39,776 bases of DNA from a bacterium (GTDB lineage Bacteria > Verrucomicrobiota > Verrucomicrobiia > Limisphaerales > UBA11358). Of this stretch, positions 1 through 39,776 are shown piece by piece. The notes beneath the pieces were generated by a model that worked only from the letters and a program-made list of their open reading frames with translations, was not told where the DNA came from and searched no databases. Made by a program: the position numbers and the translations under genes. The stretch spans positions 1 to 39,776 of the forward strand of contig JAJXYT010000051.1 of assembly GCA_021780375.1 (NCBI GenBank). The letters are read 5' to 3'. Every line of letters begins with the position of its first letter. Position 1 is the stretch's first letter.

Positions 1-1
1 G

Positions 2-1954
2 CGCGGCACGGCGACGTTTCAAATCACCGAACAGCCCAAAGTCAAAATTGTAAAAATTGAATTTATCGGCGCGGCGGCATTCTCCCAGCGGGAACTGCGC
101 AAGCAGCTCAAGACCCGGGAACGCTGGATGTTTTCGTGGCTGACGGGCAGCGATGTGTTCAAGGAAGACCAGTTCGCGGATGACCAGGACGCGCTCGTGG
201 CATTTTATCGCAGTCACGGTTACCTGGATTTCGAGATCAAGGACGTAAAACTTGAGCATCCGACGCCCAAAACCATGGACATCCGGTTTTTCGTATTCGA
301 AGGCCGGCAATACAAAGTCGGGTCGGTCACATTCACCGGCAACAAGATTTTCAACGACGCGCAAATGCATCAAGGGCTCCAAGCTGTTCACGATTTCGAG
401 CATGAGCGGGGCAAACTCGGCCCGCATGGATTGCCGATGGACGTGGGCGATGTTTTCACTCCCGAAGGCCTCGACAAGGACGTGACGGCGGTCGAGGATT
501 TTTACGGGAGCAAAGGGTACATTAATGTAAAGCAAGGTCCCGCGCTCCAGGTGGTGCGCGTTCCGAACGTCGATACCGGGACGATGGATCTGGAATTTAA
601 GATTGACGAGGGCCAGAAGTATTATGTCGAGCGCATTGATATTCACGGCAACGTCAAGACCAAGGACAAGGTCATCCGGCGGGAACTGGCCATTGCCCCC
701 GGCGAAGTCTTCGACATGGTGCGGGTCAAAATCAGCAAACAACGCCTTGAAGGCCTTCAATATTTTGACAAGGTGGACATGAACCCGGAACCGAGCGATC
801 CGCCGATTGCCGGGCGCCAGAACCTGGTCGTGGACGTCGAGGAACAAAATACCGGCAAACTCATGCTGGGCGCGGGATTCAGTTCCGTGGATTCGCTGGT
901 CGGTTTCATCGAAATCGAGCAGGCCAATTTCGATTTGTTCCATCCTCCGTATTTTACCGGCGGTGGCCAGCGGGCACGGCTTTTCATCCAACTGGGCAGC
1001 CAGCGTCAGGACTACGAACTCCTCTTCAGCGAGCCGTGGTTTATGAATCGCAAGCTCCGGCTGGACGTGGACCTTTACCGGCATCAATGGGATTTTGAAA
1101 GCCCCAACAACATTTTCAATGAAACCCGCACCGGCGCCAGCGTCAGCCTGACCCGCGCCCTGTGGAGCGACTTCCTCATGGGTAGCCTGGGTTATTCCAT
1201 TGAGGACGTGGGCATTGATTTGAACAGCGGCTGGCATGGCTGGGAACCGGGAGTTTTTCCAAAACCGTTCACTCCTCCCAATGTACCGGACGCCATTCTG
1301 GCACAAACCGGCGATCATTTGTTCCATCATTTTACCGCCTCACTTGCTTATGACACGCGCAACAGCGTCGAACTGCCCAATGGCGGCCAGCGGACGGAGT
1401 TTGACCCGGAATTTGTGACCGGCGACAGCACCTATTACAAATTGGACCTTAAAACCGAGTGGTTTTTTCGCGGTCTGTTCAAGAGCCACGTCATTGAATT
1501 AAGCGGACGCGCGGGATTTGCGGACGGTTTGGGCAGCCAAGATGTGCCGTTTTACGACCGTTACTATCTCGGCGGCCTCTACAATTTGCGCGGCTTCAAA
1601 TACCGCAATATTGCGCCGCGCCAGCCATTTAGTATCACCGAACCCATTGTGCCCAGTGAACCGATCGGCGGCGACAGCTACTGGTTTGGCTCTATGGATT
1701 ACTATATTCCCATCATTCAGAAAGAAGGCGGCGTCAGCCTGCGTTTAGACCTCTTCTACGACATGGGAGCGGTCAGTGCGCAACCGTTTTCCTTCTCCGG
1801 CGGAATTAATGACGATTATGGCGTTGGCCTGCTCTTGAACATTCCCCATCTGGGTCCCTTGCAGTTGTACTACGGCATTCCCATCAACCATGACCAGTAC
1901 AACAGCCCCGCCGGCAAGTTTCAATTCGGGTTTGGTTACTCACGCGAGTTTTAA
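2..1954 (+). CDS. bamA: Outer-membrane protein assembly factor BamA (5' end outside window)
   Basis: BamA is the central subunit of the BAM machine that folds and inserts beta-barrel proteins into the outer membrane. The reading frame is open from the first bases of the window, so the start codon lies upstream; an internal Met at 128 is not the start. The visible part holds several POTRA-type repeats (each with a conserved 'G' turn such as FTGNKIF and IHGNVKTKDKVIRREL), followed by a C-terminal 16-strand-type barrel. The barrel has the loop-6 signature LRGF at about 1587-1598 and the protein ends in an aromatic residue (YSREF), the outer-membrane beta-signal. The next gene starts 15 nt downstream, and skp/ompH lies one gene further on, the usual bamA partner. 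Family assignment is firm; only the N-terminus is unknown. Confidence 0.93.
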   Translation, partial: RGTATFQITEQPKVKIVKIEFIGAAAFSQRELRKQLKTRERWMFSWLTGSDVFKEDQFADDQDALVAFYRSHGYLDFEIKDVKLEHPTPKTMDIRFFVFEGRQYKVGSVTFTGNKIFNDAQMHQGLQAVHDFEHERGKLGPHGLPMDVGDVFTPEGLDKDVTAVEDFYGSKGYINVKQGPALQVVRVPNVDTGTMDLEFKIDEGQKYYVERIDIHGNVKTKDKVIRRELAIAPGEVFDMVRVKISKQRLEGLQYFDKVDMNPEPSDPPIAGRQNLVVDVEEQNTGKLMLGAGFSSVDSLVGFIEIEQANFDLFHPPYFTGGGQRARLFIQLGSQRQDYELLFSEPWFMNRKLRLDVDLYRHQWDFESPNNIFNETRTGASVSLTRALWSDFLMGSLGYSIEDVGIDLNSGWHGWEPGVFPKPFTPPNVPDAILAQTGDHLFHHFTASLAYDTRNSVELPNGGQRTEFDPEFVTGDSTYYKLDLKTEWFFRGLFKSHVIELSGRAGFADGLGSQDVPFYDRYYLGGLYNLRGFKYRNIAPRQPFSITEPIVPSEPIGGDSYWFGSMDYYIPIIQKEGGVSLRLDLFYDMGAVSAQPFSFSGGINDDYGVGLLLNIPHLGPLQLYYGIPINHDQYNSPAGKFQFGFGYSREF

Positions 1955-1969
1955 GATGAACGGTGCGAT

Positions 1970-4900
1970 ATGAAAAAGATTCTGTTGTTAAAATCAATCG
2001 TTGCCGGATTGGTTTGCGCGGGTGCGTTGGATGTATTTGCACTCGCACCCCGGACTCCGGTTCCGGCGGCACTTGGCAATCTGCCGCTTTATTTCACGGC
2101 GGCTACCCCCGGCCAGGCGAGCCAAACGGCGGGATTCGTCGCGCAAGGGAGCGATTGCCAATTTTTGATCTCACCCGCTGAAGCGCAAATTACCTTGCGA
2201 TGTCGCGCCAGCGTCTTGGACTGCGGCGGCAATCCCGAAAGCTTTCGGGAGACGCCGCTTTCGGGCGGGGACCAATTCGTCAAACGCCATTCACGTTCCC
2301 AAAGCGGTGTCACAGCCACCGCACTCCAAGACGCAAGCGAATCTGCAACAGTGCAACTGCAATTCGTTGCCGCCAATCCCCGCGCCCGAATTCATGGCGC
2401 TGACGAATTGCCCGGTAAAATCAACTATCTCATCGGCAACGACCCCGCACAGTGGCATACGGGCGTGGCCACGTTTGCGCAGGTGCGGGTCGAACAGCTG
2501 TATCCCGGCATCAATCTGGTGTACTACGGCAACCCGCAGCAGCTTGAATATGATTTCAATATTGCGTCGGGAGCCGACCCGGCGGCGATAAAAATTCAAT
2601 TCAACGGCGTGGATAAAATTTCGATTGGCGCACAGGGTGAATTGATCCTGGAGGTGGGCGGGAACGAAATTCGCCAACCGGCGCCGGTGATTGACCAGAT
2701 GGTTGGCGGTCGGCGACAGGCCATCAGCGGCGGCTATCGGCTGGTGGATGCGCACACGGTTGCCTTCGCCGTCGGAAAGTACGACCACCAACTGCCCTTG
2801 GTGATTGACCCGGTATTGAGCTTCTCGACCTACTTTGGCGGTAATTCCAGCGATACCGCCTGGTCCATTGCCTTGGACACCAACGGTTTTATTTATATCG
2901 CGGGCCAAACATTATCCAAACAGATGTCTGCAACCAATACCGCGCCCTTCTCGACCCCCGGCGCGTTTCAGACAAATTTTGCGGGCGGTTCACAAGCCGG
3001 CGATGCGTTCGTTGCCAAATTTGACAGCCAAGGCAGCAATCTTATCTATCTTACATATCTAGGTGGTAGCGCGGATGATGCAGCTTATAGCATCGCTCTG
3101 GATGGAAATGGCAATGCTTATATCGCTGGCGCCACTGACTCACCAGATTTTCCTGTCAGGAACGGCATTTACACCAACATCAGCGGGACTTTAAACCCGC
3201 ATGTTGGGCTTTACCCTGCCGATGCCTTTGTTGCGAAGTTTGATCCCAGTGGTTCCAATCTTCTTTATTCAACCTATCTCGGTGGTGAAAGTGCTGACGC
3301 GGCCTACGGCATTGCTTTGGATTCGTCGAACGACGTTTACGTGACCGGTTTCACTTACTCTACGAATTTTCCCACAACCCCAAACGCATTGCAAAACCAT
3401 TTGGCCTGCATCTATTCAGTATATTTCAACGCCAATGCGTTTGTGGCTGAAATCAGTGCTTCCGGCACTAATTTGCTTTATTCGTCTTATTTCGGCGGCA
3501 CCAATTTTGACGAAGGTCTAGGTATAGCCGTCGACAACTCCAATTATGTCTATGTCACCGGGTTCACGGCCTCGACAAATTTTCCCATTACTAATGCCAT
3601 ACAACAACAATTTGTCTCAGTAATCGGGACCACCAATGCCGCACCCACCAACGTGGTGTTCATCACCAATTTCTTCAACGGCTACTTGCTCAATGGTGTC
3701 TCCAATCAGATCTCACCACCACTCGATGATGCCTTCGTCGCCAAGTTCGTTCCCGGCTTCACCAATTTCGTAGCTCCCGGTTTTAGTAATCTGATGTATT
3801 CAACTTTCCTGGGGGGTGGGAACAGCGATGCTGCCAATCACATCGCCGTGGATGGGGCGGGCAACGCCTATGTGACCGGCTGGACGGTTTCCACCAATTT
3901 TCCCAACACCCTCACCAATGTCGCCGGTTTGTATAATGGCCTGACCAACAACACCGGCTTTGCTGTCCCGGCCATTACCAACGCCTTTCTGACGCAGGTC
4001 ACGTGGACCGGCTCTAATGCGGCCATCGGCTTCTCAACGGCTTTTGGCGGTACCAACTTTGGTATCGATGTCGGCTATGGCGTAACGGTGGATTCCGCCG
4101 GCGACGTGTTTGTCGTGGGCGCTGCTTCCACAACCAATTTCCCGGCGTTCAATACACCCGGTCTTTTCGCCACCACCAATGCCGGCGGCAGCGACGCCTT
4201 TGTGATTGCGTTCAGCACCAATGCTTCCGCGGTTCTTTACTCGGGGTATCTGGGCGGCTCCGGCAACGACTACGGCTATGGCATCGCCGTGGACTCGCTG
4301 ACCAACGCGTATATGGTCGGTCAGACAGCTTCACCCAATTTTCCAACCTTTTTCCCGCGTCAATCTTCTCTCAATGGTCCGAGCGACGCCTTCCTGGCCA
4401 AAATCCTTTGGGCGGTGCTGCCGGTGGAGATTACCAACCAGCCAACGAATCAGGTGGTGGCCGCAGGCACTTCGAGCTTTTTTGGCGTCTCGAGCGCCAG
4501 CCTGGTGGCCGGGGCAACCGGGACGCCGCCCTTGAGCTATCAGTGGCAGTTCCAGGGAACCAACCTGGCATGGACGAATCTGGTGAATGGGGGAACGAAC
4601 CTGCTGGGCGGGGGAAGGCATATCAGTGGCGCCACTAACGCCATTCTGACGATAAGCTGTCCGGAAACAAACGACAGCGGGAACTATCAGATCATCATCA
4701 CCAATTACGCCGGGTCGGTGACCAGTTCCGTTGCCACGCTGACGGTGACAAATATCCCGACGGTATTTACAGTGCAACCGAACAGTCAAACGGCAGGAAC
4801 AGGTTCGACGGCCCAATTCAATTTTAACGCGACATTCCAGCAGCCTGCCACGGCTCAATGGCTGAAAGACGGGACGAACTTGATCAACGGAGGACGCATT

Positions 4901-5542
4901 AGTGGCGCGAGCAATAGCTTTACTCTGACGATCAACAACGCCGGGACGAACGACGACGGAACCTACTGGGTTGTCGTCACAACCCCTTGGGGATTATTGG
5001 CCAGCTCCAATGCCGTTCTGACGGTGGTGTCGCTACCGACGATTACTGTGCCACCCACAAACCAGACCGTGGGCCTGGGAGCAACGGTGACCTTTGCGGT
5101 CACCGCCGTCGGACTGGCACCGTTAAGTTATCGCTGGCAAATGAATGGAACCAGCCTGGTCAACGGAGGGCGCATCAGTGGTGTGACCAACTCCGCCCTC
5201 ATCCTCTCCAACGCACAAACCAGTGATGACGGAGGTTATACGGTCATTGTGACAAACAATGTCGGGTCGGTAACCAGTTCGCCACCCGCGGTCTTGACGG
5301 TGCTGACGGCGCCTCTTTTCGGGGGTATCACGGCTGGCACCAATGGCGGTTTCATCTTGAGCGGGGTCGGCGGCACCAACAGCGGCTCCTACACCGTGCT
5401 GACTTCGACCAATCTGGCGATACCGCCGGCGCTCTGGACGCCGGTGGCGACCAATCAATTCGGGAGCCAGGGCCAGTTTGTGTTCACCAACCTCGCGCCC
5501 ACCGACGCGCCACAACTGTTTTACCTCCTGCACATGCAATAA
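1970..5542 (+). CDS. Large secreted SBBP-repeat and Ig-like domain protein
   Basis: This 1190-residue protein is probably surface-exposed or secreted; its binding partner is unknown. It starts with a hydrophobic signal peptide (residues 1 to about 25, after MKK). Next comes a domain of the DUF7948 type that commonly precedes SBBP repeats (motifs LEYDF, ADPAAIKIQF, LVIDPVLSFSTYFGG). Seven SBBP beta-propeller-like repeats follow, each with an S-T/S-Y-x-G-G start, an I-A-V/L-D-x-x-G-N-x-Y core and a T-N-F-P end, up to about residue 800. Three Ig-like domains come next (QPTNQ...GNYQIIITN; QPNSQ...GTYWVVV; PPTNQ...GGYTVIVTN), then a short C-terminal domain ending in FYLLHMQ that resembles terminal domains of other verrucomicrobial secreted proteins. 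It sits between bamA and skp with short gaps and is probably co-transcribed. A palindromic repeat is carried in frame at 2233-2250. Confidence 0.85.
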   Translation: MKKILLLKSIVAGLVCAGALDVFALAPRTPVPAALGNLPLYFTAATPGQASQTAGFVAQGSDCQFLISPAEAQITLRCRASVLDCGGNPESFRETPLSGGDQFVKRHSRSQSGVTATALQDASESATVQLQFVAANPRARIHGADELPGKINYLIGNDPAQWHTGVATFAQVRVEQLYPGINLVYYGNPQQLEYDFNIASGADPAAIKIQFNGVDKISIGAQGELILEVGGNEIRQPAPVIDQMVGGRRQAISGGYRLVDAHTVAFAVGKYDHQLPLVIDPVLSFSTYFGGNSSDTAWSIALDTNGFIYIAGQTLSKQMSATNTAPFSTPGAFQTNFAGGSQAGDAFVAKFDSQGSNLIYLTYLGGSADDAAYSIALDGNGNAYIAGATDSPDFPVRNGIYTNISGTLNPHVGLYPADAFVAKFDPSGSNLLYSTYLGGESADAAYGIALDSSNDVYVTGFTYSTNFPTTPNALQNHLACIYSVYFNANAFVAEISASGTNLLYSSYFGGTNFDEGLGIAVDNSNYVYVTGFTASTNFPITNAIQQQFVSVIGTTNAAPTNVVFITNFFNGYLLNGVSNQISPPLDDAFVAKFVPGFTNFVAPGFSNLMYSTFLGGGNSDAANHIAVDGAGNAYVTGWTVSTNFPNTLTNVAGLYNGLTNNTGFAVPAITNAFLTQVTWTGSNAAIGFSTAFGGTNFGIDVGYGVTVDSAGDVFVVGAASTTNFPAFNTPGLFATTNAGGSDAFVIAFSTNASAVLYSGYLGGSGNDYGYGIAVDSLTNAYMVGQTASPNFPTFFPRQSSLNGPSDAFLAKILWAVLPVEITNQPTNQVVAAGTSSFFGVSSASLVAGATGTPPLSYQWQFQGTNLAWTNLVNGGTNLLGGGRHISGATNAILTISCPETNDSGNYQIIITNYAGSVTSSVATLTVTNIPTVFTVQPNSQTAGTGSTAQFNFNATFQQPATAQWLKDGTNLINGGRISGASNSFTLTINNAGTNDDGTYWVVVTTPWGLLASSNAVLTVVSLPTITVPPTNQTVGLGATVTFAVTAVGLAPLSYRWQMNGTSLVNGGRISGVTNSALILSNAQTSDDGGYTVIVTNNVGSVTSSPPAVLTVLTAPLFGGITAGTNGGFILSGVGGTNSGSYTVLTSTNLAIPPALWTPVATNQFGSQGQFVFTNLAPTDAPQLFYLLHMQ
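2233..2250. repeat. Perfect 18-nt palindrome inside the SBBP gene
   Basis: TCCCGAAAGCTTTCGGGA reads the same on both strands. It is translated in frame as part of a G/P/S-rich stretch (around NPESFRETPLSGG) that does not look like the surrounding domain. It fits the general pattern in this window of palindromic repeat DNA being tolerated in coding regions. Confidence 0.6.
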
Positions 5543-5618
5543 CCAGGACCGGCCGGCCGGGGTTTGCGCCCGCCAGTTTTCAGTTGGCGATGACCGGAAA
5601 TTCTGTTTTCTTATTCCC

Positions 5619-6257
5619 ATGAAACGCGTTTTGCGAATTATTTTTCCGGTGGTTTTGTTGATGTCGCTGTCAAGCAGTTCCGCCTGGGCGCAGCAGAAGA
5701 TCGCCACGGTGGACATGCGCAAGCTCTTTGACGGTTATTGGAAAACCAAGCAGGCCGAAACCGCGCTCAATGACCGCAAGGTCGAACTGGACAAGGAGGA
5801 CCGCGGTTTCCTTGATAATTTGCAGAAAGACCGGGCGGCATATCAAAAATTGCTGGACGCGGCCGCCGACCAGGCCATCTCGGCGGATGAGCGCGACAAG
5901 CGCAAGCAGGCCGCGGCTGACAAATACGCCGAGATCAAGGATTCGCAAACGGCCATTGTGCAATTTGAGCGCCAGGCCCAGGCAACCCTGGGCGCCCAAA
6001 CCCAACGGATGCGCACCGATATTATCAAGGAAATCACGGCGGCGGTGAGCACCAAGGCCAAGGCTGCCGGCTACACCATGGTGGTGGACACCGCATCAAA
6101 TAACTCCAATCAAACACCGGTGGTGCTTTACACCGATGGTCAAAACGATTTGACGGCGGCCGTCCTCGCCCAGCTCAACGCCGGCGCCCCCATTGATTTG
6201 AACAAGGTGGATACCTCGGCCGTGCCGGCGTTGACGATTACCACCAACAGTCCGTAG
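5619..6257 (+). CDS. skp: OmpH/Skp-family periplasmic chaperone
   Basis: Skp/OmpH trimers hold unfolded outer-membrane proteins in the periplasm and hand them to BamA. The ATG at 5619 was chosen over an earlier in-frame Met at 5478 because it begins directly with a signal peptide (MKRV, a hydrophobic run, then AWA|QQ), and the earlier start would overlap the preceding gene by 65 nt. The mature part starts with IATVDMRKLFDGYWKTKQAE, the typical OmpH opening (x-V-D-x-x-K-L/V-F). A long charged coiled coil (about residues 35-130) and a short beta-strand close follow. At 212 residues it is slightly longer than the enterobacterial protein, with a Thr/Asn-rich tail. It ends 9 nt before the convergent aldo/keto reductase. 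Confidence 0.85.
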   Translation: MKRVLRIIFPVVLLMSLSSSSAWAQQKIATVDMRKLFDGYWKTKQAETALNDRKVELDKEDRGFLDNLQKDRAAYQKLLDAAADQAISADERDKRKQAAADKYAEIKDSQTAIVQFERQAQATLGAQTQRMRTDIIKEITAAVSTKAKAAGYTMVVDTASNNSNQTPVVLYTDGQNDLTAAVLAQLNAGAPIDLNKVDTSAVPALTITTNSP

Positions 6258-6266
6258 CGAGTCATT

Positions 6267-7448
6267 TTAACCGGCACTGAGCCGCTGCACCGGTTTCTCG
6301 AACAACATCCGGTGCGCCTCCTCCAGAATTCCGGGAATCCGTCCGGCAAACGGGCTGTGCTGAATCGCGGTCTGTAAATCCAGTTCCCCGACCTTCGCCG
6401 CGTTCTGGCCGGGGAACCAATGCTCGGCCTGGCCCAGCAGGTTGTAGCGCATCTTGCCCCACGCGATCAAATCGAGCGACTTGGCATAGGTCCACAGCCG
6501 CAAAATTTCCGACACGTTGATCTCGCCGGGCACGTCCCCAAAATTGGGCAGGCCCTCGAACCACCGCGCGCACCAGTCCGCGCCGAGCACGCGTTCCATT
6601 TCCGCGCGCAACCGCTGTTCAATCGGCGCAATCGTTTCCGGAATCCGGTCGTAAAAATTCAGGGCCCGGAGATGCTCGTCAAAATCCGTCGGCCGGACCG
6701 CGCCACAGCTCAAGGTGTGGACTTCCTTCCGCGCCAGACAATAAAGATCGTTGAACTCCATCGGCGTCAGCGGCGCGCAAAGCTCCACCAGCTTTTTCGG
6801 CGGCTCATAGAGTTTTCCGCCCTTGTCATTCGGGCTGATGATGAATACGCCCATGTCCAACCGGTGCGCCGCCATCACCGCCGCCCGATTCAGATCATTC
6901 ACGAAATACCAGTGCACATTCATGTAATCGAACCCGCCGCTGTTCACGGCGTCCAGGATGACGTCGGTGGTCGCGTGGGTGGAGAAGCCGACGAACCGCA
7001 CGCGGCCTTCCCTTTGCAACTGCCGGGCGGCGGCCAGACAACCCTCTTTCTTCAACGACCAGTCCAGCAGTTCGCGATTATTGACGCCGTGCAGGGAAAG
7101 CAAGTCCACGTAATCCAGCTTCAGATATTTCAGCGAAGTCTCAAAGTCCTGGAGAAACTCCCGCGGCGTGGCGTAGGGCTTGATTTTGGTCTGGACGATG
7201 ATTTTTTCCCGCGGCAACTTCGGCAGGATGTTGCCGAGCTGCATTTCCGAGGTGCCGTAACCGCGCGCCGTCTCGATGTGATGGATGCCCAGTTCCAGCG
7301 CCCGGTGGATGGTCGCTTCGATATTTTCCTGGTTTTCGCGCGGGATTTCCTTTGGGTCCACGTCCTGCCACTTGAATTGATAGCGCATCCCGCCGCAGGA
7401 AATCACCGGCATGGCCAGTTCCGTCCGCCCAAAACGACGATATTTCAT
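6267..7448 (-). CDS. Aldo/keto reductase
   Basis: This is a predicted NAD(P)H-dependent oxidoreductase with a (beta/alpha)8 barrel; the substrate is unknown. The start at 7448 ([20 protein letters not shown]) is preferred over an in-frame ATG 15 codons upstream, because the conserved N-terminal strand begins there. The catalytic tetrad is visible as E59 (in HIETARGYG, where many family members have Asp), Y64, K88 and H120. The C-terminal ~100 residues ([15 protein letters not shown]) match AKRs that normally carry a small Cys-rich ferredoxin-like motif there. Here only one Cys (in DWCARWF) remains, so that motif seems lost. It is transcribed away from rpmI and towards skp. Confidence 0.82.
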
Positions 7449-7522
7449 CGGGGCGAAAAATAGGTGACCCCGGCAACTCTGGCAAGCAAGCAACCCGGCC
7501 CGATTTTGGCCTTAAAAATCGC

Positions 7523-7551
7523 TTGCCACCACCGCCCGCCTGGCGTATAGT
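7523..7551 (+). promoter_or_regulatory. Sigma-70-type promoter for the rpmI operon
   Basis: A TTGCCA -35 box at 7523-7528 and a TATAGT -10 box at 7546-7551 are separated by exactly 17 nt. They lie 34 nt before the rpmI start, in the gap between rpmI and the divergent aldo/keto reductase. This is the best promoter match I saw in the window. Confidence 0.6.
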
Positions 7552-7585
7552 TCCCGCTCTTTTGCAATCGAGATTTTAAGATTTT

Positions 7586-7795
7586 ATGCGACGTCCCAAA
7601 GGCATCAAAACCAGAAAGTCCGTGGCCAAACGGTTCAAGATTACGGCGCGCGGAAAGGTCCTGCGCTCCAGCGCGGGCCGGCGCCATTTGGCGCAATCCA
7701 AAAACCCAAAACGACGCCGCGGTCTGCGCGGACTGACCGGCGTGGATGCGACCGACGCTTATCGCATCACGCAGAATTTGCCTTTCAGCCACTGA
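7586..7795 (+). CDS. rpmI: 50S ribosomal protein L35
   Basis: Protein bL35 is a small, basic component of the large ribosomal subunit. This 69-residue protein shows the family hallmarks: K-T-R/H-K-S-V-A-K-R-F-K-I-T near the N-terminus, a G-K-V-L-R-S-S-A-G-R-R-H-L segment, and an R-R-R-G-L-R run followed by D-A-Y-R-I near the C-terminus. It is followed 42 nt later by rplT, the normal order. The gene that normally precedes it, infC, is absent; a divergent aldo/keto reductase sits there and rpmI has its own promoter. Confidence 0.93.
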   Translation: MRRPKGIKTRKSVAKRFKITARGKVLRSSAGRRHLAQSKNPKRRRGLRGLTGVDATDAYRITQNLPFSH

Positions 7796-7797
7796 TT

Positions 7798-7832
7798 TTC
7801 AACTTTCAACACTCAACTCTCAACTCTCAACT
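7798..7832 (+). repeat. Heptanucleotide tandem array (CTCAACT) before rplT
   Basis: Five 7-nt units (TTCAACT, TTCAACA, then three CTCAACT) fill the rpmI-rplT gap almost completely. The array ends 5 nt before the rplT start codon and leaves no purine-rich ribosome-binding site. Similar 7-nt-period arrays with other unit sequences occur elsewhere in this window, both between and inside genes. Confidence 0.8.
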
Positions 7833-7837
7833 CACGC

Positions 7838-8221
7838 ATGCGAGTTACCAACGCCCCCGCTTCCCGCAAACGCCGCACCCGGATGATCCGCGCCGCCAAA
7901 GGCTACCGGATGCGCCGCTCGAAACTGTACCGCTACGCGTCCGACGCCGTGGACCACGGCCGCCAGTACGCCTATCGCGACCGACGCCGGAAAAAACGCT
8001 TGTTCCGGTATCTCTGGCAGGTCCGCATCAACGCCGCCGCCCGCGCCGCCGGTCTGACTTATAGCCGCCTCATCGAAGGGCTGAAGACCGCCAAATGCGC
8101 GCTGGACCGCAAAGTGCTCGCCGATATTGCCGCGACCGACGCCGCCGCTTTCACCGAATTGGCCAATGTCGCCAAAAACGCGCTCAAGGCCAAACCCGGC
8201 GCCACTCTGGCAAAAGCGTAA
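7838..8221 (+). CDS. rplT: 50S ribosomal protein L20
   Basis: Protein bL20 is an early-assembly protein of the large subunit that binds 23S rRNA. The 127-residue product is highly basic in its N-terminal half (RKRRTRMIRAAKGYRMRRSKLYRYA, then GRQYAYRDRRRKKR) and continues with the family segment LWQVRINAAARAAGLTYSRLIEGL. It differs from the usual start MPRVKRG in beginning MRVTNAPASRK. It lies directly after rpmI and is followed by a strong terminator. No Shine-Dalgarno sequence precedes the ATG; a heptamer array occupies that position. Confidence 0.95.
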   Translation: MRVTNAPASRKRRTRMIRAAKGYRMRRSKLYRYASDAVDHGRQYAYRDRRRKKRLFRYLWQVRINAAARAAGLTYSRLIEGLKTAKCALDRKVLADIAATDAAAFTELANVAKNALKAKPGATLAKA

Positions 8222-8247
8222 GCAAAATCTCAATTTGAATTCAATAC

Positions 8248-8277
8248 ACGGGCGGCCTGAAAAGGACCGCCCGTTTT
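8248..8277 (+). terminator. Rho-independent terminator after rplT
   Basis: ACGGGCGG at 8248-8255 pairs perfectly with CCGCCCGT at 8267-8274, with further inner CCT/AGG pairing, and runs into TTTT at 8274-8277. It sits 27 nt after the rplT stop and implies that pheS is largely transcribed from its own promoter. Confidence 0.8.
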
Positions 8278-8284
8278 GCCTTTC

Positions 8285-8427
8285 GCAGGAGCACGGCTGT
8301 GGTCGCAGGCCCGGCCGCAGAGTGCTCCGCCGGGTGCTGCGGCTGGTGCTTTGCACGCCGCCGCGCTCCGCCGAAGTGTGGCAATGAAAATTTCTTTTGT
8401 GACTTTTGCGCCTTTTTGCGGCTAAAA
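8285..8427 (+). repeat. Repeat-rich gap before pheS
   Basis: The rplT-pheS gap holds a GC-rich stretch with interleaved inverted repeats (GGAGCAC near 8287 against GTGCTCC near 8322, plus several CCGCCG/GCGGC runs). It is followed at 8394-8427 by a degenerate CTTTTGTGACTTTTGCGCC-type segment. The latter closely resembles the right arm of the inverted-repeat element at 30918-30944 and, as there, ends just before a start codon. No gene is apparent. It is probably dispersed repeat DNA that may also contain the pheS promoter. Confidence 0.5.
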
Positions 8428-8434
8428 TCCAGGT

Positions 8435-9538
8435 ATGTCGTTGCTGGACGAAATCGAACCCTTGAAGCAGGCGGCCTTGGCCGAATTAAAATCAGCCCCC
8501 GACCTCGCCGCGCTTGAACAGGTCAAGGGCGCGTGGGTCGGGCCGCACGGCAGGTTCACCGCCCTCATGAAGCAGCTCGGTGCGCTGTCGAAGGAGGAAA
8601 AACCCGCCGCCGGCAAGGCCATCAATGCCGCCAAGGTCGAACTGGAAGCCGCCTTGGCGGCTTGTCGCGAAGAACTGGAATTGAAAGCCGCGTTGCCCCG
8701 GGAGCCAACCGATTTCAGCGCGCCCGGCCGCCGCCGCGCCCTTGGCAAGCTCCATCCGCTCACGCAAGTAACCGAGGATATCGTCCGCAGCTTCCGCAAG
8801 ATTGGTTTCGTCGTCGCCGACGGCCCGGAAATCGAGGACGAGTATCACTGCTTCGACGCGCTCAACACGCCGGCCGATCATCCAGCCAGAGATACCCAGG
8901 ACACATTCTATGTCGCCAGCAGCGCGCCGAATACATCTCCCGCGCCCGCGGGAGCGGGAGAGGGTGGCGCGGCGAAGGCTTCTCCCTCTCCCGGGGGAGA
9001 GGGCCGGGATGAGGGCGGTTGTAAATCACTCTTGCTTCGCACCCATACCTCTTCCGTCCAAATCCGCGTGATGGAGAAACAACCGCCGCCCATCCGCATC
9101 ATCGTGCCGGGCCGCGTTTATCGCCGGGACAACGCCGATGCCACCCACAATCCGACGTTCCAGCAGATCGAAGGGCTTTACGTGGACAAAAACGTCACCG
9201 TCGGCGACCTCAAAGGAACGGTGGAATTTGTCTTCAAGGAACTGCTCGGCGAGGAGACGAAAATCCGGTTCCGGCCGCACTATTTCAGCTACACCGAGCC
9301 GAGCTTCGAGATTGATTTCAGCAACGCGCTCGTGAAGAAGCTGGGCAAAGACTGGCTGGAAATCGCCGGGTGCGGCATGGTGCATCCGCAGGTCTTCGAA
9401 AACGTCGGCTACGACCCGGAAATCTGGACCGGCTGGGCGTTCGGCTTTGGCATCGAGCGCATCGCTATGATCCGGTACGGCATCAATGACATCCGATTGT
9501 TTTACGAAAATGACGTGCGGTTTTTGAAACAATTTTAG
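8435..9538 (+). CDS. pheS: Phenylalanyl-tRNA synthetase alpha subunit
   Basis: The alpha subunit carries the class II catalytic core of the (alpha-beta)2 enzyme that charges tRNA-Phe. The N-terminal ~90 residues form the coiled-coil tRNA-binding arm. The catalytic domain starts at GRRRALGKLHPLTQV (about residue 98). Motif 2 is LLLRTHTSSVQIR, then PGRVYRRDNADATHNPTFQQIEGL; motif 3 is GFGIERIAMIRYGINDIR near the end. The protein is 367 residues, about 30 longer than usual, because residues 161-198 between DTFYV and LLLRTHTS are an in-frame palindromic repeat insertion (about 8917-9028). The last 24 codons are AT3-rich compared with the rest of the gene and are duplicated at 10392-10463. Confidence 0.95.
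   Translation: MSLLDEIEPLKQAALAELKSAPDLAALEQVKGAWVGPHGRFTALMKQLGALSKEEKPAAGKAINAAKVELEAALAACREELELKAALPREPTDFSAPGRRRALGKLHPLTQVTEDIVRSFRKIGFVVADGPEIEDEYHCFDALNTPADHPARDTQDTFYVASSAPNTSPAPAGAGEGGAAKASPSPGGEGRDEGGCKSLLLRTHTSSVQIRVMEKQPPPIRIIVPGRVYRRDNADATHNPTFQQIEGLYVDKNVTVGDLKGTVEFVFKELLGEETKIRFRPHYFSYTEPSFEIDFSNALVKKLGKDWLEIAGCGMVHPQVFENVGYDPEIWTGWAFGFGIERIAMIRYGINDIRLFYENDVRFLKQF
8936..9023. repeat. In-frame palindromic repeat insertion in pheS
   Basis: The segment contains two hairpins: TCCCGC/GCGGGA near 8937-8952, and the perfect 9-bp stem CCCTCTCCC/GGGAGAGGG at 8984-9003. It ends in a CCGGGATGAGGG tail of the kind widely seen in intergenic repeats of proteobacteria and planctomycetes. 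It encodes an A/G/P/S/E-rich loop inserted between two conserved strands of the catalytic domain and keeps the frame. Confidence 0.8.
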
Positions 9539-9553
9539 GATTCCGAAATGCTA

Positions 9554-9585
9554 TTGACAAGATTCCATATTTAACTATTTTGGAA
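9554..9585 (+). promoter_or_regulatory. Promoter and likely operator of vapBC
   Basis: A consensus TTGACA at 9554-9559 and TATTTT at 9576-9581 are 16 nt apart. TTCCA at 9563-9567 and TGGAA at 9581-9585 form an inverted repeat across the -10 box, where VapB/VapBC complexes typically bind to repress their own operon. The region is much more AT-rich than its surroundings. Confidence 0.5.
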
Positions 9586-9587
9586 GC

Positions 9588-9812
9588 ATGAAAACGACAA
9601 TTGATATTCCTGAAAAGTTGATGCGGGAAACCATCAAACGAACCAGCGCCAAAACCAAGCGCGACGCGGTCATCACCGCGCTCGAAAAATTCAACCGCCT
9701 CCAGCGCCTCCGCGAACTGAATTTCCGGTTGCGCGGGACGTTCGTTGATTTCATGACCCAGGAAGACCTCAAGGTGATGCGCGAAGACGCCAAGTGGGCC
9801 AGGACCGCATGA
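9588..9812 (+). CDS. vapB: VapB-type antitoxin
   Basis: This 74-residue protein opens with MKTTIDIPEKLMRETIK, the short beta-strand and first helix of a ribbon-helix-helix DNA-binding antitoxin, and continues TKRDAVITALEKFNRLQRLREL. The C-terminal part (FVDFMTQEDLKVMREDAKWARTA) would wrap the toxin. Its stop overlaps the vapC start in an ATGA arrangement, which is typical of vapBC pairs. It probably neutralises the VapC RNase and represses the operon through the palindrome just upstream. Confidence 0.8.
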   Translation: MKTTIDIPEKLMRETIKRTSAKTKRDAVITALEKFNRLQRLRELNFRLRGTFVDFMTQEDLKVMREDAKWARTA

Positions 9813-10186
9813 AGCTGGTGGATACATCCGCTTGGGTCGAATACTTGCGTGCCGGGAACAGCGATGTCGCCGATAACGTGGAGGCGCTTGTTTTGGCAGA
9901 TGAAGCCGCGTGGTGCGACATGGTGATGCTTGAGCTTTGGAACGGAGCGCGCGGACAGCAAGAAAAACGGAAGCTGACAGAATTGTCAGCCGCGGCTCTG
10001 CGGCTTGAAACCACCACTGAAGTCTGGGAACTGGCGCATCGGCTGGCTGCGCGCTGCCGTGACAAAGGCAAGACCGTTCCAGCCGCCGATGTTTTGGTTG
10101 TTGCTTGTGCCGCACATCATGAAGTTGAACTGGAACACAAGGACGGACACTTTGACGTCATCCTGCCGCTGGCAAAAAATTTGTGA
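9809..10186 (+). CDS. vapC: VapC-type PIN-domain RNase toxin
   Basis: VapC toxins are Mg2+-dependent endoribonucleases that cleave tRNA or rRNA. The 125-residue product starts at 9809 (MKLVDTSAW), overlapping vapB by 4 nt. The acidic PIN residues are visible: D5 (LVDTSAW), E42 (MLELWNG), D94 (PAADVLVVACA) and D112/D116 (HKDGHFD). A start 5 codons upstream is possible, but the conserved strand begins at MKLVD. All key residues are present, so the toxin should be active. A third small gene overlaps its stop codon. Confidence 0.87.
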   Translation: MKLVDTSAWVEYLRAGNSDVADNVEALVLADEAAWCDMVMLELWNGARGQQEKRKLTELSAAALRLETTTEVWELAHRLAARCRDKGKTVPAADVLVVACAAHHEVELEHKDGHFDVILPLAKNL

Positions 10187-10389
10187 GAACTCATCGAGAC
10201 GAAGCCGTGGCCGAAGTGCGCGCCGCCCGCAAATCGCTCTGCGACCGTTTTGGCAATGACCCGCGCCGCCTGCGCGCGCATCTGCGCGCCGAGCAACGCA
10301 ACTATCGCGGACGCATCATCAAAAGCTGGCCGGAACTTGAACCGGCTGGGGCCTTGCGCGAAATGCCGGCGGCGAAAAAGAGGAAATAA
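10183..10389 (+). CDS. Small basic protein of unknown function downstream of vapC
   Basis: This 68-residue ORF starts with GTG overlapping the vapC stop (GTGA), so it is probably translated by coupling. The sequence [28 protein letters not shown] resembles a common family of small uncharacterised proteins with an E-V-R-x-x-R-x-x-L-x-x-R-F-G core. I know of no function. Overlap at both junctions makes vapB-vapC-ORF look like one three-gene unit. The C-terminus is lysine-rich (AAKKRK). Confidence 0.55.
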
Positions 10390-10391
10390 CC

Positions 10392-10463
10392 ATGCTCCGC
10401 CACGGCATCAACGACATCCGCCTCTTCTACGAAAACGACGCGCGGTTCTTGAAACAGTTTTAA
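10392..10463 (+). pseudogene. pheS: Duplicated pheS 3' end (72-nt fragment)
   Basis: From ATG to stop this fragment encodes 23 residues nearly identical to the end of PheS ([12 protein letters not shown], then RFLKQF). By my alignment 59 of 72 nt match 9467-9538, and most differences are at third codon positions. The fragment uses GC-ending codons like the rest of pheS, whereas the tail now joined to pheS is AT3-rich. The fragment is therefore plausibly the original tail, displaced when the vapBC segment arrived with a replacement tail. Confidence 0.85.
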
Positions 10464-10464
10464 T

Positions 10465-11121
10465 ATGCGTGATTGGCTAAAAAAGAATAGAACAGAGCCG
10501 AAGCAATCGCCCTTTCCTGAGCCAAATTTCAGGCCGGCGAATTTGCCACCGCGCCGTTCAAAAATGCCAACCGCCAGCAAATGGTGGAAAGCAGAAGATA
10601 CTGCCGTCAAAAGCAATAACTGCGGTGAAAATGGTTTGGCAGAAACAATGCGCCGAATGCGTCTGAAAATGTTAAACGCAGCACCGAACGATTTTAATCA
10701 GGTGCAAACGCAAGAATTTCCTCACGTCTGGGGGCTTGTTATGGATTGGCCGCTTCCAGCGGGAATAATAACCCTTGTCTGTTTTTCAACTGGAGATGCC
10801 AGTATTTACACCACGACTTCGTTCGGCGTGCTGGGAGGCATCGCCCATCAGAAAGTTCGCAATGCTGTTGAACATTGCATCAAAGTTGCCCAACAATATT
10901 ATGAAGATGCGACGCCGACGAAGGAATATCCGTATCCGACGAACAATCAGGTAAATATTTATCTGGTCTGCTATAATGAAGTTCGGATGATTGTCGCGGA
11001 CTTGAAGGCAATCAGTCAAACAGGAGACAAGTGTTCAGGTTTATATGCGGTGGCACGGAAAGTTATTACTGAAATACGTTTGATTGCGCAGCCAGAAATG
11101 GAAAAGAGGGTGCGTAGTTAA
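10465..11121 (+). CDS. Hypothetical protein between pheS remnant and pheT
   Basis: This 218-residue protein is not recognised. The N-terminal ~45 residues are polar and Pro-rich (NRTEPKQSPFPEPNFRPANL). A compact region follows, with MDWPLPAGIITLVCFSTGDASIYTTTSFGVLGGI and later NNQVNIYLVCYNEVRMIVADL, suggesting an alpha/beta domain. There is no signal peptide or membrane helix. Base composition is visibly more AT-rich than the neighbouring synthetase genes, which suggests acquisition. It starts 1 nt after the pheS-fragment stop and ends 13 nt before pheT, so it is likely co-transcribed with pheT. The start could be later, for example at the Met of KMPTASKWW. Confidence 0.6.
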   Translation: MRDWLKKNRTEPKQSPFPEPNFRPANLPPRRSKMPTASKWWKAEDTAVKSNNCGENGLAETMRRMRLKMLNAAPNDFNQVQTQEFPHVWGLVMDWPLPAGIITLVCFSTGDASIYTTTSFGVLGGIAHQKVRNAVEHCIKVAQQYYEDATPTKEYPYPTNNQVNIYLVCYNEVRMIVADLKAISQTGDKCSGLYAVARKVITEIRLIAQPEMEKRVRS

Positions 11122-11134
11122 ATTTTTAGTCACA

Positions 11135-13756
11135 ATGAAAGTCACCCTTAACTGGCTCAAACATTACGTGGATTTCGACTGGTCGCCGGAGGCATTGACC
11201 GAGCGACTCACCATGCTCGGGCTCGAAGCCGAAAACGTCCGCAAAATCGGCGGTGAGTTTGAAGGCATCGTCATCGCCCAAATCCTCACCAAGGACAAGG
11301 TGCCCGGTTCGGACAAGCTCTCGGTCTGCAAGGTCAACGACGGCAAGGGCGAGCGCACCATTATTTGCGGCGCGCAGAACCACAACGTCGGCGACAAGGT
11401 CCCGCTCATCCTGCCGAATTTCGCGCTGCCGTTGAAGCCCGGCGAAAAAGAGCCGTTTGTTATCAAGGAACGGAAGGTATTCGGCATCACCAGCCACGGC
11501 ATGATGTGTTCTCCCCAGGAACTCGGCCTGCCCGACCAGGTGGACGGTCTGCTGATTCTGCCCAAGGACGCGCCGATTGGGAAATCGTTGGCTGAATATC
11601 TCGGCCGCGCGGGTGGCGACGTGATTTATGATCTGGAAATCACGCCGAACCGGCCGGATTGGAACAGTGTCATCGGCATCGCCCGCGAGATTGCAGCGCT
11701 TACCGGGAACAAGCTGAAAATTCCGGATGTTAACGTAGCCCAGCCGTCCCGGCTGGCCGGTGCAGGCGAGACGCCTGCGCTACATTGTAGCGACCTCGTG
11801 AGTGTTCGGATTGAAGATGTGGAACTCTGTCCGCGTTACACCGCCCGTGTCATCAAAGGCGTAAAAATCGGGCCCAGCCCGGATTGGCTCCGGACCACCT
11901 TGGAAAAGGCGGGAGTTCGCAGCATCAACAACGTCGTGGACGTGACGAATTACGTCATGCTCGAAATCGGCCAGCCGTTGCACGCGTTCGATTATCATTT
12001 GATCTCCCGTAGCCGCCGACGTGAGCCGGCGCACGCTGCGGACGGGAAGAATGCGCCGTCTGACGACGGCGGCGACAAGCCAACCATCGTCGTCCGCCGC
12101 GCGAAGGCCGGCGAGGAGTTCATCACGCTGGACGGCCAGAAGCACAAGCTTACCGCGGAAAACCTGCTCATCGCCGACGAGCAGAAAGGCATCGCGCTGG
12201 CCGGCGTCATGGGCGGTCAAAACACGGAAATCAACGATCGTACGACCGACGTGCTCATCGAAAGCGCCTGCTTCTCGCCGACGAACATCCGCCGCACCAG
12301 CAAGGCGCTCGGCCTGCGCAGCGAGTCCAGTTACCGGTTCGAGCGCGGCGCCGACATCGGCATTTGCGGCTGGGCGAGCCAGCGCGCGGCGCAGTTGATT
12401 CTGGAAACCGCCGGCGGCCAGCCGGCGGAAGGTGTCGTGGATGCGTATCCGAAACCGGCCGAACCGAAACAGGTGACGTTGCGTCATCACAAGGTCAATG
12501 AATTGCTCGGCATTCAGTTGCAGCCCGAGGAATGCGAATTCTATCTGGGCCAGCTTGGGTTGAAACGGGTGCATCGCCAGGCCCGGCCCGTCGGCGCGAG
12601 CAGTCCGTCGGAACCGGCGACATTCCAGGTTCCCACCTTCCGCGTGGATTTGAAACGCGAAGTGGATTTGATTGAGGAAATCGCCCGGCTGCACGGTGTG
12701 GACAACATTCCCGCCACGCCGCCACGCGGCGCCATCGGCACGAATGAATTTGATTCGGTCCACGACCAGATTGCCGAGGCGCGGCGGATTTTGAGCGGCT
12801 TGGGATTGCATGAGGCGCAAGGACAGACCCTGATTGCAAAGTCAGAAGTCAGAAGTCAGAAGCCGGAAGAAATCGTCCTGCTCGCAAACCCGCTGAGTTC
12901 GGACATGGACGTGCTCCGGCCAGGCTTGTTGCCGGGCTTGATTTATTCGCTGCGGCACAATGTCAGCCATAAGAATTACGACGTGGCGTTGTTTGAGATC
13001 GGTCGCGTGTTCAAAAATGTAACGCAGACGTCCTCGTCTGCGGGTTCGGCGGGCGTCCCGCCCGGTGGCGCGACGGGTAGTCGCCCGAACTCGCAAGCTG
13101 GCAGCCCGCGCCACGTGGAAGAACGCCGCGTGGCGATTGCACTCACCGGCCAGCGCGCGTTGAATTTCTGGAACGGAGCGGAACGCGATGCGAAATATGA
13201 CGCCTGCGATTTGAAGGGCCTCGTCGAAGAATTTCTGGAGCAATTCGGCGTTCGCGGCGTGACGTTTGCGCAGCGGACGGTGAGCACAGCATTGTTTCTT
13301 GAATCCGCCACCATTGCGCTCGGCGGCAAGCTGCCGCTGGGTGAACTAGGCCAGCTCTCGCCGGTTTTGGCCAAAAAGTACGATTTGCGCGACGCGATCA
13401 TGCTTGCGGAATTAAACCTTGATCAATTGCTCGCGCGGCGGAATCCGGCCAAATCATTCAAACCGTTGCCGCAATTTCCAGCGATTCGCCGCGACGTGGC
13501 GATGCTCGTGCCGGAGGCGACCACGCACAACACGGTCCTGCAAACGGTCAGAAAAACGAAGCCGGCGAATCTTGAAGGTGTTGAATTGTTTGACGTGTTC
13601 CGCGGGAAGAATGTTCCTGAAGGACAAAAAAGCCTGGCGTACGCCTTCACCTATCGCTCGCCGGAAAAAACCTTGACCGACGCCGAAGTGAACGCGGCGC
13701 ACGCGAAACTCGTGGAGGCGTTCAAAGCGCAATTGAAAGCAACGGTACGCGAGTAA
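11135..13756 (+). CDS. pheT: Phenylalanyl-tRNA synthetase beta subunit
   Basis: The beta subunit provides tRNA binding and editing of Tyr-tRNA-Phe. The ATG at 11135 (MKVTLNWLKHYVDF) is the conserved start; an earlier in-frame ATG lies inside the preceding gene. Domains in order: EMAP/OB-fold tRNA-binding domain (GIVIAQILTKDKVPGSDKLSVCKV, about residues 40-150), B3/B4 editing domain, B5 (from about residue 450), catalytic-like core with a short DLIEEIARLHG motif, and a C-terminal FDX-ACB anticodon-binding domain (FPAIRRDVAMLVPE to the end). At 873 residues it is about 70 longer than typical. The extra length is in-frame repeat DNA at about residues 201-217, 291-313, 569-576 and 628-661. Confidence 0.95.
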   Translation: MKVTLNWLKHYVDFDWSPEALTERLTMLGLEAENVRKIGGEFEGIVIAQILTKDKVPGSDKLSVCKVNDGKGERTIICGAQNHNVGDKVPLILPNFALPLKPGEKEPFVIKERKVFGITSHGMMCSPQELGLPDQVDGLLILPKDAPIGKSLAEYLGRAGGDVIYDLEITPNRPDWNSVIGIAREIAALTGNKLKIPDVNVAQPSRLAGAGETPALHCSDLVSVRIEDVELCPRYTARVIKGVKIGPSPDWLRTTLEKAGVRSINNVVDVTNYVMLEIGQPLHAFDYHLISRSRRREPAHAADGKNAPSDDGGDKPTIVVRRAKAGEEFITLDGQKHKLTAENLLIADEQKGIALAGVMGGQNTEINDRTTDVLIESACFSPTNIRRTSKALGLRSESSYRFERGADIGICGWASQRAAQLILETAGGQPAEGVVDAYPKPAEPKQVTLRHHKVNELLGIQLQPEECEFYLGQLGLKRVHRQARPVGASSPSEPATFQVPTFRVDLKREVDLIEEIARLHGVDNIPATPPRGAIGTNEFDSVHDQIAEARRILSGLGLHEAQGQTLIAKSEVRSQKPEEIVLLANPLSSDMDVLRPGLLPGLIYSLRHNVSHKNYDVALFEIGRVFKNVTQTSSSAGSAGVPPGGATGSRPNSQAGSPRHVEERRVAIALTGQRALNFWNGAERDAKYDACDLKGLVEEFLEQFGVRGVTFAQRTVSTALFLESATIALGGKLPLGELGQLSPVLAKKYDLRDAIMLAELNLDQLLARRNPAKSFKPLPQFPAIRRDVAMLVPEATTHNTVLQTVRKTKPANLEGVELFDVFRGKNVPEGQKSLAYAFTYRSPEKTLTDAEVNAAHAKLVEAFKAQLKATVRE
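11735..11783. repeat. Double-hairpin repeat in pheT, same family as the nrdJ copy
   Basis: The 49-nt element starts GTAGCCCAG and ends CTGCGCTAC (8 of 9 nt inverted). It contains a CAGCCGTCCCGGCTG hairpin and a GCAGGCGAGACGCCTGC hairpin. The reverse complement of the nrdJ copy (25537-25593) has the same two hairpins in the same order with the same ends. Both are translated in the frame that gives the peptide TPALH. Confidence 0.85.
12008..12076. repeat. Second in-frame palindromic insertion in pheT
   Basis: The segment begins GTAGCCGCCGACGTGAGCC with a hairpin against CCGGCG, and contains the stem GCCGTC/GACGGC near 12055-12070. It encodes an Arg/Asp-rich stretch (RSRRREPAHAADGK) between conserved HAFDYHLI and TIVVRRA segments, where most PheT proteins have a tight connection. 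Confidence 0.7.
12840..12863 (+). repeat. AGTCAGA heptamer array in pheT
   Basis: Three 7-nt units (AGTCAGA, repeated) plus a partial fourth are translated as KSEVRSQKPE within the catalytic-like core. Because 7 is not a multiple of 3, the units are read in three different frames; the total change must be a multiple of 3 to preserve pheT. Confidence 0.75.
13019..13117. repeat. Third palindromic insertion in pheT
   Basis: The segment starts GTAACGCAGACG, forms the hairpin GCAGACG/CGTCTGC, then GGGCG/CGCCC, and continues with further inverted GC-rich repeats. It encodes a roughly 33-residue S/G/P-rich loop (from TSSSAGSAGVPPGGATG onward) between conserved FEIGRVF and the following strand. The layout resembles the GTAGCGCAG double-hairpin family. 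Confidence 0.75.
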
Positions 13757-13786
13757 CGGGCGGCGATAAAAGTCGCAGCACGCGCC

Positions 13787-13803
13787 ACTCGTCACTTGTC
13801 ACC
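13787..13803. repeat. ACTCGTC heptamer units between convergent pheT and glycosidase gene
   Basis: ACTCGTC, ACTTGTC and ACC occur in tandem in the 49-nt gap between the convergent genes. The reverse complement (GACGAGT-type) is the unit of the in-frame array in pabB at 23511-23537, so the same family occurs both between and within genes. Confidence 0.65.
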
Positions 13804-13805
13804 CC

Positions 13806-15950
13806 TTACATCCATTGCCGCAGATGTTCGTGGCGCACGGGCCATTGGCCGTTCTTCGGAAAGCCGGGCGCGGATTCGTTCGGCCCGCCAGTCCAACCGG
13901 CGCACATCATGGCTACGGCCGCAAGCAATCCGCCGTTGCCCGGCAAGTACGCAGGCAAATTAGTTCGCTGGAAATTATGGCCGTTGGGCAAATAACGGTT
14001 TTTCGGTGCGTCAAGCAGAAGGAAATCCAATGCCAGTTCCGGCTGGCCGGTGCGCGCGGCCGCCATCGCGGCCATCGGGAAATCCCAGCCCCACGAGCGG
14101 TCCCATTGCCAGGTGTCCCGGACCTGGAGCGCCGTGCGGCGCATGTTGTCGGCGTCCACCCCATCACCGGGCTGCATGCCCAACGCACCGAGCAACGCCG
14201 GATGCTCCCAATTCCATTTCGTGTAAGTGTCGGTCAGGCCTTCCTGCATCAGGTAAACGCCGTCCTGGACGGGCAGCGGTGAAAGATTCCTCAAGACCTG
14301 GTCCCAATGCGGTTCCCGGGGCAATCCCAGTCGCTCGCGCCAGGTTTGGGCCACCCGCAGGCCAAATCGCCAGTAAGCCAATTCAAACGTCGGGTTGACG
14401 GTCGTCAGCGCGTCGGTGTTTTCCGAAACGGTTTTCAACGGCGGACCCAGGACGAATTGATTTCGCTTTGGAACAAACCCGGCGTAGGAAGCCATGAATT
14501 CCGCCGATTCGAAAACGATGTCCCGCCAGCGCGCCAAGGTCTTTTGGTTTGGCTGTTCGCGATAGGACAGTTCGGCGTAATAAATCGGATGCGGTTGTTG
14601 CCAGATGAGCAAAGGGCCGATGGACGATGGCGAATCGTGCCCGTCGGGGCCGATCATCTTGGGCCAGCGCGCGCCGTGATAGCCCTGGCGCCGGGCGGTG
14701 TCGCGCGCCAGCGGCAGAATGCGTTCGTAAATTACCAGGCTCTTTTCAAACAACTTGAAACGGTTCCAGGCCGTGAAATGGACACTATGCCACCAATGCA
14801 TTTCCAGATGAAATTTTCCGTACCAACTGTTGCACAACAGCCCGGTTTCCGCCGATGGCAGCGAGCCGGCGCAGTGTAATGCCGTGTTGTAGAGCGAAAG
14901 CACAATCCGCCGCTCCAATTCGGCAGCGCGCGGGTCACTGCTCCCGCTCAGGTCAACCGCGCCGCCGTCATTCCAGAATTGGCGCCAGTGCTTTTCAGCG
15001 GCGGATTGGGTCCGGGCCACGTCCGGCAGTTTTCCGGAAAACGGTTTTGGCGAAAAAAGACAGGCAAATTCAAGCGCTGGATCGGTTTTCGCGCCCAACA
15101 AAAATTCGTGTTCCGCGCGTTGCGCCAATTCCGCCCCGTCGCTCCATTGCAGACGGACGGCGTATTCGGTGGCATCCAGTTTACGCGCGAAATCGGCACA
15201 GTTTTTTTCAGGGCGTGCGAGGGTGGTCGTGTGCCGTTCCGGATGGCTCCAATCGGCCATGCTCATGCCGGACGAGGCATAGGGAAACGCGAGGCGCACC
15301 CGCAGCCGGCCTTCCGCCAGAAGCGGCGATTCAATATGCACGGCAATCAGGTCGAGGCCGGGATGGCAGCAGGTCTGAACGCGAACCGGCCGGCCCGCAA
15401 ATTCAAAACTGCTTTCCAACCAGCCGCGCCAGAGGTCCAGCGTCTGGCGGATGCTTTTCAAGTCGCCGGCCGACGCCGGCGAGCCGTTGGATGTCTTCAA
15501 TTCAAACCCGATCCGGCCGAGATGAAATCGGTGCGGATTCTCCCGCAGCCACTTAAAGAGCGGTTCCTGGCCTGTGGCGTCGGTCGCGTAGCCGACGGTC
15601 CGGCCATAAGTGTCGTAATCTTTGTAATGGAAATCTTTCGGGTCGAGGCCGGCGGGTAACGGCGTGGAATGCCAGGCCCAATGCGACGTGGTACAGAGCG
15701 GAAATGGTTTCTCGCATTCGGCGGAAAAGGTTTGCAGTCCGGTCACGTCGGCGGTGAAAGCGAATTCGCCGTTGCCGACGGAGAGGGCGGAGAAGGGATC
15801 GAATTGCGTAACCATCGGCTGGTGACGGCGGACCACCGCGCGCCGGTCAAGGCGACCGGTCAGATTTCCAAACGCCGGCAGCGGAGCGTTCGCGAGCATC
15901 AATCCCCCCGCGCTTGCGGTCTGCAGGAATTGTCGGCGGTTGATCCGCAT
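13806..15950 (-). CDS. Tat-exported glycoside hydrolase-like protein, (alpha/alpha)6 type
   Basis: This 714-residue protein carries a twin-arginine signal at the N-terminus (RINRRQFLQTASAGGLML). An N-terminal beta-sandwich-like region (SVGNGEFAFTADVTGLQTF) precedes an all-helical region with Trp/His-rich motifs such as LEMHWWHS, YHGARWPKM and NWEHPALLGALGM. This resembles six-hairpin glycosidases of the GH65/GH95 kind. The substrate and exact family are not determinable by eye. An AGGAGGG ribosome-binding site lies 11 nt before the ATG and inside the end of the M48 protease gene, whose stop is only 6 nt upstream, so the two are almost certainly co-transcribed. A perfect TCGCCGGC/GCCGGCGA hairpin at 15463-15482 encodes part of a flexible loop (SNGSPASAGD) and may be another tolerated repeat. 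Confidence 0.65.
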   Translation of the reverse strand: MRINRRQFLQTASAGGLMLANAPLPAFGNLTGRLDRRAVVRRHQPMVTQFDPFSALSVGNGEFAFTADVTGLQTFSAECEKPFPLCTTSHWAWHSTPLPAGLDPKDFHYKDYDTYGRTVGYATDATGQEPLFKWLRENPHRFHLGRIGFELKTSNGSPASAGDLKSIRQTLDLWRGWLESSFEFAGRPVRVQTCCHPGLDLIAVHIESPLLAEGRLRVRLAFPYASSGMSMADWSHPERHTTTLARPEKNCADFARKLDATEYAVRLQWSDGAELAQRAEHEFLLGAKTDPALEFACLFSPKPFSGKLPDVARTQSAAEKHWRQFWNDGGAVDLSGSSDPRAAELERRIVLSLYNTALHCAGSLPSAETGLLCNSWYGKFHLEMHWWHSVHFTAWNRFKLFEKSLVIYERILPLARDTARRQGYHGARWPKMIGPDGHDSPSSIGPLLIWQQPHPIYYAELSYREQPNQKTLARWRDIVFESAEFMASYAGFVPKRNQFVLGPPLKTVSENTDALTTVNPTFELAYWRFGLRVAQTWRERLGLPREPHWDQVLRNLSPLPVQDGVYLMQEGLTDTYTKWNWEHPALLGALGMQPGDGVDADNMRRTALQVRDTWQWDRSWGWDFPMAAMAAARTGQPELALDFLLLDAPKNRYLPNGHNFQRTNLPAYLPGNGGLLAAVAMMCAGWTGGPNESAPGFPKNGQWPVRHEHLRQWM

Positions 15951-15956
15951 TTTGCG

Positions 15957-17942
15957 TTACCCTCCTGCCACAAACGGCGGCATGGGACAATCCAGCGTAT
16001 CGGCAATCGCGCGAAGCAGTTCGGCTTCCGCTTCCAGAATGACGCCGTCGGTGCCGATGGTATGGATGCAGGCTTCGAGGAGGTTCTTTTTGATCAACGG
16101 CGCCGCCTGGGCCAGGCGATTCAGGGCCGGGTCAATTTCCTTAACGCCGCATTGTTCGCGCGGCAGCAGCACCAGCGCGGTTTCATCCGGCGCGCGCAAA
16201 TACGGCAGGCCGGTCGCAAACGCCTTTTGAATTTCAGCAGCATCATGGCTGCCGACGTTCGCCAGCGCCGACAGCAGCACGGCGCAGTCCGGCACCAGCG
16301 GTTTCAGGGAATAATACTGCACCACCGCGCGGGGCGCCTGGCCAAATTGCGGCGCGAGGTGATGCAGGATGATTTTTTGGATGGCGAATTCAAACAATTC
16401 GAGCTTTCCATCGCTTTGGACAAGCCACTGGAGCGCCTGTGAAAACTGGGTGTACTGGTCGGCTTTCAAATTCCGCAACGCGCCAAGCGCCAGATTGACC
16501 ATCGGCAAATGCGCATGGGCCGCCGCTTTTGCAACATCCGGGTAGAGCGCAGCGGTTTGCTGACAAATCGCGGGGTCAATGCGTTTGGCGAGTTCCGCAA
16601 GCTGGGTTGCGCGGGTTTGGTCATCACTGCTCAACAGCATGGCGTAAATGAGCGCCACGGCATCCAGCGGTTCGCGCGCGGCGGCCTTCACAGCGTCGGG
16701 CAGTGAATCACGCAATTGGGCGGCGTATTTCAGATGCAGCGGCGTCGGATTGCCCAGATTCGGCAGGACCGAGTGCGATCGGACCACCGGCGGCCTTTCG
16801 GCGTCACCGGAGGTGAGGATGGCGCCGCCCAGCACGGTGCCAAAAAGATTGGGCATGGCCTGGCGCTTCGGTTTGGAGATTTCCTCAGGCGGCTGATCGC
16901 GCCCGTCGTAACGGACGCAAGGAAATTTCCCATCAAAGTTCGGGTCAAAGATGCGGATGCGCTGGACGAGGGGCGGATGGGTTTCGAGCAGGCCGATGAA
17001 CGGCTCCGAAACGCCGTTGCCGAAGAACATGTGGGACAATTCCTCGGCATGGGCATGGCCGATGCGCGAGCCGGTTTCGCCAAGGCCGCCGATTTTTTTC
17101 AGCGCGCCGGTGATGCCTCCCGGGTTGCGCGTGAATTGGACCGAGGAGGCGTCGGCGAGAAACTCGCGCTGGCGGCTGACCGCGGCCTGGATGAGCCGTC
17201 CAAAGAAAACGCCGACGTAGCCGATGAGCAATAAAACCAGGCCCAGCAGCGGCAACGGATTCTGGCCGCGGCCACGCCCGCCGCCGCGCGACGTTTGCAG
17301 CAGCACCCGGCCGATGACGGCGAGGCAAAGGATGCCAAAGATGATGCCCATGAGCCGGAGGTTCAGCCGCATGTCGCCGTTCAGAACGTGGCTGAATTCG
17401 TGGCCGATGACGCCCTGCAGTTCGTCACGCGAAAGCAGTTTCATACAGCCGCGCGTGACGGTAACGGTGGCGTCGCCGGGTTTGTGGCCGGCCGCAAAGG
17501 CATTGATGCCGTCCTCCTCGTCCATGACATAGACCTGCGGCACGGGCACGCCGGAGGCGATCGCCATTTCCTCCACGACGTTGAGCAGCTTGCGTTCGTC
17601 CGGATCGGTGGCATTGGGGCTGATGAGCCGGCCGCCCATCATTTCCGAGACCGCGCTGCCGCCGGCGGCGAGCGACGAGGTTTTATACAGGCTGCCGATG
17701 GCGATGATGGCAAGCGTGGCCATGCTGACCCCGAAGAAAATCCGCGGGTTCCAAACCGAAAACTGCGGCGGCTCCTGCCCATAATCACTGCGCTCCTGAT
17801 GCGCCTGGACACCGGAAAAAACCAGCAGCACCGCGACATAAATGGCAGCGATCATGGCGGCCACGGCCAGCGCGAAGTAAATGACGAGCCATTTCGTTTT
17901 GCGGTGGGCCTTATCCTGTTGCTGGAAAAAATCCATCGGCAT
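15957..17942 (-). CDS. Membrane-bound M48 (HtpX-like) metalloprotease with long C-terminal extension
   Basis: M48 proteases degrade misfolded membrane proteins. The zinc site is clear: H181-E182-F-S-H185 in GVIGHEFSHVLNGD. Membrane segments lie at about residues 17-43, 67-85, 192-215 and 230-255, matching HtpX topology with the active site on the cytoplasmic face. The protein is 661 residues, more than twice the length of HtpX. The C-terminal ~330 residues are Ala/Leu-rich and predicted helical (LPDAVKAAAREPLDAVALIYAML), with no family I recognise. The ATG at 17942 (MPMDFFQQQ) is taken, though the Met two codons later is possible. lemA lies just upstream, a common pairing, and the glycosidase gene follows at once. 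Confidence 0.85.
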   Translation of the reverse strand: MPMDFFQQQDKAHRKTKWLVIYFALAVAAMIAAIYVAVLLVFSGVQAHQERSDYGQEPPQFSVWNPRIFFGVSMATLAIIAIGSLYKTSSLAAGGSAVSEMMGGRLISPNATDPDERKLLNVVEEMAIASGVPVPQVYVMDEEDGINAFAAGHKPGDATVTVTRGCMKLLSRDELQGVIGHEFSHVLNGDMRLNLRLMGIIFGILCLAVIGRVLLQTSRGGGRGRGQNPLPLLGLVLLLIGYVGVFFGRLIQAAVSRQREFLADASSVQFTRNPGGITGALKKIGGLGETGSRIGHAHAEELSHMFFGNGVSEPFIGLLETHPPLVQRIRIFDPNFDGKFPCVRYDGRDQPPEEISKPKRQAMPNLFGTVLGGAILTSGDAERPPVVRSHSVLPNLGNPTPLHLKYAAQLRDSLPDAVKAAAREPLDAVALIYAMLLSSDDQTRATQLAELAKRIDPAICQQTAALYPDVAKAAAHAHLPMVNLALGALRNLKADQYTQFSQALQWLVQSDGKLELFEFAIQKIILHHLAPQFGQAPRAVVQYYSLKPLVPDCAVLLSALANVGSHDAAEIQKAFATGLPYLRAPDETALVLLPREQCGVKEIDPALNRLAQAAPLIKKNLLEACIHTIGTDGVILEAEAELLRAIADTLDCPMPPFVAGG

Positions 17943-18021
17943 TTACGATATAGGATTTACGATTTACGAGGGGCCAAACAATTCATGACGGCGCGTAAAC
18001 CGCAAATCATAAATCGTAAAT
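17941..18021. repeat. ATTTACG inverted-repeat element between lemA and the M48 gene
   Basis: ATTTACG units (17941, 17955, 17962) on one side face the inverted units GTAAAC, CGCAAAT, CATAAAT and CGTAAAT (17995-18021) on the other, giving two imperfect arms of about 27 nt. The element fills almost the whole lemA-protease gap and reaches the start codon of the protease gene. Confidence 0.7.
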
Positions 18022-18040
18022 TTTCTGTTTCGGCAAAAAC

Positions 18041-18643
18041 TCACGTGAAGGAAACTTTGGGGGCGTCCTTTTGCTCCGGCTTATCAATGACGAACAGTTC
18101 CGCCGGGCCGAAGTTGAACATGCCGGCGATAAGATTGCTGGGAAAAACTTCCCGGTCCGTGTTGTAGGTCATCACCGAGTCGTTGTAAGCCTGCCGGGCA
18201 AAGGAAATTTTATTTTCCGTGGAGGTCAACTCCTCGCTGAGTTGCATCATGTTCTGGTTGGCCTTCAAATCGGGGTACGATTCGGAGACCATCATCAGGC
18301 GGCTGAGGGTGCCGGCCAGGCCGCCTTCGGCGGAGACCAGATTCTTCATGGCGCCGGACTCGCCGGGATTGGCGGCGGCGGCCTGCGACGCCGTGTAGGC
18401 GATGTTGCGCGCCTTGGTCACGGCCTCGAGCGTCTCACGCTCGTGCTTGATGTAGCCCTTGGCCGTCTCGACCAGATTGGGAATCAAGTCGTAGCGGCGT
18501 TTAAGTTGCACGTCAATTTGCGCGTAGGCGTTTTTGAAGCGGTTGCGCAAGGTGACGAGTTTATTGTAACCGCCGATGAAGAAGCCCACGAGGCCGAGCA
18601 ACACCACCAGCACGATAACGACAAAAATCAATCCCATAGCCAT
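18041..18643 (-). CDS. lemA: LemA family protein
   Basis: LemA proteins are small membrane-anchored, coiled-coil-rich proteins of unclear function, often next to M48 proteases or TPM-domain proteins. The start at 18643 (MAMGLIFVVIVLVVLLGLVGFFIGGYN) is set by an AAAGGA ribosome-binding site 9 nt upstream and by the N-terminal membrane helix at residues 4-24; the reading frame is open further upstream but without support. The core motif NAYAQIDVQLKRRYDLIPNLVETAKGY is the LemA signature. The 200-residue length is normal. It is the first gene of a probable lemA-M48-glycosidase operon. Confidence 0.92.
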   Translation of the reverse strand: MAMGLIFVVIVLVVLLGLVGFFIGGYNKLVTLRNRFKNAYAQIDVQLKRRYDLIPNLVETAKGYIKHERETLEAVTKARNIAYTASQAAAANPGESGAMKNLVSAEGGLAGTLSRLMMVSESYPDLKANQNMMQLSEELTSTENKISFARQAYNDSVMTYNTDREVFPSNLIAGMFNFGPAELFVIDKPEQKDAPKVSFT

Positions 18644-18669
18644 ATTTTTCCTTTGTTCAGTTTGCTTAA

Positions 18670-18698
18670 CCATTAGGTCAAAGCGTACCGCCCGGCAA
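18670..18698 (-). promoter_or_regulatory. Putative promoter of the lemA operon
   Basis: On the minus strand, TTGCCG (18698-18693) and TAATGG (18675-18670) are 17 nt apart and about 27 nt upstream of the lemA start codon. The match is moderate. Confidence 0.4.
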
Positions 18699-19086
18699 TG
18701 ATAATTTGGGCGGCATTTTGGAATCGCCCCACGGTTTCCGCCCCGGCTCCCAAAACCGGCATTGTTCACGAACCAGCTTTTTTACCGGATGCGAACAGGT
18801 CAGATTCCCATCCAGCAGACGTCAGTCGTGGCGCGGGCAGTTAATTCGAAACGTTCTGCATCCGGCTGAGAGGTCCCCGGATGCTTTTGTCGAAGCGCCT
18901 GCTTTTTGAGAAGATTCCCGAATCATCATTCCAGCGCGCAGTAATGTTCCCGCGCGCTGCGGTTCGAGATTCGACCGGCGTTTGTTTGTCGTTTGCTCAA
19001 AAGGCTTCCGACCGGCACATGCAATCGTCGAGCCTGGCGACGGACTTTTGATCCAGGCACCAGCCCGGCGCAAGTTCAATTCCCCG
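18699..19086. other. Intergenic region with an isolated terminator-like hairpin
   Basis: No gene is supported here. The only structure is GCATCCGG (18858-18865) paired with CCGGATGC (18877-18884) and followed by TTTT on the plus strand. It would terminate plus-strand transcription, yet no plus-strand gene lies nearby, so it may end an unannotated short RNA or be fortuitous. Confidence 0.4.
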
Positions 19087-20184
19087 TCACGGCTCCACCA
19101 GCACCGGCATGCCCGTCCACGCCAGTTGCATCAGATATGCCGCGTCCCAGTTCGCCAGTCGGAAACAACCGTGCGATTCCGTGCGGCCAACCTGCTCCGG
19201 GCCGGGTGTGCCATGGATGCCGTAACCGGTTTTGTCCAGGCCAATCCACGCCACGCCGACGGGGTTATTCGGCCCGGGCGGCAGAATCAGCTTGTGGCCA
19301 ATGGCTTGCAACTCCGGGGATTCGGGAAAAAGCTCCGGATCCACGGTGTAATTCGGGTTCGGTGCGATGACAACGACGTGCAATTCGCCCACCGGCCGCT
19401 TCTCGACGAGCGCCGCAATGCTGCACGGGAAATGCGCGAGCAGATTCGTTTCCAAACCGAAGGCCTCCAGAAATTTTCCGTCGAGATGGATGACCACAAA
19501 CGCCGCCTTGTCCGCCGGCACAGGGTAATGCACATCGGGGATCTTTAAAACCGTGCCCGGCGCAATGTTGGTCCAGTTCACGGTCGGGTTGAGCCGCTGA
19601 ATCAATTTGGGGTTCGAATGGCTTTTTTCGGACACCAGTTCGAGTTCCGTTTCGTAATCCAGTGCCGTCTGCTGTGATTTGGCCAGCCAGGTTTTGCCGA
19701 GCGGTTGGAGGTGCGCCAGATCGTTCGTCGTCACGGTGTAGGTCTTCAACACCGGCGCGTCGAGCGTGAGCTCCATGCACGTGTTGGTGTCCAACCGACC
19801 GGTCGCGGGCAGGTTTTGCGTTTGCTGAAAGACCGCAATCGCCTCGCGGGTCTGGGAACCGAGCGCGCCGTCAATGGAGCCGGGTGAAATCGCGCGGCGC
19901 GCCAGCGCGATCTGCGCTTCCACCACGTCGTGAACCGGTCGTGGGAAATCGCCCGGCGACTGGCGCGTTAGAACCGGCGATGGGACTTTTCGCTTGATCG
20001 CAGGAGTCGGAGGCAGGGTAATTTTCTTCGGATGCCCGTGCCGCCAATAGAGCCAAGCCCCCACCGCGAGCGCCGCCAGCACCAACAGCCATATCCAGCC
20101 CGCGCGCTTTTGACGCCGCACGCGGGTAGAACGAGGTCGAGTGTCGCGAGGCACGGGGGAATTAAGCCACAAGCAACGCGCCAA
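19087..20184 (-). CDS. L,D-transpeptidase with peptidoglycan-binding domain
   Basis: YkuD-fold L,D-transpeptidases form 3-3 peptidoglycan cross-links or attach proteins to peptidoglycan. The protein has a basic N-terminus and one membrane anchor (WIWLLVLAALAVGAWLYW, about residues 30-47). A PG_binding_1-like domain follows (SIDGALGSQTREAIAVFQQTQNL, about 95-130), then a LysM-like stretch (KTYTVTTND to GTVLKIPDV). The catalytic YkuD domain carries IHGTPGPEQVG and SHGCFRLAN, with catalytic Cys340. All expected catalytic residues are present. It lies 60 nt downstream of the cytidylate-kinase-like gene on the same strand. The start could be later than the Met chosen. Confidence 0.87.
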   Translation of the reverse strand: MARCLWLNSPVPRDTRPRSTRVRRQKRAGWIWLLVLAALAVGAWLYWRHGHPKKITLPPTPAIKRKVPSPVLTRQSPGDFPRPVHDVVEAQIALARRAISPGSIDGALGSQTREAIAVFQQTQNLPATGRLDTNTCMELTLDAPVLKTYTVTTNDLAHLQPLGKTWLAKSQQTALDYETELELVSEKSHSNPKLIQRLNPTVNWTNIAPGTVLKIPDVHYPVPADKAAFVVIHLDGKFLEAFGLETNLLAHFPCSIAALVEKRPVGELHVVVIAPNPNYTVDPELFPESPELQAIGHKLILPPGPNNPVGVAWIGLDKTGYGIHGTPGPEQVGRTESHGCFRLANWDAAYLMQLAWTGMPVLVEP

Positions 20185-20244
20185 CCCAAGGTCGAACTGG
20201 AAATGAAGGGCGGATTATTCCCCTTCCGCCGCCGCGGCGGTCCT

Positions 20245-20946
20245 TCACTCTGGATGTAAAACCGCCTCGCCAATGAGTTTGGCGGCGGCATTATAATCCA
20301 TCTGGCCGGTATTGATAATCAGGTGGTAAAGCAGCGGGTCGTCAATGTCGGCGTTAAAATACTTTTTCAGATAGCGGGCGCGGCCGTGGTCTTCTGTGAG
20401 GCAGAACTTTTGCGCCTCGGTCCGGGTCATGCTGTAATACTGGTGGGCGTGCTCGACACGCTTTTCGAACGGGGCCACCAACCGCACATGCAGCACGTTC
20501 GGCAACCGGGCCGTGATCACGTTACCGCCACGACCAATCAGAATTACATTGCCCAAGGCGGCCAGCCCGAGCATCGTCTCGGCGATTTGCCGGATGATGG
20601 TTTCCGCCGGAGGATGCACCTCAAAAACTTCGTCCAGGAAATTTTCGATCTCCGAAACCCGGTCCTCGGGCAGAAACCTGGCCAGGCAGGCGGGCAGATT
20701 GTGTTCTTCCAGCACCTTGTCCATAAGGTTGCGGTCAAAAACCGTCCAGAGTGCGGCGTTTCTGGAATGTCCCTGCAAATAATGTGCCAGCTTCTCGGCC
20801 ACCACCAAGGCTCCGCATCCCGTCTGACGGGAAATGGTCACCGCCCGATGGACCGCGCCTTCGGTGCGCATGCCTGATCCGCCGGCAAACGGCAGGTGGC
20901 TGCTGATGAAGGCCGCACAGGGATCAATCCCACGGGTTTCAATCAT
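20245..20946 (-). CDS. Cytidylate kinase-like family protein
   Basis: It belongs to the cytidylate-kinase-like (Cytidylate_kin2) group, whose substrate is uncertain and which is distinct from the essential Cmk. The start at 20946 (MIETRGIDPCAAF) is chosen for a perfect AGGAGGT ribosome-binding site 5 nt upstream; an earlier in-frame ATG lacks one. The nucleotide-binding opening is AVTISRQTGCGALVVAEKLA, where the usual G-S-G-G loop is changed to T-G-C-G. Later motifs include VFDRNLMDKVLEE, NVILIGRGGN and LHVRLVAPFEKRV. It may be co-transcribed with the downstream transpeptidase gene. Confidence 0.75.
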   Translation of the reverse strand: MIETRGIDPCAAFISSHLPFAGGSGMRTEGAVHRAVTISRQTGCGALVVAEKLAHYLQGHSRNAALWTVFDRNLMDKVLEEHNLPACLARFLPEDRVSEIENFLDEVFEVHPPAETIIRQIAETMLGLAALGNVILIGRGGNVITARLPNVLHVRLVAPFEKRVEHAHQYYSMTRTEAQKFCLTEDHGRARYLKKYFNADIDDPLLYHLIINTGQMDYNAAAKLIGEAVLHPE

Positions 20947-21225
20947 AACGACCTCCTGATTTTGGGGATGGGTGTGCAACTCGGAGAGAGCCTTTGCTTT
21001 CCTGCTTGCATAAGGCCCGTCGCACCCTTTGGCTTCGCGCTTCGACCATAAATTGCCTCCACGGTTTCAAGTCCGCCGACGCCTTCCTACTCCGACTTCG
21101 CCCTTTCCTTCTTCAAACTACGCCCCTGACACTGTTGATTTCAAGGGCCTCAAGGCGATTTGATGATGACTAATGTAAATTATAAAATCGCCAAACGATT
21201 GGTAACCATGTCGCACATCTTCAAA

Positions 21226-22092
21226 TCAAGTGCAGCCGACGGCGGCCCGGGATCGGAGCCAGGATTTGGCGAGCCATTCGCGATACGCGTTGAATATTTG
21301 ATCCACCAGGGGCGAGGATGCGACGGGCTCGCCATCGAAGGTTGCCACCGGCACGATGCCGAGCGCACTTTGGGTGATGAAGATGCCTTCGGAGTTTTTC
21401 AATGCCTCGGGTTTGACCACGCGCTTGTTCGTCAGCAGGCCAAGGGCCTGGCAGATTTCCAGCACAACCGCGCGCGTGATGCCCGGCAGCACGCCCCGGC
21501 CCGTCGGGGTCGTGCAAATCTTGTCATGGTAAACCCAGAAGACATTGCCGCTCGCGGTCTCCGCCACCTCGCCATTGGTGTTGATCAGCAATGCCTCGTC
21601 CGCTCCCTGCCCGGCGGCCTCGGCGCGCGCCATGACGTGCGTGAGCTTGTTCAAGGTTTTGAAGGACGACAAGGGATCGGCGGCCAACACCCGGAACGAG
21701 GATGTGACCAAACTCCAATGCAGGGGATTTTCCGACGGCGGCGCGGCATGCAACGTCATCACCATCGTCGGCATGCCTTCGGCTTTCGGTGTGTATCCAC
21801 GTTCACCCGGCCCGCGCGTCAACGTCACCCGTAGCACAGCCTCCGACATCTGGTTTTGTTCGATGAGTTGCTCGGCAAATTCCTGCACTTCCTTCGGTGC
21901 AAACGGCGGTTTGATTTTCAGGAAATCGGCCCCGCGCATCATGCGCTCCAGATGCTGCGCCAGACGGAACAGCCGGCCGTTCGCGACGCGCACGGTTTCA
22001 AAAAGCCCGTCGCCGTACATGAACCCACGGTCGTTGACCGGAATGACCGCCTGGGCTGCGGGCACAAACTGGCCGTTGAGAAAGATGGTCAT
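21226..22092 (-). CDS. pabC: Aminodeoxychorismate lyase / class IV aminotransferase
   Basis: This PLP enzyme of fold type IV probably cleaves 4-amino-4-deoxychorismate to p-aminobenzoate and pyruvate in folate synthesis. Motifs: NGQFVPAAQAVIPVNDRGFMYGDGLFETVRV at the start, the PLP lysine K145 in SSFKTLNKL, and NTNGEVAETASGNVFWV near residue 185. The 288-residue length fits. Class IV enzymes also include branched-chain and D-amino-acid aminotransferases. The pabC reading rests mainly on pabB lying 80 nt upstream on the same strand. An AAGGAACAC ribosome-binding site precedes the ATG. Confidence 0.78.
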   Translation of the reverse strand: MTIFLNGQFVPAAQAVIPVNDRGFMYGDGLFETVRVANGRLFRLAQHLERMMRGADFLKIKPPFAPKEVQEFAEQLIEQNQMSEAVLRVTLTRGPGERGYTPKAEGMPTMVMTLHAAPPSENPLHWSLVTSSFRVLAADPLSSFKTLNKLTHVMARAEAAGQGADEALLINTNGEVAETASGNVFWVYHDKICTTPTGRGVLPGITRAVVLEICQALGLLTNKRVVKPEALKNSEGIFITQSALGIVPVATFDGEPVASSPLVDQIFNAYREWLAKSWLRSRAAVGCT

Positions 22093-22172
22093 GTGTTCCT
22101 TATGCGCCTCCCATTATCTGAAACGCAGCTACTTCGCGAGCAGAAAAAAATTGCCCGCCGGGTTGCTGATTT

Positions 22173-23726
22173 TCAGGAGTTGAATTCACGTTCCTTGGCG
22201 CAAGCAATGGGCGGAGCCGGAAGCTTCATTTGCAGCGCGGCCACAAAACCGGCGGCCTTCGCCAGCGTTTCCTCATACTCCGCTTGCGGGTTGGAGTCGG
22301 CCACGATGCCCGCGCCCACGTTGAAATGCGCGAGGCCGTCTTTGCAGATTGCCGTACGGATGGTGATGCTCAACTGGCTTTCGCGATTGAATCCGAGATA
22401 GCCATGGCAACCGCAGTAAGGTCCGCGCGCGATCGGTTCCAGCTCGTCAATGATTTCCATCGCGCGAAACTTCGGCGCCCCGGTGATGCTGCCGCCAGGA
22501 AAACACGAGGCCAGCGCGGCAAAATGGGTCGCCTCTGGCCGTAACCGGCCTTCGACCCTCGAGACCAGATGCTGCACCTGGGCGAATTTTTCGAGTTTGG
22601 CCAGCTCCGGCACTTGAACCGAACCGAACTCGCAAATCTTGCCGAGATCATTGCGCAGCAAATCGGTGATCATTACCAGTTCGGCAAGTTCCTTGGCGCT
22701 GGTCTGGAGTTCATAAGCCAGTTGCGCGTCGCGGGTCGGATCCGGGTCGCGCGGGCGCGTGCCTTTGATGGGCTTCGTTTGAATATGCGAACCGCTCAGG
22801 CGCAAAAATAATTCCGGCGACGACGACGCGAGTTGAAAATCGCCACAATCGAGGAACGCCGAAAACGGCGCGGGCGAAACGGAGTTCAACCGTTGGGACA
22901 GTTCCCAGCCGGAAAATTCGGTGGGGCGAGCGTCCCCGCGAGCCGGCATGGTAGATGAATGAATCGGCTCGCCAGTAGCCTCGCCCCACCGTGGTAGCTT
23001 CGCTGTCAACCGTTGCGAAAGGTTGACCTGATAAATGTCGCCGGCGCGGATATATCGTAGCGCGCTCTCGACACGGTCGAGAAATTCAGAACGCGCGAGA
23101 TTTGAGAATGGAGCGCCGGTCTCCGACCCGGCGTGTTTTACGCTGGTCCGTGTCCGCGCCGGGTCGGAAACCGGCGCTCCGGCTGCAAGGTGCGTCCGCC
23201 AAAACTCCCATCGCTCTTTCGCCCTTGTTTCACTCCGTGAGCCGTCGGCATTGAGGCCAGTGGAAATGATGCACACCTTGTCCAGATGATGATCGAAAAC
23301 GACCAGACTGTCGTAAAAACCGACGTGGCAATCGGGCAATTCCAGGTCGTTGACAGCGTGGCGCGGCAGTTTCGGCTCGGTGAAATTTTTCAAATCGTAG
23401 CCCCAGTACCCGAAGCAGCCGCCCAGCGGGAACGGCAGGTCAATCCCGTCCAACAACTCGAACCGCGCCATCAACGCGTCCAGCATTTGCCACGGGTTGC
23501 CGTACTGAGCGTGACGAGTGACGAGTGACGGGTGACCGGAAATTTCGCAACGCGAGCCGAAGGAACGGAAGGTGAGAAACGGATTCGCCGCAACCAATGA
23601 GTAGCGCGCCGAGGGCAGGTCAAACGCCGAGGTCCGCAGCAAAATAACGCCGCGCTCGTTCCGCACATGTTCGACGAACGATTCCGGCGTGTGGGCCGTG
23701 GCGATTTCCTGAATCAGCGGCCGCAT
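22173..23726 (-). CDS. pabB: Aminodeoxychorismate synthase component I
   Basis: PabB aminates chorismate to 4-amino-4-deoxychorismate with ammonia from PabA. The diagnostic motif is PIKGTRPR with K321; TrpE has PIAGT, so this is the folate branch. Other hallmarks are GDIYQVNLSQRL, ELVMITDLLRNDLG, PGGSITGAPKFRAMEIIDELEP and GYLGF. No glutaminase domain is fused and no pabA lies in this window. At 517 residues it is longer than the usual ~450. The surplus matches three in-frame repeat insertions at about residues 63-72, 182-209 and 246-272. It sits 7 nt after the LOG-family gene, likely in one operon with pabC. Confidence 0.9.
   Translation of the reverse strand: MRPLIQEIATAHTPESFVEHVRNERGVILLRTSAFDLPSARYSLVAANPFLTFRSFGSRCEISGHPSLVTRHAQYGNPWQMLDALMARFELLDGIDLPFPLGGCFGYWGYDLKNFTEPKLPRHAVNDLELPDCHVGFYDSLVVFDHHLDKVCIISTGLNADGSRSETRAKERWEFWRTHLAAGAPVSDPARTRTSVKHAGSETGAPFSNLARSEFLDRVESALRYIRAGDIYQVNLSQRLTAKLPRWGEATGEPIHSSTMPARGDARPTEFSGWELSQRLNSVSPAPFSAFLDCGDFQLASSSPELFLRLSGSHIQTKPIKGTRPRDPDPTRDAQLAYELQTSAKELAELVMITDLLRNDLGKICEFGSVQVPELAKLEKFAQVQHLVSRVEGRLRPEATHFAALASCFPGGSITGAPKFRAMEIIDELEPIARGPYCGCHGYLGFNRESQLSITIRTAICKDGLAHFNVGAGIVADSNPQAEYEETLAKAAGFVAALQMKLPAPPIACAKEREFNS
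22921..22989. repeat. In-frame inverted repeat in pabB (69 nt)
   Basis: GTGGGGCGAG...GCGAGCCG at the left faces CGGCTCGC...CTCGCCCCAC at the right. The outer 10 and inner 8 nt of each arm pair perfectly, with a mismatched 7-nt middle. The 69-nt length is exactly 23 codons, and it encodes a loop (WGEATGEPIHSSTMPARGD) ahead of the catalytic motif. Confidence 0.8.
23110..23180. repeat. In-frame 24-bp inverted repeat in pabB
   Basis: The left arm (23110-23133) and right arm (23157-23180) pair at 23 of 24 positions, starting GGAGCGCCGGT, around a 23-nt loop. It encodes AGAPVSDPARTRTS to ETGAPFSN, in the linker before the conserved chorismate-binding domain. Confidence 0.85.
23511..23537. repeat. 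GACGAGT heptamer array in pabB
   Basis: GACGAGT, GACGAGT, GACGGGT and GAC occur in tandem in the N-terminal part of pabB and are translated as the loop SGHPSLVTRHAQ. The reverse-complement unit ACTCGTC also occurs between genes at 13787-13803. Confidence 0.75.
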
Positions 23727-23733
23727 TCTTCAA

Positions 23734-24414
23734 TCAGGCGAACGCCTTGGGGATGACAGTGGGATGGCCGACCCGGCGTTCGTAGTCCAGGATGATTTCA
23801 ACGGCTTCCTGCGGCGCGTCCGTCACCTTGACGAGGTCAAGGTCGTCGGGGCTGATGAATTTGTGTTTGTCCTGCAGCTCGGCTTTGAGCCAGCGCAGCA
23901 GCCCGCTCCAATGCTCGCGCCCGAACAGAATAAGCGGAAACTGCGGAATGCGCTCCGTCTGGGCGAGCGTGATGATTTCGAAAAATTCGTCGAGCGTGCC
24001 GAATCCGCCGGGCATGAAAACGAAACCCAGGCTGTATTTGGCAAAACAGACCTTGCGCGCGAAGAAATAATGAAAATGGAGCGGCAGGTTGACGAAGCGG
24101 TTGCCGGCTTGTTCGTGGGGCAGTTCGATATTGAGGCCGATGGATTTGCCGCCGCCCTGGGCCGCACCCTTGTTCGCGGCCTCCATGATGCCCGGTCCGC
24201 CGCCGGTGATGACGGCCAGATGGTGCTGCGCCAGCCCTTTGGCGATCGCCACGGCGGCGTGATAATATTTGTCGCTCGGGCGCATGCGCGCGGAGCCGAA
24301 AATCGTGACGGCCGGGCCCGCCTGAGACAGCGTCTGGAAGGAATCCACAAACTCGGCCATGATGCGGAAGATGCGCCAGGGATCTTCGCGGATGAAGGAA
24401 TTGCCGTCGCTCAT
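23734..24414 (-). CDS. LOG family protein (nucleotide 5'-monophosphate phosphoribohydrolase-like)
   Basis: LOG-family Rossmann-fold proteins release bases from nucleoside 5'-monophosphates; some make cytokinins, others have metabolic roles. The family signature is complete: VTIFGSARM, VITGGGPGIMEAANKGA and the catalytic FMPGGFGTLDEFFE. The 226-residue length and the N-terminal extension (EDPWRIFRIMAEFVDSFQTL) match the bacterial TIGR00730-like group. It is the first gene of a likely LOG-pabB-pabC transcript, 7 nt ahead of pabB. No link between its activity and folate synthesis is established. Confidence 0.87.
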   Translation of the reverse strand: MSDGNSFIREDPWRIFRIMAEFVDSFQTLSQAGPAVTIFGSARMRPSDKYYHAAVAIAKGLAQHHLAVITGGGPGIMEAANKGAAQGGGKSIGLNIELPHEQAGNRFVNLPLHFHYFFARKVCFAKYSLGFVFMPGGFGTLDEFFEIITLAQTERIPQFPLILFGREHWSGLLRWLKAELQDKHKFISPDDLDLVKVTDAPQEAVEIILDYERRVGHPTVIPKAFA

Positions 24415-24444
24415 GGCCGCAGAATAATCAAGTGCTGGAAAATG

Positions 24445-24474
24445 AAAAGGCCGGAGAAAACAAATTCTCCGGCC
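24445..24474 (-). terminator. Rho-independent terminator after nrdJ
   Basis: GGCCGGAGAA (24449-24458) pairs perfectly with TTCTCCGGCC (24465-24474). On the minus strand the stem is followed by TTTT. It lies 20 nt beyond the nrdJ stop codon and separates nrdJ from the LOG-pab genes. Confidence 0.85.
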
Positions 24475-24493
24475 GGTGTGACTGCCCGGTTCC

Positions 24494-27400
24494 TCAAGAG
24501 CAGCCGAGGCTCTCGCCGCAATTCAGACACTTGTAACAGGCGCCGTTGCGCACCGCCACATGGCCACAGTTCGGACACGTCGGCGCGTCCTCCTGAAAGT
24601 GTGCCACCGAGTCACTCAGACTCTTTACCGTGCGCGCGGCGGGCGGGTGATGACCGTTGCCGTTGCCGCTTTTCACTTCCACTACGTCGTTTTCCTCGGC
24701 AATCGGCAGTTCAGGCACCGGGCGGTTCACCTTTTTTTTTAGCTCTTCCATCAAGCCGGGCATGGCCAGCTCCGGCTGGTTGCGCGCGGCGGCGACACCT
24801 TCGCGGTAACCGGGAACGAATTGCAGCGCGAGCCAGCGGAACACGTAGTCGGTGATGGAGGCCGCGTTGCGGATTTCCGGGTTTTTGGTGAACCCGCTCG
24901 GCTCGAACCGTTGGTGCGCGAATTTCTTCACGAGCGCTTCGAGCGGCACGCCGTATTGCAGGGCAATGCTCGTCAGCGTGCCGATGCTGTCCATCAATCC
25001 GCCGATGGTTGAACCTTCCTTGGCCATCGTGATGAACAATTCGCCCGGCTGGCCATCCTCAAACAACCCCACCGTCATGTAACCTTCGTGGCCGGCAATG
25101 TCGAATTTGTGCGTGACCGCCGTGCGCGTGTCGGCAAGACGGCGGCGGAGCGGTTTGCCGGCCTCGGTGCGTAATCCGGCAACTTCGCTTTCGAGTTCCT
25201 TGATGCGGGATACCAGCGGGGCAGCCTCGGTGGAGACTTTTTCGCCACCGTCGTTGGTCTTTTTGGTGTTAAGCGGCTGTGAACGTTTTGAACCGTCGCG
25301 GTAAATGGCCACGCATTTGAGCCCCATCTTCCACGCCTGCACGTAGGTGTCGCGGATTTCCTCCACCGTGCATTCCTTCGGCATGTTGACGGTTTTGGAA
25401 ATGGCGCCGCTGATGAACGGCTGCGCGGCGGCCATCATCTTCAGATGCGCCAGATAATGAATGCTGCGCTTGCCGCGAAACGGCTTGAACGCACAGTCAA
25501 AAACCGGCAGATGCTCCGGCTTCAAGCCGCTGCGATGTAGCGCAGGCGTCCCGCCGGCAGTCGCTTGACCCGCAGCCGAGACGGCTGCGCTACTTTCCTC
25601 CACGTCTTCAATCGTGTCGAATTTTTCGATGTGGGCGATGATGTTCTTGATTTCCACCTCGCCGTAACCGAGGCGGCGCAGCGCATCCGGCACGCCGCGA
25701 TTGACAATCTTCAACATGCCGCCGCCGGCCAGAAGCTTGTATTTGACCAGCGCGATGTCGGGTTCCACGCCGGTCGTGTCACAATCCATCAAAAACGCGA
25801 TGGTGCCCGTCGGCGCGAGGACGGTGACCTGCGCGTTGCGGTAGCCATGCCGCCGCCCCCTGGCCAGCGCGCCTTCCCAGGTCCTGCGCGCCTCCTGCTT
25901 GAGGTAGCCGAACTCTTCGCTCGGATGAATGTCTTCCACAGCGTCGCGGTGCAGTTGGACCACCCCGAGCATGGACTCGATATTATCCGGCTTGCGCGGT
26001 TTGGAAACGTGCGCGCAACGGGCGTCACGATAGCCCGGAAACGGCCCGATGCCGGCGGCGATTTCCGCGCTCTGCTCGTAAGCATGGCCGGTCATGATGG
26101 CGGTGATGGCGCCCGCAAGTGCGCGGCCTTCATCGCTGTCGTACGGCAGGCCGTAGCTCATACAGAGCGAACCGAGGTTCGCGTAGCCAAGACCCAGTGT
26201 GCGGAAAATATGCGAATTTTCGGTGATTTCCTTCGTCGGATAGCTGGCATTGTCCACGATGATTTCCTGGGCGGTAATGAAGATCCGCACGGCAGCTTTG
26301 AAACGCTCGACATCGAACGTGCCGTCTTCGCGTTTGAACTTCATGAGATTCAGCGACGCCAGATTGCAGGCCGTGTTGTTGAGAAAGACGTATTCGCTGC
26401 ACGGATTGGTGGAGTGAATCGGCTCGGTCCCCTTGCAGGTGTGCCATTTCTGGATGGCCCCGTCGTATTGCATGCCCGGGTCGCCGCAAATCCAGGTGCC
26501 TTCGGCGATTTTGTAGAGCAGCCTGGCCGCGTCCTTCTTCTCCAGTGGCTTGCCGGTGGTGACCGCGCGTGTCTGCCATTCCTTGCCCGCCAGCGCGGCC
26601 CGCATGAATTCATCGCTGGCGCGCACGGAGAGGTTTTCGTTTTGATACATCACACTCCCGTAGGCATCGCCGTTGTAGGAACCGTCGTAGCCCTGCTCGA
26701 TGAGTGCCCAGGCCTTCTTTTCCTCCTTTTGCTTGGCGTCAATGAATTCCTCGATGTCGCCGTGCCAGTCGCGCAGCGTGTTCATCTTGGCCGCGCGCCG
26801 GGTCTTGCCGCCGGATTTCACGACGTTGGCGACCTGGTCATAAACCTTCAGGAAGCTCATCGGGCCGCTGGGCCGGCCGCCGCCGCTGAGCTTTTCGCGG
26901 GCGGAGCGGAGCGGCGAAAGGTCGGTGCCGGTGCCGGAACCGTACTTGAAGAGCATGGCCTCACTGTGAGCGAGGCGCATGATGTCCTCCATGTTGTCCG
27001 CGACCGACTGGATGAAACAGGCGCTGCCCTGCGGATATTCGTATTGGGTCGCCGCGCGTTCAGCTTCCTGCGCCTTGCGGTTGTAATACCAGTTGCCCTT
27101 GCCGGAATGCTTGCCGATGCCGTACTGATGATACAATCCGACGTTGAACCAGACCGGCGAATTGAATGCGCCGTACTGGTTCAGGCAGAGCCACGTCAAT
27201 TCGTCATAATACACTTCCCCGTCGGCCTTGCTGAAATAACCGTCCTTTACACCCCAATCCGCAATGGTCCGGGAAATGCGGTGAATGAGCTGGCGCACCG
27301 AGGTCTCGCGCTCGGACGTGTGCTGCTCGCCATAGAAATATTTCGAAACGACGACTTTCGTGGCCAGCAACGACCACGCCTTCGGCACCTCGACGTTTTC

Positions 27401-27634
27401 CTGCTTGAAAATCACCTTGCTGGCGTCGTCGGTGATTTCCGCGGTGCGGCGGTCCCATTCAACCTGGTCGAACGGCTTGACCTTCGCGTCGCTGAAAATG
27501 CGTTCGACGCGCAATGATTTTTTTGCCGTGCTCATGTCTGTATTTTTAACATTGCGCCCCGCGGCCACCGATGCGGTGCGGCGGCGGCTTTTGTGCGGCG
27601 TTGGCGCCATCACTTCTTCCCGTGCGTCAATCAT
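24494..27634 (-). CDS. nrdJ: Adenosylcobalamin-dependent (class II) ribonucleoside-diphosphate reductase
   Basis: NrdJ reduces ribonucleotides to deoxyribonucleotides using a cobalamin-generated thiyl radical, independently of oxygen. The 1046-residue protein shows PVWFNVGLY, YPQGSACFIQSV, KYGSGTGTDLSPLRS, HSTNPCSEYVFLNNTACNLASLNL, TVLAPTGTIAFLMDCDTTGVEPD, and a C-terminal zinc-ribbon/redox Cys module (CPNCGH...CYKCLNCGE). The start at 27634 (MIDAREEV) has an AAGGAAC ribosome-binding site; an in-frame ATG at 27535 (MSTAKKSLRVERIF) matches the family core start better but lacks one. An in-frame repeat lies at residues 681-699. There is an A9 tract in the coding strand at 24732-24740. Putative NrdR boxes lie upstream. 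Confidence 0.93.
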   Translation of the reverse strand: MIDAREEVMAPTPHKSRRRTASVAAGRNVKNTDMSTAKKSLRVERIFSDAKVKPFDQVEWDRRTAEITDDASKVIFKQENVEVPKAWSLLATKVVVSKYFYGEQHTSERETSVRQLIHRISRTIADWGVKDGYFSKADGEVYYDELTWLCLNQYGAFNSPVWFNVGLYHQYGIGKHSGKGNWYYNRKAQEAERAATQYEYPQGSACFIQSVADNMEDIMRLAHSEAMLFKYGSGTGTDLSPLRSAREKLSGGGRPSGPMSFLKVYDQVANVVKSGGKTRRAAKMNTLRDWHGDIEEFIDAKQKEEKKAWALIEQGYDGSYNGDAYGSVMYQNENLSVRASDEFMRAALAGKEWQTRAVTTGKPLEKKDAARLLYKIAEGTWICGDPGMQYDGAIQKWHTCKGTEPIHSTNPCSEYVFLNNTACNLASLNLMKFKREDGTFDVERFKAAVRIFITAQEIIVDNASYPTKEITENSHIFRTLGLGYANLGSLCMSYGLPYDSDEGRALAGAITAIMTGHAYEQSAEIAAGIGPFPGYRDARCAHVSKPRKPDNIESMLGVVQLHRDAVEDIHPSEEFGYLKQEARRTWEGALARGRRHGYRNAQVTVLAPTGTIAFLMDCDTTGVEPDIALVKYKLLAGGGMLKIVNRGVPDALRRLGYGEVEIKNIIAHIEKFDTIEDVEESSAAVSAAGQATAGGTPALHRSGLKPEHLPVFDCAFKPFRGKRSIHYLAHLKMMAAAQPFISGAISKTVNMPKECTVEEIRDTYVQAWKMGLKCVAIYRDGSKRSQPLNTKKTNDGGEKVSTEAAPLVSRIKELESEVAGLRTEAGKPLRRRLADTRTAVTHKFDIAGHEGYMTVGLFEDGQPGELFITMAKEGSTIGGLMDSIGTLTSIALQYGVPLEALVKKFAHQRFEPSGFTKNPEIRNAASITDYVFRWLALQFVPGYREGVAAARNQPELAMPGLMEELKKKVNRPVPELPIAEENDVVEVKSGNGNGHHPPAARTVKSLSDSVAHFQEDAPTCPNCGHVAVRNGACYKCLNCGESLGCS
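25537..25593. repeat. Double-hairpin repeat in nrdJ (57 nt)
   Basis: The ends GTAGCGCAG and CTGCGCTAC are perfect 9-nt inverted repeats. Inside are a GCAGGCG/CGCCGGC-type hairpin and the perfect GCAGCC/GGCTGC hairpin. The length is 19 codons. It replaces the short loop just before LKPEHLPVFDCAF and encodes an A/S/G-rich peptide. It is the same family as pheT 11735-11783. Confidence 0.85.
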
Positions 27635-27774
27635 GCTGTTCCTTTTTCAAGATGGTTGAAATTTCGTTTTCAGACAAATCACCCGACCGCCTCAGTACAG
27701 AAGAACGATCGGGAAAATCAGCTTTCCGGCCCACTTCCTGAGCTTTTATCATGCTACCCATTTTCGGCAAAACC

Positions 27775-27816
27775 CCATTTAGTGGGCAACATTCCGACCT
27801 TATACCCAACATATTG
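27775..27816 (-). promoter_or_regulatory. Putative tandem NrdR boxes upstream of nrdJ
   Basis: CAACATATTG at 27807-27816 (minus strand CAATATGTTG) matches the NrdR-box core C-W-A-T-A-T-N-T-W-G at every position. A weaker palindromic site, CCATTTAGTG at 27775-27784, lies exactly 32 nt away. NrdR boxes normally come in pairs about 31-32 bp apart. TTGTCA and TATAAG on the minus strand flank the strong box, so the site overlaps a possible promoter (the 15-nt spacing is short). NrdR represses ribonucleotide reductase genes; nrdR itself is not in the window. Confidence 0.5.
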
Positions 27817-27836
27817 TGGTGACAAGAAAAATGTTC

Positions 27837-27869
27837 AAAAAAGTTACCCGGACGATATTCCCCGGGTAA
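27837..27869 (-). terminator. Rho-independent terminator after der
   Basis: TTACCCGG (27844-27851) pairs perfectly with CCGGGTAA (27862-27869) around a 10-nt loop. On the minus strand the stem is followed, after one base, by six T. It lies 65 nt after the der stop and just upstream of the nrdJ control region. Confidence 0.75.
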
Positions 27870-27933
27870 AAGCCGGGAAAAACCCGCGTCTGGGTTGCAA
27901 AAACCGGAACTTATTCGCTGCTGTGAACAATAA

Positions 27934-29499
27934 TCAGCGCCGTTTTTTTGAGCGTGATGAAGCAAATTCGTGAGACCGTTTTCGGAACGCGGGCTTGGGT
28001 TTGCGAATTGGCTCCACGGTGTGGGGCCGCGGTTTTGCCGCCAGCACAATGGGACAACCTTCATAGCCAAATGCCCGCCGCATCTGGTCCGCCAGATATT
28101 TTTTGTACTGGTCGGAAAACAGTTCGTCGCGGTTAATGAACAGCAGAAACGTCGGCGGCGCCTGCCTGACCTGCGTCGCGTAGAAAAATTTCAGGCGATG
28201 GCCCAGGTTGCTGACCGGCTGGCGGCGTTCGACGGCGTCGCGCAACGTGCGGTTCAGGATGGCCGTCGGAATTTTTTGCTGCAACTGGGCGGTGACATAA
28301 CGAATGGCTTCCAGCAGGCGATCGAGGTGAAAACCGGATTGGGCCGAGGTGAAGATTACCGGCGCGTAATCGAGAAAGAACAATTGTTTTTGCACCCAGG
28401 CGCCGAATTCACCAAGCGTGGACATTTCTTTTTCCTGTCCTTCGCGCCGTTCCTTTTTATGGCGCCGAACTATCTCCTCCTCGCGCGCCTGGCGGGCACT
28501 TTGCTCAAACAAATCCCATTTGTTGACAACCACGATGCAGGCCTTGCGGTTTTCGACGATGACATCGGCGATTTTTTTGTCCTGTTCGGTGATGTCCATC
28601 TCCGCGTCAAGGACCAGAACGGCGATGTCACAGCGGGCAATGGAATCCTCCGCGCGCTGGACGCTGAAAAACTCAATTGAATCGTCCACGCGCCGCGACT
28701 TGCGCATGCCCGCCGTATCAATCAAAACGTATTTTTGCCGCACACCGTCAGTTTCAACCTCGAAGGGCACGTCAATCGCATCCCGCGTCGTGCCGGGGAC
28801 CGGTGAGACAATAAGACGTTCGGATTGTGTCAAGGCGTTGATTATGGATGACTTACCGACGTTGGGCCTTCCGATGATGGCCAGTTTCAATGCGGGTGAG
28901 TCAGTAGTCAGCAGTTGATGGACAGTAGCCGGCACATTCGTATCGCTATCTGTCTTGCTGCTGACGACTAACTGCTGACTACTGACTTCGGGCAAAAGGG
29001 CTACCGCCGCTTCCAGCAGCTCCTCGATGCCACCCCCATGAATGGCGCTGACGGGAAAGATTTTCTCAAAACCGAGCCCGGCAAATTCGTCGGCGTCCTT
29101 TTCCGTGCGGCTGGTATCCACTTTGTTGGCGGCGATCAGAATGGGTTTTCCGCTACGGTGCAGGCGGGCGGCGACTTCGCGGTCAAGCGGCACGACGCCT
29201 TCCTGCGCGTTGACGACCAGCAGAATGACGTTCGCCGATGCAATGGCCAGTCCCACCTGTTCGAGCGCGGCTTTGGCGATGACATCACTGGCCTTCTCGC
29301 CGCGCAATAAACCGATGCCGCCGGTGTCCACCAGCGTGAAGGCGTGCCCGCGCCATTCCGCCTCGGCGGTGACGCGGTCGCGCGTGACGCCGGGTTGGTC
29401 ATGCACGATGGCAATGCGCCGTCCGGCGATGCGGTTGAACAGCGCGGACTTGCCGACATTCGGCCGGCCGACAATGGCGATCAAGCATGACACATGCAC
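27934..29499 (-). CDS. der: Ribosome-assembly GTPase Der (EngA)
   Basis: Der has two tandem GTPase domains and acts in 50S subunit assembly. Both G domains are complete: GRPNVGKS at residues 11-18 and 210-217, DTGGIG and DTAGM, NKVD and NKWD, with a C-terminal KH-like domain (GHRLKFFYATQVRQAPPTFLLFINR) and a basic tail (RKRSHEFASSRSKKRR). The second G domain has a charged insert (ARQAREEEIVRRHKKERREGQ) before its last helices. The linker between the G domains (residues 172-203) is lengthened by an in-frame inverted repeat of heptamer arrays. The 521-residue length is slightly above the family norm. Confidence 0.95.
   Translation of the reverse strand: MHVSCLIAIVGRPNVGKSALFNRIAGRRIAIVHDQPGVTRDRVTAEAEWRGHAFTLVDTGGIGLLRGEKASDVIAKAALEQVGLAIASANVILLVVNAQEGVVPLDREVAARLHRSGKPILIAANKVDTSRTEKDADEFAGLGFEKIFPVSAIHGGGIEELLEAAVALLPEVSSQQLVVSSKTDSDTNVPATVHQLLTTDSPALKLAIIGRPNVGKSSIINALTQSERLIVSPVPGTTRDAIDVPFEVETDGVRQKYVLIDTAGMRKSRRVDDSIEFFSVQRAEDSIARCDIAVLVLDAEMDITEQDKKIADVIVENRKACIVVVNKWDLFEQSARQAREEEIVRRHKKERREGQEKEMSTLGEFGAWVQKQLFFLDYAPVIFTSAQSGFHLDRLLEAIRYVTAQLQQKIPTAILNRTLRDAVERRQPVSNLGHRLKFFYATQVRQAPPTFLLFINRDELFSDQYKKYLADQMRRAFGYEGCPIVLAAKPRPHTVEPIRKPKPAFRKRSHEFASSRSKKRR
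28899..28987. repeat. Inverted heptamer-array element in der
   Basis: The outer 18 nt (28899-28916, beginning AGTCAGTAGTCAGC) are the perfect reverse complement of 28970-28987. The arms have a 7-nt period (AGTCAGT, AGTCAGC, AGTTGAT / GCTGACG, ACTAACT, GCTGACT, ACTGACT). The element encodes the Q/S/T/V-rich linker between the two GTPase domains. Confidence 0.85.
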
Positions 29500-29651
29500 A
29501 GGATGAAGCAGTTCGCGGCCAAGCGGAAGTTTTTCCGTAAATTGAATTGGCTTGCTTTCAAGGACGATTGTGTCAGAAAAGCCGCGGTGACCTCCGGAAG
29601 GTTCACTGCCTCACCAAAACCGACGAGAACCCTGAAAGAAAGTGATTAGCT

Positions 29652-30023
29652 ATGAATGACACTGGAAATACGGCAGCTGCCACGGCAATGGGTCTGGGGA
29701 TGATTCTGTTTCTATTGCTGTTCGCTCTGGCCGTTTACATCTTCATCTGTTTCTGCTACAAACGCATTTGTGAAAAATGCGGTGTCACTCCCGGAGTGCT
29801 CATCTGGATTCCCATTGCCCAACTGGTTCCTCTGCTGCAAGCGGCCAAAATGCCGGTCTGGATGATTGTTCTTTTCCTGATTCCCCTGGTGAACATCGTG
29901 GTGTTCCTGATGATGTGGGTGAAAATCTGCCAGGCGCGGGGTAAAAGCGGATGGCTCGTGATTTTGTTGATCATCCCGATTGCTAATTTGATCTTTATTC
30001 CTTACCTGGCTTTCTCGGAATAA
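29652..30023 (+). CDS. DUF5684-type small membrane protein
   Basis: This 123-residue integral membrane protein of unknown function has three to four hydrophobic helices at about residues 14-34, 45-62, 68-90 and 100-118. It has a short polar Asn/Thr N-terminus and a central motif (YKRICEKCGVTPGVLIWIPIAQLVPLLQAAKMP) characteristic of the DUF5684 family. It stands alone on the plus strand between der and the TPR gene, ending 3 nt from the convergent TPR gene stop. The role is not known. Confidence 0.75.
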   Translation: MNDTGNTAAATAMGLGMILFLLLFALAVYIFICFCYKRICEKCGVTPGVLIWIPIAQLVPLLQAAKMPVWMIVLFLIPLVNIVVFLMMWVKICQARGKSGWLVILLIIPIANLIFIPYLAFSE

Positions 30024-30026
30024 CAA

Positions 30027-30809
30027 TCACCCCAATTTCCGCATCAAGCCTTTTGCGCGCCAAACCCAGACGCGGTCGCGCTTGCGCTGGAAGGCCGGCG
30101 CGTGAATGTCGTCGCTCAACACGTCCTTGAGTTCAGCGCGGGCAAGGTCGGGCTGGTTTTTGGCGAGGTAAAGTTCGGCGAGCTGGACCTTGGCGCGGGG
30201 ATAGGAATGGTTTTGCGTGATGTGCTGCCAGTAAAGCAGCGCATTATCGGTTTCACCCAGGGCGGTCAGCGTTTCAGCCAGCGCCATCATGGTGTACCCG
30301 TAATCATGATCGGGCTTTTCTTTCATGACGCCTTCGAGCAGCGGACGCGCTTCAGCGGGGCGCTTCAGCCGGAGCAGGCATTGGCCAAGATGGGCGCGGG
30401 CGTCTATGTCGTTGGGGTCGCGTTCGAGCGCGGCCCGGTAGCATTTTTCCGCCTCGGCCAGTTTGCCGCGTTGGAAATACACGTCCCCCAGCTGGAAATG
30501 GTGATAGGCGTTGTCCAGGTGATGGATTTGCGCCTGAAGCTCTTTGATGCGTTTGCGGCTTTGTGTGCCGGGCAGTTCGAAACCGCGTGTGCTCGACGTC
30601 GCCGAGGCGCGATAGACGAGGAAGAAATAAAGCACCGCGTTAAGCACCGGGAAAATAAAGATGAACACGGCCCAGAACCATTCCTGCCGCCGGATCGCGT
30701 CAATGAACATCCAGATTTGAAAGACCGCGAATGCCAGCCAAATCGGACTGCTGATCAGATAATTCCACTGAGTAAAGTCAGTCAGCAAGGAAGCGAACAT
30801 GGCGTCCAT
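30027..30809 (-). CDS. Membrane-anchored TPR protein
   Basis: This 260-residue protein has two N-terminal membrane helices resembling the PLD-nuclease N-terminal family (PIWLAFAVFQIWMFIDAIRRQEWFWAVFIFIFPVLNAVLYFFLVYR, residues about 20-68). A cytoplasmic tetratricopeptide domain follows (HFQLGDVYFQRGKLAEAEKCYRAALERDPN, and two or three more repeats to about 230). The start at 30809 (MDAMFASLL) is chosen because the 30 in-frame codons upstream are translated from an inverted-repeat element (giving LRLCAFALN). It probably acts as a protein-interaction scaffold; partners are unknown. Its promoter must lie within the repeat element shared with the divergent nth-like gene. Confidence 0.8.
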   Translation of the reverse strand: MDAMFASLLTDFTQWNYLISSPIWLAFAVFQIWMFIDAIRRQEWFWAVFIFIFPVLNAVLYFFLVYRASATSSTRGFELPGTQSRKRIKELQAQIHHLDNAYHHFQLGDVYFQRGKLAEAEKCYRAALERDPNDIDARAHLGQCLLRLKRPAEARPLLEGVMKEKPDHDYGYTMMALAETLTALGETDNALLYWQHITQNHSYPRAKVQLAELYLAKNQPDLARAELKDVLSDDIHAPAFQRKRDRVWVWRAKGLMRKLG

Positions 30810-30811
30810 AT

Positions 30812-30944
30812 TTAACGCAAAGGCGCAAAGGCGCAAAGAAACAAAACGAGGAAGGAGGATGAAAAACGGCAAAACGCCGTGTTTGGATTGATCTTCCATT
30901 CTCGGTTTCTGCTTTTACTTTGCGACTTCGCGCCTTTGCGTTAA
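30812..30944. repeat. 133-bp inverted-repeat element filling a divergent intergenic region
   Basis: The left arm (30812-30838, beginning TTAACGCAAAGGCGC) and right arm (30918-30944) pair at 25 of 27 positions around a 79-nt core. The arms contain 8-nt GCGCAAAG-type units. The element occupies the whole gap between the divergent TPR and nth-like genes, starting 3 nt from one start codon and ending 10 nt from the other. It contains an internal AACGGC-AAAAC-GCCGT hairpin. A degenerate relative of one arm lies just before pheS. Confidence 0.85.
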
Positions 30945-30954
30945 TGCTTCAAAG

Positions 30955-31677
30955 ATGGTTGCGCCGAACGTCAAAAGAGATTTGCGCCGCGCCTACGAAC
31001 TCATGCGCGCGCGGTTTGGGCACCGGCATTGGTGGCCGGGCGAAACCGCATTTGAAGTCTGCCTCGGTGCCATCCTGACGCAAAACACTGCGTGGACGAA
31101 TGTCGAGCGCGCGATTGCCAATCTGAAAGCCGCGCGGGTGCTGGAAGCCAAAAAACTGTTCGCGCTGCCGGAATCGAAACTGGCCGAACTCATCCATTCC
31201 GCCGGTTATTTCAACGTAAAAGCGCGGCGCTTGCGGTCGTTCCTGCGCGTGCTGGTGGAGGATTTTGACGGTGATTTGCGGCGGCTGTTTGCCGGCGGGA
31301 CGGCGGCCGTCCGCGCGCGGTTGCTGGCCATCAACGGCATCGGGCCGGAAACCGCCGACAGCATGTTGCTTTACGCCGGCGGGCATTCCAGTTTCGTGAT
31401 TGACGCCTACACGAAGCGGATTTTTCAGAGACATCATTGGAGTCGGAAGGCAGAGGCCAGAGGCTGGCAGACAGAGGTCGGAAATTCAATGGCGAGTGAT
31501 TACGGCAAATTGAAGACGCTTTGCGAGTCGCGGTTGAATCAAAAAACCGGCGCGGCGCGGCTGGATTACTGGCAGGATTATCATGCGCAACTGGTGATGG
31601 TAGGGAAACACTTCTGCCGGGCGCGCGCGCCGCTGTGCGAACAGTGCCCGCTCAAACCGTTGCTTCCGAAAAATTGA
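30955..31677 (+). CDS. Endonuclease III-related DNA glycosylase (COG2231/MagIII-like)
   Basis: The protein has the HhH-GPD fold: FEVCLGAILTQNTAWTNVERAI at residues 33-54, the hairpin INGIGPETADSMLLY (about 126-140) and the catalytic Asp150 in FVIDAYTKR. The lyase Lys of endonuclease III (in GRKTA) is replaced by Glu132 in GPETA, as in MagIII-type enzymes. It is therefore probably a monofunctional base glycosylase, for example for alkylated bases. Of the four iron-sulphur Cys ligands, C221, C228 and C231 are present, but the fourth position is Leu, so the cluster is doubtful. A heptamer array encodes an extra loop at residues 163-176. Confidence 0.82.
   Translation: MVAPNVKRDLRRAYELMRARFGHRHWWPGETAFEVCLGAILTQNTAWTNVERAIANLKAARVLEAKKLFALPESKLAELIHSAGYFNVKARRLRSFLRVLVEDFDGDLRRLFAGGTAAVRARLLAINGIGPETADSMLLYAGGHSSFVIDAYTKRIFQRHHWSRKAEARGWQTEVGNSMASDYGKLKTLCESRLNQKTGAARLDYWQDYHAQLVMVGKHFCRARAPLCEQCPLKPLLPKN
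31441..31482 (+). repeat. Heptamer array in the nth-like gene
   Basis: Six 7-nt units (AGTCGGA, AGGCAGA, GGCCAGA, GGCTGGC, AGACAGA, GGTCGGA) total 42 nt, exactly 14 codons, encoding SRKAEARGWQTEVG. The insertion lies between the catalytic Asp helix and the next conserved helix. Unit divergence suggests an older insertion than those in pheT or ymdB. Confidence 0.75.
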
Positions 31678-31768
31678 ATAAAAACGCCGGCGCGGTGTCC
31701 ATTGCTACAAGCGAACTGTTCACTTGTTTTCGGTGCGGTTCGCGTTAATTATCTGCGGGTCTGCCAGC

Positions 31769-32500
31769 ATGAATCCAACGCTCATCGTCGTACCGACATA
31801 TAATGAACAGGAAAACCTGTCCCGGCTGGTGCAACGACTCTTGAAGCTGCCCGTGGCCGTGGACGTCCTGGTCGTGGACGGCAATTCGCCTGATGGCACG
31901 GGCAGGATAGCCGATGAACTGGCGGCAAAACACCCGGAAATTCACGTTCTGCATCAGCGGGAAAAAGACGGTTTGGGCCGCGCCTACCTTGCCGGATTCA
32001 AATGGGCGCTGGAACACGACTATGAGTTCATTTTTGAAATGGACTGCGATCTTTCTCATAATCCGGATGACGTGCCGATGTTTCTCGAAGCCGCCCAAAA
32101 TGCCGACCTCATTCTGGGTTCGCGTTACGTCGGCGGCATCCGGGTCATCAATTGGCCGCTCAAACGGCTGATGCTGAGCCGGAGCGCGGGAAAATATGTC
32201 GCCCTGGTGACTGGCATGCCATTCACCGACCCGACCGGCGGCTACAAATGTTTCCGCCGCCGTGCCTTGCAAGCGGTCAAACTCGGTGAAATCCGGTCGA
32301 ACCACTACAGCTTTCAGATTGAAATGACGCACCAGCTCTGGCGGCAAGGGTTCAAAATCGTCGAACTCCCGATCATTTTCACCGAGCGCGCCGAAGGCCG
32401 GTCGAAAATGGCCGGTCATATTGTCAGCGAAGCCTTTTGGATGGTCTGGCGGCTGTGGTGGCAGAATGGTTTCCGACGCAAACCCCGCATAAAAACCTGA
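31769..32500 (+). CDS. GT2 glycosyltransferase, polyprenol-phosphate mannosyltransferase-like
   Basis: The likely reaction is transfer of mannose (or another hexose) from a nucleotide sugar to a polyprenyl phosphate at the inner membrane. The 243-residue protein has the DPM1-type single GT-A domain: LIVVPTYNEQENLSRLV, VVDGNSPDGTG (residues 36-45), the metal-binding E-M-D-C-D at 90-94, LGSRYVGG and TDPTGGYKCFRR, with the end EGRSKMAGHIVSEA. It has no C-terminal membrane domain. The start at 31769 is preferred to one 15 codons earlier because the conserved strand begins at MNPTLIVVP. The downstream DUF2723 protein may use such lipid-linked sugars; that link is inference. Confidence 0.87.
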   Translation: MNPTLIVVPTYNEQENLSRLVQRLLKLPVAVDVLVVDGNSPDGTGRIADELAAKHPEIHVLHQREKDGLGRAYLAGFKWALEHDYEFIFEMDCDLSHNPDDVPMFLEAAQNADLILGSRYVGGIRVINWPLKRLMLSRSAGKYVALVTGMPFTDPTGGYKCFRRRALQAVKLGEIRSNHYSFQIEMTHQLWRQGFKIVELPIIFTERAEGRSKMAGHIVSEAFWMVWRLWWQNGFRRKPRIKT

Positions 32501-32546
32501 ACGTTTGCGGGACAATCCCGTCAAACATTGGAAACTGAAAAACAAC

Positions 32547-33077
32547 ATGAAAACGAATCTAATTGCGGCGCTAACGGTTGCCGGTCTGGTTTTGTCGGTC
32601 GTTCCGGTCCAGGCGGCGCCCAGACCCAAAGTCGGCGACCCGGCGCCGCTGTTTACGGGCCAGGACCAGAACGGCAAAACGGTGGCGCTGGCCGATTTGA
32701 TCGGCAAGAAAGTCGTACTGCTCTATTTTTACCCGAAAGATTTCACGTCCGGCTGCACCAAGGAGGCGTGCGGTTTTCGTGACCGCATGGGCGACCTGCA
32801 AAAGGACAACGTCGAGGTCGTGGGCGTCAGTTTCGATTCCGCCAAAAGCCACCAGAAATTCATTGCGAAATACAAACTGAATTTTCCATTGCTCGCTGAT
32901 CCTGACGGAAAGATTGTGGACCTCTACGGCGTACGGATGGACCATTTGAACGTGGCGCATCGTGTCAGTTTCCTCATCGGGTTGGATGGCAAAATCGTTC
33001 ATATCACCGACGCGGGCAATCCCGCTGTTCACTTTGAACAGATGGCAGCAGCCATCGCCGCCCTCCAAGCGAAGTAA
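32547..33077 (+). CDS. Exported BCP/PrxQ-type peroxiredoxin
   Basis: It is predicted to reduce hydrogen peroxide and organic peroxides with thiol donors. The core YFYPKDFTSGCTKEACGFRD carries the peroxidatic C70 and resolving C75 five residues apart, as in E. coli BCP. Unlike typical cytosolic BCP, it starts with a signal peptide (MKTNLIAALTVAGLVLSVVPVQA|AP), so it should act in the periplasm. The start at 32547 is set by this signal peptide; a start 14 codons upstream would spoil it. It lies 46 nt after the glycosyltransferase gene. Confidence 0.87.
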   Translation: MKTNLIAALTVAGLVLSVVPVQAAPRPKVGDPAPLFTGQDQNGKTVALADLIGKKVVLLYFYPKDFTSGCTKEACGFRDRMGDLQKDNVEVVGVSFDSAKSHQKFIAKYKLNFPLLADPDGKIVDLYGVRMDHLNVAHRVSFLIGLDGKIVHITDAGNPAVHFEQMAAAIAALQAK

Positions 33078-33129
33078 GACCGTCGGGAAAAATCTTTTTT
33101 ATCCGCCCCGCCCTTTTTAACCTGCTTTT

Positions 33130-34308
33130 GTGCCATTTCAAATCGGCGACCGGTTGGGTTTGACGATTGACGACATTGCGTTTGGCGGCGAAGGCGTCGG
33201 CCGCGTGAATGATTTCGTTGTATTCGTGCCGTTCGTGCTCGTGGGTGAAGTCGTTGCAGCCGAGATCATCGACGTAAAAAAACATTTTGCGCGGGCGAAA
33301 CTGGTGCGCGTCGAAAAATCCTCGCCGGAACGGGCCGTGCCGGAGTGCCGTTACTTCGGCCGATGTGGGGGTTGTCAATACCAGCACATTGAATACGCGA
33401 CCCAGCTGCGGCTCAAACAAAAGCAAATCGGAGATTTATTTGAAAGGGTCGGGAAATTTTCGCCCGACGTGGTCGCGGCGGTGATTCCCTGCCCCCAACC
33501 CTTCGGCTATCGCAACCGGATCATGATTCGCAGTCAGTGGAACAAACCGGAGCAAAAGTTGAACCTTGGTTTCGTGCGCTGGGACTGCGGTCTGGTCGAG
33601 GATGTTGAGGAATGCAAAATCGCCGAGCCGGCCCTGAACGAACAACTTCAGCACGTGCGCGCGCATCCGCCGCCGCGGGGCGGTTTGAAGGTCGTGTTGC
33701 GCACGCTGCCGGAAAACTGGGATGTGCCTCCGGACTCTTTTTTCCAAAACAATTTTTTCCTGCTGCCCCGGCTCGTGGAAATCGTGCGCGGCTTTCTTTC
33801 CGCCGGAGGCGCGCGGCACCTGATGGATTTGTATTGCGGCGTCGGCTTTTTTGGAATTGAACTGGCGCATACGGTCGAATCCTTCGTCGGCGTGGAATAT
33901 GACCAGCGTGCGATCCAATCGGCGCGACGTAACGCCGCGGCGCGCAAAATCAGCAATGGGGAATTTGTGGCCCGGAAGGTCGAGGAGGTCTTGCCGGAAT
34001 TAGGGAAACGGTTTCCACCGCAAACGACCACGGTTTTGCTGGATCCGCCCCGCAAGGGTTGTCCGCCGCAGACGCTGAAGCTGTTGCGCGAGATCAGGCC
34101 GGCGCAGACCATTTACGTCTCGTGCCATCCGGCGACGATGGCCCGGGACTTGAACATTTTATGCAAGGACGGTGTCTTTGATTTGGTGCGGGTACAGCCG
34201 CTGGATATGTTTCCCCAAACACAACATGTCGAATGTGTGGCGGATTTGCGAACGGGAGAAAGGCTTGCCAAATTGCCCGACTTGGGTTCAACTGAACAAA
34301 CCCGATGA
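33130..34308 (+). CDS. 23S rRNA (uracil-C5)-methyltransferase RlmD/RumA family
   Basis: TrmA/RumA enzymes methylate uracil C5 in rRNA or tRNA with S-adenosylmethionine. The order is: TRAM-like RNA-binding domain (residues 1-60), iron-sulphur motif CRYFGRCGGCQYQH (C73, C79, C82) with the fourth ligand C162 in EECKI, SAM-binding LMDLYCGVGFFGIEL, DPPRKGC, and the catalytic loop YVSCHPATMARDL containing the nucleophilic Cys. The usual SCNPATLARD reads SCHPATMARD here. The gene starts with GTG. Its stop overlaps the start of the next gene in an ATGA. Whether the target is 23S rRNA U1939, U747 or tRNA cannot be told by eye. Confidence 0.88.
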   Translation: MPFQIGDRLGLTIDDIAFGGEGVGRVNDFVVFVPFVLVGEVVAAEIIDVKKHFARAKLVRVEKSSPERAVPECRYFGRCGGCQYQHIEYATQLRLKQKQIGDLFERVGKFSPDVVAAVIPCPQPFGYRNRIMIRSQWNKPEQKLNLGFVRWDCGLVEDVEECKIAEPALNEQLQHVRAHPPPRGGLKVVLRTLPENWDVPPDSFFQNNFFLLPRLVEIVRGFLSAGGARHLMDLYCGVGFFGIELAHTVESFVGVEYDQRAIQSARRNAAARKISNGEFVARKVEEVLPELGKRFPPQTTTVLLDPPRKGCPPQTLKLLREIRPAQTIYVSCHPATMARDLNILCKDGVFDLVRVQPLDMFPQTQHVECVADLRTGERLAKLPDLGSTEQTR

Positions 34309-37211
34309 CGATGGACGCGCAAACGGACCCGCGGAGGAATTTTGTTCCGCGTTTATTGCCATGGTTACTGGCCGCGGTGGCGCTGGTGGTTTATCTGCTG
34401 ACCCTTAATTATTGGGTTTCCCTCTTCAATCTCAACGCCGTGGCCAGAGTGTCCGGCTGGATGTGGCAGCCCGAAGTTTACAATCCCATTTTCTTTATCG
34501 TTACCCAGCCGTTTCATTGGCTGCCGGCGGCGCAGATTCCTGTGGCGCTGAATGTATTTTCCGCCGTCTGCGCGGCGCTGACGCTGGGGTTGCTGGCGCG
34601 GTCGGTTGCCCTGTTGCCGCATGACCGGACGGATGCCCAGCGCCGGCGCGAACAAAGCCCTTTTTCATTATTGACCATTCGCCACGCCTGGTTGCCGCCG
34701 GTTTTCGCCGTGGTGGCGTGCGGCCTGCAACTCACATTCTGGGAATACGCGACCAATTACACCGGCGACATGTTTGGACTGCTGCTGTTCGCATTTGTGA
34801 TCTGGTCTTTGCTGGAATACCGCCTGGATGAACACGAATGGCGATTATTTCTGGCGGCGTTCGTCTATGGTGCGGGCATGACCAACGATTGGGCGATGGT
34901 ATGTTATTTTCCGGCCTTCCTCGCCGCCATCATCTGGATTCGCGGGCTGAGCTTTTTCCATCCCCGGTTTCTGGGACGAATGTTCCTTTGCGGCCTGGCC
35001 GGCATATCGTTCTATTTATTGTTGCCGCTGGTGGTGGCCATTTCCGGCCAAGTGCCGATTACCTTCTGGCAATTGTTGCATTTGAATCTATCCGCACAGT
35101 TTTCCGTGTTCACGGCTTTTTTCGAAAATGGCGAGGTACGGAAGACTTTGGCGTTGATGTCATTAAGCTCACTGGTGCCGGTATTGATGCTGTCCATCCG
35201 CTGGCATTCCACTTTTGGCGACACCAGCCAGATGGGCCGGGCGCTGGCATCCCTCATGTTCCACTTCGTGCACGCGGTCTTTTTGATTCTGTGCGTTTGG
35301 GTGTTCTTTGATCCGCCGTTCAGTCCGCGGGAAAGAGGTTTCGGATTGACGCTTTACTATTTAAGCGCGCTGGGCGTGGGCTATTACAGCGGATATTTTT
35401 TGTTGGTTTTTCGAAGAGAACTTGGCACCCGCTTCCTGCCGCGGGGAACCCCTCAATTTAATTTTTGGAATTTCCTGGCCGTGACGGTCGTGTGGCTGCT
35501 TTTCTTTGCGGCGCTGGCGGGGCTGGTTTACAAGAACGCGCCGCAAGTCCGCGCCGCCAACAACGACACGTTTCAACGCTACACTTCGCTGGTGGTGGAA
35601 AACCTGCCTCGGACCGGCGGCATCTTGTTGAGCGACGACTGGCGGCGCTTGTATCTGACAGAGGCAGCCCTCGCCCGTGACGGCCGCGCGAAGGATTTTG
35701 TTTTTCTGGACACCCAATCCATGGTTTTGCCGGCCTATCACCATTTTTTACATGAAAAATATCCGAAGCTTTGGCCGGACACCTTCCACGCCTGGGACAC
35801 CAACACGATCGGCCCCCTGCAACTGGTTGTCCTGTTAACAACGCTGGCCAGAACCAACGAGCTTTACTATTTGCACCCGAGCTTTGGTTATTATTTTGAA
35901 CAATTTTACATGGAGCCGCACGGTTTGGTATATCGGCTCAAAACCCTGCCCGCCGATACCTTGTTGCCGCCATTGCCGGACAGCGACGAAATTGATGCGA
36001 ATGAGGCTTTTTGGGCGCGCGCAGAAATGCAGGCGTTCAAGCCGATTGAGCGTGCCCTGGCGGCGCCTCCGCCCGAGGAGTCCCGATCCTGGGGCGAAAC
36101 CATGCTTGCCTGGTTGCACGCGCGGCAGGAACACGACTTGAACGCCATCGTCGCCGGGGGATTTTACTCGCGCAGCCTGGATTATTGGGGCGTTGAGCTG
36201 CAACGCGCCGGGAACCTGGCCATCGCCGCCGAACATTTTCAGATGGCACAAAAACTCAATCCCGACAATGGCGTCGCGCGGATCAATCTGCAGTTCAATC
36301 ACAGCCTTCAGGCAGGCGAAAAGGTCCCGGTGGACCTGGCCAAAACCACGCTGGATCAGTTTGGCAAATACAATTCCTGGAGCGCCGTGCTCGACGTCGG
36401 TGGTCCCTTTGACGAGCCCAGCTTTTGCTTTGCGAACGGCCTCGTCTGGATACGAAACGGGTTCCTCCGTCAGGCGCTGGCGTTGTTCAACCGGGTCTGC
36501 CAGCTCGAGCCGGGTAACCTGCCGGCGCATTTGTGGCTCGTCCAGCTCTACGGTTTTAACCGCTTGCCCGACCGCGCGCTGGAGGTGATCCATGATCTGC
36601 GCAGCGAGCCGGGGAAATTCTCCCTCGACGCGACCAATCAAATGCAACTCACGCTCATCGAGGCGGCGGCTTATTTTCAGAAGAATGATCTTGCCCGCGG
36701 CACACAATTGCTCGACACGGAGATCTCCCGGAACCCGACCAACAATGCCCTGTTGGAAACGGCCACGCAATTTTTTGTGGCCAGGGGCCTCTACACCAAC
36801 GCCCTTAAGGTTATTAACGCCCGGTTGCGGGATTTGCCGGATGATCCAACCTGGTTGTTCAGCAAAAGCTACGTTTATCTCCAGCTGAAAGATTATGACC
36901 AGGCGATTCCCGTGCTGAATCAGATTCTGTCGCAGCAAGCCGACAACAGCACCGCGCTGTTCAATCGGGCCATTGCCTATCTCAGCACCGGCAAGCTCGA
37001 CGACGCCCGCGCCGACTATGAGAAGCTGAACCAGACCTTCACCAACTCATTCCGGGTGGACTATGGACTCGGCGAAATTGCCTGGCGCAAACACGAAACC
37101 AACAACGCCATCAAGTATTACAGACTTTATCTGGCCAACGCGAATACCAACACGGTCGAAGCAACCAACATCCTGCAGCGGCTTCGCCAGCTCCAAGGCG
37201 CATCACATTGA
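34305..37211 (+). CDS. DUF2723 membrane protein with C-terminal TPR domain
   Basis: This 968-residue protein has an N-terminal multi-span region (first helix about LLPWLLAAVALVVYLLTLNYW, then eight or more helices to about residue 420). Motifs such as ATNYTGDMFGLLLF and GAGMTNDWAMVCYFPAFLAAIIW are those of DUF2723, which resembles protein O-mannosyltransferases. A non-membrane domain follows, with at least six TPR-like repeats from about residue 640 to the end (AAEHFQMAQKLNPDNG, ALALFNRVCQLEPGN, AIPVLNQILSQQADNS, AIKYYRLYLANANTN). A lipid-linked-sugar-dependent glycosylation role is plausible, given the DPM1-like gene nearby, but unproven. The start codon overlaps the RlmD-like stop, indicating coupled translation. 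Confidence 0.85.
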   Translation: MTMDAQTDPRRNFVPRLLPWLLAAVALVVYLLTLNYWVSLFNLNAVARVSGWMWQPEVYNPIFFIVTQPFHWLPAAQIPVALNVFSAVCAALTLGLLARSVALLPHDRTDAQRRREQSPFSLLTIRHAWLPPVFAVVACGLQLTFWEYATNYTGDMFGLLLFAFVIWSLLEYRLDEHEWRLFLAAFVYGAGMTNDWAMVCYFPAFLAAIIWIRGLSFFHPRFLGRMFLCGLAGISFYLLLPLVVAISGQVPITFWQLLHLNLSAQFSVFTAFFENGEVRKTLALMSLSSLVPVLMLSIRWHSTFGDTSQMGRALASLMFHFVHAVFLILCVWVFFDPPFSPRERGFGLTLYYLSALGVGYYSGYFLLVFRRELGTRFLPRGTPQFNFWNFLAVTVVWLLFFAALAGLVYKNAPQVRAANNDTFQRYTSLVVENLPRTGGILLSDDWRRLYLTEAALARDGRAKDFVFLDTQSMVLPAYHHFLHEKYPKLWPDTFHAWDTNTIGPLQLVVLLTTLARTNELYYLHPSFGYYFEQFYMEPHGLVYRLKTLPADTLLPPLPDSDEIDANEAFWARAEMQAFKPIERALAAPPPEESRSWGETMLAWLHARQEHDLNAIVAGGFYSRSLDYWGVELQRAGNLAIAAEHFQMAQKLNPDNGVARINLQFNHSLQAGEKVPVDLAKTTLDQFGKYNSWSAVLDVGGPFDEPSFCFANGLVWIRNGFLRQALALFNRVCQLEPGNLPAHLWLVQLYGFNRLPDRALEVIHDLRSEPGKFSLDATNQMQLTLIEAAAYFQKNDLARGTQLLDTEISRNPTNNALLETATQFFVARGLYTNALKVINARLRDLPDDPTWLFSKSYVYLQLKDYDQAIPVLNQILSQQADNSTALFNRAIAYLSTGKLDDARADYEKLNQTFTNSFRVDYGLGEIAWRKHETNNAIKYYRLYLANANTNTVEATNILQRLRQLQGASH

Positions 37212-37295
37212 ACAGATGCGCCGGCCGCTGGAATGATAAAGCGAAGGCCGGTTGCGGGATTGTTCTGTTGAGGTTTTCGTGGTTAAATTCGGCCC

Positions 37296-38099
37296 GTGAA
37301 ACTGCTCTTTATTGGCGATATCGTGGGACAACCCGGCCGGCGCGCGGTCAAGGAACTCCTGCCCAAACTCCGCGAAGCATACGCGCTCGATTTTGTCATT
37401 GCCAACGGCGAGAACTCGGCCGGCGGCTCCGGCATTACGCCCAAAACCGCCGGGGAAATTTTCTCCGCCGGCGTGGATGTCATTACCAGCGGCGACCATC
37501 TGTGGGACCAGAAGGAGGTCATGGAGCTGCTCGCCAATGAAAAACGTTTTCTGCGTCCGTTGAATTATCCGCCAGATACGCCCGGTCACGGCAGCGCCAT
37601 TTTTGAATTCCGAACTCCGAACTCCGGACTCCGAACTCCGAATTTGATTGCCGTGTTGAATGCGCAAGGCCGCACCTTCATGCCGCCGCTCGAAAATCCA
37701 TTTCTGCTCGCGGCCGCGGAGGTGAAACGGTTGCGGGCGCAAACCAGGATCATCTTCGTGGATTTTCACGCCGAGGCGACCTCGGAAAAAATCGCGTTCG
37801 CGCGGTTTCTCGACGGCCAGGTGAGCGCGGTGGTGGGCACGCACACCCACGTGCAAACGGCCGACGAACAGATTTTTCCCGGCGGCACGGCGTATTTGAG
37901 CGACGCCGGCTTCACCGGCCCGCACGAAAGCGTGCTCGGCCGCGAAATCGAGCCGGTCGTCAAACGATTCCTCTCCACCATGCCGCAGCGGTTTGACGTG
38001 GCCAAAGACCGCGTGCAGCTCCACGGCGCGGTGATTGAAATCGACGACGCGAGCGGCAGAGCGGTGAAAATTCAGCGCGTATCGGGAGCCCTGCCGTAA
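37296..38099 (+). CDS. ymdB: YmdB-family metallophosphoesterase
   Basis: YmdB (TIGR00282) proteins are dimetal phosphodiesterases; the Bacillus protein acts on cyclic nucleotides and affects multicellular behaviour. Metal ligands and signatures are visible: FIGDIVG (D8), NGEN (E39, N40), SGDHLWD (H68), DFHAEATSEK, GTHTHVQTADEQ and FTGPHESVLG. The gene starts with GTG at 37296. Length is 267 residues, normal apart from a repeat-derived loop at residues 105-117. It follows the DUF2723 gene by 84 nt. Confidence 0.88.
   Translation: MKLLFIGDIVGQPGRRAVKELLPKLREAYALDFVIANGENSAGGSGITPKTAGEIFSAGVDVITSGDHLWDQKEVMELLANEKRFLRPLNYPPDTPGHGSAIFEFRTPNSGLRTPNLIAVLNAQGRTFMPPLENPFLLAAAEVKRLRAQTRIIFVDFHAEATSEKIAFARFLDGQVSAVVGTHTHVQTADEQIFPGGTAYLSDAGFTGPHESVLGREIEPVVKRFLSTMPQRFDVAKDRVQLHGAVIEIDDASGRAVKIQRVSGALP
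37610..37644 (+). repeat. CCGAACT heptamer array in ymdB
   Basis: Five 7-nt units (CCGAACT, CCGAACT, CCGGACT, CCGAACT, CCGAATT) encode FRTPNSGLRTPN, a loop between the conserved PGHGSAIF and LIAVLNAQG segments. The near-perfect units point to a recent insertion. Confidence 0.85.
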
Positions 38100-38110
38100 C
38101 CAACCCTTAA

Positions 38111-38332
38111 AGAGACCGCCATCGGACTCCGGCGGATGAGCAACGCGGCCTTCAAATCATCGCGTGCGAGGCCGGCAATTTTATTTTGCCTGTCTATCCC
38201 GGTCTCATCATCAAGGACAGCTACTGGCGCTGGCCCGAACGCAACCTCGCCGGCAACGCCATTGACTTTCACGTCCAAGTACTCGGTCTGTCCTTCCATG
38301 ATGCCATGCGCCAGATTTACCCCGTGAGATAA
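38111..38332 (+). pseudogene. Remnant of a CHC2 zinc-finger (primase-like) gene
   Basis: An open frame of 73 codons without a start translates to a segment ending YWRWPERNLAGNAIDFHVQVLGLSFHDAMRQIY. This matches the second half of CHC2 zinc-finger domains as found in DNA primase and in mobile-element-borne CHC2 proteins (compare G-D-A-I-D-F...L-S-F-x-E-A). The upstream zinc ligands are not present and the frame is closed by a stop at 38108, so it is a 5'-truncated remnant. Its stop lies inside the left arm of the 16-bp inverted repeat at 38316-38383. Confidence 0.7.
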
Positions 38333-38383
38333 TGTTGCTAGTTCCCGCTCCCATCAGCGCCCACGTCTATCTCACGGGGTAAA
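38316..38383. repeat. Perfect 16-bp inverted repeat
   Basis: TTTACCCCGTGAGATA (38316-38331) is the exact reverse complement of 38368-38383, with a 36-nt spacer. It overlaps the end of the CHC2 remnant and marks the left edge of the repeat-array region. It could be a transposon-end remnant or a large transcript hairpin; there is no T run after it. Confidence 0.85.
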
Positions 38384-38416
38384 CCGGCACATAATCTGCC
38401 CGCCGGCGACGTCGGC

Positions 38417-39064
38417 TTACGACGCCAGTTCGGCCAGAACCCGGTGTAACGACGAAAATCGGCCCTTACGATGGGAGTGTGGAAATCCAGCCCAAAGGGA
38501 CTGCTTACGATGCCAGTGCGGTGAAAAATCCTCCTGTCGGCTGAAAATCAAAAAATGCACCGGTCGGGTCACAACCTTCCGCCTTCGTCAACACTACGGC
38601 GCGACAAGTACGATCAGAGCGTGGCTATTCGGCCACAAATTACGATGCCAGTGTGGGAATCCTCTCAAAAACCCTGCGATGCCAAATCGGCCGTTTTTAC
38701 GATGTCAAAAAAGTGCGTAACAGGCACTCAACGCAATGTGTCCCTCAAAGTGGCTGGTTTTCATTCGACCCTCCCTGGCTGGTTTTGACCGTCCGCTGAC
38801 ACCCGTCGGCATCTTTGTCCTCACTCGCACTCTGGCCTGGCTCAAAACCGTTTCCAACGGCACGATGCTACGACCAGAACTCGGCTGCAAAGCTCGAAAA
38901 AACTCTACGATAGGAATTCGGCTCCGGCGGATCATTTTTTTATGCAGCCTTAATTCGGCAATTTTTCATTTTTCGTCCATTTTTTACGACGGCACCGGAC
39001 CAAAAACCCGGTTTTTTACGACCACAATTCGGCAAATTATACGATGTCAAAAAAGTTCGTAACA
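38417..39064 (+). repeat. Array of ~13 degenerate copies of an 18-nt motif
   Basis: A motif close to TTACGAYGCCAGTTCGGC recurs at irregular spacing, always on the same strand. Copies start at 38417, 38447, 38466, 38505, 38608, 38640, 38674, 38697, 38868, 38905, 38984, 39016 and 39040. Two copies, 38697-38722 and 39039-39064, are of a special type sharing ACGATGTCAAAAAAG followed by T/GCGTAACA with one mismatch. The last one abuts the next gene's stop codon. No ORF is convincing here. The spacing is too irregular, and the copies too degenerate, for CRISPR. The layout resembles the multiple transposase-binding sites in the ends of Tn7/Mu-type elements. Confidence 0.7.
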
Positions 39065-39065
39065 T

Positions 39066-39521
39066 TTATGGCGTTGGCGGACTTATTACATTCGTCTTCC
39101 ATCTGACATTTACTCCACGTTCACGCATATTGAGTTCCTTGGCAAAGTCTTCGTATGTTACATAGGGTAGTGGAGGTAGTTTCCAATTACGTCTAGATCG
39201 ATCTATACAGTCCATGCTCTGTTGGAATTCGTATTCCATTTTATTTGTCTCGTGTGTCTTGCGATATATAAGGAATAATCTTTCATGATCCAATGCTTTA
39301 GCCTCATCAAAATCAATTCCTTCTATGTGATTACTTTCATATTCAGGGATGGTTTTAAGATCTTCTAAAAGAATTTGTTCGGCTTTACGCACATCGTTCG
39401 TGCAATAGGTTGCCATAACACTACTCTCGCGTTTCGCATAATCTTCAGCAGTCAGCCTTGACCTACAAGAAAGACAAATTACGACGAGTATCAGGCCAAA
39501 TATAGTCACTGTTGTTTTCAT
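39066..39521 (-). CDS. Putative exported hypothetical protein
   Basis: This 151-residue protein is not recognised. It starts with a signal peptide (MKTTVTIFGLILVVICLSCRS) whose CLSC resembles a lipobox, but with Cys at -3, so lipidation is uncertain. The rest is hydrophilic, with several charged helices (KAEQILLEDLKTIPEYE, DHERLFLIYRKTHETNKMEYEFQQSMD). The gene is strikingly AT-rich against the rest of the window, which suggests recent acquisition. No Shine-Dalgarno sequence is evident before the ATG. Its stop codon is 1 nt from the last array repeat. Confidence 0.6.
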   Translation of the reverse strand: MKTTVTIFGLILVVICLSCRSRLTAEDYAKRESSVMATYCTNDVRKAEQILLEDLKTIPEYESNHIEGIDFDEAKALDHERLFLIYRKTHETNKMEYEFQQSMDCIDRSRRNWKLPPLPYVTYEDFAKELNMRERGVNVRWKTNVISPPTP

Positions 39522-39776
39522 GTAAGGCTATTGACCACCAAACACATTTTTAAACGTAAACGGGTCAGTCCTGAATGGCGGTTAGATAAGGCCTGCCAAA
39601 ATCGAGTTTTTGCCTGAAAACTGTAGGAATCAGAAACGTGCCATTGCAGCAGGTGTCGCCAAATTCACTGAAAACAAAGGCTTTTTTGCTTCGCACGAAG
39701 CCGACCGCCCATAAACACCGCGCAAAAAACGTGAATTCTGAGTGCATTTTTAAGCAATTGTTCTTCAATGATTTAC
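39522..39776. other. Window-end region without a supported gene
   Basis: An open frame on the minus strand (39565-39747 from its first ATG, 60 codons) is Phe/Cys-rich and lacks a ribosome-binding site or recognisable motif, so I do not call it. Nothing else is visible. Confidence 0.3.

Follow-up and report, generated by a model that had tools for sequence, protein, structure and literature searches.

Among described systems of small repeats, three come closest to the element discussed here. In REPIN/RAYT systems (Bertels and Rainey 2011, PMC3116915), gene-less hairpin doublets with short arms spread extragenically, a single small enzyme gene carries the same flanking repeats, and each of several repeat types is tied to its own enzyme lineage; the enzyme is an HUH tyrosine transposase and the repeat is a REP palindrome tagged with GTAG. 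TIRtrons, or TIRYT (Di Nocera and co-workers 2013, PMC3733652), have a single enzyme gene inside terminal inverted repeats that are long and in some cases belong to repeat families; their enzymes are RAYT-like tyrosine transposases. MITEs are short, non-coding, intergenic elements with terminal inverted repeats that share their ends with a transposase-bearing element. The 133-nt element described below resembles all of these, but in relatives its arm type flanks a gene for a PD-(D/E)XK nuclease of the GxxExxY family (TIGR04256 / PF13366 PDDEXK_3) rather than a tyrosine transposase.

The element occupies positions 30812-30944 of the window (the whole stretch of 39,776 nt that was analyzed, which is contig C13 of a 4.0 Mb host assembly that is 85% complete). 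Its 30-nt arms are complementary at 27/30 positions and are separated by 73 nt; the left arm (30812-30841, plus strand) reads TTAACGCAAAGGCGCAAAGGCGCAAAGAAA and the inverted right arm (30915-30944) reads TTAACGCAAAGGCGCGAAGTCGCAAAG on the minus strand. An initial annotation of this DNA had described a 133-bp inverted repeat with 25 of 27 arm matches, and exactly this count was reproduced for the outer 27 nt of the arms. The element is predicted to form a single hairpin (DNA, -40.3 kcal/mol, z -7.3, 0/200 shuffles as stable). Rather than a single motif, each arm comprises three slightly varied copies of the 8-bp unit CGCAAAGN, and these tandem units, with TTAACGCAAAGGCGCAAAGGCGCAAAG, are a family signature (hereafter, the CGCAAAG arm type). 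The motif GCAAAGGCGCAAAG singled out in the initial annotation is found in exact form at two places in the window, each within the left arm.

There is no gene inside the element, and no Rfam family matched anywhere in the window at gathering scores, so the element corresponds to no known structured RNA family. The body (30842-30914, 73 nt) occurs once in the host genome and contains an inner imperfect palindrome (z -3.2) centered on ACGGC-AAAAC-GCCGT at 30866-30880, which is possibly a decayed nested element. This palindrome is not a family trait: the median fold z of the body was ~0 across 24 elements, with 3/24 below -2, and two of these three bodies (L062 and L252) look like nested elements themselves. 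A conserved folded unit in the body was therefore rejected. The description of the element as MITE-like holds in that it is short and non-coding, has inverted ends and is absent from an orthologous junction (L083) in a same-genus relative; the body, however, is not conserved between copies. As for the parent expected of a MITE, the arm type flanks GxxExxY nuclease genes in relatives, but GxxExxY is not a known transposase and no gene armed in this way was found in the host assembly; neither a target duplication nor a parent transposase was found for the 133-nt element.

The element lies between two divergent genes, a TPR protein gene on the minus strand (30027-30809) and, on the plus strand, a gene for an HhH-GPD base-excision DNA glycosylase / endonuclease III-like protein (30955-31677). 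With start codons at 30809 and 30955 the gap is 145 nt, of which, as previously stated, the element fills all but 12 nt. However, orthologues in two relatives (G022 and G024) conserve an ATG corresponding to 30800, which is more likely to be the TPR start; the gap would then be 154 nt, with 21 nt left outside the element. The TPR frame also remains open across the left arm up to an ATG at 30899 (minus strand, 30810-30899), and an automatic gene caller could give this protein a false, repeat-encoded N-terminus of the SLRLCAFALN type.

Since the element fills nearly the entire gap, transcription of both genes probably starts inside or beside it, and the initial annotation had proposed that it may act as a mobile promoter or regulatory unit. 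Several observations make this reading very improbable. The divergent arrangement is kept in G024 and G022 with ~75-80 nt of different sequence between the genes; G024 has no element at this locus and G022 has only decayed arm remnants. The G024 gap was too diverged for a target-site duplication to be called, and a near-identical empty site was not found. A sigma-70-like site was not detected in 30700-31050. In four relatives, with placement classed by a crude gene caller, the gaps occupied by the 47 classified CGCAAAG elements were tandem in 27 cases, convergent in 16 and divergent in 4; two more elements were inside called genes. Counted by gaps, those with and without an element numbered 14 and 7 for convergent, 26 and 63 for tandem, and 4 and 11 for divergent pairs. 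Divergent promoter regions are thus not preferred; it is the convergent gaps that are enriched (14/21 hold an element vs 30/104 other gaps, p 0.002). The genes adjoining a convergent gap have no promoter within it, and, as divergent gaps are not preferred, the placement of the present element before two gene starts is explained by the small size of intergenic gaps. Most likely, the 133-nt element inserted between two genes whose own promoters were already in place, and the insertion would simply have become the intergenic spacer.

GxxExxY genes are present in 0-8 copies per genome, and in relatives of the host some of them are flanked by CGCAAAG arms. We scored the best inverted repeat between the upstream and downstream flanks of 123 distinct loci from 49 same-genus genomes plus a few of the order (some loci are orthologous, and not all are independent), using the 95th percentile of mismatched flank pairs as the control. 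Almost every GxxExxY gene of the same-genus genomes was bracketed by inverted arms of this tandem-unit design: the median score was 50 vs 24 for mismatched flanks, and 99/123 loci exceeded the 95th percentile. The same method applied to GxxExxY loci from many phyla, a sample taken with a narrower alignment and thus leaning to GPGLLES-type proteins, gave a median of 37 vs 17, with 48/77 loci above the 95th percentile. The full cassette, a GxxExxY gene between inverted arms, is accordingly spread over phyla. In each case the arm repeats a 7-11-bp unit three or four times in tandem with slight variation, and the unit differs by lineage (CGCAAAGG, CACAGATGGA, CACGGATTT, CACAGAGG, GACAGGATTAA, GCGAATTAC and others), whereas the repeat of REPIN/RAYT systems is a tagged palindrome. 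In one genome (G012), most GxxExxY copies (e.g., L054 and L179) contain TAG in frame, once or twice per gene, but neither of the remaining stop codons, which reflects either decay or the reading of TAG in that organism.

The cassette gene codes for a protein of ~115 aa that is a clear member of the GxxExxY family, and 14/14 tested proteins matched PF13366 (PDDEXK_3). The PD-(D/E)XK residues D62 and K74 were invariant in 37 diverse GxxExxY proteins, and therefore most copies are probably still catalytic. A structure model (pLDDT 97) had its best fold match in Cas4 SSO0001 (Z 9.6 over 95 residues), followed by restriction-like folds and Hjc resolvases with Z near 6-8. In the literature searched, the GxxExxY family is named in passing as an annotation, and a description of flanking repeats or of mobility was not found. 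Searches for PDDEXK proteins with inverted repeats and for Verrucomicrobia repeats did not reveal the association either; searches with arm sequences returned four chance matches in mammalian papers and, for other arm types, nothing. The cassettes appear to form a large, undescribed family.

Arm type is linked to protein lineage. Arm similarity tracked GxxExxY protein identity (Mantel r 0.55, 0/999 permutations), and the link persisted where the outer flanks were unrelated, with a mean arm score of 14 at <30% protein identity and 48 at >80%. The two arms of one cassette were more alike than the arms of relatives of 60-75% identity in 58/64 cases, a count biased upward by the choice of arms for their mutual match. 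Among all cassette arms, the best match to the left arm of the window was that of L129 in G035 (31/35, E 6e-8), and the reversed window gave 5e-4 at best. The L129 GxxExxY gene is directly upstream of a tpiA-like gene (named from its translated start) and is preceded by a ~100-bp hairpin with L129's own arms. Proteins of the L129 type with 63-72% identity occur in Verrucomicrobiales (L282), Anaerolineae (L287), another Chloroflexi (L288) and Acidobacteria (L289), and all four loci keep TTAACGCAAAG-type arms at differing host loci. The linkage does not prove binding of arms by the protein, as it would also be expected from plain co-inheritance.

A second arm type is present in the window itself. 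Immediately upstream of pheS (8435-9538, plus strand) there is a solo arm, GCCGCAAAAAGGCGCAAAAGTCACAAAA, at ~8395-8422 on the minus strand, which the initial annotation had called degenerate. The arm is real, yet far from degenerate, agreeing at 27/28 positions (E 8e-8) with an arm of a GxxExxY cassette in G024 (L171), and it is probably a single-arm leftover of that type.

Gene-less hairpins with the same arms as the cassettes are numerous. As in REPINs, CGCAAAG elements consist of two inverted repeats forming a hairpin and are mostly extragenic. By pattern search only, the host genome has related arms at a handful of other sites, mostly in short intergenic gaps by a start or stop codon, whereas this arm is common in same-order relatives, one of which (G052) has 78 matches to TTAACNNAAAGNCGCAAAG vs 1 for the reversed pattern. 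These arms are mostly inverted pairs, 60-150 bp apart and with mostly unrelated bodies, and in one case (L062) a CGCAAAG element has an element with arms of a different type inserted inside it. In another genome (G026), one GxxExxY gene with CACGCAAAG arms is accompanied by many CACGCAAAG arms elsewhere, several of them paired. The host genome also has 48 matches to ACCACGGATNNACACGGATNNACACGGAT and 0 to the reversed pattern, and one of its GxxExxY cassettes (L172 / L192) is so armed.

Could these hairpins be ordinary MITEs or REPINs moved by a conventional transposase such as RAYT (Y1)? Inverted ends and hairpin folding are typical of such elements, and RAYT-like Y1 genes were present in 11/12 genomes searched. 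However, the Y1 genes of these genomes carry classic palindromes of their own (AATAGCCCAGCGATTTATCGCTGGG and similar; 17/24 above control). This result served both as a positive control for the flank method and as an argument against mobilization by RAYT. Among the Y1 genes of the 12 genomes, none was flanked by CGCAAAG-type arms, which do flank GxxExxY genes, and RAYT was rejected as the mobilizer. We therefore regard a conventional transposase as an unlikely explanation overall.

The arms and hairpins could also be mobile by other means, with GxxExxY as a mere passenger, e.g., a nuclease favored by such spacers. A CGCAAAG-armed GxxExxY gene was not found in the host assembly (85% complete), whose four GxxExxY copies are armed otherwise, nor in two arm-rich genomes, G052 and G028 (>40 arm matches). 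Hairpin copy number was also poorly linked to cassette presence: of two arm types, one showed a weak association (p 0.03) and the other none (p 0.39). In addition, genes for a four-helix-bundle protein (TIGR02436, the 23S rRNA intervening-sequence family; L222-L251, several genomes) have inverted arms, with 10/25 above control and tandem 7-8-bp units (AAAGCGG x4, AGTTGATAG, GTCGAGAG). They represent a second, unrelated one-gene cassette family; the arms could thus be exploited by more than one protein, and alike flanks around two unrelated small genes would suit a passenger. However, the four-helix arms obey a different grammar, GxxExxY arm types are tied to protein lineage, and within a cassette the arms are closer to one another than to those of related cassettes. 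On balance, a passenger role for GxxExxY seems improbable to us.

Turnover was apparent at one orthologous junction, flanked by a leuA/cimA-like gene and by valS (both named from translations), which was compared in 30 same-genus genomes (L192-L221). The junction is an insertion hot spot whose occupant, be it a GxxExxY cassette, a gene-less hairpin or a toxin-antitoxin-like insert, changes between genomes, and insertions differ in most of the 30 genomes. A GxxExxY cassette is present in the host and in six other genomes; further genomes have gene-less hairpins, which represent at least four arm types and include two of the CGCAAAG type (in G025 and G022); and a ~900-bp insert, identified by eye as toxin-antitoxin-like, was seen in four genomes. 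In G023 there is no insertion and the stop and start codons overlap. In three of the 30 genomes a leuA-like gene was not found upstream of valS. One insertion (L200) is flanked by ATGA on both sides vs the overlapping ATGA of an empty junction (L196), which hints at a target-site duplication; however, this ATGA is enforced by start and stop codons. The patterns of presence, absence and nesting are as would be expected of mobile DNA.

Together, these observations suggest that the 133-bp element is probably a non-autonomous hairpin of a mobile family whose full members are single-gene GxxExxY cassettes. The family relation is likely, and mobilization by the GxxExxY protein is plausible, judging from comparative sequence data. 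In the mechanism that we propose, the nuclease would bind the tandem units of its own arms and cut DNA, or the hairpin; repair of the break would copy the arm-bounded DNA into intergenic sites, and gene-less hairpins would thereby spread in trans. The best reading by analogy may be a REPIN-like system in which a PD-(D/E)XK nuclease takes the place of RAYT, and RAYTs of these same genomes use other repeats. In its broadest form the proposal is more tentative, a serious possibility rather than the probable case: GxxExxY cassettes might represent a phylum-wide minimal mobile element, whose sole enzyme, a Cas4/Hjc-like PD-(D/E)XK nuclease, recognizes fast-diversifying tandem-unit arms and spreads both itself and gene-less hairpins intergenically.

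These findings offer a candidate origin for very common, unexplained intergenic repeats of environmental bacteria, such as those with arms of the CGCAAAG, CACGGATGA or CACAGAG type. They also offer a candidate function for a large nuclease family that is recognized chiefly by its motif. Should the nuclease indeed move its arms, the system would resemble REPINs while relying on another enzyme fold, and such cassettes would have to be taken into account in gene annotation, promoter mapping and synteny work in these phyla.
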